Origin: Candidatus Syntrophocurvum alkaliphilum
GTDB taxonomy: Bacteria > Bacillota > Syntrophomonadia > Syntrophomonadales > Syntrophomonadaceae
Direction of reading: 5' to 3'
Assembly: GCF_009734445.1 (NCBI RefSeq)
Contig: NZ_CP046457.1
Span: 1,978,001 to 2,042,000 of the forward strand
DNA length: 64,000 nt
Shown here: in pieces, positions 1-64,000 of the stretch
How the letters are laid out: every line of letters starts with the position of its first letter
Position numbering within the stretch: position 1 is the first letter of the stretch
Translations under genes and position numbers: made by a program
Notes under the pieces: model-generated
Told to the model about the DNA's origin: nothing
Databases searched by the model: none
The model's input: the letters and a program-made list of their open reading frames with translations, nothing else

Positions 1-570
<570 letters not shown>

Positions 571-578
571 TTAGCAAA

Positions 579-1109
579 TTAATATTCAAATGATGTCATG
601 CTTATGCCAATTTCTTTGTTCATTACTTTAGGACATTTTCCTGCATAGGTGCAGTGACTACATACTCTAGAAAGGTTATCTGCACGATGTAATCTTTCAC
701 CTAAGAAACTCATATCTCTACTAATGTTTCTATGTTCATATATAGCTTGACATACAATGTCTGTTTCCATGGGATTAAAAAATGCGCGGGGTAATATTTC
801 TCTAGCTAATTTTGATCCTTGTGATGCATGATCAACACCAATTTTGTACTCTTTCCATTTAGCCACATCATGTAATAGTCCAGCTGCATAAATAACTTCT
901 TTTGCAGCTAGTTTTCCTGTTATGCCAGATTCTCTCATGAAATAATTCAGATCATTGTGTTCAAGCACTAGAATATATAATATGCGCGCCACATCAATGT
1001 GATGCTGCAAGTCATGACGACATACTTCTATGTCAGTCTCTGATTCTACGTTACGTTCTAAGTATTCATTGTAAAGAGTATCCTTTACTAACAACTCTAC
1101 TCTTTTCAC
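579..1109 (-). CDS. HD-domain phosphohydrolase-like protein with C-terminal Cys cluster
   Basis: A 176-residue cytoplasmic protein with an HD metal-dependent phosphohydrolase fold. His36/His37, the His80-Asp81 doublet (GLLHDVAKW), His94, His126 and Asp144 fit the metal-ligand pattern. A C-terminal cluster (Cys150, Cys153, Cys159) resembles a zinc or iron-sulfur site. The start is GTG at 1109, preceded by GAGGTG. It sits directly upstream of folP and is probably cotranscribed. Its substrate is unknown; a role in nucleotide or pterin phosphate turnover is only a guess from context. Confidence 0.75.
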   Translation of the reverse strand: MKRVELLVKDTLYNEYLERNVESETDIEVCRHDLQHHIDVARILYILVLEHNDLNYFMRESGITGKLAAKEVIYAAGLLHDVAKWKEYKIGVDHASQGSKLAREILPRAFFNPMETDIVCQAIYEHRNISRDMSFLGERLHRADNLSRVCSHCTYAGKCPKVMNKEIGISMTSFEY

Positions 1110-1225
1110 TTTTATTCACCTCTATATTTTTTTTGTTTTCTAGTATTTATATTACACTATTGTTGTAAAATTCCTTCATTAAATATCTAATTTGTATAAA
1201 ATTAAGCCTAGTCGAATAATCGGAC

Positions 1226-1278
1226 TTTGCTCAGCTGATTATGAAGTATGAATTAATTAGCTTTTGTTAGTGTAATCA
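1226..1278 (-). repeat. degenerate end fragment of the 230 bp MITE
   Basis: The stretch tttgctcagctgatt...agcttttgttagtgtaatca matches, with several substitutions, the last ~50 bp of the reverse-oriented MITE copies such as the one ending at 42549. It lies in the ftsH/HD-gene gap and seems to be an old remnant. Confidence 0.4.
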
Positions 1279-1300
1279 AATTTTATTAAGCCTATTAGTT

Positions 1301-1328
1301 AAAAAGGGAAAGCAGTACGCTTTCCCTT
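1301..1328 (-). terminator. Rho-independent terminator of ftsH
   Basis: AAGGGAAAGC and GCTTTCCCTT form a 10 bp stem around a 5-base loop. Read on the minus strand it is followed by TTTTT. It lies 19-46 bp after the ftsH stop. Confidence 0.8.
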
Positions 1329-1346
1329 CTTGTATTATTTGTTTTA

Positions 1347-3341
1347 TTAGTCTTTGTTATCCTTTTTATTTGGTTCTATATTTCCCTCTTCCTCTTCTTT
1401 TCTGCGTTGTTCTTCTAATTCTCTTTGTCTTGCCTCTTCTTCTTCTTTTAGCCTTCTTTCTTCCTCTTCTTGATATCTTTTTATTTCTGCTTCTTGAGCT
1501 TCCTGACGTTCTTGTCTTTTAGTAATTATTTCTTTAATATCAGTTTCACCCTTCATAATTGCATCAAATTCATCAGCTTCTACAGTTTCTAACTCCATTA
1601 GCCCTTCCGCAACCTGATGAAGTTTATCCATGCTGTCTTTTAAGATTTGCTCTGCTTTATTGTAGCAGTTATCCACAATGTTGCTCGCTTCTTTATCTAT
1701 AGCATAGGCAATTGCGTCAGAATAGTTTTTGTTTTGAGCTATATCTCTGCCTAAAAATACTTCATCAGATTTTTGCCCAAAGGTTAATGGCCCTAGTTCG
1801 TCTGACATTCCATATTCGGTTATCATTTTTCTTACTATTCCGGTAGTTCTTTCTAGGTCATTTTGAGCTCCTGTACTGATATCATTAAGCACTAATGCTT
1901 CAGCAACTCTTCCTCCTAGCAATGTACATATTTCATCTAATAGATGACTTTTTGTTATATAGTTACGATCTTCCTCTGGTAGCAGCAAGGTATACCCACC
2001 TGCTCGGCCTCGAGGTATTATTGATATTTTATGAACTTTATCACTATATGGTAGGAAATAGCTAACTATAGCATGACCTGCCTCGTGATAAGCAACTAAT
2101 CGTTTTTCTTTTTCAGATATTACTCTAGTTTTCTTCTCTGGACCAGCTATTACTCTTTCTATTGATTCTTCTAGTTCAGTTTGACCTATTTTGGGCTTAC
2201 CTCTTCTAGCAGCCAGTAGAGCTGCTTCATTAACCATATTAGCTAAATCTGCTCCTGTAAAACCGGGGGTTCTTTTAGCTACTATTGATAAGCTCACTTC
2301 ATCAGCTAATGGTTTTTCTCTAGCATGAACTTTGAGTATAGCTTCTCGTCCTTTGACATCAGGATTATCAATTAATATATGTCGATCAAACCTTCCAGGT
2401 CTTAATAATGCCTTATCAAGTATATCTGGTCTGTTTGTTGAAGCCATTACTATTATACCTTCATTGGTTTCAAAACCATCCATCTCTACTAGCAATTGGT
2501 TTAGAGTTTGTTCTCTTTCATCGTGGCCACCGCCATAACCAGCTCCACGTTGACGTCCAACAGCATCTATTTCATCAATATATACTATACAAGGTGCATT
2601 TTTCTTTGCTTGTTCAAATAGATCTCTTACTCTTGATGCACCTACACCCACGAACATTTCCACAAAATCGGATCCACTTATCGAGAAAAATGGAACTCCA
2701 GCTTCGCCTGCCACAGCTTTTGCCATTAAGGTTTTACCTGTACCTGGCGAACCAAAAAGTAGCACGCCTTTAGGTATTTTAGCACCAATTTTTATGAATT
2801 TTTGAGGACTTTTTAGAAATTCAACTACCTCAGCCATTTCTTCTTTAGCCTCTTCAACTCCAGCTACATCGTCAAAGGTAATGTCTACATCCTCACCTGT
2901 AAGCATTTTTGCTTTGGTTTTTCCAAATTGCATTACTCGGTTGCCTCCACCCTGAGTTTGGTTCATGATGAATAGCAAGAATGCAATAAGGATTAGTATA
3001 GGAAACATGGTGGTTAACAGTGTCATCCACCATGGCGGAGGTGGTTCTTGCTCACTTTCAAAAGGCACCTTCTTATCATGGAGTTTTGCAACTAAAGCAC
3101 TTTCTTTAGGAACAATTGCTTCAAAGTTGTCTCCATTTCTAAGAGTACCAGTTACTGTATATACCTGTTCTCCTATTAATAAATGTGCTTCTGAAATTTG
3201 ACCCTGCTCTATGTTACTTACTAACTGAGGGTAATTCATTTCAGTTATTTCTTGCCTCGGTTCTGACGTCATTCTTATTGCAAATAATGCCAAAAGAACT
3301 ATAAGGACATATATAGCAATGTTTTTAAGGGCTCTATCCAA
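1347..3341 (-). CDS. ftsH: ATP-dependent zinc metalloprotease FtsH
   Basis: Membrane-anchored AAA+ protease that unfolds and degrades membrane and regulatory proteins. It has 664 residues. Two membrane helices (~6-22 and ~106-126) flank an extracytoplasmic segment. The AAA module has Walker A GSPGTGKT (197-204), Walker B IVYIDEID (~252-259) and an arginine-finger region RPGRFDR (314-320). The zinc site HEAGH is at 419-423. After the protease domain, from about residue 605, comes a Glu/Lys/Arg-rich tail of about 60 residues predicted to be coiled coil, longer than in many homologues. It follows tilS as in B. subtilis, but the usual hprT between them is absent. Confidence 0.98.
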
Positions 3342-3449
3342 GGTTTTTCCTCCCCTTTTAACTAATCAAAATTTCTGTCATATTGTAGCATAACCGCCTA
3401 ACCTTTTCAATTTCTTAACATTATATTAGATAAATTATCTAAATTTATT

Positions 3450-4832
3450 CTATTTAATTATTGTTTCCATCACTTCCCTTTTTATAACTAAAATCCTTTT
3501 AGTATCTGCATCTACAATAGCATTTTCAGAAACTCTATAGCCTAAAACAGCATAAATTTCCTCATAAGAAGCTAGAATAGGTACACTATCTCTTTCGTAA
3601 TAAGGAATTTTGTTATCAATAAAAAAGTCTTTTAATTTTTTGCTTCCTTTAAGTCCATGAGGCCTAAAGGTATCTCCAGGGTCACGAGACCTTATAAAAA
3701 GAGGTCTATTTATTTTATCATAATCAAGATACATATATATATTTGAATGATTTTTATATTTGTTAGCTTCAATTATATCAAAGGTATAGGTTTCACCTTT
3801 TTCCAATAACTCTACCTGTCCGGGTATTGGCACTTCATAGGAAAATTTATCCTTTATTAAATTTTCGTTTGTAAATACTAGTTTATCATAAGACTTATTA
3901 ACCTTAACCCCTTTTTTTAAATTAATTGTCTTAGATGAGCCTTGCTTTTTACTTAATCCTAAAATGGAATCTACATCATTCATATCCCATCCATTTTCAC
4001 CAGCAAGTTTTGTAAGTGCAAAGATAGCTAGGCGTCGTTTATAGGCAGGGTGAAACTCCTCGATTTTTTGGTTGTCGAGGATGATAAGGTTTTTTTCTTT
4101 TTTTAATAGTATTTTAGACCATAGGTTTTGGGTTTGTTTTTCTATAGCCTCGTTTTCTTCCTTAGCAATTTGAGAAAGCTGGTTTAAGTTTTCTACTATA
4201 CGAGGATTGTATTCTTTTAAGTATGGAATTAGTTCGTTTCTTACTCTGTTTCTTAGGTGTTCAGTGTCATAGTTTGTTTGATCAATATTATAAGGTATTT
4301 TATTTTCTTTAAGATATTCTATAATTTGTGTTTTGGTTAGTGGTAAAAGTGGTCTAATTAAGTGGTTATTTTGAGGTAATATACCTCTTAAACCTTTTAT
4401 ACCACTACCTCTTAAAAAATGTAGTAGAACTGTTTCTGCTACATCATCATGGTGATGAGCAGTTGCAATAAGGTTGGCATTTAGCTCTTTTTTTAGTTGA
4501 GAAAAAAATTTGTAACGCATTATACGTCCTGCTTCTTCTAGGGACAGTTTTTGGTCTTTGGCAATTTGATCTATTTTATATGTGCGCGTATGAGTAGGAA
4601 TGTTTCTTTGGGCACACTGATTAATGACAAATTGCTCTTCTTCATCAGCCTCAGCTCTCAGGCTATGATTTAGATGAGCAGCAGCCAAGGTAATTTGAAG
4701 TTTGTCTTTAAGTTTATGTAAGATGTCTAAAAGGGCCATCGAATCCGGCCCTCCAGACACAGCAATTATAACCAGGCTTTTTGGTTTGATTAGGTTATGC
4801 TGTTTTATGAACTTTTCTACTTTCAATAACAT
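3450..4832 (-). CDS. tilS: tRNA(Ile)-lysidine synthase
   Basis: Converts C34 of the AUA-reading tRNA-Ile to lysidine using ATP and lysine. The N-type ATP pyrophosphatase P-loop SGGPDS is at residues 26-31. The lysidine-synthase C-terminal domain follows (FRPHGLKGSKKLKDFF). I take ATG 4832, 9 bases after AAGG; a TTG nine bases upstream is the alternative. It has 460 residues, normal for the family. It is downstream of spoIIE, separated by a 69 bp perfect palindrome. Confidence 0.95.
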   Translation of the reverse strand: MLLKVEKFIKQHNLIKPKSLVIIAVSGGPDSMALLDILHKLKDKLQITLAAAHLNHSLRAEADEEEQFVINQCAQRNIPTHTRTYKIDQIAKDQKLSLEEAGRIMRYKFFSQLKKELNANLIATAHHHDDVAETVLLHFLRGSGIKGLRGILPQNNHLIRPLLPLTKTQIIEYLKENKIPYNIDQTNYDTEHLRNRVRNELIPYLKEYNPRIVENLNQLSQIAKEENEAIEKQTQNLWSKILLKKEKNLIILDNQKIEEFHPAYKRRLAIFALTKLAGENGWDMNDVDSILGLSKKQGSSKTINLKKGVKVNKSYDKLVFTNENLIKDKFSYEVPIPGQVELLEKGETYTFDIIEANKYKNHSNIYMYLDYDKINRPLFIRSRDPGDTFRPHGLKGSKKLKDFFIDNKIPYYERDSVPILASYEEIYAVLGYRVSENAIVDADTKRILVIKREVMETIIK

Positions 4833-4856
4833 AGTAATCAACCTTAGTAAAATTAG

Positions 4857-4925
4857 TGAGTCAAAGGGGACGGTTCCTTTTGACTCAAGCTTTTTGAGTC
4901 AAAAGGAACCGTCCCCTTTGACTCA
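4857..4925. repeat. nested palindrome, GGGGACGGTT family (GAGTCAAA flank)
   Basis: Two perfect 32-base arms (4857-4888 and 4894-4925) around a 5-base loop. Each arm is itself an inverted repeat: GAGTCAAA, then core GGGGACGGTTCC, then TTTTGACTC. Further partial flank copies (GACTC) follow at ~4927 and ~4939. It lies between spoIIE and tilS and has no T-run, so it is not a normal terminator. Confidence 0.9.
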
Positions 4926-4954
4926 TGACTCGCCTTCCGACTCAATCCCCCCTA

Positions 4955-7435
4955 TTAATTAGGGAAGTTTAGATCGATATACATACATATTACACTCATA
5001 TCATCATTAGGTATACCTCTTGCTTGAGCTAGTGCATGGTTTAGGATGGTTTCAGCTACTATTTGAGGGTCGTCCTCGTTTAGGTTTGATAATAGCTGCA
5101 TTAACCACTCCTCTCCATCTTTTCCTCTTGCGTTTTCTAACACTCCATCACTAACCATTACCAACATATCCTTCGGGCATAATGATCTTTTTTGGCTTTT
5201 TACTTCAACATCGTCTAGTATTCCTGCCGGCAGGCTATTTGAAGTAACTACCCCCACTTTTTTTCCGCGCTTTATATACGAAGGGGCACATCCTATTTTT
5301 ATAAAGTCAACTTCTGCAGTATATAAATCAATCATTGTCATATCTATTGTAGCAAAAGTTTCATTGGTAGATCTAAGTAATAAGGCTGAATTTATAGTTT
5401 TTAATGATATTTCTTTGTTAAAACCACTATTTAATAAGTTTTCTAATAAGCCTACCGCTGTTTTGCTTTCAGTAGAAGCAACCTCTCCTACTCCCATACC
5501 GTCACTTAATGCTATTAGCTCTTTACCTTCTTTGAGAGTAGCTATTGTAAAACTATCTCCGCACACTTTATCCTTAGCAACTTGGGCTGCTCCACTTATT
5601 ACTTTATAGTTAAAGGATCTAGTCAATGTAAATTCACAGGAACCTTTCCCCATAAAGTGAGGACATCGTTTTTCACACACCTCCATTTTTTCTCCCATAA
5701 TAGAAGATATTGATTGAGATATATTTAGTTCACAGTTATCACCTGTAGTACAAGAATCTGTGATTATATTTATATAAAGCTGGTCTCCATTTGTTCTTAT
5801 AGGATTTAGTTCTTTTATGTTCAATCCATAGTTTTTTGTTTCTTTAAATAATTTTTCTCTTAGCTCAAAATCTAGTACAGTTTTTATATCTATTTCTTCG
5901 GCTAGGCCTTTTATTAAATGACTCACCCCTTTTAGTTGATTTGCCACTAAGCCTCTTGATTCTTCTAGTTTTTCTGTCCAATATTCATTCATACGTAAAT
6001 TATCAAATAGGTAGTTTACTGTTGAAATTAAATCTCTACTATATAAACACCTCCTTTTAAATTCAATTGAACAATTTTCGTATTCGATCTGTCCATAGGT
6101 CTCAGCTATAGTAAATAGATCTAGTAGTTCCTGCGAAGTATTATAAGAGTCTTTGTCCCAACAATTATGATGTCTCGAGCATCCTTCGCAAAATCCTTGG
6201 GATAGTTCTTCATATAAGTAGTTTAAATATAATTCTTTATTATTTTTTACTTTAATAGTTTGTTCATCTGTAAATGTTGAGCTAAGTTCATCAAAAACCC
6301 CTGCTAGATGATGAATTCTATTTTGTGCTGCTTCTTTTATTTTGCCATCTATTAGCTCAAAATCTTTTTCTTTTAGGTTGCTTATAGGGCCTAAGCTTTG
6401 TATAGGAACCTTCTCTTTTAATGAAGAAGGGAGTAAAAAGAAAACTATACTAGCAATAGCAGCTTCCCATAAGCCTAATATGGCTGTGTTTATATCTTGT
6501 ATAAAGAATGAGATCCCCATAGCACCTAGCATAAAGCCTATTATTACACCTACACGGCCAAAGTTTTTAAATAATCCCGCTAATAATCCTGCGACTGCGT
6601 ACATTCCTAAAGTATGAGCAAAAATGCTAGAAGCTACAGATGGTATAACTCCTGCCATGACTCCTACCATAGTTCCACCACCACTACCCCATAAAAATGC
6701 TGCCACTAATATAGTAAATTTACACAAGATACCGGTAAGGCTTAAACTTCCTATATAAACATCATTTAGCCCCATTATTATTCCAATACCTAGTATCATA
6801 AATGCTGCAATTTCTTCAAAACTAAATGTTACAAGTGGTTTTCTAGCCTTTACAACATCACTGGCTACTACTAACACAAAGGTTAGTATACCAGCTAATA
6901 GTGCTTCAAATATTACTACCATTTCATTATAAAAGGTTAACCCCTGAGTAAGTAGTAATACTGTCTTTACTAAAATAATTGATGCCGACACCATAAAGGG
7001 TAAAGCCCACCATTTGCGCTCATCTGGAATTGTAATGTAATACAGAACTCCCACAAGTGCAAATAATGCTACTATATTTGACCAGAGGGCATATCCCTCA
7101 AGCACTGTAGCAAACCCTGCTGTTCCTGCTACTGCTAGCAAAATAGCTTTGCGGTTATCCACAAATCCAAATGCTGCTACAAAAGCAAAAATAAAGGGAA
7201 GTAAATCACCTAATATAAATGCTCTTGCCATAATAACTGCAGCTATTACTAATACAATGTTTTCTACTGTAACTAGATCTTTTATAGCTTCACGGCGATT
7301 TGCCGTAATAAGTGTTTTTGAACCTCCCATTAGTTTTTTAATATAATCAATTGAAATTGTTTTCTTAGATTTTGGTTTTCGAACTGGTTGTTCTGCAACT
7401 CTTTGATAAGGGTAAATTTCTAGCCTGTCCAACAT
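4955..7435 (-). CDS. spoIIE: stage II sporulation protein E (PP2C phosphatase)
   Basis: Dephosphorylates SpoIIAA to activate sigma-F in the forespore and takes part in polar septation. With ATG 7435, preceded by AGGAGG, it has 826 residues, almost the length of the B. subtilis protein (827). A longer reading frame upstream lacks support. The N-terminal third is a polytopic membrane region of about ten helices. A middle segment holds a Cys motif (CEGCSRHHNC). The C-terminal PP2C domain has SDGMG near residue 645, SDGVLENA near 760 and NDDMSV near 810. Expression would be expected to depend on Spo0A, but I found no clear 0A box. Confidence 0.97.
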   Translation of the reverse strand: MLDRLEIYPYQRVAEQPVRKPKSKKTISIDYIKKLMGGSKTLITANRREAIKDLVTVENIVLVIAAVIMARAFILGDLLPFIFAFVAAFGFVDNRKAILLAVAGTAGFATVLEGYALWSNIVALFALVGVLYYITIPDERKWWALPFMVSASIILVKTVLLLTQGLTFYNEMVVIFEALLAGILTFVLVVASDVVKARKPLVTFSFEEIAAFMILGIGIIMGLNDVYIGSLSLTGILCKFTILVAAFLWGSGGGTMVGVMAGVIPSVASSIFAHTLGMYAVAGLLAGLFKNFGRVGVIIGFMLGAMGISFFIQDINTAILGLWEAAIASIVFFLLPSSLKEKVPIQSLGPISNLKEKDFELIDGKIKEAAQNRIHHLAGVFDELSSTFTDEQTIKVKNNKELYLNYLYEELSQGFCEGCSRHHNCWDKDSYNTSQELLDLFTIAETYGQIEYENCSIEFKRRCLYSRDLISTVNYLFDNLRMNEYWTEKLEESRGLVANQLKGVSHLIKGLAEEIDIKTVLDFELREKLFKETKNYGLNIKELNPIRTNGDQLYINIITDSCTTGDNCELNISQSISSIMGEKMEVCEKRCPHFMGKGSCEFTLTRSFNYKVISGAAQVAKDKVCGDSFTIATLKEGKELIALSDGMGVGEVASTESKTAVGLLENLLNSGFNKEISLKTINSALLLRSTNETFATIDMTMIDLYTAEVDFIKIGCAPSYIKRGKKVGVVTSNSLPAGILDDVEVKSQKRSLCPKDMLVMVSDGVLENARGKDGEEWLMQLLSNLNEDDPQIVAETILNHALAQARGIPNDDMSVICMYIDLNFPN

Positions 7436-7662
7436 CAGAACACTCCTCCTATCTACATTTGGTTTGGTTTCAGGTCCCCTTATTATAAACAAGAGTATAT
7501 GGTAAAATTTGTCATTACAAGGAGACGTATTCTGATTTTCTTTATACAAATAATTGGTTATATCATTTAAGTTCGAGGAAATCGCAATATAAAAGTGCAG
7601 ATATAGGATGTATTTCGTAAATACAAAAGTGATTTAGTCAAGATTACTATAAAAATAGATAG

Positions 7663-7702
7663 AAAAAAGGGCTTTGCCCGCAATGGCAAAACCCTTTTTA
7701 TA
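7663..7702 (-). terminator. terminator of the focA-type gene
   Basis: AGGGCTTTGCC (7668-7678) pairs with GGCAAAACCCT (7685-7695) including one wobble pair. A and T runs lie on both sides, so it could work in both directions. It lies just after the transporter stop codon. Confidence 0.85.
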
Positions 7703-7721
7703 AATAATAGACTAGTTTAGC

Positions 7722-8537
7722 TTACTTTCTTAGGTATGTATACCAGTAGAATCCTGATACAAATACAACAGCACCTACTATATTACCTAAGGTTACAGGA
7801 ATTAAGTTAGCAAAAACAAAGTTGCCATATGTGAATATTTCAGCTGATGGAACAGCAATTCCTAATGCAGCTGCACCGTTTGCAATAGCAATTCCCATTG
7901 GAATAAAGAACATATTAGCAATACTATGCTCAAATCCGCTGGCTACGAAGGCCATGATTGGGAAGAAACAAGAAAAGATCTTGCCTATTACATCTTTTGC
8001 TGCAAGTGCTAGCCATACAGCCATACATACTAACCAGTTACAAAGAATACCACGTAGGAAAGCTGCTTCCCAAGTTAAATTAAGTTTTCCAGTTGCTATA
8101 CCTAAAGCTCTTTCACCTACAGCTGTTAGAGAAGCACCGTCTGTCCAGTAAACTGAGTTGTAAACTAAAAACACTAAAAGCAAAGAACCTATAAGGTTAG
8201 CAAAATACACTACTACCCAGTTATATACTGTTCCTCCGATTGAAGCCTGTCCGTTTAAGTTTGAAATAACACAAAACATGTTATTACCAGTAAATAGTTC
8301 AGCTCCACCAATAACAGTCATCATTAGACCTACGGAGAAGACTCCACCAAATAAGAATATCTCGAAAGCTTGACCACTAAAATTTTGAGTTACTACAGTT
8401 GCTAAATTAGCTCCAAAAGCTATGTATGCACCTGCTAGGATTCCTAATAAAATCATTTTGCCTATAGGCAGTTCTGCTTTGGCCTTACCACTATTGGCGG
8501 CCGCTGCTGCTACTTCAGCTGGTGTTTGAAAGTTCAT
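7722..8537 (-). CDS. formate/nitrite transporter family channel
   Basis: A 271-residue FNT-family membrane protein with six predicted helices, which as a pentamer would pass formate, nitrite, hydrosulfide or a related small anion. FNT-like features are the N-terminal TPAEVA segment, the GGAELFTGNN motif, and NWLVCMAVW near the second re-entrant helix. Start ATG 8537 follows AAGGGGAGA. It is transcribed divergently from a beta-carbonic anhydrase gene, which favours a one-carbon substrate (formate or bicarbonate), but the substrate cannot be read from sequence. Confidence 0.93.
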   Translation of the reverse strand: MNFQTPAEVAAAAANSGKAKAELPIGKMILLGILAGAYIAFGANLATVVTQNFSGQAFEIFLFGGVFSVGLMMTVIGGAELFTGNNMFCVISNLNGQASIGGTVYNWVVVYFANLIGSLLLVFLVYNSVYWTDGASLTAVGERALGIATGKLNLTWEAAFLRGILCNWLVCMAVWLALAAKDVIGKIFSCFFPIMAFVASGFEHSIANMFFIPMGIAIANGAAALGIAVPSAEIFTYGNFVFANLIPVTLGNIVGAVVFVSGFYWYTYLRK

Positions 8538-9005
8538 TACTTCACTCTCCCCTTCTTTAATAATTTTTTGTTCTTCTAAATGCTATGACTAAGAGCTAGT
8601 TCTAACGTCCCCCCCTTCTAACCAATAAGTTACCTGTTACTTTTACACGCACATTTAAACAAAGTATTTTTAATACTTTATTGCAAATAACAGGCATACT
8701 TATCATAAACCACGGACATAAATTTCCTTAATGCCAGTGGTCAATGCCTTTAATGATTGTTTAATAACAATTTAATTTATACATATTTAATTGCATTGGT
8801 ATTTATGCCCTTTTTATAGACAAAGCCATATTATTGCTAATAATTAAGGCTTATGATATAATAAGTGAAATAAATAACATTTTAAAGCAAAAAATTTAGT
8901 ACAAGATAAGATTCTACAAGAGTTTATATGTTCCTGCAAAAATATTTGTAATATTTAAAAATTTTATGGTTTATATAAATTTTATTAATTCGGAGGTGTG
9001 GTTAT
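8538..9005. other. 468 bp divergent intergenic region
   Basis: This is the promoter region shared by the FNT channel and carbonic anhydrase genes. It has a short inverted repeat AAAGTATTTTTAATACTTT near 8660-8678 and several ATGCC repeats at 8690-8812. I recognise no known riboswitch. A sigma-A-like promoter for the plus side is listed separately. Confidence 0.5.
8834..8862 (+). promoter_or_regulatory. sigma-A-type promoter for carbonic anhydrase
   Basis: TTGCTA (8834-8839), a 17 bp spacer, then TATAAT (8857-8862). This predicts a transcript start near 8869 and a ~137 nt leader before the ATG at 9006. Confidence 0.5.
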
Positions 9006-9707
9006 ATGTCAAACGCTGGCGCAAAAGTCGATGCCAAAAAAGTTTTGGACAATCTCAAGGATGGTATTTTATCATTCGAAAAAAGTTTTCCACTTGAAGA
9101 ATTTAAGAAAGGAGATTTTAAGCACAATCCATCAGTAACACTTCTAAACTGCGCAGATGCCCGCATGCCTGCTAATATGTTTGGACAGTTGTTCAACAAT
9201 GTTTTTGTTATTGAAAATATCGGGAATCAGGTTAGAACAAATGAAGGCTCTGTTTTATATGGGCTTTTACATTTGCGCACACCACTTTTAGTTATTACCG
9301 GACATACTGACTGTGGAGCAATTAAGGCATCCCAAACTAATTTTGTAGATTTAGAATTTGCTTTAAGAAACGAACTTTCTATAGTTAAACAATCAATAGA
9401 GGAAGGAACCTCTAAAAGCAGTTTTGAGTTTAGTAGTGATGCAGCAGTTAAAGCAACTGAATTAGCAGAGTTTAATGTTGATAGCCAGGTTAATTATTTA
9501 ATGAAAAATGAGGCTGTTGCAAACTTAATTAATAATAATGAGTTACTTATACTTGGACTTATGGTAGATTTACATAATATTTATGATAATGGTCACGGGA
9601 AGATTTATACCATAAATGCAAACGGAGAAAATAATGCCGATGTGCTAAAAACATATGCAAATCTAGGAACTTTTGCAGATCAAGCGAAAAGATTAACTAA
9701 GGTTTAA
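9006..9707 (+). CDS. beta-class carbonic anhydrase
   Basis: Interconverts CO2 and bicarbonate using zinc. Predicted zinc ligands are Cys49, His100 and Cys103 with the catalytic Asp51-Arg53 pair (NCADARMP and TGHTDCG). It has 233 residues and no signal peptide, so it is cytoplasmic. The RBS GGAGGTG precedes ATG 9006. It is divergent from the FNT channel, with a terminator downstream. Confidence 0.93.
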   Translation: MSNAGAKVDAKKVLDNLKDGILSFEKSFPLEEFKKGDFKHNPSVTLLNCADARMPANMFGQLFNNVFVIENIGNQVRTNEGSVLYGLLHLRTPLLVITGHTDCGAIKASQTNFVDLEFALRNELSIVKQSIEEGTSKSSFEFSSDAAVKATELAEFNVDSQVNYLMKNEAVANLINNNELLILGLMVDLHNIYDNGHGKIYTINANGENNADVLKTYANLGTFADQAKRLTKV

Positions 9708-9748
9708 GGTTTAATTTTTAATTTTTAATTCTTAATTTTTAATTATAA

Positions 9749-9775
9749 AAGGGGAGCAGTTGTTCCCCTTTTTTT
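9749..9775 (+). terminator. terminator of carbonic anhydrase gene
   Basis: AAGGGGA and TCCCCTT stem followed by a T-run. It is preceded by an AT-rich run of TTAATTTT units. Confidence 0.85.
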
Positions 9776-9782
9776 ATGTTCT

Positions 9783-9820
9783 GTAATGACGGGGACGGTT
9801 TGGAGTGACCCCGTCATTAC
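9783..9820. repeat. single-arm palindrome of the GGGGACGGTT family
   Basis: GTAATGACGGGG (9783-9794) and CCCCGTCATTAC (9809-9820) are perfectly complementary. The core GGGGACGGTT (9791-9800) is shared with the larger elements. It looks like one arm of the larger two-arm palindromes. It lies between the convergent carbonic anhydrase and ppx genes. Confidence 0.75.
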
Positions 9821-9821
9821 C

Positions 9822-10691
9822 CTAGTTTAGTAATGACCAAATTGTGCCTTCCATTATATCGCTTTCGCTAATTGTTATTTCATTTTTTTCTAGGAGGTCC
9901 ATTATTAAGAGGACTACTTTGGCACCACCAGTGATGATGTCAGCTCGCTCTGGTTGGAGGCCTGGCAGACGTTTGCGCACGTTTAAGGGCATGCGTTCTA
10001 GCAGGTTATATAAATCGGCTACCTCTTCTCTTTTTAGTTTATAGCCATGTACTATATCTGGTTTATATGTTTCCATCCCCTCCTTTATTGCTACTAAACT
10101 AGTAGCAGTCCCACCTACAAAAGCCAACGGACTATTTTCAAACTTCTCTTTATGTTCTAGAATCTCTCTAAAGATATTTTTTATATCAAAAATACTCATG
10201 TTATTCTCAGTAACCTTAACTGCACCTATAGGTATAGAGTTTACATAGGAATATTCACCATTAAATATAAACTCGGTACTACCTCCACCAAGGTCTACTA
10301 ACACTGGTAATTGCTCAAATTTTAACCCTTTTTCCACACCTAAGTAACTTAATTTTGCTTCTTCATCTGACGATATTACATCTATCTCTAATCCACATTG
10401 CTCTTTTACTTTTAATAAAAAATCCTCTTGATTTTTTGCTTCTCTTACAGCATTGGTCGCTATTACTCTAAAGCTTTGGGCTTTATGATTTTCGATTGTT
10501 TTTTTAAAGTCATTTAAACAAGATATTGTTCTATTTATTGCATCAGGACTTAAATTAGAGGATTTGCTTAAACCCTCGCCTATCCTTGTTATTTCTACTT
10601 GTTTTTTTAAAGTATTTAAGCCATTGTCTGTAACCTCAACAATTATTAGTCTGCAAGAATTTGTACCTATATCGATAGCAGCATATTTCAA
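9822..10691 (-). CDS. Ppx/GppA family phosphatase
   Basis: A 289-residue protein of the ASKHA fold, in the exopolyphosphatase / guanosine pentaphosphate phosphatase family. It shows the phosphate-1 motif AIDIGTNSCRL at the N-terminus, the phosphate-2 motif VDLGGGSTEF near residue 147 and GGTAT near 193. It lacks the C-terminal HD-like domain of E. coli Ppx, like many short Firmicute forms. Start is TTG 10691, seven bases after GGAGGG. It follows the S1-domain gene with a terminator between. Confidence 0.88.
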   Translation of the reverse strand: MKYAAIDIGTNSCRLIIVEVTDNGLNTLKKQVEITRIGEGLSKSSNLSPDAINRTISCLNDFKKTIENHKAQSFRVIATNAVREAKNQEDFLLKVKEQCGLEIDVISSDEEAKLSYLGVEKGLKFEQLPVLVDLGGGSTEFIFNGEYSYVNSIPIGAVKVTENNMSIFDIKNIFREILEHKEKFENSPLAFVGGTATSLVAIKEGMETYKPDIVHGYKLKREEVADLYNLLERMPLNVRKRLPGLQPERADIITGGAKVVLLIMDLLEKNEITISESDIMEGTIWSLLN

Positions 10692-10730
10692 AGTTTAACC
10701 CTCCGATTTTTTATTTAAATATTACCATAT

Positions 10731-10762
10731 AAAAAGCACTTCGTAATGAAGTGCTTTTTTTT
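10731..10762 (-). terminator. terminator of the S1-domain gene
   Basis: AAAAAGCACTTC and GAAGTGCTTTTT form a strong stem starting at the stop codon of the S1-domain gene. A-run and T-run on the two sides make it bidirectional in form. Confidence 0.9.
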
Positions 10763-11237
10763 ATTCACTATTTTTATTGCCTTTGCTTCTCCGCTTAGGC
10801 TCAACTTTATTTTTAAGAGGTTGCATCCTCTCATCACTTTCTTTAAAAAACTTTGCTATTTTATCATCTAATGTTACTTTAGAACCACCCTGAGAGCCTT
10901 GATCGTGCGATCTAGCACTTCTTGGTTTTGGTTTAGGGCTAGGTTTTGTTGAGCTTTGTGGTTTATCTCGATTGTTTGGTTTAGGCTCTGGTTTTAAGGC
11001 CTTTTTAATAGATAATCCTATTTTTTTACCGGCTACATTTAGGACTTTTACCGTTACTTCATCACCTTCTTTTAAAAAGTCATTTACATCTTTTACATAA
11101 GTATCAGCTATTTCTGAAATATGCACTAGTCCTACAGCACCACCAGGTAGTTCAATAAAGGCTCCGAATTTGGTAATACCTTGTACCTTTCCATGAATAA
11201 TTTCCCCAGGAGCAATATTGGTTTGTTCAGTCGGCAT
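10761..11237 (-). CDS. yabR: S1-domain RNA-binding protein (YabR-like)
   Basis: A small cytoplasmic protein with one S1 RNA-binding domain (residues ~10-80: [29 protein letters not shown]) and a basic, proline-rich low-complexity tail. Position between divIC and spoIIE matches B. subtilis yabR. I choose ATG 11237, 12 bases after GAGGGGG; the upstream TTG frame would overlap that RBS. The tail has several RNA-binding-type basic stretches. Confidence 0.88.
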
Positions 11238-11303
11238 AAAAGTTAAGATCCCCCTCAAAATATACTATTATTATTGTATAAAATACTACCGTAGTAGTCA
11301 ATA

Positions 11304-11591
11304 TCAATCTGTTATTTTATTTCCAGTTTTTGTTGTCATTAAAAAGGATTCTCCCTGTCTTACCAAGCCTAATTGTTCTCTAGCAATTTTTTCTATTACT
11401 TCTGGTGAGTCTAGCTGACAAAGTTTTTCGTCTAGATATTCCTGCCTTTCAAGCAATTGAGCCTTTTCTTTTTCTAATTCTGCCTTGCGTAATGATAATT
11501 CCCATATGTTTTTAGCTCTAGGGACTATTGTTACTAGAAGCACTACACAAATAACTCCTATAATAATTTTTTTTACAAAATTACTCTTCAT
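11304..11591 (-). CDS. divIC: septum formation initiator DivIC
   Basis: A 95-residue bitopic membrane protein of the DivIC/FtsB family. A short basic N-terminus is followed by one membrane helix (~8-26), then a coiled coil (~30-65) and a short extracytoplasmic tail with LGLVRQGES. It acts in the divisome with FtsL and DivIB. ATG 11591, preceded by GGGGAGG, overlaps the end of the HTH gene by 11 bases, which suggests translational coupling. Confidence 0.92.
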   Translation of the reverse strand: MKSNFVKKIIIGVICVVLLVTIVPRAKNIWELSLRKAELEKEKAQLLERQEYLDEKLCQLDSPEVIEKIAREQLGLVRQGESFLMTTKTGNKITD

Positions 11592-11811
11592 CACTATCCT
11601 CCCCGCCAAATACACCTAATATGTCTCCGGGGAGTACAATTACAACTTCGTAACCCTTAGAACGAGCACGATTGTAAAGTGTAGCTACGGTACTAGCACT
11701 GACTTTAAGCGTTTTGGCTATTTCATCAGTTCCTTTACCCATTTCTTTTAATGCTACTACTTGTTTTTCTCTAAAGCTAAGTTTTTCTGCTCCCCGAATT
11801 TCTATCTTCAT
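11581..11811 (-). CDS. small LuxR/sigma-4-like HTH protein
   Basis: A 76-residue protein with one helix-turn-helix (LSFREKQVVALKEMGKGTDE..., residues ~10-55) of the LuxR C-terminal/sigma-70 region 4 type and a short acidic tail. Similar small HTH genes are known beside divIC in Clostridia, with no function I can name. The RBS before ATG 11811 is weak. Three DnaA-box-like sites lie just upstream. It overlaps divIC and probably shares its transcript. Confidence 0.75.
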   Translation of the reverse strand: MKIEIRGAEKLSFREKQVVALKEMGKGTDEIAKTLKVSASTVATLYNRARSKGYEVVIVLPGDILGVFGGEDSDEE

Positions 11812-11823
11812 ATCTACAACGCT

Positions 11824-11855
11824 CTATCCACATTTTATCCACAATCTGTGGACAA
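11824..11855. promoter_or_regulatory. cluster of three DnaA-box-like sites
   Basis: CTATCCACA (11824-11832), TTATCCACA (11835-11843, exact consensus) and TGTGGACAA (11847-11855, the reverse complement of TTGTCCACA) lie within 32 bp. They sit in the yabQ/HTH-divIC gap. The other TTATCCACA matches I noticed are single and inside ftsH and spoIIE. Confidence 0.6.
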
Positions 11856-11920
11856 TATTTTTACATATTTACATATTCGAGGAGTTTTATTTAATTCCTG
11901 CTAGTTATTTATTTTTTCCT

Positions 11921-12349
11921 TTAATCCTCTTCGTTATCAGGTGGAGGTCCTTTATCTTTTTTTAATTTTTCTTTTACAAAATTTCTACAATAGGCCAACC
12001 CTTTGACTGTTATTTTTATAGTTTTACTAATTATATAGACAGTTGAGTTTGCTGCAAAAGTAATGGGTTTTTCAAGCCTTTGAGATAATACACGATAGTA
12101 TATAACTACTCCAGCTAATAAAGCTAGTAATACATATATTCTCATTTCTCCTTGATTTATCAATAACATGCCCACAAATACAACAAATATCAGCATTACC
12201 CATAAAATGAAGTCAAGAATATATAGTAGGTACCTTCCTATACGGGCTCTTCTAATGGTTAACTGATAGTACTGAAAAATAACACCTGTTAATATCCCCA
12301 GCATCATAGTAAGTATAAAGGCTTGAAACTGGGCAAAAAGCCCTGACAA
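11921..12349 (-). CDS. yabQ: spore cortex biosynthesis membrane protein YabQ
   Basis: A 142-residue membrane protein with about four helices (~8-28, 40-63, 70-87, 95-115) and a Lys/Asp/Glu-rich cytoplasmic tail. YabQ is needed for spore cortex formation in B. subtilis and sits in the outer forespore membrane. It follows yabP as expected. Divergence makes the assignment rest on both composition and synteny. Confidence 0.85.
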   Translation of the reverse strand: MSGLFAQFQAFILTMMLGILTGVIFQYYQLTIRRARIGRYLLYILDFILWVMLIFVVFVGMLLINQGEMRIYVLLALLAGVVIYYRVLSQRLEKPITFAANSTVYIISKTIKITVKGLAYCRNFVKEKLKKDKGPPPDNEED

Positions 12350-12361
12350 TTAAATACCCCC

Positions 12362-12631
12362 TTATTTCAGCAGACGAGTTAAAATGTTTTTGCCTTTGCT
12401 TTTTAGATCTGTTCCCTGGGCTTTGTATTCCATAATTGATACAGTACCTTGTATTGCAACCTTGTTTTGTTCAAGATTAAGCATTGTTATGTGGAGATTC
12501 TCCCCAGTAATGTTTAGGTATCCCATGTTGGTTTGAAGGATGATTTCCTCTTCATCAAATGTTATAACACTAGTTACACCTACCATCTCTAGATACTTGC
12601 GATCTTCTAAATATAAAGAATGCTCAGCCAT
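12362..12631 (-). CDS. yabP: sporulation protein YabP
   Basis: An 89-residue YabP-family protein (EDRKYLEMVGVTSVITFDEE, then GYLNITGENLHI). In B. subtilis it is made with YabQ in the mother cell and cooperates in spore cortex assembly. RBS AAGGAGG precedes ATG 12631. It is 12 bp upstream of yabQ. Confidence 0.92.
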   Translation of the reverse strand: MAEHSLYLEDRKYLEMVGVTSVITFDEEEIILQTNMGYLNITGENLHITMLNLEQNKVAIQGTVSIMEYKAQGTDLKSKGKNILTRLLK

Positions 12632-12785
12632 AAATTCGCCTCCTTAATTTCAAAGGGATTATAGCTCCCTATTAACTCATGACAATTTATCCCTTATAAA
12701 ACTATGCTATATTCAAGGGCATTTATGACAACTTTTTAATGTATTTTTAATTAGATGTTGGTAAATAAGACAGACATGGGAGCAT

Positions 12786-12818
12786 AAAAATGTCCTGTGT
12801 ATTAACACAGGACATTTT
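12786..12818 (-). terminator. terminator of hup-rqcP operon
   Basis: AAAATGTCCTGTGT and CACAGGACATTTT form a long stem around ATTAA, 6 bp after the rqcP stop. Confidence 0.88.
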
Positions 12819-12823
12819 GCTTA

Positions 12824-13066
12824 TTATTCAATTATTTTATAAAGATTTTTAGCTTCATTTGCTTTCACATTGTCTTTTAGCTCTATTACTTCATATACAT
12901 TTTTTTTATTACCAGTTTGGATTGTAATTAAATCACCTTGGTTTACTTCGGTTGAAGGTTTTGCAACTTTCCCATTTATTAGTACCCTCTCATTTTCAGC
13001 AAAGTCTTTTGCAACAGTACGCCTTTTGATAATTCTAGATATCTTTAAAAATTTATCTAGGCGCAT
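12824..13066 (-). CDS. rqcP: S4-domain ribosome quality-control factor RqcP
   Basis: An 80-residue S4 RNA-binding protein ([20 protein letters not shown]). In B. subtilis RqcP (YabO) works with RqcH in poly-alanine tailing of nascent chains on stalled 50S subunits. Its ATG overlaps the hup stop codon by one base (TAATG) and has little RBS of its own, so it is probably translated by coupling. Confidence 0.93.
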   Translation of the reverse strand: MRLDKFLKISRIIKRRTVAKDFAENERVLINGKVAKPSTEVNQGDLITIQTGNKKNVYEVIELKDNVKANEAKNLYKIIE

Positions 13067-13338
13067 TATACTAAAGAGTCTTTTAGTGCTTTGCCCGCCT
13101 TAAATGCTGGTACCTTCGTTGCTGGAATATTTATTTCTGCTCCAGTTTGAGGATTTCTTCCTTTTCTTTCTTGTCTTTCTCTAACTTCAAATGTGCCAAA
13201 TCCGATTAGTTGTACTTTGTCCCCTTCTTGTAAAGCTTCTTCAACAGAGCTAAAAAAAGCATTAATTGCTTTTTCCGCATCCTTTTTTGTCATGTCTGTC
13301 TTTGCAGCAACTTGACTTATTAGTTCTGTTTTGTTCAA
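13066..13338 (-). CDS. hup: HU-family DNA-binding protein
   Basis: A 90-residue HU protein that bends and compacts DNA as a dimer. It shows the typical [11 protein letters not shown] start, the [20 protein letters not shown] arm and the [10 protein letters not shown] end. The start is TTG 13338, placed after GGAGGGATAAC; a TTG start is unusual for so abundant a protein. It is coupled to rqcP, and in B. subtilis an HU gene is not in this position. Confidence 0.95.
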
Positions 13339-13445
13339 GTTATCCCTCCTATGTTTTTGGTATATTATGGCTTATTCTAGTCCTATTAGATATATCCTTC
13401 TTTTTGAAGGAATTTCTGATAAATTAGGTTTTTAATCTTAAGGTA

Positions 13446-14192
13446 TTATAGGCCGTTTGTCTTGGCTTCATCCCATAAAAAGTCCATATCCTGTAGGGTT
13501 GCATCTGTCAAACTATTCCCATTAGCTTTAATTTTTTGTTCTATGTAATTAAATCTGCGTAAAAATTTATCATTACATCTTTGTAGAGCTTTTTCGGGAT
13601 CAACGTTTTTCATTCTGGCTATGTTTACAACCGCAAATAATAAGTCTCCAGTTTCTTCTATTATTTCATCCTCATTGTTAGCTTGTGATAATTCTTTAGC
13701 TTCCTCTATCACTTTTTCTACTGCTCCGTTTACATCTGGCCAATCAAAACCTACCCGTGACGCTTTTGTCTGCATCTTTTCAGCGCGCATTAGTGCAGGT
13801 AAAGTATTTGGTATTCCTTCGAGTGTTGTTTTCTTTCCCTCCTTTTTTTTAAATTCTTCCCAATTTTGCATAACATCATCACTTGTAGATAAGTTCATAT
13901 TGCTAAAAACATGAGGATGTCTAGAAATCATTTTTTCAGTTACTGTTTTTACTACATCATCAAAGGTAAAAAAGGATTTGTTTTCTGCTAGCTTAGAGTG
14001 AAATACTACCTGTAATAGTAAGTCCCCTAATTCTTCCCTCAGTTTATCCATATCATTTTCTTTTATTGCATCTATAGTTTCATATGTTTCTTCTATCATA
14101 TATCTCGTAAGCGACTCATGAGTCTGCTCTCTATCCCAAGGGCACCCTTCAGGTGATAACAACTTGTCCATTACCTCTAAAAGCTCTTTCAT
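13446..14192 (-). CDS. mazG: nucleoside triphosphate pyrophosphohydrolase MazG
   Basis: Hydrolyses (d)NTPs to monophosphates. Two MazG domains: residues ~10-110 (EETYETIDAI..., EELGDLLLQVVFH) and ~150-240 (EEAKELSQ..., EETGDLLFAVVN), each with the EExxE...ExxD metal motif. I choose ATG 14192, seven bases after AAGGTGG, giving 248 residues. The longer frame would start at the edge of a MITE. It lacks the N-terminal methyltransferase domain of B. subtilis YabN. Confidence 0.94.
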   Translation of the reverse strand: MKELLEVMDKLLSPEGCPWDREQTHESLTRYMIEETYETIDAIKENDMDKLREELGDLLLQVVFHSKLAENKSFFTFDDVVKTVTEKMISRHPHVFSNMNLSTSDDVMQNWEEFKKKEGKKTTLEGIPNTLPALMRAEKMQTKASRVGFDWPDVNGAVEKVIEEAKELSQANNEDEIIEETGDLLFAVVNIARMKNVDPEKALQRCNDKFLRRFNYIEQKIKANGNSLTDATLQDMDFLWDEAKTNGL

Positions 14193-14240
14193 GTCTATGA
14201 CCACCTTTCTCAAACCCCTAAGGGTTTTAATTATTAATTT

Positions 14241-14469
14241 TGGTTTCACTGCGACAAGCTAAACTTAGGCTATGGAATCGGCTGAGCAAACATGTTTATC
14301 ACGCCGCTCATCGGTCTTTATCTTCATTTTGGCTTAGCGCTTATTATCTAAGATGATTTTTTATTTATACTTAGCTGTGATCTATGCACCACGCCTTGCC
14401 ATTCGGGACTTAAATAAACCTATTTGCTCAGCCTTAATTTTTTTGTAGTTACTTTTTGCAGCAGAATCA
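14241..14469 (+). mobile_element. MITE-like 230 bp element, copy A
   Basis: A 229 bp copy upstream of mazG. Ends resemble GGTTTCACTGC and GCAGCAGAATCA, with short AATTTT repeats on both flanks. It shares the two inner halves CTGAGCAAACATGTTTATC-like and its complement, although the right one is degraded here. No coding capacity. Confidence 0.85.
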
Positions 14470-14580
14470 ATTTTTAATTTTTAATTGTTGTTGAAAAGCA
14501 ACGCTTTTCTTCTTTTTTATCAACGAATCACTCTTACTTATGAATACCACTTATCCCTTATTAACAACTAATACAGATAA

Positions 14581-14602
14581 AAGGGAAACAAAAGTTTCCC
14601 TT
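14581..14602 (-). terminator. terminator of spoVB
   Basis: AAGGGAAAC and GTTTCCCTT around AAAA, followed on the minus strand by TTTT, 45 bp after the spoVB stop. Confidence 0.8.
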
Positions 14603-14646
14603 CCACAATTAAGAATTAAAAATTAATAATTAAAAATTATTTAGTC

Positions 14647-16194
14647 CTACACTCCCTTAATAATCCGTTTTATCATGTTGATATCTATTTCTCTTAGTAA
14701 GAATAGTAGCACTCCATATATGGCTATACCAACGAATATTGCTAATATAGTTGCAAGGTTTGATCCGAGTCCATACATTATCAAGGCATCAAATGCTGTT
14801 TTAACACCTATTACCATAAGTATTGTTGTTATGGTTATTTTTATTAGTCTTCCTATTTCATAACTTACACCCGTTAGTTTTTTTAGAAATATAAGGTTTA
14901 GTATTGCACCAATTGAAAATGCAACAACAGTACCGATTGCTGCTCCTTGAATGTTTAGAGCAGGGATTGCTGTAAGGGTATAGTTAAATAATACTTTAAA
15001 TGCTCCTGCTACCACAAGGTTTCTCATTGCTATTTGAGGTTTTCCAATACCCTGTAATCCCGCACTTGAGATTTGGAATGCTGCTAGAGCTATTGCTGAA
15101 AAAGCAAGTGGCTCAAGAGCAAAACCTACTTGGGGAATGCCATATAGTAAATCACTTATTGGATATGCAAGTATAAAGAGTCCTCCTGCACAAGGAAGAG
15201 CGACTATCATACCCGCTCTAAAACCATAATTAAGACGGCTTTGTAGTAATAGTTTGTCGTTTTGACCTTTTGCTTCTGATATAGCAGGTACTAAGCTTGT
15301 GGCTATTGCTATGGTAAATATTGTTGGAAGACCTATTAATACTGCAGCCATTCCTAATTGCCCAAATAAAGCGGTAGCTTGGGATGATGTATATTCAATA
15401 GCAATAAGCCTACTAGGTACTATTACTGCATCAAGCATTTGAACTAAGGGAAATACAACTGCTCCAACTGATACAGGAATAGCTAATTTCATCATTTCTT
15501 TACTAAGGTTAAAAGAGCTTATGCCACTTAATTGTAGTTGAGTTGGAGACATTTTTTCTCTTTTGGAGTATCTAATATAGAATATTATAAGAACGATAAG
15601 TCCTGTAATACCACCTACTACAGCACCGAATGTAGCACCAGCAGCTGCATATTCTAAACCATAGGGAATTAGTAGGTATGCAAATAAAACTACTGCACAT
15701 ACTCTAAATAGCTGTTCGAACACCTGTGATACTGCGGTGGGTACCATTGTTTGATATCCTTGAAAGTAACCACGAAATACCGACATTAACGCAGCAAAAA
15801 ATATTGCAGGAGCTACTGCTAATATAGGATAGTATGCTCGAGGCTCTTCTAAAATATAATTTGCTAAAAAATATGCTGATTGTGCTAAAAGAAAGCTTAA
15901 TATTATACCCAGAAAGAAAAGTAGCACCAAGGATGACCTAAATAGCTTTTTAATATCACCTGTAAAGCCTTCAGTTTGTTTGCGAGAAACTATTACAGAA
16001 ATAGCTACTGGTATACCCGCTGTTGCTAGTGCCAAAATGGTAATATATATAGGGTAAGCCATCTGATAAAGCCCCATGCCTTCATCACCTATTAGCCGTG
16101 CTAAAGGTATGCGGTAGATAGCCCCTAACATTTTACTTATACCACCTGCTATACTGAGTATAACAGCCCCCTTAAGGAAGTTCTCCCTTGTCAC
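14647..16194 (-). CDS. spoVB: stage V sporulation protein B, polysaccharide flippase family
   Basis: A polytopic MOP-superfamily exporter with about 14 helices. SpoVB-type proteins are proposed lipid II or polysaccharide flippases for the spore cortex. Typical segments are ISKMLGAIYRIPLARLIGDEGMGLYQ and GYFQGYQTMVPTAVSQVFEQ. I prefer GTG 16194, nine bases after GGGGAGG, giving 515 residues, close to B. subtilis SpoVB (518); the upstream ATGs lie on or before that RBS. It stands between spoVT and mazG as in B. subtilis yabM. Confidence 0.9.
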   Translation of the reverse strand: MTRENFLKGAVILSIAGGISKMLGAIYRIPLARLIGDEGMGLYQMAYPIYITILALATAGIPVAISVIVSRKQTEGFTGDIKKLFRSSLVLLFFLGIILSFLLAQSAYFLANYILEEPRAYYPILAVAPAIFFAALMSVFRGYFQGYQTMVPTAVSQVFEQLFRVCAVVLFAYLLIPYGLEYAAAGATFGAVVGGITGLIVLIIFYIRYSKREKMSPTQLQLSGISSFNLSKEMMKLAIPVSVGAVVFPLVQMLDAVIVPSRLIAIEYTSSQATALFGQLGMAAVLIGLPTIFTIAIATSLVPAISEAKGQNDKLLLQSRLNYGFRAGMIVALPCAGGLFILAYPISDLLYGIPQVGFALEPLAFSAIALAAFQISSAGLQGIGKPQIAMRNLVVAGAFKVLFNYTLTAIPALNIQGAAIGTVVAFSIGAILNLIFLKKLTGVSYEIGRLIKITITTILMVIGVKTAFDALIMYGLGSNLATILAIFVGIAIYGVLLFLLREIDINMIKRIIKGV

Positions 16195-16286
16195 TATAAT
16201 TTTCCTCCCCATGCTCGTGAGCACTATTATATCATACTATATATTTTCTCTGTTACCGATATTTTTTTAGATAATTGATATAATCT

Positions 16287-16318
16287 AAAAAAGCGACCTT
16301 ACATGCATAAGGCCGCCT
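16287..16318 (-). terminator. terminator of spoVT
   Basis: GCGACCTTA and TAAGGCCGC pair with one wobble around CATGCA. The minus strand then reads TTTTTT. It is 19 bp after the spoVT stop. Confidence 0.82.
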
Positions 16319-16336
16319 TTGTAGTATAAGCAAAAT

Positions 16337-16900
16337 TTACTGCTCCATCTGTTTAGCCAAAAAGCCGGCTGCTGTTTCAGCTAGTTTTACTTCCATGTCT
16401 CCTAGTTTTGTATTATCATCCTTACTAACAATAACCACTGCACCAATTGGATCCCCTTGAGTCACTATAGGTGCTATTACTTGAGATTTTATAGTATATT
16501 CGCGGTCATCGTTTTGAATAACATGAACACTTTCATCATCACTATTTTTAATATCATTTAATACAATGGTCGATCGATCATCAAGGGATCGCTCTACAGC
16601 TTTACCAATCGATTTGCTTAGAAATTCTCTTTTATTGGCACCTGCTACAGCTATGATGACATCGCGATCAGCAATCATAGAAATATGTCCGATTGTTTCA
16701 TGCAAAGAATCTGCATATTCTTTCGCAAAATCACCTAATTCGCCAATTGGAGAATATTTTTTTAAAATAACTTCACCTTCACGGTCAACAAATATTTCGA
16801 GCGGATCACCTTCTCTGATACGTAAAGTCCTTCTTATTTCTTTAGGGATAACAACCCTTCCCAGGTCATCTATACGGCGAACAATTCCTGTTGCTTTCAT
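16337..16900 (-). CDS. spoVT: stage V sporulation transcriptional regulator SpoVT
   Basis: A 187-residue regulator of sigma-G-dependent forespore genes. The N-terminal AbrB/SpoVT swapped-hairpin DNA-binding domain (MKATGIVRRIDDLGRVVIPK...) is followed by a GAF-like C-terminal domain (~55-185). RBS GGAGGG precedes ATG 16900. It is divergent from the ger cluster, whose promoters SpoVT could control, although that is inference. Confidence 0.96.
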   Translation of the reverse strand: MKATGIVRRIDDLGRVVIPKEIRRTLRIREGDPLEIFVDREGEVILKKYSPIGELGDFAKEYADSLHETIGHISMIADRDVIIAVAGANKREFLSKSIGKAVERSLDDRSTIVLNDIKNSDDESVHVIQNDDREYTIKSQVIAPIVTQGDPIGAVVIVSKDDNTKLGDMEVKLAETAAGFLAKQMEQ

Positions 16901-17216
16901 TTTACATCTATCCCTCCTTTTTTGAAAAATTGAAAATGTTGTTTTCTTCTCAATGATAGTATATAACTCAAAATACCCTTTTATTCACTTTTTACCATCA
17001 TGCTTTATTTTTTATTTCTTCCTTATAAAGTAAAAATTTCAGAAAGCCTTGGAAAGTCTCAATAATATCTAGATTTATAGGCTTTTTAGTAAAAATTTTT
17101 ACTTGTTTGTTAAAGCTTGTGAAAATTTTTTTTTACAGAAAATATCCTGCTTGCATATTTTTACTGAATAAGGTTCAAACTTAATCTTGTAAATTATATT
17201 AAAGGAAGGACCATTT
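16901..17216. other. 316 bp divergent region between spoVT and the ger cluster
   Basis: Very AT-rich. A GCATA hexamer at 17153-17157 could be part of a sigma-G/F-like promoter for the ger cluster, but the expected -10 is not convincing at normal spacing. AAAGCCT and AGGCTTTTT around 17042-17090 could form a long-loop hairpin. Nothing firmer is visible. Confidence 0.35.
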
Positions 17217-18371
17217 ATGACAAAAATAAGCAATTTTCAATTGTATTGTATGCTTGTTTTATTATCTTTACCCATTTCATTTTTGGTAGTTCCAAAACAG
17301 CTTGCACTTATAATTGGACACTCAGGATGGTTAGCAGTAATTGCTTCTTTTTTTGGAGCTCTTATATTAATCTATGCATTTGTTTTCATACTTAGGAAAA
17401 GTACTCGTCCTTTTCCTTTAATGTTAGAAGATCATTTAGGAATGGTTATAGGTAAGATTTTAAGCATTATATATATTTTTATTTTTTTACTTTGTACAAT
17501 CATTAACCTTAGGACCTTTTTAGACTTTGTTGCTAGTGTTGTTTTGCCACTTGTACCAATTAGTGTGTATATAGGTCTTATGGTTTTTGTAAGTTTTTAT
17601 GCCATCAAAACTGGGTTAGAAGCTTTTTCTCGTATTAGTGAAATAATTGTTATGCTTGGAATTCCTGCTACTCTATTAATTTTATTTCTTTCTATTAATG
17701 AAGGAGTTGATTTTGGAGGTTTACTGCCAGTTTTCTATATTGACCCAATAGATTTTGCTCATGGAACTTATATATCAATTATGTGCTTTAGTAGTTTGTT
17801 TGCTGTATTAACATTAGGGTTTTTTTCTGAGGCTAGAGAAAAGATTTCTTCTGTATTAGTGTGGGTTTTAATAACCCATGTAGTTATTATTACTTTAACT
17901 ACAGCAATACTTCTTATGCTTTTGGGACCTTTTACAACTGGAGTTCTTACCTTCCCTACTTTTAGTTTGGTAAGACATATAACTGTAGCTGGTTTTATAC
18001 AAGGTGTAGATTTTATTTTTATAGCAATTTGGATAGCTGGCATATCTGGAGCTATTACTATTCAATGGTTTGTTTTTTGCTATATTATACAGCAAACCTT
18101 TCGCTTAAAGGATTATCGCTTTATTGCCGCACCTAGTTCATTAATAATTGGTTTTTATACAGTAATGCTAACTCCCAATATTGTTGAGTTAATTATGATT
18201 AGGCAATATGTGCTACCAGTTGTTGCAGGTATATTCTTTATTGGTTTCCCTTTGCTTTTTGCTTTAGGCCTAATGTTCAAGGGGGATCCTGACCCTTCAG
18301 TGGGTACTGGCCTTAGAAATGATCCAAATGAAGTGCAAAATACAGAAAACCACGAGGTAGTTAATTCTTGA
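17217..18371 (+). CDS. spore germinant receptor B subunit (GerAB family)
   Basis: A 384-residue APC-superfamily protein with about ten membrane helices and a short hydrophilic tail. GerAB-type subunits sit in the inner spore membrane and bind small germinants. Recognisable pieces are ISNFQLYCMLVLLSLPISFLVVPKQ and the GHSGWLAVIASFFGALI segment. RBS AAGGAAGGA precedes ATG 17217. It is the first gene of a plus-strand ger cluster in the unusual order B-A-C. The germinant is unknown. Confidence 0.9.
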   Translation: MTKISNFQLYCMLVLLSLPISFLVVPKQLALIIGHSGWLAVIASFFGALILIYAFVFILRKSTRPFPLMLEDHLGMVIGKILSIIYIFIFLLCTIINLRTFLDFVASVVLPLVPISVYIGLMVFVSFYAIKTGLEAFSRISEIIVMLGIPATLLILFLSINEGVDFGGLLPVFYIDPIDFAHGTYISIMCFSSLFAVLTLGFFSEAREKISSVLVWVLITHVVIITLTTAILLMLLGPFTTGVLTFPTFSLVRHITVAGFIQGVDFIFIAIWIAGISGAITIQWFVFCYIIQQTFRLKDYRFIAAPSSLIIGFYTVMLTPNIVELIMIRQYVLPVVAGIFFIGFPLLFALGLMFKGDPDPSVGTGLRNDPNEVQNTENHEVVNS

Positions 18372-18373
18372 CC

Positions 18374-18407
18374 CATAGTCTAAGTTTAGCTTTTCGCAAT
18401 GAAATCA
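18374..18407 (-). repeat. MITE end fragment
   Basis: CATAGTCTAAGTTTAGC followed by TTTTCGCAATGAAATCA matches the end of the reverse-oriented MITE copies with a few changes. It fills most of the gap between the first two ger genes. Confidence 0.65.
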
Positions 18408-18435
18408 TTACTATATTGCAATTTCGGAGGTTTGT

Positions 18436-20004
18436 ATGCGGTATTTAACAAATAAAAAACAGAAGCCACCAGCTAATAGAGAGATTATTGATTATGATAT
18501 CTCTACTAATATTGATGAAAATTATAATCGTTTAATGCAATTATTAGAAAGCTGTTCTGATGCAGTAATTCGAAAATTTTCTTTTGGTAATGAAACGGAG
18601 ACTAAGGCGCTTGTCGTATATTTTGATGGCTTAGCTGACCGAATTGAAGTTGAAGATAATGTACTTAGACCATTGATGTTGGAATTAAAAATGGTTAATG
18701 ACACTAGTCCAGAACAAAAGGAAAAGGATATTTTTACTGCGGTTCAGGATAGAATTCTATTGATAGGTGAAGTTGAAACTATTTCAACCCTGCAGGAAGT
18801 AGGTCACAAAATTAGCTCTGGTGATACTGTTTTGCTTATTGATGGTTTTAGTACTGGTCTTTCTGCTGGAACTCGCGCATGGGAAAGTCGTGCTGTAGCA
18901 ACACCTGATGCAGAGCATGTTATTCGTGGACCTAAGGAAGGGTTTACAGAAACCATGCGTTTTAATACTGCTTTATTACGACGCAGGATTAAATCAACAA
19001 GTTTTAAAGTAGAAAACTTTGTAGTAGGAAGAGTGACTAAAACAGACACTGTGGTTTGTTACATAGATGGTATAGCACCTAAAGAATTAGTTGATGAAGT
19101 AAGAACTAGAATTAGCAAAATTGATGTAGATGGAGTTTTAGATACTGGACTTATTGAAGAACATATTGAAGATGAAAAATATACAATTTTTGCTCAAAGT
19201 GAATCAACTGAAAAGCCTGACCGAGTTGTAGGACATTTATTAGAAGGAAGAATTTGCATAATAGTTGATGGATCCCCCATGGCTTTAATAGTTCCTACAA
19301 CATTTCCACGTTTTTTAATATCTGCTGAGGATTATTACGAGCGTTATGTCCCTTCAACCTTATTTAGATTAGCTCGTTTTATAGCCTTTTGGATAGCATT
19401 ACTACTTCCATCAATTTATGTTTCTGTTGTTACTTATCATCATGAAATGATTCCAACAGATTTATTTCTCACTATTATGGCAGCTAGAGAAGGTGTGCCT
19501 TTTCCTGCCTTTGTAGAAGCCTTACTTATGGAATTAACCTTTGAACTGCTCCGAGAAGCTGGGTTAAGGCTCCCTGGGCAAATAGGACCTGCTGTAAGTA
19601 TTGTGGGGGCATTAATTATTGGAGATGCGGCTGTTCGTGCTGGTCTAGTTTCTACACCAATGGTAGTCGTTATTGCTTTTACTGGTATAGCCTCCTTTGT
19701 TACTCCGGCATATAATGCAGGAGTTGTTGTGCGAATAGCCCGTTTTGGTTTTCTATTTTTAGCCGCTTTTCTCGGCTTTTTCGGTATTATGATTGGTATT
19801 CTTCTACTATTAACTAGAATGGCTTCTCTAAGTTCATTAGGTCAACCATATTTAGCTCCATTTGCTCCCTTAAGAACTGGTGAATTAGGAGACACTATAG
19901 TAAGACGTCCATGGACAAACGCTATACGTCGTCCATTTATGTCAGGAATGAAAAATCTAGTTAGACAAAAAAAAGATAATTCTAATGGAGGTAATCAAGG
20001 GTGA
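18436..20004 (+). CDS. spore germinant receptor A subunit (GerA family)
   Basis: A 522-residue GerA-type protein. A large hydrophilic N-terminal half (~1-300, with SGDTVLLIDG and RGPKEGFTE...) is followed by a membrane half of about five helices with the characteristic PSIYVSVVTYHHEMIP, and a basic tail. The A subunit couples germinant sensing to ion release. RBS GGAGG precedes ATG 18436. Its stop overlaps the next gene by four bases (GTGA). Confidence 0.95.
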   Translation: MRYLTNKKQKPPANREIIDYDISTNIDENYNRLMQLLESCSDAVIRKFSFGNETETKALVVYFDGLADRIEVEDNVLRPLMLELKMVNDTSPEQKEKDIFTAVQDRILLIGEVETISTLQEVGHKISSGDTVLLIDGFSTGLSAGTRAWESRAVATPDAEHVIRGPKEGFTETMRFNTALLRRRIKSTSFKVENFVVGRVTKTDTVVCYIDGIAPKELVDEVRTRISKIDVDGVLDTGLIEEHIEDEKYTIFAQSESTEKPDRVVGHLLEGRICIIVDGSPMALIVPTTFPRFLISAEDYYERYVPSTLFRLARFIAFWIALLLPSIYVSVVTYHHEMIPTDLFLTIMAAREGVPFPAFVEALLMELTFELLREAGLRLPGQIGPAVSIVGALIIGDAAVRAGLVSTPMVVVIAFTGIASFVTPAYNAGVVVRIARFGFLFLAAFLGFFGIMIGILLLLTRMASLSSLGQPYLAPFAPLRTGELGDTIVRRPWTNAIRRPFMSGMKNLVRQKKDNSNGGNQG

Positions 20005-21251
20005 TTAAGCGTATCATAGCTACTATCATTATCGTTTCTATGGTTTTTTCTGCTGGTTGTTGGAATATTGTTGAATTAAATGAGGCTGCAGTTGCTATAG
20101 GGTTAGGAGCTGATGTAGAAGATGATGATGTGCTTTCATTTACTGCCCAGCTAGCTTTTCCGATTGATCGAGAAGCTGCAGGTCCAGGAGAAGAAACACA
20201 TATAGTAGTTACAGAAAAAGGTGACACCTTTACTGAAGCTGCTAGAAAAATTATGTTAACCGTTCCACGTTTACCTATTTGGGCACATTCTAGCACTTTT
20301 TTGATTGGAGAAAACTTAGCAAAAAAAGATTTGGCTTTAATTGCCGACTTTATTGGTCGTAATCGAAATATTCGTAAAAACTCGGCTATGTTTTTAACCA
20401 GAGACACTACACCTGCAGAAGTTTATGAAGTAGAAACTCCTTTAGAAATGCATTCTGCAGTAGCACTTATGAAAATGATACAAATACAAGAAGAGCAATT
20501 AGGTATATATATACCTGTTACTATATCAGAGTTTTTAGCACAATTATCTACTCCAGGTATTGAACCTGTATTGCCACAAGTAGTTGTTAAGGAAGTAGAT
20601 GAAGAAAAACATGCACTTGATGTAGAAGATGATGATAATGATAATAATAATGAAAATGGAGAAGAAGAAGAGGAGGAGGAAGAGGAAGAAATAGAAAAAT
20701 CGCTACGACTTGATGGTACAGGTGTTTTTGCCGGAAGAAAACTTGTTGGATCCTTAAATGAAATTGAAAGCCGAGGTTTAAGATTTTTACAGACTAGGAT
20801 GATAAATGGTGGACTTATTACTTTAGAAGATGTTGCAGATATAAATGGCAGAATCACCTTAGAACTCATTAGGTCTCGAGCTATTATAAAACCACAAATC
20901 GAGGGTGAAACTATTACGATGGATATTGATATAGAAGGGGAGTTTAATTTTTATGAATTATCAGGAAGTACCAAAGAAATATTAAATAGAAAATATGTAG
21001 GTATTATAGAGGAAGCCACTGCACGCAAGGTTGAACAAGAAGTTAGTATGGCTATAAATCGCGCGCAAGAGCTTGAAAGTGATATCTTTGGGTTCGGGCG
21101 CGAAATCAGTCGGGTAAATCCTAATAGTTGGAAGGAGTTAAACGAAAATTGGAATACTAAACATTTTCCTGAAGTTGAAACAAATATTAAAGTTACTATG
21201 GATTTACGCAGAAGCTATCTACAAGATAAAATATTTAGATTTGCAAACTAG
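20001..21251 (+). CDS. spore germination lipoprotein (GerAC family)
   Basis: A 416-residue Ger(x)C lipoprotein, with signal peptide and lipobox VFSAGC (Cys20) and the typical CWNIVELNE after it. It is the C subunit of the receptor on the outer face of the inner spore membrane. Start GTG 20001 overlaps the A-subunit stop. An unusual feature is an Asp/Asn/Glu-rich insertion at ~200-235 containing a run of ten Glu codons, between the N-terminal and C-terminal domains. Confidence 0.94.
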   Translation: MIKRIIATIIIVSMVFSAGCWNIVELNEAAVAIGLGADVEDDDVLSFTAQLAFPIDREAAGPGEETHIVVTEKGDTFTEAARKIMLTVPRLPIWAHSSTFLIGENLAKKDLALIADFIGRNRNIRKNSAMFLTRDTTPAEVYEVETPLEMHSAVALMKMIQIQEEQLGIYIPVTISEFLAQLSTPGIEPVLPQVVVKEVDEEKHALDVEDDDNDNNNENGEEEEEEEEEEIEKSLRLDGTGVFAGRKLVGSLNEIESRGLRFLQTRMINGGLITLEDVADINGRITLELIRSRAIIKPQIEGETITMDIDIEGEFNFYELSGSTKEILNRKYVGIIEEATARKVEQEVSMAINRAQELESDIFGFGREISRVNPNSWKELNENWNTKHFPEVETNIKVTMDLRRSYLQDKIFRFAN

Positions 21252-21252
21252 T

Positions 21253-21342
21253 CAAAATGGAAATAAGACTGGTGAGTGGCGTGATAAACATGTTTGCTCA
21301 ACCGGTTCTATAGTCTAAGTTTTGCTTTTCGCACTGAAAATA
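21253..21342 (-). mobile_element. truncated MITE copy abutting gerAC
   Basis: A 90 bp partial copy of the MITE (one end only), beginning two bases after the gerAC stop. It retains the GATAAACATGTTTGCTC segment and the terminal AAGTTTTGCTTTTCGCA. Confidence 0.8.
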
Positions 21343-21353
21343 ATTTTTAATTT

Positions 21354-21580
21354 TTATTCTGCTACAAAAAGTAACTACAAAGAACTTAAGGCTGAGCTAA
21401 CTTGTTTATCTAAGCCCGAAAATCAAGGCGTGGTGCATAGATCACAGCTAAGTATAAATAAATTTTACTTTAGATAATAAGAGCTAAGCCAAAATGGGGG
21501 TAAAGACCGATGAGCGGCGTGATAAACATGTTTGCTCAGCCGGTTCCATAGTCTAAGTTTTGCTTTTCGCAGTAAAAATT
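21354..21580 (-). mobile_element. MITE-like element, copy B
   Basis: A ~227 bp copy in reverse orientation to copy A, with left end TTATTCTGCTACAAAAAG and right end GCTTTTCGCAGT. It lies inside the ger gene cluster, between gerAC and the first small membrane gene. Confidence 0.85.
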
Positions 21581-21618
21581 TTAATTTCACTGCAATCTTT
21601 TTAAGGAGTTTAGGTTTT

Positions 21619-21819
21619 ATGATTTGGTTGCTATTAGGACTTTTTCTAGTAATTATTTTAGTAGAAGTTCCTGCTCTTATAATAGAAAAGCTGTACCGGG
21701 AATTATTTGTTTTCTGTGTCATTTTTGCAGTGGGAGTATATATGTCACTTGTACAATTATATGGACTTCCGTTTTTTGATTTGTTTAATTACATAATAAC
21801 AATGCTACCTGATATTTAA
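21619..21819 (+). CDS. small two-helix membrane protein, candidate germinant receptor D subunit
   Basis: A 66-residue protein with hydrophobic helices at ~2-22 and ~29-48. Start ATG 21619 follows AAGGAG; upstream in-frame sequence is MITE. Small two-helix D subunits of about 75 residues are known in some Bacillus ger operons, and position between gerAC and a second B-subunit gene fits. Sequence alone gives no motif, so the assignment is inference. Confidence 0.6.
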   Translation: MIWLLLGLFLVIILVEVPALIIEKLYRELFVFCVIFAVGVYMSLVQLYGLPFFDLFNYIITMLPDI

Positions 21820-21835
21820 GGTTTTGGAGGAAATA

Positions 21836-22924
21836 ATGGATAAGAACTCTGTTTCTGCAAATCAATTAGGAATATTAACTTTATTTATGGTATTAGGTAC
21901 TTCACTTATATATTTACCTGCACTTAATGCTGGACGTAATGGCTGGTTAGCAGTGGGGTTATCATCAATTGTGGGATTTTATATGATATATCTACTTCTT
22001 AGCCTACATAAAAGCTTTCCAGGCAAGGACCTTATTGCTATTAGTGAAGAACTTTTGGGTAAGTATTTAGGCAAATTTTTAAGCTTGATATTTTTAACTA
22101 GCATTTTTTTTGTTGTTACTTTACGATTATATGATTTAGCTATATTAATGTTAGTAATCTTTCCTTTGATGCCTTATCTGTTTGTTTTAACTGTTATCAC
22201 TCTTATAGTTGTTTATATAGCTTTTAAAGGATTAAATATAGTAGGTAGATTAGCTGAAGTAATAATGTGGCCAACTGTAATGCTACTTTTAATAAGCTAT
22301 ATTGCTGCTTTATCCATTCATACATTAGATTTTGCAAATGTGCTACCTATATTTGTTTATTGGAAACCTGTTTTTTCAGGCTTTTTATATTCTGCAAATT
22401 GGCCATTTGCTGAACTAGTAATATTTGGTATGTTTTTACCCTTTGTTAAAGATGATATGAAACAAAATGGTAGAGTGCTGTATTATTGGCTTACATTTGC
22501 AGCGATTCTTTTGGTTATACGTAGTATTATAACCTTTGCCGTAATTGGTGCTGAAACAGTTGAATTAAAGAGGTTTCCATTTTTAGAGGTTTATAAAATG
22601 ATTGATATTCCAGGTTTGGAACGAATAGACCAGTTTTTCTTTTTCTTTTGGTTCGTAACGGCCTTTTTTGCTATACTTTTGAGTTATCAAGCTGTAGCAA
22701 TGGGGACAAAGACTTTATTCTCATTAAATAATTATCGATCTATTTTATTACCACTAGGTCTATTAACTATTATTATGACTTTTATATTTCATGACAATGA
22801 TATTATTTTTGTGAATTTACATTCCCCGAGTGTTATATTTTACATTTTACCAATAAATTTACTTTTCCCTACCCTCCTGTTGGTTATGACCAAAATTAGA
22901 GGTCCGGGATCTAAAAAGGGTTAG
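21836..22924 (+). CDS. second spore germinant receptor B subunit (GerAB family)
   Basis: A 362-residue GerAB-type membrane protein with about ten helices (N-terminal SVSANQLGILTLFMVLGTSL, then GRNGWLAVGLSSIVGF). Start ATG 21836 follows GGAGG. It is a paralogue of the product of 17217-18371 but diverged, so the cluster could form receptors with two alternative B subunits sharing A and C. Confidence 0.9.
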   Translation: MDKNSVSANQLGILTLFMVLGTSLIYLPALNAGRNGWLAVGLSSIVGFYMIYLLLSLHKSFPGKDLIAISEELLGKYLGKFLSLIFLTSIFFVVTLRLYDLAILMLVIFPLMPYLFVLTVITLIVVYIAFKGLNIVGRLAEVIMWPTVMLLLISYIAALSIHTLDFANVLPIFVYWKPVFSGFLYSANWPFAELVIFGMFLPFVKDDMKQNGRVLYYWLTFAAILLVIRSIITFAVIGAETVELKRFPFLEVYKMIDIPGLERIDQFFFFFWFVTAFFAILLSYQAVAMGTKTLFSLNNYRSILLPLGLLTIIMTFIFHDNDIIFVNLHSPSVIFYILPINLLFPTLLLVMTKIRGPGSKKG

Positions 22925-22954
22925 TACCTATATAGTTAGGAGTGTAGCTGACAT

Positions 22955-23194
22955 ATGTATTTTGTAATTTTACTTTTTTTGTTTTTATCTGTTTTTATGC
23001 TATATAGTAAAGCTAGTGATGCTAATTATATAAAAGATATTATTGTAGCTGTATTTATTTTTGTACTAGCAAGTGCTTATGGTTTAGACCATAACCTAAA
23101 CTGGAGTATGTTGCCAAACCCCATGCATTATGTAGAGCATCAGTTGTCTCCGTTAGTAGATATGTTCAACGACTATTTTGGAGCAATAGATTAG
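22955..23194 (+). CDS. small two-helix membrane protein, second candidate D subunit
   Basis: A 79-residue protein with hydrophobic helices at ~2-18 and ~28-45 and an amphipathic C-terminus (DYFGAID end). RBS GGAG lies before ATG 22955. It is the last gene of the ger cluster and similar in size and topology to the product of 21619-21819. No recognised motif. Confidence 0.55.
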   Translation: MYFVILLFLFLSVFMLYSKASDANYIKDIIVAVFIFVLASAYGLDHNLNWSMLPNPMHYVEHQLSPLVDMFNDYFGAID

Positions 23195-23206
23195 TTGATA
23201 TCAAAT

Positions 23207-26200
23207 TTATAATTTACCTAGTAATGTTTGTAACTCGGTTATGGATTTAGAACTGTCTAATTTTAGTTGTATTGTATATTCATTTGGTGTTTTCATCCTT
23301 ACTTCTTTTAGGTGCTGAACTACGTCTTTATTCAACGGTCTGTTTAGGGTTATTTCCATCTGTTTGCCTTTTCTTTTTATTCCTTTTATCTCTTTATTCT
23401 TAGCCTGAATTCGTAGTAATGCAATTTGCAAGAAGTTTTCTACTGGTTGAGGTAAGTTGCCAAAGCGGTCTAGTATTTCTTTTCTGATTTCTTCCACCTC
23501 TTCCTGCTCTGTTGCTAGTAATAATCTGCGATAAATTCGAATTTTGGTGCCTGAATCAGGTATATAGCTATCAGGAATATAGTAATCTACATCAATGTCT
23601 AATTGAGGATTAGTAACCTCTTTGGGTTTTTCACCTTTTAATTTTTGGGTTTCCTCTTCTAGTAATCTTACATAAAGATCAAATCCTACAGCCTGTATAT
23701 ATCCATGCTGTTCTGGTCCTAATATATTACCAGCACCCCTAATTTCTAAGTCCCTTAAAGCCAATTTCATTCCCGCACCTAGTTCATTGAATTCTCTTAT
23801 TGCATTTAGTCTTTTCTGAGCTGCTTCGGTTATTACTTTTTCAGGTCGATAGGTTAAATATGCATATGCAAGTCTATTAGAACGCCCCACTCTTCCACGA
23901 AGCTGATATAATTGAGCTAATCCCATTCTGTCTGCCCCATCTATTATAATAGTGTTTACATTGGGCATATCAAGACCGGATTCTATTATAGTAGTACATA
24001 ATAAAATATGATAAGCTCCTTTATTAAAATCTAGTAGTACTTTGCTAAGCTCTTCTTCCTTCATCCTTCCGTGTCCAACAGCAATGTTTAGTCCTGGTAG
24101 TACTTTTTCTAATTCTTCCTTTACTTTATATATATCCTGAATACGGTTATGTACAAAGAAAACCTGGCCTCCTCTGTCAATTTCGGCTAAAACAGCTTCC
24201 CTTATTATTTCCTCGTTATATTCTAATACATATGTTGTTATAGGGTATCTTTCTGGTGGAGGGGTTTCTATTACACTTAAGTCTCTAAGTCCAGTAAGAG
24301 ACATATGTAAACTTCTTGGTATAGGTGTGGCTGATAAGCTAAGAACATCAACTAATTCTTTTAGTGCCTTTATTTTTTCTTTTTGGGCTACTCCAAAGCG
24401 ATGTTCTTCATCTATTATTAATAAACCTAGCTCTTTAAATTTGATGTCTTTTGATAGCATTCTATGGGTACCTATAACAATATCTACAGCTCCTTTGTTT
24501 AAGTCCTCAATAACTTTTTTCTGCTCCTTTGGTGTTCTAAATCTACTTAATACTTCTACTATTGCTGGATAGTTTGCAAATCGCTGTTTAAAGGATTCAT
24601 AATGTTGCTCAGCTAATACAGTTGTAGGCACTAGTAAAGCTACTTGTTTACCATCCATTACTGCCTTAAAAGCTGCTCTTAATGCTACTTCTGTTTTGCC
24701 ATAGCCAACATCCCCACATATCAATCTATCCATAGGGCGTTGCCTTTCCATATCTTGTTTTACTTCTTTAATTGATTTTAGTTGGTCAGGAGTTTCTTGG
24801 TAGGGAAATTCATCTTCAAATTGCATTTGCCATGGAGTATCGGGAGCAAATGCATATCCTTGTACGTTTTCGCGCATAGCATATAATCGGAGCAGTTCCT
24901 CAGCTAACTCCTGTATTGATTTGGATACCTTTTTGCGAGTTTTTTCCCATTCTGTTCCACCAAGCTTGTTAAGCCTTGGTTGTTTTTCTTCAGAGATAGT
25001 ATATTTGTATAATAAGTCCAGTTTATCTACAGGTAAATAGAGCTTGTCAGTTCCAGCATATTGCAATAGTAGGTATTCTTTAATAACATTATCAACATTT
25101 GCCTGAGTAACCCCTCGGTATATTCCTATACCATAGGTTTCATGAACTACATAATCTCCTATTTTTAAATCTTCTAATATTATTTTTGCTTCTTTTTTCT
25201 TAGTAGATGGTTTTTTACCTGCTTTTTTCCCTCTTATATCCTGCTCAGTTATTAGTGCATATTTAAATGTTTGACTAACAAAGCCTTTTTCTAAGTTTAA
25301 ATCGATTAATTCTACTCCACTTAAATGGTTGTCAATAAACTGTTCTTGTAATTGTTTTTTAAATGGCTTACTTTTTAGAGCAACTTTAACAGTATAGTTT
25401 TTTTGAAGCCATTCTTTAAGCCTTAAAATCAAGGTTTCATAGTTATTATAAAATGGTTCCATTTCTTTTTGTGAAATGTTTTCTAGCATAGCCACCTTAA
25501 CTTGGGGGATGTTACCCGGAAAAAATGAATGGTAAATAACTGTTTTTTTATTTATTATTTCAGATAGCTCATTTCTATTAGTTAAGTATAGTTTTTTTAT
25601 ATCTTTTTCTTCTTTTTCAGCTTCCTTTTTAAATTCATTATACCTTCTAGTTTCTCTATCGTATGTTTTGAAAAACTCTCTGGGTTCATCAAAGAAAATA
25701 GTTATATCTTTTGAGAAATGATCCATTAAGGTTGATTCTAATTTTTCTCCCTGAAGTTCATCTGCAGGTGTAATTATTACCCTTTTTTCTTTTTTTTCTG
25801 ATCTTTGGGTATCTGGATCGAATTTATGAATTGAGTCTACTGTGTCACCAAAGAGTTCAATACGATAAGGATGTTCTTCCCCAACTGGAAATACATCAAT
25901 TATTCCACCCCGAACTGCAAACTCACCCGGACTTCTAACTGTCTCGTTTCGAGTATAACCTGCTTCTACCCATTTTTTTAACAAGTTGTCTATATTAATG
26001 TCATTGTCTATTTCTATTTCTATGGTTTTTTCTTTTATTTGGTTAGGTGAAAGCATTTTATATAAAAGTGCTCCAGGTGTAGTTATTATGTAACCGGAGC
26101 GTTTTGGATGAAATAAAAGTTCTCTAAGTGTTAATATTCGTTGCGTCTCAATTTTAGATAGGTTTTCTTTTATAAATGCAAATTCTCGAGTAAGAAATAA

Positions 26201-26413
26201 AAAGACTTTGTTTTTACCCACTAAAGCCTTTAACTCTTTTTCTAAGTCATAGGCTTTTTCTTCATTAGGTACTATACAAAGCATTTTTCCACGCTTATTT
26301 TTGTAAACTTCATTTATAAAGAAACTCTTAGAGCTACCTGTCAGTCCAGTTAATAATATATTTTTATCATCATTTAAATGATTTTTTACTTCCCCAAAGA
26401 ACTGTGTATTCAA
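23207..26413 (-). CDS. mfd: transcription-repair coupling factor Mfd
   Basis: Removes RNA polymerase stalled at DNA lesions and recruits UvrA. It has 1068 residues, about 80-100 shorter than E. coli or B. subtilis Mfd. Order: UvrB-like N-terminal region (~1-250), RNA polymerase-interacting domain (~413-460, KIGDYVVHETYGIG), helicase with Walker A GDVGYGKT (567-574) and DEEH box (~668), then the TRCF C-terminal domain. The start is TTG 26413 after GAGGAGG. Synteny mfd-fin-pth is as in B. subtilis. The shortening falls in the degenerate N-terminal half. Confidence 0.97.
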   Translation of the reverse strand: MNTQFFGEVKNHLNDDKNILLTGLTGSSKSFFINEVYKNKRGKMLCIVPNEEKAYDLEKELKALVGKNKVFLFLTREFAFIKENLSKIETQRILTLRELLFHPKRSGYIITTPGALLYKMLSPNQIKEKTIEIEIDNDINIDNLLKKWVEAGYTRNETVRSPGEFAVRGGIIDVFPVGEEHPYRIELFGDTVDSIHKFDPDTQRSEKKEKRVIITPADELQGEKLESTLMDHFSKDITIFFDEPREFFKTYDRETRRYNEFKKEAEKEEKDIKKLYLTNRNELSEIINKKTVIYHSFFPGNIPQVKVAMLENISQKEMEPFYNNYETLILRLKEWLQKNYTVKVALKSKPFKKQLQEQFIDNHLSGVELIDLNLEKGFVSQTFKYALITEQDIRGKKAGKKPSTKKKEAKIILEDLKIGDYVVHETYGIGIYRGVTQANVDNVIKEYLLLQYAGTDKLYLPVDKLDLLYKYTISEEKQPRLNKLGGTEWEKTRKKVSKSIQELAEELLRLYAMRENVQGYAFAPDTPWQMQFEDEFPYQETPDQLKSIKEVKQDMERQRPMDRLICGDVGYGKTEVALRAAFKAVMDGKQVALLVPTTVLAEQHYESFKQRFANYPAIVEVLSRFRTPKEQKKVIEDLNKGAVDIVIGTHRMLSKDIKFKELGLLIIDEEHRFGVAQKEKIKALKELVDVLSLSATPIPRSLHMSLTGLRDLSVIETPPPERYPITTYVLEYNEEIIREAVLAEIDRGGQVFFVHNRIQDIYKVKEELEKVLPGLNIAVGHGRMKEEELSKVLLDFNKGAYHILLCTTIIESGLDMPNVNTIIIDGADRMGLAQLYQLRGRVGRSNRLAYAYLTYRPEKVITEAAQKRLNAIREFNELGAGMKLALRDLEIRGAGNILGPEQHGYIQAVGFDLYVRLLEEETQKLKGEKPKEVTNPQLDIDVDYYIPDSYIPDSGTKIRIYRRLLLATEQEEVEEIRKEILDRFGNLPQPVENFLQIALLRIQAKNKEIKGIKRKGKQMEITLNRPLNKDVVQHLKEVRMKTPNEYTIQLKLDSSKSITELQTLLGKL

Positions 26414-26544
26414 GAGTTATTTTTCCTCCTCATGCTACTAAGGTGGACACCTATGTTTAAAGGCCTCCACAAATTTTTAATTTTTAATTTTTAGTCTCTG
26501 TCATCTTCATGCTTCAACAAAAACGTCTCCATACTAGCTTTAAA

Positions 26545-26709
26545 TTAGTTATAGTAATGGGTTTTGTTGTATGGTATATCATCCATAAAGTTTAGTTCTT
26601 CGTTGCATTCGTTACATGTACCATCTACTTGGGCGGCACCTTCTTGTCCTTCGATTTCTACTGTTTTAAATACTATATTGCAGTATTCACATATATGGTA
26701 TAGCTTCAT
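26545..26709 (-). CDS. fin: anti-sigma-F factor Fin-like zinc protein
   Basis: A 54-residue protein, too short for most ORF callers, starting MKLYHICEYC. It has two CxxC pairs (Cys7/Cys10 and Cys32/Cys35), the zinc pattern of B. subtilis Fin (YabK), which inhibits sigma-F to help the switch to sigma-G. Position between mfd and pth is the same as B. subtilis fin. It is shorter than the 76-residue B. subtilis protein, lacking part of the C-terminus. Confidence 0.82.
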   Translation of the reverse strand: MKLYHICEYCNIVFKTVEIEGQEGAAQVDGTCNECNEELNFMDDIPYNKTHYYN

Positions 26710-26782
26710 TTTGCCTGCTCCTTTTTAAAAATATCTTTATTGATATTTTCTCTAGGCTAACAGACATTTATACTATTATCGG

Positions 26783-27340
26783 TTATTTATTATATGAATT
26801 CATTGTTAGATGTATTCCATCCTTTACCCACTTTGTTGCTGCATCAGCCGCTAGGTTTATTATTTCATCGATGTAAGGTTTTTCTTCTTTGGTAAATTGT
26901 CCTAATACCCAATTTGTCGTCTCAATTTGCTCTGAGCGCCCTATGCCAATTCGCATTCTTGGAAAATCACGACTTCCTAGGCGATTGATTATGGATGTCA
27001 TTCCTTTATGTCCACCAGTACCACCTTTTTCTCGAATTCTTAGAGACCCTACGGGTAAATCCATATCGTCATAGATAACCATTAGGTCTTTAAGTTCACA
27101 TTTATAGTAATGCACTAATGGCTGAACTGTTCGGCCACTAAGGTTCATGTAGGTAAGGGGTTTTACCAGAAAGATTTTCTCGTTGTTTATTCTTATATGT
27201 CCGATTATTGCGTCAAATTTGCTTTCTTCTTTTTCTATTGTGTTTTGTGACGCAATTTCATCGACTACATTAAAACCGACGTTATGTCTAGTATCTTTAA
27301 ACTTTTTTCCAGGATTGCCAAGTCCAACAATGATCTTCAT
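26783..27340 (-). CDS. pth: peptidyl-tRNA hydrolase
   Basis: Cleaves peptidyl-tRNA released from ribosomes. It has 185 residues, with VGLGNPGKKFKDTRHNVGF at the N-terminus containing the catalytic His, Asn10-type and PLTYMNLSG and DDMDLP motifs. B. subtilis calls it spoVC. RBS AGAGG precedes ATG 27340. Full family length. Confidence 0.97.
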   Translation of the reverse strand: MKIIVGLGNPGKKFKDTRHNVGFNVVDEIASQNTIEKEESKFDAIIGHIRINNEKIFLVKPLTYMNLSGRTVQPLVHYYKCELKDLMVIYDDMDLPVGSLRIREKGGTGGHKGMTSIINRLGSRDFPRMRIGIGRSEQIETTNWVLGQFTKEEKPYIDEIINLAADAATKWVKDGIHLTMNSYNK

Positions 27341-27368
27341 AAATTTAATACCTCTAATTATTTAGAAA

Positions 27369-27395
27369 TTGTAGTTACTTTTTGCAACAGAACCA
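27369..27395 (+). repeat. MITE end fragment near ctc terminator
   Basis: TTGTAGTTACTTTTTGCAAC then AGAACCA is a near match to the terminal 27 bp of MITE copies A and C-F (TTGTAGTTACTTTTTGCAGC then AGAATCA). No other part of the element remains. Confidence 0.65.
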
Positions 27396-27402
27396 ACACT
27401 GT

Positions 27403-27433
27403 AGCAAAAACCCCGCTTTGCGGGGTTTTTGCT
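27403..27433 (-). terminator. terminator of ctc
   Basis: GCAAAAACCCCGC and GCGGGGTTTTTGC around TTT, directly after the ctc stop. Symmetric, so it could act on both strands. Confidence 0.9.
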
Positions 27434-27434
27434 T

Positions 27435-28070
27435 TTATTCTTCGTTGTTTTCTTCGGCTGCATCTTCTTCGGTAGCTTCTTCGCCCTCTTCAGTTTCTTC
27501 TTCCTCTGCTTTAGCTGGAGCTAAGATTGCTGCTACCTGACTTTCTGGATCAGTCAATAGTTCAACACCTTCTGGCACTTCTAAATCTGCAACTGTTACT
27601 TTATCCCCAATGTTTAGATTTGATACATCACAGGAAATGTAATCAGGTAGATCAGCTGGCAAACAGCTAACCTCTACTTCTTTAGCTCCTGATTGAAGTA
27701 CAGCTCCTTTTTTGATGACTTCCTCATCACCTAAAATATAGACACTTACCGTGCTGGTTAGTTTTTCTGTCATATCTACTGTTAAGAAGTCGATATGTAC
27801 TACATCTCCACTTACCGGCTTTTTTTGAATTTCTCTAATAAGTGCTATAACTGGTTCTTTTTCATCTTCAATGTTTAGTGAAAAAAGCCCTCTGGATCCG
27901 TATTGATTAAACACCCTAATAAGTTCTCTTTGCCCTAGGGTAATAGGGACACTAGGCTGTCCTTTTCCGTAAAGTACGGCTGGAACCCATTCATTTCTTT
28001 TAAGTTCATTGCGATGTCCTTTAGTTTTTAATTCGCGTTTCTTGCAGTTAAGTGTTTGTGCTAGTGCCAC
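27435..28070 (-). CDS. ctc: ribosomal protein L25 / general stress protein Ctc
   Basis: Binds 5S rRNA in the 50S subunit. It has 211 residues with an L25 N-terminal domain (~1-92) and the TL5 C-terminal beta domain (~98-185), then an acidic Glu-rich tail. I choose GTG 28070, eight bases after AAGGAG. A GTG three codons earlier is also open. The order prs-ctc-pth is the standard Firmicute one. Confidence 0.95.
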   Translation of the reverse strand: MALAQTLNCKKRELKTKGHRNELKRNEWVPAVLYGKGQPSVPITLGQRELIRVFNQYGSRGLFSLNIEDEKEPVIALIREIQKKPVSGDVVHIDFLTVDMTEKLTSTVSVYILGDEEVIKKGAVLQSGAKEVEVSCLPADLPDYISCDVSNLNIGDKVTVADLEVPEGVELLTDPESQVAAILAPAKAEEEETEEGEEATEEDAAEENNEE

Positions 28071-28166
28071 ATACACCACTCCTTATATTGTTTTTACTTA
28101 ACTGGGATTATTTACTTTAACCCTATTAATTATATAGGTTTATTACACATCTGTCTAGGATTCTAA

Positions 28167-29123
28167 CTATATTTCAAATAGTTTACTTACAGATAAGTCT
28201 TCGTGAATCCTTAGTATTGCCTCTCCTACAAGTGGTGCAATAGAAAGCATCTTTATGTTAGGCAACATTTTTTGCTGTTCCAATGGGATGGTATTGGTTA
28301 TCACTATTTCCTTAAAGGGAGCTTTAGCTAATCTATCAATAGCTGGACCTGAAAATACCGCGTGAGTGCAACATCCATATACTTCTTTAGCACCATTGTC
28401 CATCATTACCTCAGCAGCAGTACATATAGTTCCTGCTGTGTCTATTATGTCATCTGTTATTATTACAGACTTATCTTTTACATCTCCAATAACATTCATT
28501 ACTTCAGACACATTGGGTAGGGGTCTTCTTTTGTCAACAATTGCTAGTGGAGCCCCTATCTTAGCTCCTAAGTCTCTAGCCCGAGTAACTCCTCCTACAT
28601 CTGGTGATAAAACTACAGCTTTTTCACCAGTTACATCTTTGCTTTTAAAGTATTCCCCTATTGTCGGCACACCCGGCAAATGATCAACTGGTATGTCATA
28701 AAACCCTTGAATCTGAGTAGCATGAAGGTCAACTGCAACAACTCTTTGCGCTCCTGCTTCTACTATTAGGTTAGACACTAGTTTTGCCGTTATTGGATCA
28801 CGAGCTTTGGTTTTTCTATCTTGCCTTCCATACCCATAATATGGTATAACTGCATTGATTCTTGCAGCAGATGCTCTTCTAAAAGCATCAATCATAATTA
28901 GTAGTTCCATTAGATGTTCATTTACAGGCGGACATGTTGGCTGTACTACAAAAACGTCAACCCCTCTTACACTTTCATCAATCGCTACACTAATTTCCCC
29001 GTCAGAAAATCGATTAACTTTTGCTTCCCCTACTGGTAATCCTAAATAGGCTGCTATTTCATTTGCTAATTCTATGTTGGCATTTCCTGTAAATAGCTTC
29101 ATGCGCCACCTGGTTGCTTTCAT
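28167..29123 (-). CDS. prs: ribose-phosphate pyrophosphokinase
   Basis: Makes PRPP from ribose 5-phosphate and ATP. It has 318 residues. It shows the class I signature DLHATQIQGFYDIPVDHLPG and the PRPP loop VIITDDIIDTAGT. Start ATG 29123 is preceded by GGGGG at 11 bases. An internal ATG seven codons later, after AGGTGG, is an alternative. It follows glmU directly (19 bp gap). Confidence 0.97.
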   Translation of the reverse strand: MKATRWRMKLFTGNANIELANEIAAYLGLPVGEAKVNRFSDGEISVAIDESVRGVDVFVVQPTCPPVNEHLMELLIMIDAFRRASAARINAVIPYYGYGRQDRKTKARDPITAKLVSNLIVEAGAQRVVAVDLHATQIQGFYDIPVDHLPGVPTIGEYFKSKDVTGEKAVVLSPDVGGVTRARDLGAKIGAPLAIVDKRRPLPNVSEVMNVIGDVKDKSVIITDDIIDTAGTICTAAEVMMDNGAKEVYGCCTHAVFSGPAIDRLAKAPFKEIVITNTIPLEQQKMLPNIKMLSIAPLVGEAILRIHEDLSVSKLFEI

Positions 29124-29142
29124 GATGATATATACCCCCTAT

Positions 29143-30513
29143 TTAATCATCTTTTTCCTTTTTCTTTCCCCAATTACTTATGTTTTTTTGTTTCGCTCTT
29201 TCAAATGCTAATGAATCTGAAGGTACATTTCTAGTAATGGTTGAGCCTGCCCCAATCAAAGCATTTTCCCCTACTTTTACTGGTGCAACCAGGTTTGTAT
29301 TACTACCAATGAATGCACCATCTTCTATTAATGTTTCGAATTTGTTTTTACCGTCATAGTTGCAAGTTATAGTTCCAGCACCGATGTTGACGTTTTCTCC
29401 GACCAAAGCATCTCCAACATAACTTAAGTGAGGAACTTTACTGTTTTCCCCTAAAACTGATTTTTTTACCTCTACAAAATCTCCTATTTTTACACCATTT
29501 TTAAGAATAGTACCTGGTCTAATATAAGCAAATGGCCCTATTATGCAAGCATCACTTATTTCAGCTTCTTTTATGCGTGAGTTTTCAATTACCACATTGT
29601 TACCTATTTGAGTATCATTAATTCTCGTTTGAGGTCCTATTTCACAGCCCGAACCAATAACGGTTTTACCCTGAATAATTGTAAACGGAAGTATAGTCGT
29701 ATCCGCCCCTATGCTAACATCTTTATCTATAAAAGTAGTTTCTGGATCCATTATTGTTACGCCGTTTTCCATTAACTCAAGGTTTTTTCTCATGCGAAGT
29801 ATTTTTTCTGCGGTTGACATCTGTATTCTGTTGTTAATTCCGTGAAACTCTTCACTATTATTTGCTTTGTATACTGCCACTGTTTTATTATCATTCTTAA
29901 GTATTTCTAAAATATCTGTTAAGTAGTACTCTCCTTGTGCATTACTAGTTTTGGTTCTATTTAAAGCATCAAATGCCGCTTTTACTTTAAAGCAGTAAAT
30001 TCCTGTATTTATTTCAGTTATTTGTTTTTGTACATTAGTTGCATCTTTTTCTTCTACTATTTTGACAAAATTCCCACTTTCGTCTCTAATTATTCTTCCA
30101 TAACCTATTGGGGGATCAATTTTTGTTGACACAACTGTTGCCACTGCATTATTAGTAGCATGATATTCGATTAGACTTTTTATGGTGTTACCTGTTAATA
30201 AAGGAGTATCACCTGCTAAAACTATTATTGTCTCGTTATCGTCAAGAAGATCTTTAGCTTGCATTAAAGCATGGCCAGTTCCCAGTTGTTCTTCCTGTAT
30301 GGCAAATTTTATGTCTTCATTTTTGAAAAGATCATAAACCTTTTCTCTACCATGCCCCACAATTATGTTAGTTTTTGATATACCTGCTTCTGTTACTGCA
30401 TTTACTACATGTTTTATCATGGGTTTCCCTGCTACTAAATGCACAACCTTGGGTAAATTTGAACGCATACGAACACCTTTACCGGCAGCCAATATAACAG
30501 CTGAATAACTCAA
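29143..30513 (-). CDS. glmU: bifunctional GlmU, UDP-GlcNAc synthesis
   Basis: Acetylates glucosamine 1-phosphate and then adds UMP to give UDP-N-acetylglucosamine, a peptidoglycan precursor. The N-terminal pyrophosphorylase domain has AVILAAGKGVRM. The C-terminal left-handed beta helix carries many hexapeptide repeats and the acetyltransferase motif. I choose TTG 30513, six bases after GAGGTG, giving 456 residues; the GTG within that RBS is less likely. Confidence 0.97.
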   Translation of the reverse strand: MSYSAVILAAGKGVRMRSNLPKVVHLVAGKPMIKHVVNAVTEAGISKTNIIVGHGREKVYDLFKNEDIKFAIQEEQLGTGHALMQAKDLLDDNETIIVLAGDTPLLTGNTIKSLIEYHATNNAVATVVSTKIDPPIGYGRIIRDESGNFVKIVEEKDATNVQKQITEINTGIYCFKVKAAFDALNRTKTSNAQGEYYLTDILEILKNDNKTVAVYKANNSEEFHGINNRIQMSTAEKILRMRKNLELMENGVTIMDPETTFIDKDVSIGADTTILPFTIIQGKTVIGSGCEIGPQTRINDTQIGNNVVIENSRIKEAEISDACIIGPFAYIRPGTILKNGVKIGDFVEVKKSVLGENSKVPHLSYVGDALVGENVNIGAGTITCNYDGKNKFETLIEDGAFIGSNTNLVAPVKVGENALIGAGSTITRNVPSDSLAFERAKQKNISNWGKKKEKDD

Positions 30514-30779
30514 TATGGTCACCTCTTTATAAATTACATCAAGTACTTTTACAACAAAAACTCTAATAATATAATATTTTGATTTGTGTTTAATTGTTCT
30601 TGTCCTATATAAGTTTGCGCATATTATCGAATTATGTATTTTAAAATGAAAAGTTTCACCAAATTAAAAGTTTCTACGAGTAGTACTAATAATCCTGTCA
30701 AATTAACGAAAATCTTTTTGTATAAGTATACATTCTTAGCTTAGTTAATTGTGCTATAAATATTAGCACTGAATAAGAT

Positions 30780-30808
30780 AAGGGTAAGACTAAAATCAAG
30801 CCTTACCC
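30780..30808 (-). terminator. terminator of the NTP-transferase gene
   Basis: AAGGGTAAG and CTTACCCTT stem around a ~12-base loop, overlapping the stop codon of the gene ending at 30803. The minus strand then reads TTATC, a weak T-run. Confidence 0.6.
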
Positions 30809-31570
30809 TTTAAGGTAGTTTTGCGCAAGTTCAAGATCAGAGGGCTTGTCGACATCGACCCCTACTTCAGCATAAGGGGAAATTATTGCTTTCCCTTTTA
30901 TTCCTATGACTTCATAGAATCTTTTTTCTGCTTTACTAATAGTTAGTTGTTTAGTAATAAAGCTCCATACTAAACCAAATCCAAAAAGTTTTGCCATAGC
31001 TAAAGGATTTTTCCTTCGCTCTATTAGCTCTACTCCAACCCTTAAGCACCTAGGGATAACTTTCTCTCTGACTAGAAACAGGTTTCCTCCAGTAAATGTT
31101 CCATCTTTAAGTTTTACATATGTTCGAGTAACCCCAGGAAAAACTTTTTCATTAACTTCTTTGGTAGTTATTGAGTAATAAAAGTCAGCTCTGCTTTTTT
31201 CACACCTATTTATAAAATCATCTATGGCTTCTGTTGTTATAAAAGGTATGTCTGTAGGCATTACTAATATTTTTTCAGTTATAGAATGATTTTCTAGAAG
31301 TTTTACTGAATTACTAAAACTTTCTATGGCATTTTCTCCACTTTCTGCAAATAATAGGTTTTCTTCTTTAATGAAAATATTACGTAACGCCTCTTTTGGA
31401 CCACATATAACTATGTTTTTTATAAACGAGGAGTTGCGAAGCGCTTGGTAGACGTAGTGTATCATTGGATATTTATCGATAATTATTAAAGCTTCATTAT
31501 CGTATGGAGCTATCTTCTTTAACTCACTTGTATTTTCACCACCAGCAAGTATGATAGCGTCATATTGCAT
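30803..31570 (-). CDS. MobA-like nucleotidyltransferase
   Basis: A 255-residue protein with an NTP-transferase fold (N-terminal DAIILAGGE..., then VMPTDIPF metal site). Unlike GlmU, it has no hexapeptide C-terminal domain. The family includes molybdenum cofactor guanylyltransferases and sugar nucleotidyltransferases, and the substrate here is unclear. RBS GGAGGTG precedes ATG 31570. It lies between gntR and glmU, where B. subtilis has purR-yabJ-spoVG. Confidence 0.8.
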   Translation of the reverse strand: MQYDAIILAGGENTSELKKIAPYDNEALIIIDKYPMIHYVYQALRNSSFIKNIVICGPKEALRNIFIKEENLLFAESGENAIESFSNSVKLLENHSITEKILVMPTDIPFITTEAIDDFINRCEKSRADFYYSITTKEVNEKVFPGVTRTYVKLKDGTFTGGNLFLVREKVIPRCLRVGVELIERRKNPLAMAKLFGFGLVWSFITKQLTISKAEKRFYEVIGIKGKAIISPYAEVGVDVDKPSDLELAQNYLKG

Positions 31571-31585
31571 ACGGCACCTCCGTTT

Positions 31586-32293
31586 TTATCCCTTGGATTC
31601 TTCTTCTTCTTTGGCTCTTTGAGCTTTTATTGAGTCTATCATTATATTTTCAGCGTTTTCTATGTGCTCCTGTGCAACCTGTCTAGCATAGTTTATATCA
31701 CGAGATTGTATCGCTTCCGTTAAAGTACGGTGTTCTTCCATTGATTGTTTTTTTCTTCCTGGATAAGATAATGAAGTTAATCTAAATCTTTGAATTTGTT
31801 CTCTTAAGTTGTTAATTATAGTTGTAAGACGTTCATTTCTACTAGCTATATATATAATTTCATGAAATCTAGTATCAACTTCTACTAAGCGATCAATATT
31901 ATTAGTAGCTATACATTCAGCTTTTTCTACTAGTAGACGTTCCATTTCTTCTAGCTCTTCATCGGTAATTCTCTCCGCTGCTAAGCTAGCAGCAAGCCCC
32001 TCTAGAGCAGCACGAATTTCAAATACATCTGCAATGTCTTTAAAAGATATATCTGCTACATAGGCACCTTTCCTTGGAACCATAACTATAAAACCTTCGA
32101 GTTCTAATTTGCGCAATGCTTCTCTTACTGGTGTTCTAGATACTCCTAGCTCTTCTGCTAATTGGATTTCCATTAGCCTTTCTCTTGGTTTTAGTGAACC
32201 ACTTATGATTGCTTCTCGTATTGCTTCTAAAACCAATTCTCTTAATGGTTTGTAGGAGTCTAGGTTCACAGGTACTAAACGTTTTTCTTCCAT
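31586..32293 (-). CDS. GntR family regulator, FadR/FCD subfamily
   Basis: A 235-residue regulator. The N-terminal winged helix (LREAIISGSLKPRERL..., ELGVSRTPVREALRKLELEGF) is followed by an all-helical FCD ligand domain with metal-type His/Asp residues (DTRFHEIIYIASRN, EEHRTLTEAI). I choose ATG 32293 after GAGGTG. It is seven bases after ispE. The ligand is unknown. FCD ligands are often small carboxylates. Confidence 0.9.
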   Translation of the reverse strand: MEEKRLVPVNLDSYKPLRELVLEAIREAIISGSLKPRERLMEIQLAEELGVSRTPVREALRKLELEGFIVMVPRKGAYVADISFKDIADVFEIRAALEGLAASLAAERITDEELEEMERLLVEKAECIATNNIDRLVEVDTRFHEIIYIASRNERLTTIINNLREQIQRFRLTSLSYPGRKKQSMEEHRTLTEAIQSRDINYARQVAQEHIENAENIMIDSIKAQRAKEEEESKG

Positions 32294-32300
32294 TTTATTA

Positions 32301-33161
32301 TCACCTCTTAATATAGGATGAAACCAAAAATACTTCTTGGTATTGCTCTTTAAAATAGTTATGAGCATTTAAAGCCCTTTTTCTATCATTAAATATACCA
32401 AAAACAGTAGGTCCACTACCAGACATTATTGCATTTAGTGCTCCTAAGTTTTTTAATTTATTTTTTATATTAGCAATTTCTGGGTATTTAGCAATAGATA
32501 CAGACTCTAGTACATTTGCAATATTTGATGTTATATTAATAATATCATTATTATTCCATGCTTCAAGAAAAGCTCCATTGTTAGGATTTTCTTCAACTTT
32601 GTCTATAGCAAAGTTTTTGTAAATTTCTGCTGTTGATAATTGATATTTGGGTTTCACTAGTAAAATAGTTAATTTTTGTGTATTTATAGGTGTTAGTACT
32701 TCTCCTCTGCCTTTGGCTAATGCAGTCCCCCCCATAATGCAAAAAGGAACATCTGAGCCTATGTATTCACCTAATTTTAATAGGCTTTTTTGATCAAGAT
32801 TTACTGCATATAGCTGGTTTAAACCCTTTAATACCCCAGCAGCATTTGTGCTTCCACCAGCAAGTCCAGCTCCTACTGGTATATTCTTCTGTATAAATAT
32901 ATTAACACCTTTTCTTTTAATCCCATTTTTTTGAAAAAATAACTCTGCTGCTTTATAAGCAAGGTTTTCTTCATTGTTAGGAATTTGAGTGTTTTCACTT
33001 TGTATACTAATATTTTCATTAGTTTTTTCAATTTTTATATAATCTAATAAATCTATTTGGTGCATAACGGTTTCTAGTTCATGGTACCCATCATCTCTTT
33101 TGCCTTTTATATCTAGTGTTAAATTTATTTTTGCTGGAGCTTCTATAGTTATAGAATTCAT
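32301..33161 (-). CDS. ispE: 4-diphosphocytidyl-2-C-methylerythritol kinase
   Basis: Phosphorylates CDP-methylerythritol in the non-mevalonate isoprenoid pathway. It is a GHMP kinase with PAKINLTLDI near the N-terminus, ATP loop PVGAGLAGGSTNAAGVL and C-terminal MSGSGPTVFG. I choose ATG 33161 after AGGAG, giving 286 residues. Veg is normally nearby; here about 20 kb separates veg from ispE. Confidence 0.96.
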   Translation of the reverse strand: MNSITIEAPAKINLTLDIKGKRDDGYHELETVMHQIDLLDYIKIEKTNENISIQSENTQIPNNEENLAYKAAELFFQKNGIKRKGVNIFIQKNIPVGAGLAGGSTNAAGVLKGLNQLYAVNLDQKSLLKLGEYIGSDVPFCIMGGTALAKGRGEVLTPINTQKLTILLVKPKYQLSTAEIYKNFAIDKVEENPNNGAFLEAWNNNDIINITSNIANVLESVSIAKYPEIANIKNKLKNLGALNAIMSGSGPTVFGIFNDRKRALNAHNYFKEQYQEVFLVSSYIKR

Positions 33162-33275
33162 TTTATTTCTCCTAACCTTTTTATGATTATTGCCTAGAAA
33201 ATAGTTTAACATAAGTATTTATAAGCTAACGTATTTTTTTATTTAGATTCTTCATTAGTAGCAATAAACTATTGT

Positions 33276-33505
33276 TGGTTTCACTGCGAAAACCTAAACT
33301 CAGACTATGAAATCGGCTGAGCAAACATGTTTATCACGCCACTCATCGGTCTTTACCTCGATTTTAGCTTAGCACTTATTATCTAAAATGTTTTTTTATT
33401 TATACTTAGCTGTGATCTATGCACCACGCCTTGCTATTCGGGACTTAGATAAACATGTTTGCTCAGCCTTAAGCTTGTTTGTAGTTATTTTTAGCAGCAG
33501 AATCA
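33276..33505 (+). mobile_element. MITE-like 230 bp element, copy C
   Basis: 230 bp in the gap between spoIIR and ispE. A perfect 21 bp inverted repeat is formed by 33315-33335 and 33448-33468. The outer ends are TGGTTTCACTGC and GCAGCAGAATCA. No coding capacity. Confidence 0.9.
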
Positions 33506-33530
33506 ACTATGGAATCGAAAAATAAAAAAA

Positions 33531-33551
33531 AGGGAAACTATTGTTTCCCTA
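33531..33551 (-). terminator. terminator of spoIIR
   Basis: AGGGAAAC and GTTTCCCT around TATT, followed by T8 on the minus strand, 21 bp after the spoIIR stop. Confidence 0.87.
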
Positions 33552-33572
33552 TATTAATTTAAAATTAGAAGT

Positions 33573-34148
33573 TTAGTTTTGTTTATTTCCTATGCGTAAT
33601 TTTGAATCTTTAGGCAATAATTCTAGGCATTTTAGGCTTACTTCAGCATCTTTAGTGCCATCAAGTGCTATGCCTTTGTCTGTAGCTGATACTAAGCAAA
33701 GTGGAGGAAATAATACACACCACCAGTTTTTTCCTTCACCACTTCCTATAATTACTCTAACAGCCTCATATTCACCTTGTGGTAATACTATATTTCCATA
33801 AGAGCGGTCTGGAAAATTATGCTTACCAACTTCAATCTCAACCGAATAATCATAACCATTGGCAACTATAGTTTTTTCTGCAGTTTCTTTAATTTGTGGA
33901 ATTCTTTTTTCAGCAAGTGTTTTTGCATCTTCAACATCATCTATGTATTTAAATTCATCGTTCATTAATTCTACTATCTTGTCTTTTACCGCTAATTTAA
34001 GTATTTGGTCACTAGGGTTATCACTATTAGCTAGTACATGTAATCTTAAAACATTGTTTCCGATATCGGTTCCTTGCCCAGCAATAATATAACCAGCAAA
34101 AAGAGTAATATTTAGAATCATTATAATACCAACAACTTTTTTTAACAT
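33573..34148 (-). CDS. spoIIR: stage II sporulation protein R
   Basis: A signalling protein secreted from the forespore that triggers SpoIIGA to process pro-sigma-E. It has 191 residues with a signal/anchor helix at ~4-22 and the SpoIIR signature NVLRLHVLANSDNPSDQ, followed by WWCVLFPPLC. RBS GGGAGG precedes ATG 34148. In B. subtilis spoIIR is elsewhere, so its position by ispE is a rearrangement. Confidence 0.95.
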   Translation of the reverse strand: MLKKVVGIIMILNITLFAGYIIAGQGTDIGNNVLRLHVLANSDNPSDQILKLAVKDKIVELMNDEFKYIDDVEDAKTLAEKRIPQIKETAEKTIVANGYDYSVEIEVGKHNFPDRSYGNIVLPQGEYEAVRVIIGSGEGKNWWCVLFPPLCLVSATDKGIALDGTKDAEVSLKCLELLPKDSKLRIGNKQN

Positions 34149-34225
34149 CTTATAATACCTCCCTTAACAATCATTATTTCCAGGAGGTATTTATTTAAAC
34201 TCGACAAAAAATATATTTTAAAAAT

Positions 34226-34455
34226 TGATTCCACTGCAAAAAGCTAAACTTAGACTATGGAATCGGCTGAGCAAACATGTTTATCACGCCACTCATCGGT
34301 CTTCACCTCGATTTTAGCTTAGCACTTATTATCTAAAATGTTTTTTTATTTATACCTAGCTATGATCTATGCACCACGCCTTGCTATTTAAGGACTTAGA
34401 TAAACATGTTTGCTCAGCCTTAAGCTTGTTGTAGTTACTTTTTGCATCAGAATCA
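34226..34455 (+). mobile_element. MITE-like 230 bp element, copy D
   Basis: 230 bp, very similar to copy C 720 bp away. Ends TGATTCCACTGCAAAAAG and GCATCAGAATCA form terminal inverted repeats. Short AAAT flanks on both sides may be a target duplication. Confidence 0.9.
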
Positions 34456-34556
34456 AAATTGTGTATAAAGACGCCTAGGCATGTGTTTTTATAATATCGC
34501 TGACTATTAACCATGGATAATTTTTGTCAATACTTATACTTTTTTATCTAAATCTG

Positions 34557-34585
34557 TTGACATTTATTGTGAATCAAAGTACAAT
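34557..34585 (+). promoter_or_regulatory. consensus promoter of candidate sRNA
   Basis: TTGACA (34557-34562), a 17 bp spacer and TACAAT (34580-34585). The predicted transcript start is near 34592. An imperfect Fur-box-like site (GGATAATTTTTGTCA, 11 of 14 matches) lies at 34515-34529. Confidence 0.6.
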
Positions 34586-34591
34586 TTCCAT

Positions 34592-34697
34592 AAAGAATTA
34601 GTTAGTTACTATTTTCATTAGCAAATTAATATTTTTATATAACCCCCCTCCCCCCCCGGGAGTTTTAGACATCACAAAAGTGATGTCTTTTCTTTTT
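34592..34697 (+). ncRNA. candidate ~105 nt C-rich small RNA
   Basis: A strong promoter (34557-34585) and an intrinsic terminator (34667-34697) bracket about 105 nt with no ORF or plausible RBS. The RNA would hold an unusual C tract, CCCCCCTCCCCCCCCGGG (34643-34660), in which CTCCC and GGGAG (34658-34662) can pair and show a loop of five C residues. C-rich loops in Gram-positive small RNAs such as FsrA and several S. aureus RNAs pair with Shine-Dalgarno sequences. Alternatively it is a leader with an attenuator for the small gene at 34765. Confidence 0.45.
34667..34697 (+). terminator. terminator of candidate sRNA
   Basis: AGACATCAC and GTGATGTCT around AAAA, then TTTTCTTTTT on the plus strand. 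No coding gene on the plus strand lies upstream for it to terminate. Confidence 0.85.
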
Positions 34698-34764
34698 GTT
34701 TCTAAAAAATACTATAAAAACATATATATAAAGTATAGATTTATGATGTGTGAGAGGTGATTTT

Positions 34765-34944
34765 ATGTTTGGTTCATTCCCTCCTATTTATGATTGGAAC
34801 AGTAATAAACAATCTGCTAAAGCAGTTTTGGCAAGGCGTCCCGAGAAAAGGAAGATTTTTAAAAGTAAAGCAGAAAAAAATGTTATTAAATTATTGTTCC
34901 TTGTTTGTTTTGTTGTGTTGTTAGGTTATTGGGCTTTTTTCTAG
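34765..34944 (+). CDS. small single-helix membrane protein
   Basis: A 59-residue protein: hydrophilic basic N-terminal half and one C-terminal membrane helix (~42-58, ending GYWAFF). ATG 34765 follows GAGGTG; a GTG 15 bases upstream would overlap that RBS. No family recognised. It stands alone between the candidate sRNA and convergent pabC. Confidence 0.5.
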   Translation: MFGSFPPIYDWNSNKQSAKAVLARRPEKRKIFKSKAEKNVIKLLFLVCFVVLLGYWAFF

Positions 34945-34952
34945 GTGTGCCT

Positions 34953-35729
34953 TTAGAAAAGAGTAAGCTGATTGGTAATTTTGTTCATCCCTTTATATAT
35001 GTTTTTATTTATTGATTTTACTGGTATTAATCCTCTTACACTGTTAGTTAAAAATACTTCATCAGCTTCATAAACCTCTAGAATATTTGCAGCAACTTCA
35101 AACACCTTTATATTTTGTTTCATGGCTTTTTCTATCACCTTTTGCCGTGCAATACCTGGTAGTAAACCACATGAAATTTCTGGAGTATATAGGGTGTTAT
35201 TTTTTACCCAAAATATATTACACCTACTAGTCTCACATATATGATTGTTTTCATTAATTAAAATAGCATCATAACACCCTTTTTGTGTTGCAAATTTAAA
35301 AGCTAATTCGTTTTTCCAATAATTAAGGGTTTTGTGCTTTGTCAATGGATCTGTAGAATGGTGTTTAAAATTATTCATAATTAGTTTTACAGGTATATTA
35401 GTTGTAATGGCTAATTTTTCTGCCATTAGACATATATCATTTTCATTTTGATTGCCCCAAACCATTATTCGCAAATATCCTTCATGTATTTGGGTTTGTT
35501 TTATAAAATTTTTAATATCATTTTTTATTTTATTTGTATTAATAGGTTTAAAGTTAAAGTATTGTAAGGACGAGTTTATTCTTAAGAGGTGGTCTTTTAT
35601 CCATACAGGTTCACTATTACTGATTCTAGTTGTTGAAAATAAACCTTGACCATACCTAAATGCAGGTAGGGTTATTTTTATTTTAGCTTCATTTTTATCT
35701 ACTAATATTCCATTTAGCCATATTTGCAC
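34953..35729 (-). CDS. pabC: 4-amino-4-deoxychorismate lyase / class IV aminotransferase-like
   Basis: A 258-residue PLP enzyme of the class IV fold, releasing pyruvate from aminodeoxychorismate to give p-aminobenzoate. Seen: WLNGILVDKNEAKI start, FRYGQGLFSTTRI, the LNYWKNELA segment with catalytic Lys, and CETSRCNIFWVKN. Start GTG 35729 after GGAGG overlaps pabB by 35 bases, so the genes are coupled. D-amino-acid aminotransferase is the main alternative, but context favours pabC. Confidence 0.9.
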   Translation of the reverse strand: MQIWLNGILVDKNEAKIKITLPAFRYGQGLFSTTRISNSEPVWIKDHLLRINSSLQYFNFKPINTNKIKNDIKNFIKQTQIHEGYLRIMVWGNQNENDICLMAEKLAITTNIPVKLIMNNFKHHSTDPLTKHKTLNYWKNELAFKFATQKGCYDAILINENNHICETSRCNIFWVKNNTLYTPEISCGLLPGIARQKVIEKAMKQNIKVFEVAANILEVYEADEVFLTNSVRGLIPVKSINKNIYKGMNKITNQLTLF

Positions 35730-37092
35730 TTTTATTTGCCTCCTCTTTGGCCTTCACTAATGCCTTAGTTTTTACCCATGTTTCTTCATATTCTAAATCA
35801 GGATTAGAATCGCTAACAATTCCACCACCTGCATAGTAATATCCCTTGCCATTTTTTATCACAGCTGTTCTTATTGCAATATTTAAATCACACTCTTGAT
35901 TAAATCCTATATAACCAATTGAACCAGTATAAACCCCTCTAGTTGTTGGCTCTAATTCATCTATTATTTCCATAGATTTAATTTTGGGAGCACCAGTAAT
36001 AGATCCACCAGGAAAAGTTGCTTTTAGTATATCTTTGTAGTTGTTGTTTTCTGGTTTTAAAGTTCCTGTAACTATAGCATCTAAGTGGAATAATGTTGCA
36101 TAGGTGCTAACTTTAAACAAATCGTACACTTTAACTGTCCCGGGCTGTGTGATTTTCCCTATATCATTTCTCATTAGATCAACAATCATTAATAGTTCTG
36201 CTCTATCTTTTTTGCTATTTACTAATTCTTTTTTTATTTTGCTATCTTCATTATAATTTTCCCCTCTTCCTCTAGTACCTTTTATGGGACGTGTTTCTAT
36301 AGTGTTTTCTGTTGTTTTTATAAACCTTTCAGGAGAGATTGACATGATTGAGTATTCCGAAAAATTTAGAAATGTTCCAAAGTATGAGGGGCTAGTTTTT
36401 CTAAGAAAATCATAGAATAATTTGCTACTTCCTTCGATATCAAAACTAAATCTTTGACTTAGATTCACTTGATAGATATCGCCTATTCTAATATGTTCTT
36501 TTGCTTGTTTTACCGCTTTTATGTAGTCATCACGTGTAAAGTTGGATTTTAAATCCCCAATGTAGCACCAATAATTAGAGTTGGTTTTTATATTAAACTG
36601 GTTAATCTTTTTAAGTAGAGTATCCGCCTTTTTTTTATCATAGCTAACTATGTAGGTTTTTTTTGTAGTGTGATCTTTTACTAAAAAAGAATAATATATT
36701 CCCCAATATTGGTCATAAAGGTTTAGGTCATCTTCTGCTGTTTGGGGTAGTTTTTCGATTTGGTTTTTTAGATCATAAGATATATAGCCGACTAATCCTC
36801 CCTTAAAGGGAAATGGACAGGTTAGGTTTTCGGTTGTGTGACTTATGTTTTTTACAATATTGTTAAGAGCATCTAATGGATCGCCTTCCCAAGCTGTTTT
36901 AGTTCCTTTTTCAAAATATTCTAGTTTGTTTCCTTTACTGCGAAAAACTACATCCGGATTTAACCCCATAAATGTATATCTTCCAAGCTCTATATCATAA
37001 AGACTACTATCAAGTATAAAGCTGGTAACTTCTTTTATGTTTTTATATAAATCCCACAAATCTATGTCAAGTCTAATTTCATTTATATACAA
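35695..37092 (-). CDS. pabB: aminodeoxychorismate synthase component I
   Basis: Aminates chorismate with ammonia from PabA. A 465-residue chorismate-binding enzyme with SPERF, KGTRGRG, DLMRNDIG and FPGGSITGAPK motifs. Anthranilate synthase component I (TrpE) is the related alternative, but pabC overlap and pabA opposite favour PabB. Start TTG 37092 follows GAGGTG. A hairpin with a T-run lies 64 bp upstream and may be an attenuator. Confidence 0.93.
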   Translation of the reverse strand: MYINEIRLDIDLWDLYKNIKEVTSFILDSSLYDIELGRYTFMGLNPDVVFRSKGNKLEYFEKGTKTAWEGDPLDALNNIVKNISHTTENLTCPFPFKGGLVGYISYDLKNQIEKLPQTAEDDLNLYDQYWGIYYSFLVKDHTTKKTYIVSYDKKKADTLLKKINQFNIKTNSNYWCYIGDLKSNFTRDDYIKAVKQAKEHIRIGDIYQVNLSQRFSFDIEGSSKLFYDFLRKTSPSYFGTFLNFSEYSIMSISPERFIKTTENTIETRPIKGTRGRGENYNEDSKIKKELVNSKKDRAELLMIVDLMRNDIGKITQPGTVKVYDLFKVSTYATLFHLDAIVTGTLKPENNNYKDILKATFPGGSITGAPKIKSMEIIDELEPTTRGVYTGSIGYIGFNQECDLNIAIRTAVIKNGKGYYYAGGGIVSDSNPDLEYEETWVKTKALVKAKEEANKSANMAKWNISR

Positions 37093-37155
37093 AAAATCAC
37101 CTCTAATAATTTTAGTGTGAAGCTTATATAGCCTTATTGATTTTTTTATTTAAAT

Positions 37156-37192
37156 TTAAAAAACCAGCACATACTTATAGTATGTGCTGGTT
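37156..37192 (-). promoter_or_regulatory. terminator-like hairpin in pabBC leader
   Basis: AACCAGCACATAC (37162-37174) and GTATGTGCTGGTT (37180-37192) are perfectly complementary. Read on the minus strand the stem is followed by TTTTTT. GCTGG at about 37202-37206 on the minus strand could pair with CCAGC of the first arm as a competing antiterminator. There is no minus-strand gene close upstream that needs a terminator, so transcription attenuation of pabBC is plausible. Confidence 0.5.
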
Positions 37193-37302
37193 CGCATCCC
37201 AGCTATTAGCGTCCATTGATTTTCGTCGATTGATGTGCCTGTTAAGTTTATTTATAATTATTTTAACAAATTGATAATAAAAATACAATTGGAGGAATTA
37301 TC

Positions 37303-37878
37303 TTGATTTTGATGATAGATAATTATGATTCTTTTACTTATAACCTAGTTCAGTACTTACAAGAGCTTGGGCAAGAGGTTATTGTTAAACGAAATGATGA
37401 AATTTCTATAGATGAAATAGTTGATCTAAATCCTGAATATATTTTTATATCACCTGGACCATCTACTCCAGATAATGCAGGAATAACTCTTGATGTAATT
37501 GAATTTTTTACAGATAAAAAACCTATAATGGGAATTTGTCTAGGTATGCAAGCAATAGCACAGGTATTTGGTGCTAAAGTGGATGTTAATTGGCGTCAAA
37601 TGCATGGTAAGGAATCATTAGTAACTCATAATAATAGTGGAGTCTTTACTGGTCTAAAAAATCCTTTATCAGTAATACGGTATCACTCTCTTGCTGTTTG
37701 CTCTGATTTACCTGAGGGTTTAGAGGTTACTGCTTCTACTAAAGAAGGTGAAATAATGGGGCTTCGTCATAAAAAATATGCTATTGAGGGAGTACAGTTT
37801 CATCCAGAATCTATTCTATCTGAAGCTGGACATGATCTATTAAATAATTTTATAAAAACTTATAGAAACCCTATATAA
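37303..37878 (+). CDS. pabA: aminodeoxychorismate synthase component II (glutamine amidotransferase)
   Basis: A 191-residue class I glutamine amidotransferase that feeds ammonia to PabB. Catalytic Cys is in GICLGMQAI (near residue 80) and the His-Glu pair in HPES (near 168). TrpG is an alternative and dual use is common. Start TTG 37303 after GGAGG. It is divergent from pabBC, unlike the single B. subtilis operon. Confidence 0.93.
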   Translation: MILMIDNYDSFTYNLVQYLQELGQEVIVKRNDEISIDEIVDLNPEYIFISPGPSTPDNAGITLDVIEFFTDKKPIMGICLGMQAIAQVFGAKVDVNWRQMHGKESLVTHNNSGVFTGLKNPLSVIRYHSLAVCSDLPEGLEVTASTKEGEIMGLRHKKYAIEGVQFHPESILSEAGHDLLNNFIKTYRNPI

Positions 37879-37926
37879 TCGTACATGTCGATATTAAACC
37901 GACATTTTTATAGGAAGCACGAGGAG

Positions 37927-37990
37927 GGAAGCACGGGGACGGTTCTTTTGCTTCCTAAAAAGGAAGCAAAAGAACCGTCCCCGTGCTTCC
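37927..37990. repeat. nested palindrome, GGGGACGGTT family (GGAAGCA flank)
   Basis: Two perfect 29-base arms (37927-37955 and 37962-37990) around a 6-base loop. Each arm is GGAAGCA, core CGGGGACGGTTCTTT, TGCTTCC. An extra flank copy GGAAGCAC starts at 37913. It lies between the convergent pabA and flavodoxin genes. Confidence 0.92.
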
Positions 37991-38001
37991 TATATTTTCA
38001 A

Positions 38002-38832
38002 TCAGGGTTTAATCCACCAATCTTTATCCTTGTATCCTTTTTGCACTTCTTTTAATTTATCTCTTTCGGTTAAAAACCGCTTTTTCATCTCTGTCAACCA
38101 TACTTTGAAGTGTTCTTCCATCTCTTTATTTGAAAAACGGTAGTATTCTGCATCAGTAAAGTCAGGTATATTATCGTACTTTAGGGTGCCTTGTGCACCA
38201 CAGATAGGACACTCCACTTTGTTTCCCGCAAGCAATCGTAAAAGGTCAGACCCACAATAAGAACATTCCCTAGTCCCAGATTTATATTCATAACCATTGA
38301 AAAGCCCTAGACCTAGGCTCTGTGCATACTTTAAATTGTCGGATTTCAACAGTGAGTCACCCGGTAATGTAGCATGAACCTGCCAGCAATCAACAATCTT
38401 CATCTTAAGAATCCTTGGCATTACCATGACTGCTGCTTTGCTGTAACCTTCCCAACCTTTTGTCCCATAAGGGATTACTATCACACATGGTTTGTTCTCA
38501 GTATATTTTGCGTAGTTCTCCGCTCCTAATAGACGGTCGGTCAACATCTTATAATATCCGTGAGGTCCTAAGAGATATACTGGAACCCCAATAATTAGTG
38601 CATCGGCTTCTTTTATTTTGCTTAATACATAATTAAAATCATCTTCAATGGGACAATTTTTTTCCGGCTGCAAGCACCGATAACAGGCCTTGCATGATTC
38701 GAGCTTCAAATCAGTCAGGCGGATTATTTCCCGACTACATTCCTCAGGTATATTGCTCATGATCTCTTTAACTAAAAGCTCGCTGTTACCTAATTTTCTA
38801 TGAGATGTTACTAATCCGAGAACTTTTTTCAT
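38002..38832 (-). CDS. flavodoxin-family NAD(P)H-dependent FMN reductase with zinc ribbon
   Basis: A 276-residue protein. N-terminal iron-sulfur flavoprotein/FMN reductase-like fold (~1-180: LGLVTSHRKLGNSELLVKEI, then ESCKACYRCLQPEKNC, a Cys cluster typical of iron-sulfur flavoproteins). A C-terminal CxxC-x-CxxC zinc ribbon (CSYCGSDLL... CPICGAQG) follows. Substrate unknown. The preceding TetR gene and shared operator at 38853-38865 suggest induction by a small organic compound. Confidence 0.8.
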   Translation of the reverse strand: MKKVLGLVTSHRKLGNSELLVKEIMSNIPEECSREIIRLTDLKLESCKACYRCLQPEKNCPIEDDFNYVLSKIKEADALIIGVPVYLLGPHGYYKMLTDRLLGAENYAKYTENKPCVIVIPYGTKGWEGYSKAAVMVMPRILKMKIVDCWQVHATLPGDSLLKSDNLKYAQSLGLGLFNGYEYKSGTRECSYCGSDLLRLLAGNKVECPICGAQGTLKYDNIPDFTDAEYYRFSNKEMEEHFKVWLTEMKKRFLTERDKLKEVQKGYKDKDWWIKP

Positions 38833-38852
38833 AATCCAATATTCTCCTTTCC

Positions 38853-38865
38853 GTACGTACGTTCA
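38853..38865. promoter_or_regulatory. TetR operator copy upstream of flavodoxin gene
   Basis: GTACGTACGTTCA, 12 of 13 bases identical to the copy at 39515-39527 upstream of tetR, inside the 63 bp gap before the flavodoxin gene. Confidence 0.6.
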
Positions 38866-38895
38866 ATAAGTATTTCATGGGACACTTAGGACTAT

Positions 38896-39498
38896 CTAGT
38901 TATTGACTAATAATCCAGTAGCTAATGTTTCATGGAAAGAAACAACCATCTCGATCATTTCTTCTTTTGTTATAGCCTTGAGAACAATCCATTTGTATAA
39001 CAAGTATTTTTCAGTGCTTAATATGGAATGTGCAACAGGAAGAACCGGGATATCTTTAAAAACACCTTTTTTAATACCATATTCAATATTTCTTGAATAT
39101 AACTCTATTAGTCTATCCTCGAATTGTTGTAAGCATTGATCAATAGGAGCACTTGCGCCAGCAACTCGACTATATATCTCCGATAGAGCTTCATTTTGAG
39201 CAAAAACTTCCATAGTTAAACGCTTTGTCTCCACAAATCTTAGATACAGATCCTTTTCTATTGTGTAATATTCTTTAATACCAGAGATAATTTGATCGGC
39301 AAAATCTTCGAGCAGTGCTTTTAGAATATCTTCCTTATCAATGAAATAATTATAAAAAGTACCGGTTCCAACTCCTGACCGAGCGATAATGTCGCGAATT
39401 GACGTATTGAAATAACCCTTCTCAATAAAAAGATCGATAGAACACTTCAATAATCTCTGCCGTCTTTCTTTATTTTGCTTTTCTTTTAATATGGGCAT
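38896..39498 (-). CDS. TetR/AcrR family regulator
   Basis: A 200-residue repressor: N-terminal HTH (~8-55, LFIEKGYFNTSIRDIIARSGVGTGTFYNYF) and a variable helical ligand domain. I choose ATG 39498 seven bases after GGAGGG. It is 63 bp upstream of the flavodoxin gene on the same strand, and both genes have a copy of the same operator, which points to autoregulation and a shared regulon. Ligand unknown. Confidence 0.9.
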   Translation of the reverse strand: MPILKEKQNKERRQRLLKCSIDLFIEKGYFNTSIRDIIARSGVGTGTFYNYFIDKEDILKALLEDFADQIISGIKEYYTIEKDLYLRFVETKRLTMEVFAQNEALSEIYSRVAGASAPIDQCLQQFEDRLIELYSRNIEYGIKKGVFKDIPVLPVAHSILSTEKYLLYKWIVLKAITKEEMIEMVVSFHETLATGLLVNN

Positions 39499-39514
39499 CT
39501 TGTTCCCTCCGAGT

Positions 39515-39527
39515 GTACGTTCGTTCA
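39515..39527. promoter_or_regulatory. TetR operator copy upstream of tetR
   Basis: GTACGTTCGTTCA, part of an imperfect palindrome GTGnACGnnCGTnCAC (39513-39528), directly upstream of the tetR RBS. Confidence 0.6.
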
Positions 39528-39580
39528 CTTTATGTTAATTCTAGTTTATTTAATGTTATTGTCAAGGCGTAAAACAGGAA

Positions 39581-39644
39581 GCGAAACAGGGGACGGTTCT
39601 TTGTTCTATTTGTAAATAGAACAAAGAACCGTCCCCTGTTTCGC
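39581..39644. repeat. nested palindrome, GGGGACGGTT family (GCGAAACA flank)
   Basis: Two perfect 31-base arms (39581-39611 and 39614-39644) around GT. The arm is GCGAAACA, core GGGGACGGTTCTTT, then GTTCTATTT, so inner and outer flanks differ here. An extra CCCTGTTTCGC copy follows at 39646-39656. It lies in the divergent gap between tetR and the DUF2294 gene. Confidence 0.9.
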
Positions 39645-39809
39645 CCCCTGTTTCGCCAATTGGTGTATTTTTATTTTTTATGTTTCATATAAAACATTTC
39701 TATTGTTAGTGTTTTCTCAAAGCATTGACAATTCGGCTTTTTAGAAGTAAATTAAATATATTAAATTATATAAACAATAAATTAATAAACTAAATATTAT
39801 ATGACGATG

Positions 39810-39903
39810 GCGGATTATGGGAGTCCTGCGGGAAGCCCTACGGAAACCAATGTTTTGACAGTCATAACACTTTATTTATGCTGCAAAATATTGGCTTTTT
39901 TGT
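39810..39903 (+). promoter_or_regulatory. structured leader with terminator before DUF2294 gene (motif copy 1)
   Basis: Begins GGCGGATTA (39809-39817), then a small GGG-AAG-CCC hairpin flanked by TCC and GGA, then CCAATGTTTTG (39847-39857) pairing with CAAAATATTGG (39884-39894), with an inner CAG/CTG and CATAA/TTATG helix, then TTTTTT. The DUF2294 gene starts 48 bp later. A second copy with the same end segments lies before the alcohol dehydrogenase gene. It does not match any riboswitch class I know. Confidence 0.5.
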
Positions 39904-39951
39904 TTAAATATAGGTATAGTTTTAGTTTAATTTTAAGCAGGGGGGATTTAA

Positions 39952-40365
39952 ATGTCGTCATTATCAGATCAAAATCCTAAAAATATAGTTAATATGAACA
40001 TGAAACTAGATGATCGCCAACGTAGGAAATTGCAACATGAACTCAAGATTTACATGGAACAATATTTTAAGCAAAGACTTGGGAAAGGCGTTGACTATAC
40101 AAAAGTTATAATATGGGACGATATGCTTATAATACGGGGAGAAAGATTTTTAACCGAACCGGAAATATATATTGTTGAAACCTCGGCAGGACGTGAAGTA
40201 GTACGAGCAGCACGAATGAAGGTTGCACAACAACATGCAATCGAAAATGTACCCTATTTTGAAGAAAAGCTAAATGCTAAAGTAGTACATCAATCCTACG
40301 ATGTTGAACCTGAAAACGATTTTTGGATACATGTTATGGTATTTGATCGAATACTTACTGAATAA
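39952..40365 (+). CDS. DUF2294 (MpsC-like) protein
   Basis: A 137-residue cytoplasmic protein of the DUF2294 family, some members of which are annotated as part of a Na+-translocating membrane-potential system (MpsC). Seen: LQHELKIYMEQYFKQRLGKG, VIIWDDMLIIRGERFLTEPE and AGREVVRAARMKV. RBS GGGGGGA precedes ATG 39952. The function in this organism is unclear. It follows leader motif copy 1. Confidence 0.8.
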   Translation: MSSLSDQNPKNIVNMNMKLDDRQRRKLQHELKIYMEQYFKQRLGKGVDYTKVIIWDDMLIIRGERFLTEPEIYIVETSAGREVVRAARMKVAQQHAIENVPYFEEKLNAKVVHQSYDVEPENDFWIHVMVFDRILTE

Positions 40366-40398
40366 ATAAAGATTAAAGTTAAAAATTAAATAAATTTA

Positions 40399-40484
40399 GG
40401 TGGATTAAGAAGAAACCCCTATGGGTGGCTTCGAGAAATACCAATATTTTTACAAACTTATGTATGAATATTGGTCTTTTTTTT
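40399..40484 (+). promoter_or_regulatory. structured leader with terminator before alcohol dehydrogenase (motif copy 2)
   Basis: Begins GGTGGATTA (40399-40407). ACCC and GGGT form a small hairpin around CTAT. ACCAATATT (40440-40448) pairs with AATATTGGT (40467-40475) with an inner TACA/TGTA, then T9. Shares 8 of 9 bases with copy 1 at the start and 11 of 13 in the CCAAT(A/G)TTTTnACA segment. It may also be just the DUF2294 gene terminator. Confidence 0.45.
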
Positions 40485-40591
40485 TATAAAGAAGTAATGC
40501 AGATTACGAAAAGAGGTGGTATGTGGGAGAAATAGTTGTTGCTTAGTGAAAAATATATTTTATTTTAAGAAAAATTAGGAGGTAGTATATA

Positions 40592-41647
40592 ATGGCAGAT
40601 ACTATGAAAGCTCTCGTTTACCGTGGACCGGAAAAAATAGCTCTTGAGGACGTACCAAAACCTACTTTAAAAGAAGCTGATGACGCGATAGTGAAAGTAA
40701 CCACATCAACTATCTGTGGAACCGATATTCATATTCAGCATGGTGGTGTACCTACAGTACAACCTGGTACAATTCTTGGACATGAATTTGTTGGCGAAGT
40801 AGTTGAAATTGGTTCAGCAGTTAATAAAGTTAAAGTAGGAGACAAGGTAGCTGTCTCTTGTATAACACAGTGTGGTGAGTGCTTCTATTGTGTGCGCGGA
40901 ATTTACTCTCAGTGTGTTAGCGGCAGTTGGATTTTCGGCCACTTAATAGATGGGTGTCAAGCAGAATATGTTAGAGTTCCTCATGCCAATATGGGATGCC
41001 ACCATATTCCAGAAGGATTAACAGAAGAAGATGTTCTCTATGTGGGCGATATTGTATCAACTGGTTATTATGGCGCAGAACAAGCAAATATTGAACCTGG
41101 TGATACCATTGCTGTTATTGGGGCTGGCCCAGTAGGACTATGTGCAATGGCAACTGCTAGATTATGGGGTCCTTCTAAAATAGTAGCTGTTGATACCATA
41201 GATGAACGCTTGCAAGAAGCTATAGATAATGGAGTTGCTGATGTGGGACTAAATCCTATGAAAGATGATGTAGTAGCAATTTTGAAAGACATGACAGATG
41301 GTCGTGGTGCAGATGCGACTATTGAAGCAGTAGGAATCAAGCCAACTTTCGATTTAGCTATTGAAGCTGTAAGACCAAGTGGTACGGTTTCTCTTTTAGG
41401 TGTATTTGAAGAACCTCAAGAAATTGCCATGGAAAGCTTATGGATAAAGAACATCACCATAACTATGGGTCTTGTTAATTCTAACCGTATACCAGAGTTA
41501 ATACGCTTAATACAATCAGGAAAGCTTGACTTAAATTTCTTAACTACTCATAGAGCTCCATTAAACGATATAATAAAAGGTTATGACATCTTTGGAAACA
41601 AGAAGGAAAACGTTCTAAAGTGGGTTGTAACACCATTTGAAAGATAA
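40592..41647 (+). CDS. zinc-dependent alcohol dehydrogenase (MDR family)
   Basis: A 351-residue NAD(P)-dependent dehydrogenase of the medium-chain family. It has the catalytic zinc ligands Cys in TSTICGTDIH and the GHE motif, the structural zinc motif C-x2-C-x2-C-x7-C (CGECFYCVRGIYSQC), and nucleotide motif GAGPVG. Substrate is not readable. Similar clostridial enzymes use secondary alcohols. RBS GGAGG precedes ATG 40592. It is preceded by leader motif copy 2. Confidence 0.93.
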   Translation: MADTMKALVYRGPEKIALEDVPKPTLKEADDAIVKVTTSTICGTDIHIQHGGVPTVQPGTILGHEFVGEVVEIGSAVNKVKVGDKVAVSCITQCGECFYCVRGIYSQCVSGSWIFGHLIDGCQAEYVRVPHANMGCHHIPEGLTEEDVLYVGDIVSTGYYGAEQANIEPGDTIAVIGAGPVGLCAMATARLWGPSKIVAVDTIDERLQEAIDNGVADVGLNPMKDDVVAILKDMTDGRGADATIEAVGIKPTFDLAIEAVRPSGTVSLLGVFEEPQEIAMESLWIKNITITMGLVNSNRIPELIRLIQSGKLDLNFLTTHRAPLNDIIKGYDIFGNKKENVLKWVVTPFER

Positions 41648-41707
41648 TAATAATTTTTAATATTATTATATTTTCCACAGGACTTATGTTCAAAAAATTT
41701 GTTTTTG

Positions 41708-41746
41708 CCGCCTGCTTAAATAAGGTAGGCGGTCCCTTTTTTTGGT
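41708..41746 (+). terminator. terminator of alcohol dehydrogenase gene
   Basis: CCGCCT and AGGCGG around a ~13-base loop, followed by a T-run after CCC. Confidence 0.8.
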
Positions 41747-41810
41747 ATAATTAAAATTTATGGGGCCATAAATTTTTAAACTACTGAGTCTCCCCTTCTT
41801 CACTATATTA

Positions 41811-41934
41811 GGGTGGTAAGCACAGGGTAGCAAGTACGGGGATAAGGATAAGGAAGCACGGGGGCGGTTCTTTTGCTTCCTAAGTTAGGAAGCAAAAGAA
41901 CCGCCCCCGTGCTTCCCCGGCCCTGTGCTCACCC
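41811..41934. repeat. doubly nested GGGGACGGTT-family palindrome
   Basis: The inner palindrome has two perfect 29-base arms (41852-41880, 41888-41916) with GGAAGCA flanks and core CGGGGGCGGTTC, which carries an A-to-G change shared by both arms. Around it is an outer inverted repeat GGGTGGTAAGCACAGGG (41811-41827) and CCCTGTGCTCACCC (41921-41934). This looks like one palindrome inserted in or grown from another. It lies between the convergent dehydrogenase and the small membrane gene. Confidence 0.85.
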
Positions 41935-41959
41935 GTCCCATTTTTGCCTTTCATTCTAT

Positions 41960-42283
41960 CTATTGAACCATATATTTTTTCTTTCCTAGTATTATTGACA
42001 CAATGCCTAAAATGGCAATTCCTATAAAGGTTAAAAAGGCATCTCCTAGGCTTATTTCAGGTAAGAATATGTTTAATACAAAAGCAATTACCATTACTGT
42101 ACCAATAATCATTAGGGTTATTCCAATCCATCTCGCTAGGAGTATTCTATATTCTGGCTTTACTGGTTTTAAACCAGTAACCAATCCTACTAAACCATAT
42201 TTTGCAACTGCTGTACCTAGTGCTAATAGTAACATACCTATGCCTATTAATATTATAGAAATTATAATGGAAATTATCGCCAT
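41960..42283 (-). CDS. small membrane protein, unknown function
   Basis: A 107-residue protein with predicted helices at ~2-32, ~50-72 and ~80-100 and a basic C-terminus. RBS AGGAGG precedes ATG 42283. No family recognised. It stands alone between a nested palindrome and MITE copy E. Confidence 0.6.
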   Translation of the reverse strand: MAIISIIISIILIGIGMLLLALGTAVAKYGLVGLVTGLKPVKPEYRILLARWIGITLMIIGTVMVIAFVLNIFLPEISLGDAFLTFIGIAILGIVSIILGKKKYMVQ

Positions 42284-42319
42284 CTTTATCCTCCTAGTTA
42301 TTAGTGAAAATTAACTTAT

Positions 42320-42549
42320 TGATTCTGCTGCAAAAAGTAACTACAACAAACTTAAGGCTGAGCAAATATGTTTATCTAAGTCCTTAAGTAGCAAGGCGTG
42401 GTGCATAGATCACGGCTAAGTATAAATAAAAAATCATTTTAGATAATAAGTGCTAAGCTAAAATGAAGGTAAAGACCGATGAGTGGCGTGATAAACATGT
42501 TTGCTCAGCCGATTTCATACTCTAAGTTTAGCTTTTTGCAGTGGAATCA
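42320..42549 (-). mobile_element. MITE-like 230 bp element, copy E, with target duplication
   Basis: Exactly 230 bp, ends TGATTCTGCTGCAAAAAG and GCTTTTTGCAGTGGAATCA as terminal inverted repeats. It is flanked by CTTAT at 42315-42319 and 42550-42554, a 5 bp target-site duplication. This is the cleanest copy and defines the element boundaries. Confidence 0.92.
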
Positions 42550-42623
42550 CTTATTCAATTGATTAAAAAATGCCTTACTTACTGTGGAATCATCTTCTTG
42601 ATGGTTATAAGTGGTTTTTGGGA

Positions 42624-43949
42624 TTACTCAATTTTTATTTTTTCTTCTTCTAGTACCGGTTCTAAAAATAAATTATTATTTATTTCTGTTATTTTATCTT
42701 TTGTATTTAATTTTGCATTAGCTGCTACAGCTTCTTTTTGTGTAGGTAAATTATAAAGTTTTTGATTATTTAGCACATCTGGTAAAGGTAATATTTCATA
42801 ATTTACTTGTCCATCATATTGGTATTTGTGTACCCATGTTGGTGTATATGTAATCTCTTCATACGATATTTCCCCTTCTACTTCCTTTAAGTCTATATTT
42901 ACTATAATACCTTTCTCCGTGAGGCGAGTATCTAAGTATTTTAGTCTCTGATTAGAGATAAAGTTTCCTAATGAATAAAAAACTAGGGTCTCATGTTGTG
43001 CATCATTTGATTTTATTATGTCAAAGGGTTGGATAACATGAGGATGACTTCCAAATATAATATCTACACCAAAATTAGCTAATTTATTAGCAACCTTCTT
43101 TTGCTCCATACTAGGATATGTTTGATATTCATTACCCCAGTGCATATAAACAATTGTTAGTTCTGCGCCTAAGTCCTTAAGTTTTTTAATTCTATTTTTT
43201 ATATTTAAAACTTCTTCTTCTAAGTTTTGATAGCTAAAACTGTCAACCAATTGGCTTAGTTCTTCATCCATTATGATGCCATTTAATGACCTATGACCAT
43301 GAATTAATGGGGTTTCATAAGTAAAAGCAGTAATGCCTACGTTAACTCCGTTTATGTTTTCTACATAGTAGCCTGGATTTTCTAAGTTTTTTCTAGTTCC
43401 AACTGCTTTTAAGTTGTTCTTTTCTAAAATATCGACTGTCCTTTTTAAACCTTGCTTTCCTTTGTCAATTGAATGGTTGTTAGCAGTAACTATATAGTCA
43501 AATCCTTTTTTACTTAAGGTTTTAGCTAATTCATCAGGGGCATTAAACATAGGGTAACCAGAGTACCCCCTATCCTCTCCTGCAAATGTGGTTTCTAGGT
43601 TACCAATTAAGATATCGCTTTGCTTAAAGTATGGTTTTACAAAGGTAAAATTATTATCAAAGTTATAATTGTTATTTTCTGCATTAAACTGTGCCCTTAT
43701 TTGAGGCCCGTGAACCATTATGTCTCCAACTGCTGTAATTCTAAAATGAGTTTCCTCTGGTTCTTCTTTTAATAATTCATCCTTTTTTTCATCTACTTTA
43801 GGAGGTTCCTTAGTTTTTTTATCACTAAAAACACCCTCTATGTCATTACAACCTATTAAGATAAAGCTAGTTAATAAGAATAAGGTTAGTAATGCTATAT
43901 GTTTTATATTTATCATTATTTTGTTAAACACCTTATCCTGCCCTTTCAT
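42624..43949 (-). CDS. CapA-family lipoprotein (metallophosphoesterase-like)
   Basis: A 441-residue exported protein with signal peptide and lipobox LIGC (Cys34). It has the PGA_cap/CapA domain: AVGDIMVHGPQI, GNLETTFAG, ANNHSIDKG and GSHPHVIQP, metal ligands of a calcineurin-like fold. CapA proteins help in poly-gamma-glutamate capsule synthesis, but many homologues are outside capsule operons and there are no capB or capC genes here. The start is uncertain: ATG 43949 has no RBS, and a GTG six codons later or an ATG eleven codons later may be used. Confidence 0.88.
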   Translation of the reverse strand: MKGQDKVFNKIMINIKHIALLTLFLLTSFILIGCNDIEGVFSDKKTKEPPKVDEKKDELLKEEPEETHFRITAVGDIMVHGPQIRAQFNAENNNYNFDNNFTFVKPYFKQSDILIGNLETTFAGEDRGYSGYPMFNAPDELAKTLSKKGFDYIVTANNHSIDKGKQGLKRTVDILEKNNLKAVGTRKNLENPGYYVENINGVNVGITAFTYETPLIHGHRSLNGIIMDEELSQLVDSFSYQNLEEEVLNIKNRIKKLKDLGAELTIVYMHWGNEYQTYPSMEQKKVANKLANFGVDIIFGSHPHVIQPFDIIKSNDAQHETLVFYSLGNFISNQRLKYLDTRLTEKGIIVNIDLKEVEGEISYEEITYTPTWVHKYQYDGQVNYEILPLPDVLNNQKLYNLPTQKEAVAANAKLNTKDKITEINNNLFLEPVLEEEKIKIE

Positions 43950-44065
43950 AAAAATGAGTTTGGTTTATTAATATAGTTATTTGGACTTATCCTTTTCTCT
44001 TTTTAGAAATTTATTCTAATTTGTATAACTAAATAGTTAAGGTATAGTTCTTTTTTTTTGGTCTC

Positions 44066-45172
44066 TTAGTTTAAGTACATATATAATTTAGAGTTAAACT
44101 CCATTTTATATAGATATTCTTCAAACGTTAGTCCCATCTGAGTTATTTCTTGTGCTATATCTTTGCCTATATAGCGTAAATGCCAAGGCTCGTAAGCATA
44201 GCCCGTAATATGGGTTTTATCTTTAGGATAACGAATAATAAAGCCATATAAATGAGCATTTTCTGCAACCCATTTTCCTTCACGAGTATCTCCAAAGCTT
44301 GTAGTTAAGCGTGGATCACTTTTAAGGGCTATATCCATTGCTAACCCTGTTTGATGCTCACTTTGACCTGGGTAAGCACTAGTTAGATTAGCTTTTTCCT
44401 CTCCTCTAATAGCTGCAAGGTTAGTAAATATTTGCTTTTGTAGGTCATAAGAGCGATATCCTGACACAGCTATTAACTCTAGACCTTCCTTTTTGGCATC
44501 TGCAAACATTGCTTCTAAAGCTTCTGCTGCTTCGGGACGTAGTAATCTACTTGGATCATTTGCTGGTTTAGATGAAGGAACTGATGGATCAATTAAATCT
44601 TCGGGAACATAGTCAGCTGGCAATTGATTGTTTTTATTTACTAACACTAGCAGATCTTCTGGATTGTTAATTTTTTGTATTTTATCCGGTACTGTTGATA
44701 AGTAGTCTTGTCTTATTATTATCTTGTAATTATTAATTGTAATAATTACTGCTTTTAAGTCTTCATTCCACACAACACTCTGTTGTTTGGGATTAGATTT
44801 ACTATTATTTTTTAACTCACTTAAATTAATTAAAAGCTTTTCATTATTAATATTTATATGGGGTTTACTGTCAAAAGTTAATAGTTCATCTTCTAATGGA
44901 GTATATTTTAGCTTGTCTAATACCTTTTGTTTAGAAATAGTTAAATTAGTATCTTTAGTTGTACCTTCTAATATTATCGGCGGCATTGGAGGGGTATCTG
45001 CATAGAATGCATTTAGTATTGGTTCACCCAGTCCTGTTCTTTCCATAAAACCTAGTATAACCCTATCTTTATAATAAGAGCTGTTAATAAGTTGTCTGTC
45101 TATAACGGTTAAGCTTCCTGTTATAAATAACAAAGCGACTAATAGTACGGCAATTATTTTATTAATTATCAC
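44066..45172 (-). CDS. VanY/M15-family D-alanyl-D-alanine carboxypeptidase
   Basis: A 368-residue exported protein with an N-terminal membrane anchor (~4-20), a poorly conserved middle region and a C-terminal M15B peptidase domain. Zinc motifs are SGYRSYDLQ, SEHQTGLAMD and PWHLRY. It would trim peptidoglycan stem peptides. Start GTG 45172 follows GGGGAG. It need not mean vancomycin resistance, as no vanHAX is nearby. Confidence 0.9.
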   Translation of the reverse strand: MIINKIIAVLLVALLFITGSLTVIDRQLINSSYYKDRVILGFMERTGLGEPILNAFYADTPPMPPIILEGTTKDTNLTISKQKVLDKLKYTPLEDELLTFDSKPHININNEKLLINLSELKNNSKSNPKQQSVVWNEDLKAVIITINNYKIIIRQDYLSTVPDKIQKINNPEDLLVLVNKNNQLPADYVPEDLIDPSVPSSKPANDPSRLLRPEAAEALEAMFADAKKEGLELIAVSGYRSYDLQKQIFTNLAAIRGEEKANLTSAYPGQSEHQTGLAMDIALKSDPRLTTSFGDTREGKWVAENAHLYGFIIRYPKDKTHITGYAYEPWHLRYIGKDIAQEITQMGLTFEEYLYKMEFNSKLYMYLN

Positions 45173-45354
45173 TTTTTTCTCCCCTTTAGGTTATAAAATA
45201 CTTAGCTTGCTTTTTATCACTATTTCTTTCTACAAATTAATTTATATTTCCTGTTAAATCGTAAAACAATTCTTTCCTGATAAGATCTGTTTGGAATTTT
45301 TTATTTAATCCTTACTTAGATATATCTGGGCTAAAGATGCAAAATATTATTGTT

Positions 45355-45413
45355 ATTATTGACATATGTTCGTAAAGAGGTATAATTCAAGTAAATGAAC
45401 ATATGTCAATAAT
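45355..45413 (+). promoter_or_regulatory. consensus promoter inside a 17 bp perfect inverted repeat
   Basis: ATTATTGACATATGTTC (45355-45371) and GAACATATGTCAATAAT (45397-45413) are exact complements. A sigma-A promoter sits inside: TTGACA (45359-45364), 16 bp, TATAAT (45381-45386). One half-site covers the -35 and the other the start region, a typical repressor arrangement. The inner ACATATGT is itself palindromic. The site controls the Cys-rich peptide and perhaps DUF134 and Fur genes downstream. Confidence 0.8.
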
Positions 45414-45434
45414 GATTTTTTAAGGAGGGTTACC

Positions 45435-45605
45435 ATGTTTGGAAAAAATAAAAACAGACCAATGAGACTTAGGGCAAAAAGGGAATGCTTAAAAACTTGT
45501 AAAAAAAATAACGAATTCCGCAAAGGTATGAGATTAGGTTGTAATTACAGAAGAGGTTTTGAAAATAATCTAAACATAGATTCAACTCAACTTAAAACAA
45601 AATAA
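45435..45605 (+). CDS. 56-residue basic Cys-containing peptide
   Basis: Starts MFGKNKNRPMRLRAKRECLK. RBS AGGAGG precedes ATG 45435. It has three Cys residues (18, 22, 36), with 18 and 22 as CxxxC, and is strongly basic. It directly follows the consensus promoter/operator at 45355-45413 and precedes the DUF134 gene. No family recognised. It may bind metal or an RNA but nothing shows this directly. Confidence 0.65.
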   Translation: MFGKNKNRPMRLRAKRECLKTCKKNNEFRKGMRLGCNYRRGFENNLNIDSTQLKTK

Positions 45606-45702
45606 GAAATAGGCTACAACAATTTTTAACAATCAACTAAAAGGTTAAGACCCTATTAACTTAAGTAACAGATATTTACTACTAATTTGAGGTGAAATAG
45701 TT

Positions 45703-46056
45703 ATGCCTAGACCTAGAAAGCGCAGAAACGTCTGTTGTTTGCCAGAAAATAATATGTTTGGTCCACTCCAAATACCAAGTTTAAGTAATGAAATTATAGT
45801 GATGACTGTTGAAGAATATGAATCTATTCGTCTTATAGATTTAGAAGGTATGCTACAAGAGGAGTGTGCAGAAAAAATGGATGTAGCTCGCACTACTGTA
45901 CAAAGAATTTACAGTGATGCTCGCAAAAAACTTGCTGAATCTTTGGTTAACGGAAAGGTTTTAAAAATAAAAGGAGGAGATTACAAGCTTTGTGAGCACA
46001 ACAAGCAAATTTTTGGATGTGGCAAATGTCACGGACATAGATTTGGGCAGAAGTAA
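45703..46056 (+). CDS. DUF134 family DNA-binding protein
   Basis: A 117-residue regulator of the DUF134 family: [21 protein letters not shown] start, a sigma-4-like HTH ([27 protein letters not shown], ~60-90) and a C-terminal Cys/His segment (CEHN...CGKCHGH) that may bind metal or an iron-sulfur cluster. DUF134 genes often neighbour NifX/NifB-like proteins, which are not seen here. It could act on the palindrome 300 bp upstream. Confidence 0.9.
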
Positions 46057-46095
46057 CTATGTAAAAATATTAAACGCGACTCTTGGAGTGGTTAT

Positions 46096-46533
46096 ATGTT
46101 TATCTTAAATTCAATAAATAAAAAGCTTGAAAATAATAATTATAAACTAACTGAGCAAAGAGCTATTGTTTTAGATGTAATGGTTGAAAACAAAGGGAAA
46201 CATTTAAGTGCAGAAGATGTTCTGTATAAAGCAAGAAAAAAAGCTCCAAGTATCAGTATGTCTACTGTTTATAGGACATTAGAAAAACTATCTAGTATAG
46301 ATGTTTTATATAAAACAATGCTTGATAAGGGAAGATTTCGCTATGAATTGTGTAAGGATGAATACCATCGACATCATCATGTAATCTGCATTGATTGTGG
46401 AAGTATATTAGAAGTAAAAGTAGGAGAAGAATTATTAAGTAGTTTGGAAACTCATTTAGAAAAGAAAGGCTTTAAAATTAAGGATCATGAACTAAAGTCT
46501 TATGGACATTGCCCCAAATGTAATAAAGGTTAG
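46096..46533 (+). CDS. Fur-family metal-dependent regulator
   Basis: A 145-residue Fur/PerR/Zur-type repressor. N-terminal winged helix (LTEQRAIVLDVMVEN..., SMSTVYRTLEKL). C-terminal dimerisation domain has the His-rich HRHHHVICIDCG and structural Cys pairs CxxC (with CPKC at the C-terminus). Whether it senses iron, zinc or peroxide cannot be decided. No strong RBS before ATG 46096. It follows DUF134 by 39 bp and may be cotranscribed. Confidence 0.93.
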   Translation: MFILNSINKKLENNNYKLTEQRAIVLDVMVENKGKHLSAEDVLYKARKKAPSISMSTVYRTLEKLSSIDVLYKTMLDKGRFRYELCKDEYHRHHHVICIDCGSILEVKVGEELLSSLETHLEKKGFKIKDHELKSYGHCPKCNKG

Positions 46534-46590
46534 TAAGCGGCAATTATTGCCAACATAGAGGCGAGATGAAATTATGAGTATTTGTTCACA

Positions 46591-46642
46591 AAAAAGGGCT
46601 GCTACATTAACAAATTTAATTAATTGTTATGCACAGCCCTTT
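46591..46642. terminator. long-stem terminator between fur-type and RHH genes
   Basis: AAAGGGCTG and CAGCCCTTT pair, with inner TTAACAA/TTGTTA. A6 on the left gives T6 on the minus strand, which suits the RHH gene (stop 46671). It is also placed to end the convergent plus-strand transcript. Confidence 0.7.
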
Positions 46643-46670
46643 AATAACTAAATTATCGGGGTGAAACATG

Positions 46671-46832
46671 CTATTTATCTTTATCTTCAACCTGTTTGGC
46701 CAGGTACTCCCTTATTATCATTCTTACTAGAGCACTTCTGGATATTTGATTTTTTCTTGCTAGCTCCTTTATTTCATTTACTTGCTCTCTGGTTAAATAA
46801 AATGTAGCATGTTCAAATTTTTCAGTAGCCAT
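46671..46832 (-). CDS. ribbon-helix-helix (CopG-type) protein
   Basis: A 53-residue protein beginning MATEKFEHATFYLTREQVNE. It has the ribbon-helix-helix pattern: a beta strand (FYLT), helix QVNEIKELARKN, turn QISRSALVR and a second helix MIIREYLA. Such small proteins are plasmid- or antitoxin-type repressors. No toxin gene is adjacent. RBS GGGAGAGGGGG lies upstream on the minus strand. Confidence 0.75.
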   Translation of the reverse strand: MATEKFEHATFYLTREQVNEIKELARKNQISRSALVRMIIREYLAKQVEDKDK

Positions 46833-46971
46833 TTTGACCCCCTCTCCCACCAGAACATGGTTTGCCAGTGTAAAGATAGTGCTTTGTGCTTATTATATGT
46901 TTTCTATATCCTTTATGTTACTCTAATAGATACTTAACTTTTAAATATAATGCAGAGGGAAGCGCGGGGGA

Positions 46972-47035
46972 GGAAGCACGGGGACGGTTCTTTTGCTTCC
47001 TTTTTAGGAAGCAAAAGAACCGTCCCCGTGCTTCC
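46972..47035. repeat. nested palindrome, GGGGACGGTT family (GGAAGCA flank)
   Basis: Two perfect 29-base arms (46972-47000 and 47007-47035) around TTTTTA. Arm sequence is identical to the element at 37927-37990. A partial GGAAGCGC copy starts at 46958. It lies between the RHH gene and the patatin gene. Confidence 0.92.
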
Positions 47036-47051
47036 CTGGCTTTCGCTTGGC

Positions 47052-47921
47052 TTAATTGATATCTAGGTGGGCTTTTATTTCTGGTAATTTAGCTTTTATT
47101 GCTAGTCTGCCGGCTTTTATGACTTCGTCTGCTTTTTCTATATCATCAAGATCAACATCTGGTATGTCAGGGTAAAGAACCATATCAGCCCATAGGCTTT
47201 CTGCAAAATCTGAAGTTTCTGCTGTTAATACACTAATTGACCTTGATACTATTTCAAATATGCCTTTAGCATCTTTATCAAAAGTATCTTTACTTAGATT
47301 TACTGCTAGAATATAGTCTGCACCCATTATTTTTTGTACGACTACAGGAACTACTTCACGTAGAGCTCCATCCACTAGTTTCATATTATTTAGGTTTTTT
47401 GGTACAAAGGTAGCTGGTATAGAAATACTTGCACGAATAGCTTCACTTATTAGTGCCTCTTGTAAAACAATGGTATTTGTATCTTTTACAACCATATTTT
47501 TATTAGAGAATATAACTTCTTTTCCTGTATTTATATCACAACCAATAATAGCTAGAGGGAGTTTGGCGTCTTTTAGCTTTTTGCCCTTGGTAAGGTCGAA
47601 AACTAGTTTTTCTATTTTGTCTCCTTTAATTACTCCTTCAAGCTTTTTATCTATACTACGGAAAAATATTGATAAAACGTATTTTATAATTTCCATATAG
47701 TTGTAATCTAAGTAATCAGAAGGTTTAAGGCTTTTAACTATTTCCTCCATTTGATATGGAGACATACCTGTAGCATATAGTGAAGCGATAATACTTCCTG
47801 AGCTTGTTCCTGAAATATATGAGATGGGTATAGAGTTTTCTTTTAAAACCTGTAAAACTCCTATATGTGCTAGACCCCGTAACCCTCCAGCACCTAAGGC
47901 GAGACCAATTTTTTTGGTCAT
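47052..47921 (-). CDS. patatin-like phospholipase
   Basis: A 289-residue serine acyl hydrolase of the bacterial patatin (RssA-like) family. Seen: GLALGAGGLRGLAHIGV (oxyanion glycine motif), nucleophile elbow GTSSGS and DGA (VDGALRE). It would hydrolyse an acyl ester or lysophospholipid in the cytoplasm. I choose ATG 47921 after GAGGTG; a GTG three codons upstream lies on that RBS. Substrate unknown. Confidence 0.93.
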   Translation of the reverse strand: MTKKIGLALGAGGLRGLAHIGVLQVLKENSIPISYISGTSSGSIIASLYATGMSPYQMEEIVKSLKPSDYLDYNYMEIIKYVLSIFFRSIDKKLEGVIKGDKIEKLVFDLTKGKKLKDAKLPLAIIGCDINTGKEVIFSNKNMVVKDTNTIVLQEALISEAIRASISIPATFVPKNLNNMKLVDGALREVVPVVVQKIMGADYILAVNLSKDTFDKDAKGIFEIVSRSISVLTAETSDFAESLWADMVLYPDIPDVDLDDIEKADEVIKAGRLAIKAKLPEIKAHLDIN

Positions 47922-47982
47922 TTTTTTCACCTCTAATTTATGGTTTAAATAATACAGACAACTGTCTGCTATAGATTTAAAT

Positions 47983-48204
47983 TCAACGGTTACATTTTCT
48001 TACCATGTACTTAGATATCAGTTGCACTGTTTGTATATTTTTATCTTTTATATTTTGAAAAAAGTCTTTATACTCCTCAACTTCGGTTTGTTTAGCGTGT
48101 TCTTCTATATAGTTGTTTACTTCATAGTGCAGTTTTATTATTTTTTCCAGATGACCTCGCATTATGTTTTTTTGTTTGCGCCCTATTTTGACATGTGAAA
48201 TCAT
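47983..48204 (-). CDS. small helical hypothetical protein
   Basis: A 73-residue basic protein predicted fully helical, beginning MISHVKIGRKQKN. RBS GGGGGG precedes ATG 48204. No family recognised. It lies between the patatin gene and a probable spore-surface gene, perhaps in the same transcript unit as neither, as a terminator precedes it. Confidence 0.5.
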   Translation of the reverse strand: MISHVKIGRKQKNIMRGHLEKIIKLHYEVNNYIEEHAKQTEVEEYKDFFQNIKDKNIQTVQLISKYMVRKCNR

Positions 48205-48218
48205 TTACACCCCCCAAT

Positions 48219-48247
48219 AAAAATAATGCCCGGCATTTGCCGAGCAT
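48219..48247 (-). terminator. terminator after the 48265-48840 gene
   Basis: ATGCCCGGC and GCCGAGCAT pair with one mismatch around ATTT. The minus strand continues TATTTTTATT. Confidence 0.75.
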
Positions 48248-48264
48248 ACCATGAGTGCTTTGTT

Positions 48265-48840
48265 TTATTTTACAACATCGATATCTGGCTCTATTTCACC
48301 AAATACGAAAACATCATGGAACATTCCTAGTTTAACTGTAAGATCAACAAATACTCTAAGCCCGATGCAAGTTCCTGGTATTGGAGTAACCAGGTCACAA
48401 GGGTTATCAGGATCTTCACAGAATCCTTTTATTTCAAAATCAAAGCTCCAGTTTCTAAGTATGATTTCAGATTGTTCTATTTCTTGTCTAAATTCTTCTG
48501 GAGTAAGTGGTGGATCAAATTCATCAAGTTCTATTACCTGCTCATAGCGGTCTGTAACAGTGATGATTTGGAATTCTCCCTCTACTATTACGAATAAAAT
48601 GACTTCATAATCTATAAATATTTTTACTCTATTGAAATGTAAGTCTTCAAAAGCTTGAATAACTTTTACTTTGATATCTTCAACTGCAGATATCTTTCCC
48701 CCTACCTGCTCATCAGGTACACAAAACTGTGTGTCTAATATTTTTGTCTGTCTCTCGATATACTTTGCTTTTATAACTTTTGCCCATAAATCCAGCTTAC
48801 AACCCTCTGGAAATTCACATTTTAGTTCTCTGTCTCTCAT
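48265..48840 (-). CDS. possible SPOCS/DUF3794-like spore protein
   Basis: A 191-residue beta-rich acidic protein with no signal peptide. The middle (~50-110) has alternating hydrophobic strands reading like SPOCS/DUF3794 domains of spore coat and SipL proteins (VKVIQAF..., IDYEVILFVIVEGEFQIITVTDRYEQVIELDEF), and the C-terminus repeats a similar pattern. The family assignment is tentative. RBS AAAGGAGG precedes ATG 48840. Context is a glycosyltransferase cluster. Confidence 0.5.
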   Translation of the reverse strand: MRDRELKCEFPEGCKLDLWAKVIKAKYIERQTKILDTQFCVPDEQVGGKISAVEDIKVKVIQAFEDLHFNRVKIFIDYEVILFVIVEGEFQIITVTDRYEQVIELDEFDPPLTPEEFRQEIEQSEIILRNWSFDFEIKGFCEDPDNPCDLVTPIPGTCIGLRVFVDLTVKLGMFHDVFVFGEIEPDIDVVK

Positions 48841-48983
48841 TAGGTCTTCCCTCCTTTTTTAAGTTGATGTATGCCTTAGTAGGCGCTTTAGAAATTTATT
48901 TTATCTAAATTTCTAGGATATACTATGAGTAGAAGTGATAAAGTGTGATTAAGGTTGTAATTTTTTTATAAAAAGAATTGAAA

Positions 48984-49676
48984 TTATAAGTATATTTTAT
49001 TCATAATGTGTCGGCATTCTATTCTGCCATCACAATATATTGGTATACCCTTTCTTTTTACATCTTCACAAAAACCAATATCTTCTGCACCATAAAGTGA
49101 TGAGTAGCGAACATTATGTTTTTCTATAACATTTCTTTTTATTAGGTATGCTGCTCCAGTACAATCTACAGAAAAAAGTCCTTCACGTGAAAAGTCTGTA
49201 ATAAAGTGCCAACTATTACCATCAACTTTTTTTAATATATTGTATATATTTGTGTTTCCCACTTCATGGCCATTACAAACTAAAGCAGACACTATCTCAC
49301 AATCGTTATTTATAAGTTGGCTTAAGGCATTTGGTGGAACAAGAATATCACTATCTACAGAAAAAAAATAGTTGCAATCGGATTTTAAAAATTCTTCTAA
49401 TAGGTAGTTACGAAGTCTAGTTAATCTAGTAAAGCTATACCAACCACGTTCATGTCTATCTTCTGATCCTAGGTTTTTAGTAACAAGTTTTACTTTGTTT
49501 TTTTGATTTTTGGCAAAATCTTGGAGAATTTCTGAAGTGTTGTCTGTGCAATCATTTATAATGAAGCAATATTCTACTAGTTCTTTCGGATAGTCTAAAT
49601 TTTTTATATGATCTAAATACACAGGTAAAACCCATGCCCGGTTTCTTACCGGGCATCCAATAAAAACTTTATTCAT
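48984..49676 (-). CDS. glycosyltransferase family 2-like protein
   Basis: A 230-residue GT-A enzyme starting MNKVFIGCPVRNRAWVLP. DxD-type motif VDSDILVPPNA and acceptor region GAEDIGFCEDVKRKG. ATG 49676 overlaps the stop of the upstream gene by one base (TGATG), so the two are coupled. Donor and acceptor unknown. No membrane helices. Confidence 0.85.
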   Translation of the reverse strand: MNKVFIGCPVRNRAWVLPVYLDHIKNLDYPKELVEYCFIINDCTDNTSEILQDFAKNQKNKVKLVTKNLGSEDRHERGWYSFTRLTRLRNYLLEEFLKSDCNYFFSVDSDILVPPNALSQLINNDCEIVSALVCNGHEVGNTNIYNILKKVDGNSWHFITDFSREGLFSVDCTGAAYLIKRNVIEKHNVRYSSLYGAEDIGFCEDVKRKGIPIYCDGRIECRHIMNKIYL

Positions 49677-50974
49677 CAATGTGTATCACCTACAATTCGA
49701 GCTCGTGCTGTTTTGATTTGGAAACTTGCACCTCTTCCAACATTAAGAATAGCTTTATAAGTTTTGTTTTGAGCTTTTTTGGTGGCTGTTTTAGAAACCA
49801 TTATTTGATTTGGTCCTGCTCTAACCACAATTTTAAAATAGTTGTTTTTAGCTATATTAAGTCTACGTTCTTTTGGTGTACCAACACTAAAATAGGGTGA
49901 GCTTAATAAGCTAGTTTTTAGGTAGTTTGTACCGGTTTGGTTGGGGGTTTCTTCTTTTTGAGCTAAGTGTTCCTCTATAATTTGTAAAATTTGACGAGCT
50001 CTAATTGTCCATGAATTGCGTTCTGCTAATGCCATCCTTGGCCATTTATCATCTTGATTAGCTAATGCTTCAGCGATGTTGTTTATAAATTGGTTGTCAT
50101 CCTCTGAGTAGTATATATATTCAGCAAATTTATTTATTTCGGGTATTGCTGATGTAACTACAGGCATTCCAGTAGCTAGGTACTCCCACATTTTAATAGG
50201 ATTAACTGAGCTTGTCATTTGTGATTTTCTAAATGGAATAATTCCTACATTAAACCTTTGAGCATAATTAGGTAGTTCCTGATATGGCTTATACCCTAGC
50301 CAATGTACATTTGGTAGGTTAGGAATCTGGTTCTGATTTAAATTGAATAATGGCCCTATAAGTACAATGCTACAATGTGAATGTGTTTGGGCTATTTTTT
50401 CAATAAGTCCCATATCACACCAACTAGCTACAGCCCCAATATAACCAATTATTGGCTGAGGTATATTAATAATATCTGCGGGTACTGGTAGATTTTTATT
50501 AGCTGCCTGTGAAAAATGCGCGTAATCACAACCATTAGGAACTAAATAGGTATTTGGGTTAATGCCTTTTGCAAGGTTAAATAATTTATCTGAAGTTGTA
50601 ATAACTAAATCAGACTGCTTTACTGCTAGGTGATAATGCTTCTCCCAAGGAGCAAACTCCTCTACTGGTTCATCTAAGCTATCATATACTACTAAGGCTG
50701 GGTTATACTGGTCAACTAACTGTATGTGTTGGGGAATTGTAAAGTATACTACCGGCCTTTTATTAGCTAGATAAGGGGTTGGATCTGTATTATCTAAGAT
50801 ATATAAGTGGGGATTTATTTGTCTTACTTTCTTGGGAACAGTATTTTCTATATGATTTAGATAATAGCAGGTTATATTTTGCTCTGAGAAGCTTTTCATA
50901 AGCTGCTGAGGACGCTGTATTAAATAATCGTAGTTAATGCTAGGTGGATATAAAATACAGTTTATATTAGACAC
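49676..50974 (-). CDS. GT4-like glycosyltransferase with beta-rich C-terminal extension
   Basis: A 432-residue GT-B enzyme: N-terminal SNINCILYPPSINYDYLIQRPQQL, central VPNGCDYAHF and C-terminal nucleotide domain (VNPIKMWEYLATGMPVVTS). After about residue 335 comes a ~90-residue Lys/Arg-rich tail ending RARIVGDTH with beta-strand character, not part of the enzyme core. I choose GTG 50974, six bases after AAGGAGG; the longer frame overlaps the zinc-ribbon gene. Confidence 0.85.
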   Translation of the reverse strand: MSNINCILYPPSINYDYLIQRPQQLMKSFSEQNITCYYLNHIENTVPKKVRQINPHLYILDNTDPTPYLANKRPVVYFTIPQHIQLVDQYNPALVVYDSLDEPVEEFAPWEKHYHLAVKQSDLVITTSDKLFNLAKGINPNTYLVPNGCDYAHFSQAANKNLPVPADIINIPQPIIGYIGAVASWCDMGLIEKIAQTHSHCSIVLIGPLFNLNQNQIPNLPNVHWLGYKPYQELPNYAQRFNVGIIPFRKSQMTSSVNPIKMWEYLATGMPVVTSAIPEINKFAEYIYYSEDDNQFINNIAEALANQDDKWPRMALAERNSWTIRARQILQIIEEHLAQKEETPNQTGTNYLKTSLLSSPYFSVGTPKERRLNIAKNNYFKIVVRAGPNQIMVSKTATKKAQNKTYKAILNVGRGASFQIKTARARIVGDTH

Positions 50975-50985
50975 TGTAAGCCTCC

Positions 50986-51270
50986 TTACTCTTTTATACA
51001 ACTCATACACAGTAGTTCTTTATATTTACCTTTTATTAAGCATTTTAGACATGCTTGTTGGCCACAACTATCACATAGTTTTAATGTTGTTTTATCAACT
51101 TTTTCTAAACAGGAAGGACACTCTACATTAATACCTAACTTGCTTTTTTTAGCGGTAGATACCTTTATATCTTTTTCGTCTAAATTTTTTATGAGTTTCG
51201 CCTTTATCATTTTTTTGATTTTAACATGGGGAGCTTTTTCCTTTTTATTCACTTCTTTTTTGTCGTCCAC
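50986..51270 (-). CDS. small zinc-ribbon protein
   Basis: A 94-residue protein, highly Lys-rich N-terminus (~1-45), then eight Cys as four CxxC pairs (CPSC, CDSC, CLKC, CMSC), enough for two zinc sites in a RING/B-box-like arrangement. Start GTG 51270 follows GGAGG. It is 11 bases upstream of the glycosyltransferase gene. Function unknown. Confidence 0.7.
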   Translation of the reverse strand: MDDKKEVNKKEKAPHVKIKKMIKAKLIKNLDEKDIKVSTAKKSKLGINVECPSCLEKVDKTTLKLCDSCGQQACLKCLIKGKYKELLCMSCIKE

Positions 51271-51348
51271 TTAATTACACCTCCTCACTACTATTAAAAG
51301 GATGTATTAAAAAAGCTTATACTAGTTCACTTATAATCTAAAATATGA

Positions 51349-51370
51349 AAAGCACCCCTTAAGGGTGCTT
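51349..51370 (-). terminator. terminator after the CgeB-like gene
   Basis: AAGCACCC and GGGTGCTT around CTTAA, followed by TTTT on the minus strand, 65 bp after the gene at 51435. Confidence 0.75.
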
Positions 51371-51434
51371 ACTTAAGAAATATTTCTGTTTGAAAAAAAC
51401 AAACTTCATACCTAATATTAAATTATTAATTTTT

Positions 51435-52643
51435 TTAGTATTTTAATTTTACTCCTTTTTTTACTCTTAGCTTATTAGAGTCATATACAATTTGTTTTCT
51501 AGCAATGTTAGGTTTAACTATTTGACTCTTGGTTCTTGGTTCAAAAGTTTTTTTGTTTACTAAATAGGTGTTTTTCTTTCTATCAACTACTATACTAGTT
51601 GATCCTATTTTGATTGTTATTCCTTTTCGACTTAAAATTGGTTGTGATTGTAATTGATTTTCCATAGGATTAATATTTTTATTAACATTAATTTCGGCAG
51701 GCATTCCTATAGCTTTTAAAATATCTTGGGCTCGATGTAAGTAGGTGTGCTTTGCATAAACTTCCTCTTGCCCCTGTCTAGCTATCTTAGCTCTTAAGTC
51801 TGGTTTAGATAAATAAAAGTCAACTAATTCTATGGTTTCTTCTGCAGATCTAGTCCACACTAGGTGGTGATGATTTTTAAAATAGTACTCTATAGCTGGA
51901 GTCCACTGAGTTAGGTAAAATCCTCCACAGCCTAATATCTCAAATGTGCGCATACTCATCATGGTTAGAGAGTTTACAACAGAATGTAAACCCAGAATAA
52001 TTGGCACAGAAGCACAAATTGTAGACAGGTCTTCACTTGGCAAATATCCTCCATAAAACCTTGGATCAATATAAAAGGGACGGCTTTTATCAGTCCACCA
52101 AGGTAACCCATAAATTTTTATATTATAATCTTTATCTAGTAATGGCTTAATTACATAGTTTGCAGCTTTAATTCGTTCAGGATGCTCTGTATAATTGTTA
52201 CCAATAAAGGTAATGTCATGACTAAATCTACTGTCGGGAGCAACTGTTTTATTAAAGCTAGGATGACATGCAAATGGAATTAGGTGTGCCTGCATTCCAT
52301 GCTTATTATAATCTTCAATTGATTCGATGCAGGTTGTAAATACATATGCCGATTCACGAGACCATGGTAATGAAAGGTGGTTAAAAAATACTGGATCTTC
52401 TATTGCCCAAAATATATGAGGAATTTTTCTTTCATGTAATAGAGGAAATAAAATACCTCTAAAATCACCCCACCCAGCATCGGTAAAGACATAGTCTGGT
52501 TGGAATTCATCCAGTGCACGAAAGAATGGCGCCCCTCCATCATGTTCCACATTTACATAGCGCACCTCGTGACCTAAATCCACAAATGCTGGTCCCATAC
52601 CCCGAGTAATAATCGGAGCGGTGTTAGTAAACAAAATTTTCAT
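51435..52643 (-). CDS. CgeB-like spore maturation glycosyltransferase
   Basis: A 402-residue protein of the CgeB/YkvP family, GT-B-like enzymes of the spore outer layer. Seen: MKILFTNTAPIITRGMGPAF, TFIGNNYTEHPERIKAAN, RTFEILGCGGFYLTQWTP and a Glu motif in VWTRSAEET. A C-terminal tail (~330-402) rich in Lys and beta-strand sequence parallels that of the GT4-like protein, possibly an attachment domain. ATG 52643 has a modest RBS. Confidence 0.82.
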   Translation of the reverse strand: MKILFTNTAPIITRGMGPAFVDLGHEVRYVNVEHDGGAPFFRALDEFQPDYVFTDAGWGDFRGILFPLLHERKIPHIFWAIEDPVFFNHLSLPWSRESAYVFTTCIESIEDYNKHGMQAHLIPFACHPSFNKTVAPDSRFSHDITFIGNNYTEHPERIKAANYVIKPLLDKDYNIKIYGLPWWTDKSRPFYIDPRFYGGYLPSEDLSTICASVPIILGLHSVVNSLTMMSMRTFEILGCGGFYLTQWTPAIEYYFKNHHHLVWTRSAEETIELVDFYLSKPDLRAKIARQGQEEVYAKHTYLHRAQDILKAIGMPAEINVNKNINPMENQLQSQPILSRKGITIKIGSTSIVVDRKKNTYLVNKKTFEPRTKSQIVKPNIARKQIVYDSNKLRVKKGVKLKY

Positions 52644-52836
52644 TGATATTCCCACTTTCAATAATTATTTTATTTTAATGACGCTCCGTTTAAGGGCGTA
52701 ATAATTAGGAGGTTGCTCTCCTGTAAGTATTTTATGCAAGTGGGATTAGTATTGTTAAGGTTTTGGTAAATTTGGTGAAAAATAAGGGTATGTTGTTTAG
52801 ACATTGGTAGAACTAGCACTGCAAATATCTGCAGAA

Positions 52837-53625
52837 TTACCCTGAGTTCATAAATAGTCTTTTTATTTTTGCACCTAGGTTAGTTGACTCATTGTCATCT
52901 TGGTTTTGCTCATAGGGTTCTACGCTAGTATTTTGTTCAATAAATCTAGGATCTTTATTTAATATGTTCAATCTTAGTTCCTCTATTATTGTTTCATACC
53001 GCTTTAAATCCTTATTTAAATCTGTATTTCTTTTCTCGGCTTTATGTATCCCTTTTTTTAGACTTGATATGTTCTTCTCATAAACATAAAGCTTGCGACG
53101 AAGGATTTCATTTTTTTCACGCAAATGGACTACCTCCTCCTCTAATGCCTGCACAGCTTCATGTAGCCCTCTAGTCTCCTTTTTACCTTGCTCGTCAAAC
53201 CCAAGGTTAATTATTTGGTCTGTAACTGCAATAACCCAATAATCTACAAAATAAATTATTTCTATTTGACCATCCTTAATATCACCTTCATAAGTAATAT
53301 TTTTTATATCTACTTGAAAGTTAAAGTCTTTGTTTAAAAAGCGTTCACTATTAAATTCATCTAAAAAAAGTTTATCTCTTAGAATCTGTTCTTGAGTTAA
53401 TAGGGTTAATTTTCCTTTACTGTCTTCTATTAAACACAATATATCTATTTCTACTTTGACTTCTACTGATTTTCCTTGAAGAGTGGCTTTTTTGTTCTTA
53501 GTTTTAATCTTTATATCTTCTAACGAGTCAATACCATGCTCTATAGTAAAAATACAGGAATTTTTGGCTCGATGTATTTTCTCTAACTCTCCTATTACTA
53601 CTGACGACCATATGGATATTGTCAT
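52837..53625 (-). CDS. SPOCS-like plus coiled-coil protein
   Basis: A 262-residue protein. Residues ~1-140 are beta-rich and look like the SPOCS/DUF3794 type (IDILCLIEDSKGKLTLLTQ, then VDIKNITYEG...IEIIYFVDYWVIAVTDQ). Residues ~150-220 are a strong coiled coil. The C-terminus is Asn/Asp/Gln-rich. I choose ATG 53625 after CAGGTG. Probably a spore surface structural protein. Family assignment tentative. Confidence 0.5.
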   Translation of the reverse strand: MTISIWSSVVIGELEKIHRAKNSCIFTIEHGIDSLEDIKIKTKNKKATLQGKSVEVKVEIDILCLIEDSKGKLTLLTQEQILRDKLFLDEFNSERFLNKDFNFQVDIKNITYEGDIKDGQIEIIYFVDYWVIAVTDQIINLGFDEQGKKETRGLHEAVQALEEEVVHLREKNEILRRKLYVYEKNISSLKKGIHKAEKRNTDLNKDLKRYETIIEELRLNILNKDPRFIEQNTSVEPYEQNQDDNESTNLGAKIKRLFMNSG

Positions 53626-53766
53626 TATTAACACCTGCTTTCCTATCCTTGTTAAAAATATATTTGTTTGGTATAAAATGTATGCTAATACCTTTAGCTA
53701 TCTTTAAAATTTTTATATGTTTTTGTATATTTATATAGGTCATTTTGAAAAGGTATATTTTAAAAC

Positions 53767-53797
53767 AAAAAAAAAGACTGCATTTTGCAGTCTTTAA
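53767..53797 (-). terminator. terminator of veg
   Basis: AAAGACTGC and GCAGTCTTT around ATTTT, then T9 on the minus strand, 15 bp after the veg stop. Confidence 0.9.
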
Positions 53798-53811
53798 GTT
53801 TGTTTTAAGAT

Positions 53812-54087
53812 TTAATTTGCAGAAGCTATTCTAATTTCATCGTCTTTATTATCATAAACAAAAAGTTCTACTGTCTCAGTCAACACATCGGCATAACTAT
53901 AAGAAATTCTTCTTTCAACTTTACGTTCATCTACCTTTACAACAAATATATTAGGATAGATAGATTCTAATACGCCTTCACTCTCTATTATTCTGTTTCT
54001 GCCGCGATTAGCCTTAAGTCTAATCTTACTACCTACGAATGTTTCCAGATCTCGTTTAATTTCTGAAATAGCTCTAGGAGCGCCCAC
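53812..54087 (-). CDS. veg: Veg protein
   Basis: A 91-residue conserved Firmicute protein (AISEIKRDLETFVGSKI..., then ISYSYADVLTETVELF), in B. subtilis involved in biofilm and spore outgrowth. I choose GTG 54087, preceded by GAGGGTGG: the ATG at 54108 would begin only about five bases after the predicted transcript start. It sits next to a strong promoter, as in B. subtilis. Confidence 0.92.
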   Translation of the reverse strand: MGAPRAISEIKRDLETFVGSKIRLKANRGRNRIIESEGVLESIYPNIFVVKVDERKVERRISYSYADVLTETVELFVYDNKDDEIRIASAN

Positions 54088-54119
54088 AGAACCACCCTCT
54101 TCTCTCATTATAATAGATA

Positions 54120-54148
54120 ATTTTATACTATCTGGGGCGGTTTGTCAA
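54120..54148 (-). promoter_or_regulatory. strong sigma-A promoter of veg
   Basis: Minus strand TTGACA (54148-54143), a 17 bp spacer and TAAAAT (54125-54120), predicted start near 54113. The B. subtilis veg promoter is one of its strongest sigma-A promoters, so the match in place and sequence is expected. Confidence 0.75.
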
Positions 54149-54260
54149 TAGCAACGTAATAGTATATATAAAAATAAATGCTATGTCAATATTTTTGATT
54201 TAATTATTGTAGTTTTTATTAAAAAAGTTTTTTATATTAATTTTTAATTATATGTTTATT

Positions 54261-54737
54261 TTACCATTTTGTATGTTTGTCAGCTACAGAACTAGCACCA
54301 CTTGCATTAGGCTTTATTTTAGCATCAAATCCACTCCCTACTATCATTCCAACGATTTCTTTTACTAATTCTTTAGTTTCTCCACGAGTCCCAATATCTA
54401 AATGTATTTCTACCTTCATATCGTTTTCATGGTTGTTCTTTAATTGCTCAGACAGTTTATCAGCTAATTCTAAGCTTAAGGAGGCTTCGTAGAAAATTCT
54501 TTGTTTCATATTACTAACTTTTTCTATTATGTGTTTACTGTAATAATAACGAGCTCCTTTACCTATACGATGAATAATTATCGCACTAACAAAACAGCTT
54601 CCTGTTTGCCCATTTTGTGAATCAGTACCTACTATCAGTTTATATGCTTGTTTTATGTCTTCGTTAGTATAATTTTTTATATCTTTTGCTACATCCTGTA
54701 AACTCATCTCCCCTTTGCTTGGACTCCTAAATATCAT
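54261..54737 (-). CDS. ykuK: YkuK-like RNase H-fold protein
   Basis: A 158-residue DUF458 protein of the ribonuclease H-like fold. Seen: LIVGTDSQN, HIIEKVSNMKQRIFYEA, EIHLDIGTRGETKEL and SGASSVADKHTK, with acidic residues in place for metal binding. Nuclease activity has not been shown that I know. In B. subtilis this site is yabG; here it is 12 bp upstream of nothing but next to ksgA. Confidence 0.8.
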   Translation of the reverse strand: MIFRSPSKGEMSLQDVAKDIKNYTNEDIKQAYKLIVGTDSQNGQTGSCFVSAIIIHRIGKGARYYYSKHIIEKVSNMKQRIFYEASLSLELADKLSEQLKNNHENDMKVEIHLDIGTRGETKELVKEIVGMIVGSGFDAKIKPNASGASSVADKHTKW

Positions 54738-54749
54738 GCTGTTAGCCTC

Positions 54750-55610
54750 CTAGTAAAATAAATCTGTTACTAGAGCAAAATCTTCTAAGGTAAGATTTTC
54801 AGGACGCGACTCTGGTTTTATGCCCTCATTTTGTAGTTTTTCTATAATCACACTTTTTTCTACTTTAAAGTGACTAGCACAAATATTCAATATAGTTTTT
54901 CTCCTTTTTTGAAAGGCTGTTTTTACAAATTTTTTAAATTGTATTTCATTTTTTACTATCTTTTTTTTGTTAGTATCAGGTGTAATTCGTATAACTGTAG
55001 ATTCTACTTCAGGTTTAGGATAAAAGCAGTTTTTTGAAACATTCATAACATGGTCTATATTAGAATGATATGCCGCCATAATTGTTAATAAACCATAATC
55101 TTTGGTTCCCGGTTTAGCAATTAGGCGAAAAGCTACTTCTTTTTGCATCATCAAAGTTGCAGAAGTCATATTAGGACAATTTTCAAGTAATGTGAATAGT
55201 ATGGGAGTACTAATGTTATATGGTATGTTTGCACATATTTTATATGGCTGAACCTCTTGCAAATTAAGCTGCTTCGTAATTTCATTTTCTAGGTTTATAT
55301 TTAATATATCTTGGTAGATTATATTAACATTGTCATAATTTTTAAGTACTTCTTTTAATACGGGGTCTAATGATGTGTCAACATCAATTGCAATCACTTT
55401 TTTGCTATGTTCTGCAAGTTTTTGAGTAAGTGCACCAAAGCCAGGGCCTATTTCTACAACATAATCTTGTTTGGTAAGTTGGCATGAACCTACAATTTTA
55501 TTTAATATATTTTGATCAACTAAGAAGTTTTGCCCAAATCTTTTTTTGGGATGTAAATTATGTTTATGTATTAATTTTTTTACTTCTGTAATAGTATATG
55601 GATTTGCCAT
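54750..55610 (-). CDS. ksgA: 16S rRNA dimethyladenosine transferase KsgA
   Basis: Dimethylates A1518 and A1519 of 16S rRNA. It has 286 residues. SAM motif VEIGPGFGALTQKLA near residue 46, catalytic NIPYNISTPI near 125 and FQKRRKTI near 238. RBS AGAGG precedes ATG 55610. The rnmV nuclease gene that usually precedes it is missing. Confidence 0.97.
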   Translation of the reverse strand: MANPYTITEVKKLIHKHNLHPKKRFGQNFLVDQNILNKIVGSCQLTKQDYVVEIGPGFGALTQKLAEHSKKVIAIDVDTSLDPVLKEVLKNYDNVNIIYQDILNINLENEITKQLNLQEVQPYKICANIPYNISTPILFTLLENCPNMTSATLMMQKEVAFRLIAKPGTKDYGLLTIMAAYHSNIDHVMNVSKNCFYPKPEVESTVIRITPDTNKKKIVKNEIQFKKFVKTAFQKRRKTILNICASHFKVEKSVIIEKLQNEGIKPESRPENLTLEDFALVTDLFY

Positions 55611-55683
55611 TTTTTATAACCTCTTCTATTTAATCTTTTTAATTATACTATATTATTCCCTATTTTTTGATTTATTCAAAACA

Positions 55684-55707
55684 AAAACCCGGGTGAAATC
55701 CCAGGCT
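55684..55707 (-). terminator. terminator of the YhcN-like lipoprotein gene
   Basis: Minus strand CCTGGG and CCCGGG with one wobble pair around ATTTCA, followed by TTTTTG. Confidence 0.7.
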
Positions 55708-55730
55708 TATTGTTTTATTATTATTTATTT

Positions 55731-56489
55731 TTAAAATGATCTTCTCTCAGGTTGTATTTCATTGTTTAATTGAATAATATCTTCTTGAAATTCTTGAATT
55801 GGTCTTCCATCAATGATTCCTGCTGCTATATCATTAATTTGTCTAACGAGATTTGGGTCTGTTGTTACAAGAACTTCTTCAATTCGAGGGTCACTCTCTT
55901 CAATGCTTGTAACAACCTCTTGTTGAATTTCTTGCCTTCTGTTTGCATCATCAGCAGCTTCATCATTCATATCAAGTCCAACCATTACTGTTACTCTATC
56001 TTCTGTAGGTCCGGGTGCTCCTATGTCTCTTGGTGTAGGACTAACATCTCTCATTGGTGCTTGTCCATCCTGCATAGGTACTGTTCTGCCATCTTGACCA
56101 ACATTTGTGTCTCTAGGTGTTGTAACATCATCTCTTACGCCTGTTGCATCATCTCTCACACCTGTTGCATTATCTCTTACATCAGCACCTTCTGGAGGGG
56201 GAGTATCTATTACATCAGGACTTGGGCTGACTCCATTTGGTTGTTGATCTAAATTCATAGTGTCAGCTTCTGTAGTTACAACTACCGCTGCTCTTTCTAC
56301 TCCTTCTACTTGTTCAGCAATGTTCGATATGCTGCTGGCCATAACTCTTCTTTCTGATGTGGATAAATCTGTTGTTTGATCTTGTTCCTGCTCTGGTGGA
56401 ACGGGACGTTGAGCAGCTGTTCCACAACCCATCATAAATATAGATGTTATAAAAGAAATGCATAAGAACAAGGCTATTTTTCTTTTCAT
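55731..56489 (-). CDS. YhcN/YlaJ-family sporulation lipoprotein with repeat insertion
   Basis: A 252-residue lipoprotein with signal peptide and lipobox MMGC (Cys22). YhcN/YlaJ-type core in two parts: ~45-75 (SSISNIAEQVEGVERAAVVV) and ~165-250. Between them an Asp/Arg/Pro-rich linker has tandem copies of a seven-residue unit GVRDDAT encoded by 21 bp repeats (~56125-56175). The family localises to the spore inner membrane. RBS GGAGGTG precedes ATG 56489. Confidence 0.82.
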   Translation of the reverse strand: MKRKIALFLCISFITSIFMMGCGTAAQRPVPPEQEQDQTTDLSTSERRVMASSISNIAEQVEGVERAAVVVTTEADTMNLDQQPNGVSPSPDVIDTPPPEGADVRDNATGVRDDATGVRDDVTTPRDTNVGQDGRTVPMQDGQAPMRDVSPTPRDIGAPGPTEDRVTVMVGLDMNDEAADDANRRQEIQQEVVTSIEESDPRIEEVLVTTDPNLVRQINDIAAGIIDGRPIQEFQEDIIQLNNEIQPERRSF

Positions 56490-56565
56490 TTTATCACCTC
56501 CTTTTCCCGATTATTTTTAGTTTTATGTTTTTTTAAGGATTTAAAACGCGGGAAAAAGTGGCAAA

Positions 56566-56589
56566 AAAAAAAGCGGAGTTTCCGCTTTT
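56566..56589 (-). terminator. terminator of yabE
   Basis: AAAGCGGA and TCCGCTTT around GTT, followed by T8 on the minus strand, overlapping the yabE stop region. Confidence 0.85.
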
Positions 56590-57553
56590 ATTCCAAAACA
56601 TATACTGTAACGGTTCGCCGTCCAAAACTTAAACAATCAGCACGATCTTCCATAAATAAGTCAATTTTATTACCTTTGATCAGTCCTCCAGTGTCTTCTG
56701 CTCTTGCGTATCCATATCCTTCAACATATAGTTCTGTTCCTAGAGGAATTACATTTGGATCAACTGCTACAAAACCTACTTCTGGCCACTTGCCAGTAAA
56801 TGTTCTATTACCTGTGTGTGTATATGCAGTTGCTTCCATTTCTATCGCTTCTTTAAAATCTAAGCGATCTCCACCTCGTGATACTGAGGTAATATTACCC
56901 ATAGCAATTACTCTATTTTGGGGCTGTTTAATAACTTCGGTGTCTATTACATCTTCTTTAACTTTTTCGCCATTATGATAAATTTTTTGAACTGTATTTA
57001 GGGCTACCCCATTTGCTCCTTGGCTAACAGTACGATTTAAACCTTTAGCTAAAGTATCATCTGGTTTACGATCTGTTTTATATGGTATTTCTTCTTCTAC
57101 TGTTTTTTCCTCTTTTGTAACTCTTATTACTTCTATTTCTTGATTGGGACTTGTTTTCGGATTAGGCAAGGTTTTAACTATATCATCTTCACCTAATTCT
57201 ATCCCTGCTAGCTTTATTGCTTCTTTAACTGGTATTGGAGTTGTGTAAATTTCTTTTGTTTCTCCATCCGCCTTAATTGTTACTTTAGATGCCCGAGTAA
57301 TTTTTATTTCGGTTTCTTTTTCTATTATTGAGTTTAGTGATGGTTTAATTAAGTCATTGTCTCCTAGCATAATTTGTTCTCTTTCTAGTACATCCTCTAC
57401 TGTTCTAACAAGTAGTGCTTTTGTCTCGATAACATCCCCATCCACTTTTATAGTAATTGGCTTTTGTAAAGCGTAGAAAGCGCTTATTAATAGCAATGCT
57501 CCAATCACTATGCCAAGTAAGACTTTATGCATTCTAGACAAGCTAATATTCAT
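56588..57553 (-). CDS. yabE: YabE-like cell wall protein (DUF348-G5-3D)
   Basis: A 321-residue exported protein with an N-terminal anchor (~10-27), two DUF348 domains (~30-75 and ~85-130), a G5 domain (~135-205) and a C-terminal 3D domain (~235-320, ATAYTHTGNRT, EDTGGLIKG, KIDLFM) with the three Asp that give the domain its name. Related to Rpf/Sps lytic transglycosylases of spore outgrowth. RBS GGGAGG precedes ATG 57553. Confidence 0.93.
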   Translation of the reverse strand: MNISLSRMHKVLLGIVIGALLLISAFYALQKPITIKVDGDVIETKALLVRTVEDVLEREQIMLGDNDLIKPSLNSIIEKETEIKITRASKVTIKADGETKEIYTTPIPVKEAIKLAGIELGEDDIVKTLPNPKTSPNQEIEVIRVTKEEKTVEEEIPYKTDRKPDDTLAKGLNRTVSQGANGVALNTVQKIYHNGEKVKEDVIDTEVIKQPQNRVIAMGNITSVSRGGDRLDFKEAIEMEATAYTHTGNRTFTGKWPEVGFVAVDPNVIPLGTELYVEGYGYARAEDTGGLIKGNKIDLFMEDRADCLSFGRRTVTVYVLE

Positions 57554-57762
57554 TTTTCTCCTCCCTCTTTCTTTGCTAATAATATAGCATATCCCGAGAT
57601 AAAGTAATTTTACCTAAAAAATCGACTTAGAGTCAATTATAGGATTTAAAAGCAAACCTTTTATTATTCTTATCACTTTTATATTATTTTATTCTATAAT
57701 ATAAAAAAATTTTGCTGGTACCTGTCACTTACAAAACTCAACAATATGATGTTTTTTATACC

Positions 57763-57813
57763 TAAAAAAAATAATAGATAGTGCTATAAAAAAACTATTT
57801 AGCACTATCTATT
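57763..57813 (-). terminator. long-stem terminator after metG-tatD
   Basis: AATAGATAGTGCTA and TAGCACTATCTATT pair around a ~13-base loop, with T8 following on the minus strand. Confidence 0.8.
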
Positions 57814-57840
57814 TGTAATGTCTAGTTTTAAAGTTATTTT

Positions 57841-58027
57841 TGATTCCACTGCTTTATCACACCACTCATCGGTCTTTACCTCCATTTTAGCTTAGCACTT
57901 ATTATCTAAAATGATTTTTTATTTATACTTAGCCGTGATCTATGCACCACGTCTTGCTATTCGGAACTTAGATAAACATGTTTGCTCAGCCTTAAGTTTG
58001 TTGTAGTTACTTTTTGCAGCAGAATCA
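57841..58027 (+). mobile_element. MITE-like element, copy F, internally deleted
   Basis: 187 bp, with the TGATTCCACTGC and GCAGCAGAATCA ends intact and ~43 bp near the left end missing, including one half of the 21 bp inverted repeat. ATTTT runs lie at both flanks. It occupies the 3' side of tatD. Confidence 0.85.
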
Positions 58028-58031
58028 TTTT

Positions 58032-58796
58032 TTAGTCATTTATTCTATATACTTTTTTTGCATTTAAGCTTGTTATATATCCTATTTCTTCTGTTGTCTT
58101 ACCTCTTAGTTTTGCTATTTTTTCAGCTGTGTATTTTATGTATGCAGGTTCATTTTTTTTGCCCCTAAACGGCTCTGGAGCTAGATAAGGGCTATCTGTT
58201 TCTATAAGCAATCTATCTTGAGTTACTTTTACAGCTACCTCATGAGATTTCTTAGCATTTTTAAAAGTGACAGGACCCGCTAGTGATATATATAATCCTT
58301 GTTTCATTAATTCTATTGCTAAGGGTAGATTTCCTGAGTAACAATGCATAATGCCTTCGTTTTTACCGGCTTTTTCTTGTTTAATTATGTCTAGTACTTC
58401 TTGGTGAGCATCTCTATCATGGATAACAACAGGCATATAGAGTTCTTGTGCTATTTTTATTTGCTCTCTAAATACTTTTCTTTGGGTTTCTCTTGGAGAT
58501 AGATCTCTATAAAAGTCTAAACCCATTTCTCCTATTGCTACAACATTTTTATCTTTAGCTAATTTGTATAATCCTTCCATTGCATCATTGTTGTAACTTT
58601 TTGCATCATGTGGATGTATTCCTACAACCGCATATACCTCTGGATATTTTTTAGCAATTTCAACTGCTTCAATCGATGATTGATAATTAAATCCGATACT
58701 AATTATTTTTTCGACTCCAGCATCTTTAGCACGTTGCAATAAATCATTTAATTTATTACCTTTGTCCTCTAAATGTGCATGGGTATCAATAAACAT
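58032..58796 (-). CDS. tatD: TatD-family metal-dependent hydrolase
   Basis: A 254-residue TIM-barrel enzyme of the TatD/YabD DNase family. Metal ligands are in FIDTHAHLE, MGLDFYRD (Glu), VIHDRDA, HCYSG and ETDSPYLAP. ATG 58796 is preferred over a GTG 12 bases earlier. It is 24 bp after metG, so it is in one operon, as in B. subtilis metS-yabD. Confidence 0.95.
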   Translation of the reverse strand: MFIDTHAHLEDKGNKLNDLLQRAKDAGVEKIISIGFNYQSSIEAVEIAKKYPEVYAVVGIHPHDAKSYNNDAMEGLYKLAKDKNVVAIGEMGLDFYRDLSPRETQRKVFREQIKIAQELYMPVVIHDRDAHQEVLDIIKQEKAGKNEGIMHCYSGNLPLAIELMKQGLYISLAGPVTFKNAKKSHEVAVKVTQDRLLIETDSPYLAPEPFRGKKNEPAYIKYTAEKIAKLRGKTTEEIGYITSLNAKKVYRIND

Positions 58797-58820
58797 ACTA
58801 ATAATCACTCACTTTTTATG

Positions 58821-60758
58821 TTATTTAACTCTACTACCTATACTAATATCTTTATCTACAGTAATCACCTCTAAATCATCATCGTCTGAGGCTGCTAGAA
58901 TCATGCCTTGTGATAATGTTCCGCGTAATTTAGTTGGTTTTAAATTAGCAACTAAAATTACTTTTTTTCCTATTAGATCCTCTGGTTTGTAATTTTGAGC
59001 AATCCCTGAAACTACAGTGCGTTCCTCTTCGCCAACTTTTAATTTTAGAATGAGTAGTTTATCTGCTTTTTCCATTTTCTCACAGTTAATTACTTCTGCA
59101 ACTCGTAAGTCAAGTTTTGCAAAATCGTCAATAGATATAAACTCTGATTTATCCTCTTCTTTTTGCTGAGGCTTTTCTTTTTTTTGTTTTTCGCTTTTAT
59201 TATCTTGATCTTTCTCTAGATTTTTTATATCAATTCTTGGAAAGAGGGGGGCTCCTTTTGATACTATAGTTCCATGCTGAGTAACTCCCCATTTACTAGC
59301 CTCTTGCCATTTAATGTTTTTTACATCATTAAATAATTGTATCTGTTCATTTGTTCTAGTAGCCAAAAGAGGCATCGTAGGTGTAGTTAATATTAAAGCT
59401 ATCCGAATACATTCAACTAAATTATATAATACGGTTGCCAGCCTGCCTTTTTTCTCTTCATCTTTTGCTAAAAGCCAAGGCTCTGTCTCATCTATATATT
59501 TATTTGCTCTAGCAACAAGCCTAAATGTTGAAGTAAGGTAATTTGCAAAATCTAGTTTTTCTAATCTTTGTGTAGCTTCTTCATATGTTTTTAGAGCCGT
59601 GTTTTTTAATTCTTCATCTATTGCTTGTGTTTCAATAGCTTGAGGTACTTTCCCATCAAAGTATCTATTGATCATAGCTATTGTGCGACTAATAAGGTTT
59701 CCTAGATCGTTTGCTAAGTCTGAGTTAATACGATTTATCATTAGTTCCTCTGAGTAATAGCCATCTTGACCAAAGCTAAGTTCTCTTAGGAGATAATACC
59801 TAACAGCATCCACACCATATCTTTCAACTAGTATTACTGGATCAACTACATTTCCTTTTGATTTCGACATTTTACCACCTTCAAGAAGCATCCATCCATG
59901 AGCAAAAACTTGCTTAGGTAGTGGTATGTCAGCCGCCATAAGCATAATAGGCCATATTATAGCATGAAATCTTAAAATGTCCTTTGCCATTAGATGTACA
60001 TCTGCTGGCCAATATTTGTTATAGTTTGCTTCATTTTCATAACCTAAAGCACTAATATAGTTTATCAGTGCATCAAACCATACATATACTACATGTTTAT
60101 CATTAAATGGTACTGGAATTCCCCAGTTAAACGTTGTTCTTGAAATACATAAATCTTCTAGTCCACTTTTTATAAAGCTAGTTACTTCGTTTCTTCTTGA
60201 TTCTGGTTGTATAAAATCAGGATGCTTTTCTATATGATCTAGTAATTGATTTGCATATTTAGACATATTGAAAAAGTAGCTTTCTTCTTTAAGCAGTTCA
60301 ACCTCTCGACCACAATCGGGACATTTTCCTTCAGCTAGCTGTCTTTCTGTAAAAAAAGTTTCACAGGGAGTACAATAGTGTCCTTCATACTCAGAAATAT
60401 ATATGTCGCCTTTATCATAAATTTTTTGGAATATTTCTCTAACCACTTCCTGGTGCCTAGGTTCAGTAGTGCGAATAAAGTCAGTATTTGTTATCATCAT
60501 TAAATCCCATAGTTTGCGAATGTTGCTAACTATCTCGTCTATATATTTAATAGGTTGCATGCCTTTTTCTTTTGCTGCTTTTTCAATTTTTTGTCCATGC
60601 TCATCAGTTCCTGTCAGGTAGAATACATCATATCCCTGCATCCTTTTAAAGCGTGCCATACAATCAGCTGCAACTGTAGTATAAGCATGTCCTATATGTA
60701 GGTTATCGCTTGGGTAATATATAGGGGTTGTAATGTAAAATGTATTCCTACTACTCAT
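58821..60758 (-). CDS. metG: methionyl-tRNA synthetase
   Basis: Charges tRNA-Met. 645 residues: class I motifs HIGHAYT near residue 20 and KMSKSKG near 300, a zinc knuckle CETFF...CPDCG in the CP domain, the anticodon-binding domain and a C-terminal tRNA-binding (OB) domain (~545-645). RBS GGAGGG precedes ATG 60758. I searched the 388 bp upstream for a T-box and found none. Confidence 0.98.
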   Translation of the reverse strand: MSSRNTFYITTPIYYPSDNLHIGHAYTTVAADCMARFKRMQGYDVFYLTGTDEHGQKIEKAAKEKGMQPIKYIDEIVSNIRKLWDLMMITNTDFIRTTEPRHQEVVREIFQKIYDKGDIYISEYEGHYCTPCETFFTERQLAEGKCPDCGREVELLKEESYFFNMSKYANQLLDHIEKHPDFIQPESRRNEVTSFIKSGLEDLCISRTTFNWGIPVPFNDKHVVYVWFDALINYISALGYENEANYNKYWPADVHLMAKDILRFHAIIWPIMLMAADIPLPKQVFAHGWMLLEGGKMSKSKGNVVDPVILVERYGVDAVRYYLLRELSFGQDGYYSEELMINRINSDLANDLGNLISRTIAMINRYFDGKVPQAIETQAIDEELKNTALKTYEEATQRLEKLDFANYLTSTFRLVARANKYIDETEPWLLAKDEEKKGRLATVLYNLVECIRIALILTTPTMPLLATRTNEQIQLFNDVKNIKWQEASKWGVTQHGTIVSKGAPLFPRIDIKNLEKDQDNKSEKQKKEKPQQKEEDKSEFISIDDFAKLDLRVAEVINCEKMEKADKLLILKLKVGEEERTVVSGIAQNYKPEDLIGKKVILVANLKPTKLRGTLSQGMILAASDDDDLEVITVDKDISIGSRVK

Positions 60759-61194
60759 AATTTAGTCCCTCCATTGTTTTATAATTAATATTGATATTTG
60801 TTTTTAGCTACACTACTTAGGATAGTTTTTAAATTTTTCCCCTAATTTCATTATATAAATAGTTTACCACAAAATACCGTTTGTATCCTCTTCTACAGAA
60901 GTATAAGGTTCTTAATATGATTTTACAATCATTTTTAAAAAATTTGTTGTTTTAAGTGCTAAATGTTTTGTATTTTTTTGTTTAAATTTACATGTTTGGG
61001 CTTGGATATTTTAACCAACGTGTGAAAGTTTATGTAAAACTATTTGTTAAAAAATACATTTTAAATTATATTTTATGAAATTGTCCCATTTTTTGTCGTA
61101 AAATTTAGAAAATACTCTTGACTATTTCTACCATCTTTGGTATCGTTTGTGTAAGATAAACGCGAAAAGTTGTATATTAGGAGGGTATTTTAAA
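60759..61194. other. 436 bp divergent region between metG and abrB
   Basis: AT-rich. A sigma-A-like promoter for abrB is possible: TTGACT (61118-61123), 17 bp, TATCGT (61141-61146). TTGTCGTAA at 61094-61101 is one base off a Spo0A box. No T-box, riboswitch or other structure is seen on the metG side. Confidence 0.4.
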
Positions 61195-61446
61195 ATGATG
61201 AAATCAACTGGTGTTGTAAGAAAAGTGGACGAGCTAGGTCGAATAGTAATACCTATAGAGCTTAGACGTACAATGGGTATTGAGGAGAAGGATGCTTTAG
61301 AAATCTATGTGGATAATGAAAGGATCATTCTTAGAAAGTACGAACCCGCATGCCTATTTTGTGGTAATGCAGAAGATGTGCTAAATTATAAAGGTAAAAA
61401 TCTTTGTAAAAGTTGTTTAACTGAGTTAAGTAAGCAGGTCGGTTAA
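61195..61446 (+). CDS. abrB: transition-state regulator AbrB-like, zinc-ribbon form
   Basis: An 83-residue AbrB homologue: KSTGVVRKVDELGRIVIPIE DNA-binding swapped hairpin (~2-50), then a C-terminal CxxC...CxxC zinc ribbon (CLFCGNAEDV..., CKSCLTEL) that B. subtilis AbrB lacks. It is a global repressor in the transition state. ATG 61195 follows GAGGGT at eight bases. It is convergent with rsmI with an 11 bp gap. Confidence 0.93.
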   Translation: MMKSTGVVRKVDELGRIVIPIELRRTMGIEEKDALEIYVDNERIILRKYEPACLFCGNAEDVLNYKGKNLCKSCLTELSKQVG

Positions 61447-61457
61447 ATACATATTCT

Positions 61458-62291
61458 TTAGGACTTATTTTTTTCAAAAAAATTATATATTTCTGATTTT
61501 TTCATGTTATATTCACGGGCCTTTATTTTGAAGGCCTCTTTCTTATTTTCACCATTTTTAATTAAAGTTTCAACCTCTTCTATAATTTGGGTCATATCAG
61601 CTTTCTTTGTTTTTTCTTTTTTTCCAGATATAATAATACAGATTTCTCCCTTTGCTGGATTTGTTTTAAAATGATTTATAAGGTCTATAACCGTGCCTCT
61701 TTTGGTTTCTTCATACTTTTTAGTTAATTCACGCGCCACTACAACCCATCTTTCTTCTCCCATTATTTCTTTAATATCCTCTAACGTGGCTAATAGTCTA
61801 TGAGGAGCCTCGTATAATATGGATGTACGAGTTTCGGGTTCTATTCTTCTAAGTTCAGTTTGCCTCTTGCCCTGACGTTCAGGTAAGAATCCTTCAAATA
61901 TAAATTTGGATGTATCAACACCAGAAATAGCTAATGCAGCTATTACTGCTGATGGTCCTGGAATAATTTCTATATTTATGTTCTCTTCTATTGCTCTTTT
62001 TACTAATTCTTCTCCAGGGTCAGATATTGCTGGCATACCAGCATCAGAAACTACTGCTATGTTTTTCCCGTTTATTAATTCATTTATTATGTAATGTTCT
62101 TTCCCCTTTTTGTTATGCTCATGATAACTAACAAGTTTCTTCTTTATTTTATATTTATTTAAAAGCTTAACTGTTTGCCGAGTATCTTCACATGCCACTA
62201 AATCGACTGCTCTTAAGGTTTTTAGGAGCCTTATTGTAACATCTTCTAAGTTTCCTATTGGTGTTGCACATATGTAAAGTATCCCCTGCAT
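61458..62291 (-). CDS. rsmI: 16S rRNA 2'-O-methyltransferase RsmI
   Basis: Methylates the ribose of C1402 in 16S rRNA. It has 277 residues with the tetrapyrrole-methylase fold: YICATPIGNLEDVTIRLL, GMPAISDPGEELV and GPSAVIAALA. Its ATG overlaps the stop of trmN6 by one base. The yazA gene between them in B. subtilis is absent. Confidence 0.97.
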   Translation of the reverse strand: MQGILYICATPIGNLEDVTIRLLKTLRAVDLVACEDTRQTVKLLNKYKIKKKLVSYHEHNKKGKEHYIINELINGKNIAVVSDAGMPAISDPGEELVKRAIEENINIEIIPGPSAVIAALAISGVDTSKFIFEGFLPERQGKRQTELRRIEPETRTSILYEAPHRLLATLEDIKEIMGEERWVVVARELTKKYEETKRGTVIDLINHFKTNPAKGEICIIISGKKEKTKKADMTQIIEEVETLIKNGENKKEAFKIKAREYNMKKSEIYNFFEKNKS

Positions 62292-63052
62292 CAGTCATCA
62301 CCTTTTCCATAATAGGTTTTTAGAACTTCTTGTGTGTACTCTCCTGGTTGATTATAAATAATAATAGGTGGTTTTATTATTACTCCACTATTTTTGGCGT
62401 TTTTTTGCCCTTCAATTAAAACCATTTTGGCATCTTTGTTGATAAAGGGATGAACCATTTGTATTTTTTTTACTGCTATTTTGTTGCTATTAAATAATTC
62501 TAATAGTTCGTTTAAACGATCTGCCCGGTGTATTATAGCTAGCTTCCCTAAGTTTTTTAAAAGATAAGAAGCTTTTGTAATAATTTGTTCAGCATTTATT
62601 TCTAGTTCGTGTCTAGCTATAGCTTCTTCCTTGTTTAAGCTTATTTTGCCTTCTTTATCTCTCCAAAAAGGAGGATTGCTTACAACTAAATCAACAAATC
62701 CTCCTTTTAATTCTTTTTCCATGTTTTTTACATCAGTCTTAATAAACTCTATTCTTTCTTCTAGTTCATTAATTAGCAAACTCCTTTTAGCTCTTGCTAC
62801 CATTTCTGGTTGCATTTCTATGCCTATTATTTTCATCTTTCTTTGTCGTTGAGATAAAATTATGGGTATAACTCCACTACCACTACCTAAGTCTACAGCA
62901 GTTTTTATTCCTTTTAGCTCAGGGAAATGGGCTAGTATAACAGAATCTATTGAAAACCTATAGCCTTTTTTTGGTTGAATTATTTTTTTATTGCCAATTA
63001 GCAAGTCATCTAATGTTTCATTTTCTTGTAGATAATCATATGGATTTATCAA
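62291..63052 (-). CDS. trmN6: tRNA(Val) N6-adenosine methyltransferase-like (YabB/TrmN6)
   Basis: A 253-residue SAM methyltransferase: VDLGSGSGVIPIIL and NPPFWRD (the NPPF catalytic motif of adenine N6-methylases). Start TTG 63052 follows AAGGAG, 5 bp after yabA. Target adenosine is inferred from E. coli TrmN6. Confidence 0.9.
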   Translation of the reverse strand: MINPYDYLQENETLDDLLIGNKKIIQPKKGYRFSIDSVILAHFPELKGIKTAVDLGSGSGVIPIILSQRQRKMKIIGIEMQPEMVARAKRSLLINELEERIEFIKTDVKNMEKELKGGFVDLVVSNPPFWRDKEGKISLNKEEAIARHELEINAEQIITKASYLLKNLGKLAIIHRADRLNELLELFNSNKIAVKKIQMVHPFINKDAKMVLIEGQKNAKNSGVIIKPPIIIYNQPGEYTQEVLKTYYGKGDD

Positions 63053-63057
63053 CTAAT

Positions 63058-63339
63058 TTACTCCTTTTCTAAATAACCTGAACAAAATAGACATTCACCA
63101 TATCGTGGTTCTCCATAAGCCATAGGACATATATGATAGCCTTCTTGGTATATCAAGCTTAAGTTTTCATATCGTTCACCAATAATTTGTGCTTTTTCTA
63201 AGGGTGGTATTTTAGGCGCTTTTTCTTTATCAGAATCTATTATTTCTTTTTCTAAAACAGCCATTCGCTCCTTAAGGTCTCCTATTTCAAGAATCAGCTC
63301 CCTTATTATCTGTTTCAGCTCCTGAACCGTTTTCTCCAT
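63058..63339 (-). CDS. yabA: replication initiation control protein YabA
   Basis: A 93-residue regulator that binds DnaA and DnaN to limit initiation. The N-terminal coiled coil (~1-40) is followed by a C-terminal zinc domain (YHICPMAYGEPRYGECLFCSGYL) with His and three Cys. Somewhat shorter than the B. subtilis protein (119). ATG 63339 lies inside the ricT end, a 53-base overlap. It is notable that the DnaA-box cluster at 11.8 kb is on the same segment. Confidence 0.92.
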   Translation of the reverse strand: MEKTVQELKQIIRELILEIGDLKERMAVLEKEIIDSDKEKAPKIPPLEKAQIIGERYENLSLIYQEGYHICPMAYGEPRYGECLFCSGYLEKE

Positions 63340-64000
63340 TCAGATCTATTTCCTCCCCATTTTTTTTGCACTCATATACTTCTGACTCGTATTTTAGACA
63401 GCACATGAGTCTTCCACATGTACCTGAAATCTTAGTCGGATTTAAGGATAGGTTTTGTTCTTTTGCCATCTTTATTGAAACTGGCTCAAACTCTCCTAAA
63501 AATTTTTTACAGCATAGTACTCTACCACATCCACCAATACCGCCAACCATTTTAGCTTCATCCCGAACTCCTATTTGTCTTAGCTCTATACGTGTTTTAA
63601 ATATGGCGGCTAAATCTTTTACTAAGTCTCTAAAATCAACTCTTCCTTCGGCTGTAAAATAAAATATTATTTTACCCATATCAAAGGTATATTCAACATC
63701 TATTAATCTCATAGGCAAATTATGTTGTTTTACTTTGTGTCGACAAATGTCTAAGGCTTCTTTTTGTTTTTCACTGTTTAATTTGAAGTTTTTTTCGTCT
63801 TCATCGTTAGCTTTACGAATAACTTTTTTTAAGGGTAATACTAATTGATCTTCACTTAAGTTTCTTTTTTCTATTACTACTTTTCCATACTCTATTCCTC
63901 GAATTGTTTCTACTATTACTGAATCTCCTGCATCTATATCTATATCTTCCGCTTCAAAGTAATATACTTTACCTGCGGGTTTAAATCGTACTCCAACTAC
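63287..64000 (-). CDS. ricT: RicT (YaaT), N-terminus cut by window edge
   Basis: PSP1 domain protein. In B. subtilis RicT forms the iron-sulfur Ric complex with RicA and RicF, needed for mRNA maturation and sporulation. The frame is open to the right edge (VVGVRFKPAGKVYYFEAED at the edge). It has the Cys motif GCGRVLCCKKFLGEF and CGRLMCCLKYE and a short acidic C-terminal tail. The start is outside the window. Confidence 0.95.
   Translation of the reverse strand, partial: VVGVRFKPAGKVYYFEAEDIDIDAGDSVIVETIRGIEYGKVVIEKRNLSEDQLVLPLKKVIRKANDEDEKNFKLNSEKQKEALDICRHKVKQHNLPMRLIDVEYTFDMGKIIFYFTAEGRVDFRDLVKDLAAIFKTRIELRQIGVRDEAKMVGGIGGCGRVLCCKKFLGEFEPVSIKMAKEQNLSLNPTKISGTCGRLMCCLKYESEVYECKKNGEEIDLNGENGSGAETDNKGADS

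Follow-up and report, generated by a model that had tools for sequence, protein, structure and literature searches.

Two leader sequences in the genome of Candidatus Syntrophocurvum alkaliphilum are, as judged from sequence and predicted folding, copies of one conserved and previously undescribed family of regulatory RNAs. In this family, an antiterminator hairpin is predicted to compete with an intrinsic terminator. With moderate confidence, we propose that the MpsC (DUF2294) protein encoded between the leaders is a putative RNA-binding antiterminator of its own gene and of the adjacent dehydrogenase gene.

Two leaders flank an MpsC gene

The window, that is, the whole stretch of 64,000 nucleotides that was analysed (G000:C1:1978001-2042000), comes from a single-contig genome of 2.36 Mb. 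It contains two leaders of about 90 nt each: leader 1 (39803-39902) lies upstream of the MpsC/DUF2294 gene, and leader 2 (40393-40485) lies between the MpsC gene and a Zn-dehydrogenase gene. The features of the locus are as follows.

39725-39753, + strand: candidate sigma-70-type promoter (TTGACA-17-TAAATT) 5' of leader 1; weak, consensus only
39803-39851, + strand: leader 1 antiterminator; model match of 48.5 bits, and unforced minimum free energy (MFE) fold of the truncated leader
Leader 1 P1: 5' strand UGG 39808-39810, 3' strand CCA 39847-39849; junction GGAUUAU 39812-39818
Leader 1 P2: GGG 39819-39821 with CCC 39836-39838; 2x2 loop AG 39822-39823 and AG 39834-39835
Leader 1 P3: UCC 39824-39826 with GGA 39831-39833; loop UGCG
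39846-39902, + strand: leader 1 intrinsic terminator, from folding (-19.2 kcal/mol); its 5' arm begins within the P1 3' strand; T-run 39896-39901
39952-40365, + strand: MpsC/DUF2294 protein (PF10057), 137 aa, profile match E 1.6e-25; proposed RNA-binding antiterminator
40393-40445, + strand: leader 2 antiterminator; model match of 69.5 bits, and unforced MFE fold of the truncated leader
Leader 2 P1: GGU 40399-40401 with ACC 40440-40442; junction GGAUUAA 40402-40408
Leader 2 P2: GAAG 40409-40412 with CUUC 40429-40432; 2x2 loop AA 40413-40414 and GG 40427-40428
Leader 2 P3: ACC 40415-40417 with GGU 40424-40426, extended by C40418-G40423
40440-40485, + strand: leader 2 intrinsic terminator, from sequence and folding; 5' arm ACCAAUAUU, identical with the P1 3' strand; 3' arm AAUAUUGGU at 40467-40475; T-run 40477-40485
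40592-41647, + strand: Zn-dependent medium-chain dehydrogenase of 351 aa, with 5yln and 4cpd as its nearest relatives of solved structure

The sequences named in the original prediction are present where it placed them: GGCGGATTA at 39809-39817 and CCAATGTTTTGACA at 39847 in leader 1, GGTGGATTA at 40399-40407 and CCAATATTTTTACA at 40441 in leader 2, with T-runs that end near 39901 and near 40485. Its spacings also hold, with 48 bp between leader 1 and the DUF2294 reading frame and about 108 bp between leader 2 and the dehydrogenase. Matches to sigma-70-type promoters numbered 9 compared to 5.2 expected from shuffles, which alone is not significant.

A repeated intergenic palindrome, GGGGACGGTTCTTT(T)G.../...AAAGAACCGTCCCC, occurs in the window at 39589-39636, 37959-37982 and 46980-47003, with a variant near 41860-41925. 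It has six overlapping matches in the window compared to none in shuffles and resembles a dispersed hairpin repeat.

The leaders belong to a conserved RNA family

Compared to dinucleotide shuffles, the fold stability of the leaders reaches z-scores of -3.5 (2/200) for leader 1 and -4.7 (0/200) for leader 2. A covariance model (R1) was built from an alignment of 18 sequences. The only strong model matches in the 2.36 Mb genome are the two leaders (E 4e-15 and 3e-9), and the next match has an E-value of 0.45. Orthologues of MpsC in Syntrophomonas, other Syntrophomonadaceae, Desulfoscipio and a Bacillus-labelled MAG have the same elements before the gene, after it or on both sides. The R1 collection comprises 105 matches (101 distinct) over the Syntrophomonadales and about seven further families, and these are not independent, as some loci represent one genome in two collections. 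Among 61 relatives, 21 had copies; the numbers were 28 of 63 in the class, 20 of 399 in the phylum, from about ten families, and 8 of 20 in a second class. The phylum and second-class counts include two matches that we rejected as false, namely those in G139 (27.7 bits, without a terminator) and G446 (30 bits, apparently inside a coding sequence).

The claim that the leaders represent a conserved RNA is thus borne out by about 100 further copies that the covariance search found in other genomes. They had also been described as fitting no known riboswitch class, which agrees with Rfam 15: neither gathering nor relaxed thresholds gave a match overlapping the leader hairpin, and the weak matches at relaxed E-values lay on terminator hairpins or elsewhere. 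A literature search for DUF2294, or for riboswitches together with Syntrophomonas, found nothing relevant.

Every copy has the hairpin architecture P1-loop-P2-2x2 loop-P3, which shows covariation. The terminator comes after the consensus sequence, which reads uUGGU-GGauUAa-gGAG-AA-ACC-(4-6 nt)-GGU-GG-CUCc-(5-8 nt A-rich)-ACCAAU. P2 and P3 covary through swaps between A-U, G-C and G-U pairs. In alignment A3, 64 cells are double-changed compared to 22.4 +/- 4.0 after shuffling, and 88.3% of the cells are paired compared to 48-53% after slides by one column; A3 was fitted to the model and hence leans to the structure, and an earlier, unfitted MAFFT alignment gives the same picture. The inner hairpins of the two leaders, first taken to be different, turn out to be the same helices with compensatory changes (GGG-AG-UCC/GGA-AG-CCC in one, GAAG-AA-ACCC/GGGU-GG-CUUC in the other). 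Unpaired nucleotides are conserved in the junction (GG.UUA) and in the 2x2 loop, where 57 of 101 rows have AA/GG; the apical loops are variable, mostly of 4-6 bases. P1 has a (nearly) invariant GG-CC and partly kept flanking pairs. As it comprises only 3-5 bp, it plausibly needs help to form.

Antiterminator and terminator share a strand

In 102 of 105 distinct copies, the 3' strand of P1 (ACCAAU) doubles as the 5' arm of an intrinsic terminator, compared to 63 of 311 random places that pass the same, permissive overlap test. The three failures are one terminator that can be recognised by eye in a shifted register, one decayed relic and one false match. When truncated before the terminator (up to CCAAU), the leaders fold unforced into P1-P2-P3, with -10.8 kcal/mol for leader 1 and -16.3 kcal/mol for leader 2, whereas both fold as terminators at full length, which supports the terminators with T-runs described originally. 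Thus, the two structures form a mutually exclusive antiterminator/terminator pair. An alternative pairing, whose absence would have counted against the original prediction, exists in both leaders; P1, which provides it in competition with the terminator, had been missed.

Judged by these sequences, antitermination is well supported as the class of mechanism. The geometry suggests that stabilisation of the hairpin should turn the genes on. In addition, leader 2 may well terminate the MpsC transcript, as suggested originally.

That the leaders are ordinary intrinsic terminators, similar by chance and preceded by a hairpin without a regulatory role, is very improbable given the covariation of P2 and P3 and the conserved loops upstream of the terminator in many families. 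Furthermore, the terminator of leader 1 sits 5' of the gene that is to be shut off, and up to three tandem copies precede the dehydrogenase gene (L094; two copies in G308 and G394, three in G024). Ordinary terminators would nonetheless fit leader 2, which could terminate MpsC transcripts, and those copies that have no obvious downstream target (G004, G025).

The motif accompanies one MpsC subfamily

Among 107 placed copies, 89 directly flank MpsC: 44 separate MpsC from a dehydrogenase gene, 37 lie immediately 5' of MpsC, and 8 separate it from another gene. MpsC and the dehydrogenase, which had been considered unrelated, are in practice a recurrent two-gene unit. Other downstream genes encode an SDR dehydrogenase (e.g. 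L083, L096, L113), an ABM monooxygenase (L081, L091) or a cytochrome b561 operon (L010). The copies apart from MpsC (SDR in G003; ABM in G035, G021 and G440) are found in MpsC-bearing genomes.

An extra motif copy, divergent from the MpsC operon, is found in Syntrophomonas (S. wolfei among them) and in a relative. These copies have a distinct P2/P3, GGAGAACC...GAGAGGCUCC, and lack an evident target gene in the near downstream region.

L112:3195-3249, L004:2028-2082, L005:1956-2010 and L086:2341-2395, - strand: divergent motif copies

At two further loci (L033:1779, L085:4742), MpsC is followed by a motif copy and then by a convergent gene on the opposite strand, so that the switch has no visible target.

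We compared the occurrence of the motif to that of the MpsC subfamily, defined in the phylum sample by at least 48% identity to the window MpsC (19 of 399 genomes). The motif is present in all 19 genomes if G148 is included, whose MpsC lies between two diverged copies that were detected with filters off (E 4e-4 and 1.5e-3). It is present in none of the 25 phylum genomes that contain only a distant DUF2294 protein (22-32% identity). In the class sample of 63 genomes, all 26 genomes with MpsC carry the motif. Conversely, the motif without MpsC was found in G040, G043 and G045, in addition to the false match in G139. In G040 (98% complete), a convincing motif of 51 bits precedes a dehydrogenase gene, and MpsC was undetected. 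G043 and G045 belong to genus g26, in which G039 has the order motif-MpsC-motif-ADH; at the same site, G043 and G045 have lost both genes and kept degenerate motifs, and G041 has kept an MpsC fragment with a stop. Fisher p-values for the co-occurrence are tiny but overstate independence, as the genomes are related. The motif and the MpsC subfamily co-occur almost perfectly, in a near-obligate partnership.

MpsC as a putative antiterminator

The window MpsC matches PF10057 with 89.8 bits (cut-off 23). This is its sole domain match, without a PRD, CAT or ANTAR domain. The protein is slightly acidic rather than basic overall (pI 6.1). Its confident AlphaFold2 model (pLDDT 87.7) had no match in the PDB below E 0.001, so that no known RNA-binding fold lends support, and a sequence search of the PDB gave nothing usable. 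Receiver-domain fusions of DUF2294 occur in other genomes, two of them confirmed with Pfam (G011, G030) and three recognised by sequence (G393, G334, G100), mostly beside a histidine-kinase gene.

In G011 and G030 (L137, L138), the receiver-DUF2294 regulator has the histidine kinase upstream and is located directly 5' of nuoABC. The gap of about 280 nt before nuoA contains a strong hairpin or terminator-like element, a possible second RNA target family. In these two sequences the terminator-like hairpins are strong, an alternative pairing was not established and R1 did not match. At L164, L168 and L170, a distant stand-alone DUF2294 gene without the motif is found near formate dehydrogenase, fdhD and/or moaA.

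We propose the following mechanism. By default, the ACCAAU strand would enter the terminator, and transcription would stop before MpsC at leader 1 and again before the dehydrogenase at leader 2. A factor that stabilises P1-P2-P3 would hold ACCAAU in P1 and block the terminator, such that both genes are read. This factor is most likely MpsC, which would switch on its own gene and the dehydrogenase gene in the manner of BglG in the bgl operon. MpsC would probably sense a metabolite or a redox state that is related to the dehydrogenase. We infer MpsC to be the switch because of its partnership with the motif, the bgl-like gene order and the receiver fusions, which resemble the architecture of ANTAR regulators, and because the known antiterminator domains CAT_RBD and ANTAR do not explain the motif. 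More tentatively, DUF2294 may generally be an unrecognised RNA-binding antitermination domain that is autoregulatory here, serves as response-regulator output elsewhere and has its own RNA targets.

The main rival is a small-molecule riboswitch, which we consider rather unlikely but a serious alternative to the MpsC model. Here, P1-P2-P3 would be an aptamer, P1 would be stabilised by a metabolite connected with the dehydrogenase, SDR and MpsC, and MpsC would be a co-regulated enzyme or transport gene. The conserved unpaired nucleotides in the junction and the 2x2 loop, the weak P1 overlapping the terminator and the several oxidoreductase targets are all in line with a riboswitch, as is G040 with its motif and undetected MpsC. 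Co-occurrence would also be expected if MpsC and the dehydrogenase were merely the regulated pathway. However, the element is small and simple, no wider set of pathway genes is associated with it, and across about ten families the motif is almost never present in a genome without this MpsC subfamily. This co-occurrence, the bgl-like gene order and the presence of DUF2294 as the output domain of response regulators lead us to favour a protein-dependent antiterminator. Of the original interpretation, a conserved regulatory RNA outside the known classes, with terminators, stands, whereas its riboswitch-like nature was not established.

It is improbable that another trans-acting protein binds the motif, with MpsC as a regulon member or co-factor. 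Such a protein would be compatible with the indirect link between MpsC and the RNA and with the ANTAR proteins found in 9 of 15 motif genomes tested. Yet ANTAR is absent from the window genome and from G020, G034, G017, G440 and G039, CAT_RBD is absent from all 15 motif genomes, and none of 22 six-base loops is an A1/G4 hexaloop.

Comparison with known systems

The MpsC protein encoded between the leaders belongs to the same Pfam family (PF10057) as MpsC of the Staphylococcus aureus mpsABC operon, whereas its partners in the window are a dehydrogenase and RNA switches. MpsAB of S. aureus functions without mpsC, which is not collocated with mpsAB outside staphylococci (PMC6689103). Given that MpsAB can do without it, the Pfam name is no evidence for a role in transport.

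Terminating riboswitches in Rfam resemble the motif in that P1 of an aptamer-like hairpin is in competition with a terminator (ON geometry). In contrast to these, the motif has no match in Rfam 15 and is tied to one protein subfamily. If the RNA binds a metabolite instead of MpsC, it would be a new riboswitch class in syntrophic bacteria.

In the Escherichia coli bgl operon, the order is t1-bglG-t2-bglF. The window and many other loci share this order of terminator, regulator, terminator and target, with MpsC as the presumed regulator. BglG, LicT and SacY regulate their own gene and an adjacent target, as proposed for MpsC, but the bgl-type targets are PTS genes whereas the motif targets are dehydrogenases. 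The consensus of the motif differs from that of the RAT. Like the motif, the RAT is an antiterminator hairpin that overlaps the 5' arm of the terminator; both hairpins have two internal loops, and in the BglG/LicT type, as in the motif, the 3' part overlaps the terminator stem (PMC3369936). We rejected membership in the BglG/RAT family, as MpsC lacks CAT_RBD (PF03123), which was found in none of the 15 motif genomes by a search whose positive control worked.

The ANTAR antiterminators EutV, NasR and AmiR also act on leader terminators with a competing hairpin. They have the receiver-domain architecture of response regulators (PMC3369936); DUF2294, the proposed binding domain, is likewise fused to receivers, mostly beside a kinase gene. 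Membership in this class was rejected as well, with no ANTAR domain (PF03861) in MpsC or the window genome and no dual A1/G4 hexaloop hairpins. If MpsC binds the motif RNA, an output could be predicted for receiver-DUF2294 response regulators, and a widespread and misleadingly named family would form a further class of leader-RNA antiterminators beside CAT and ANTAR.
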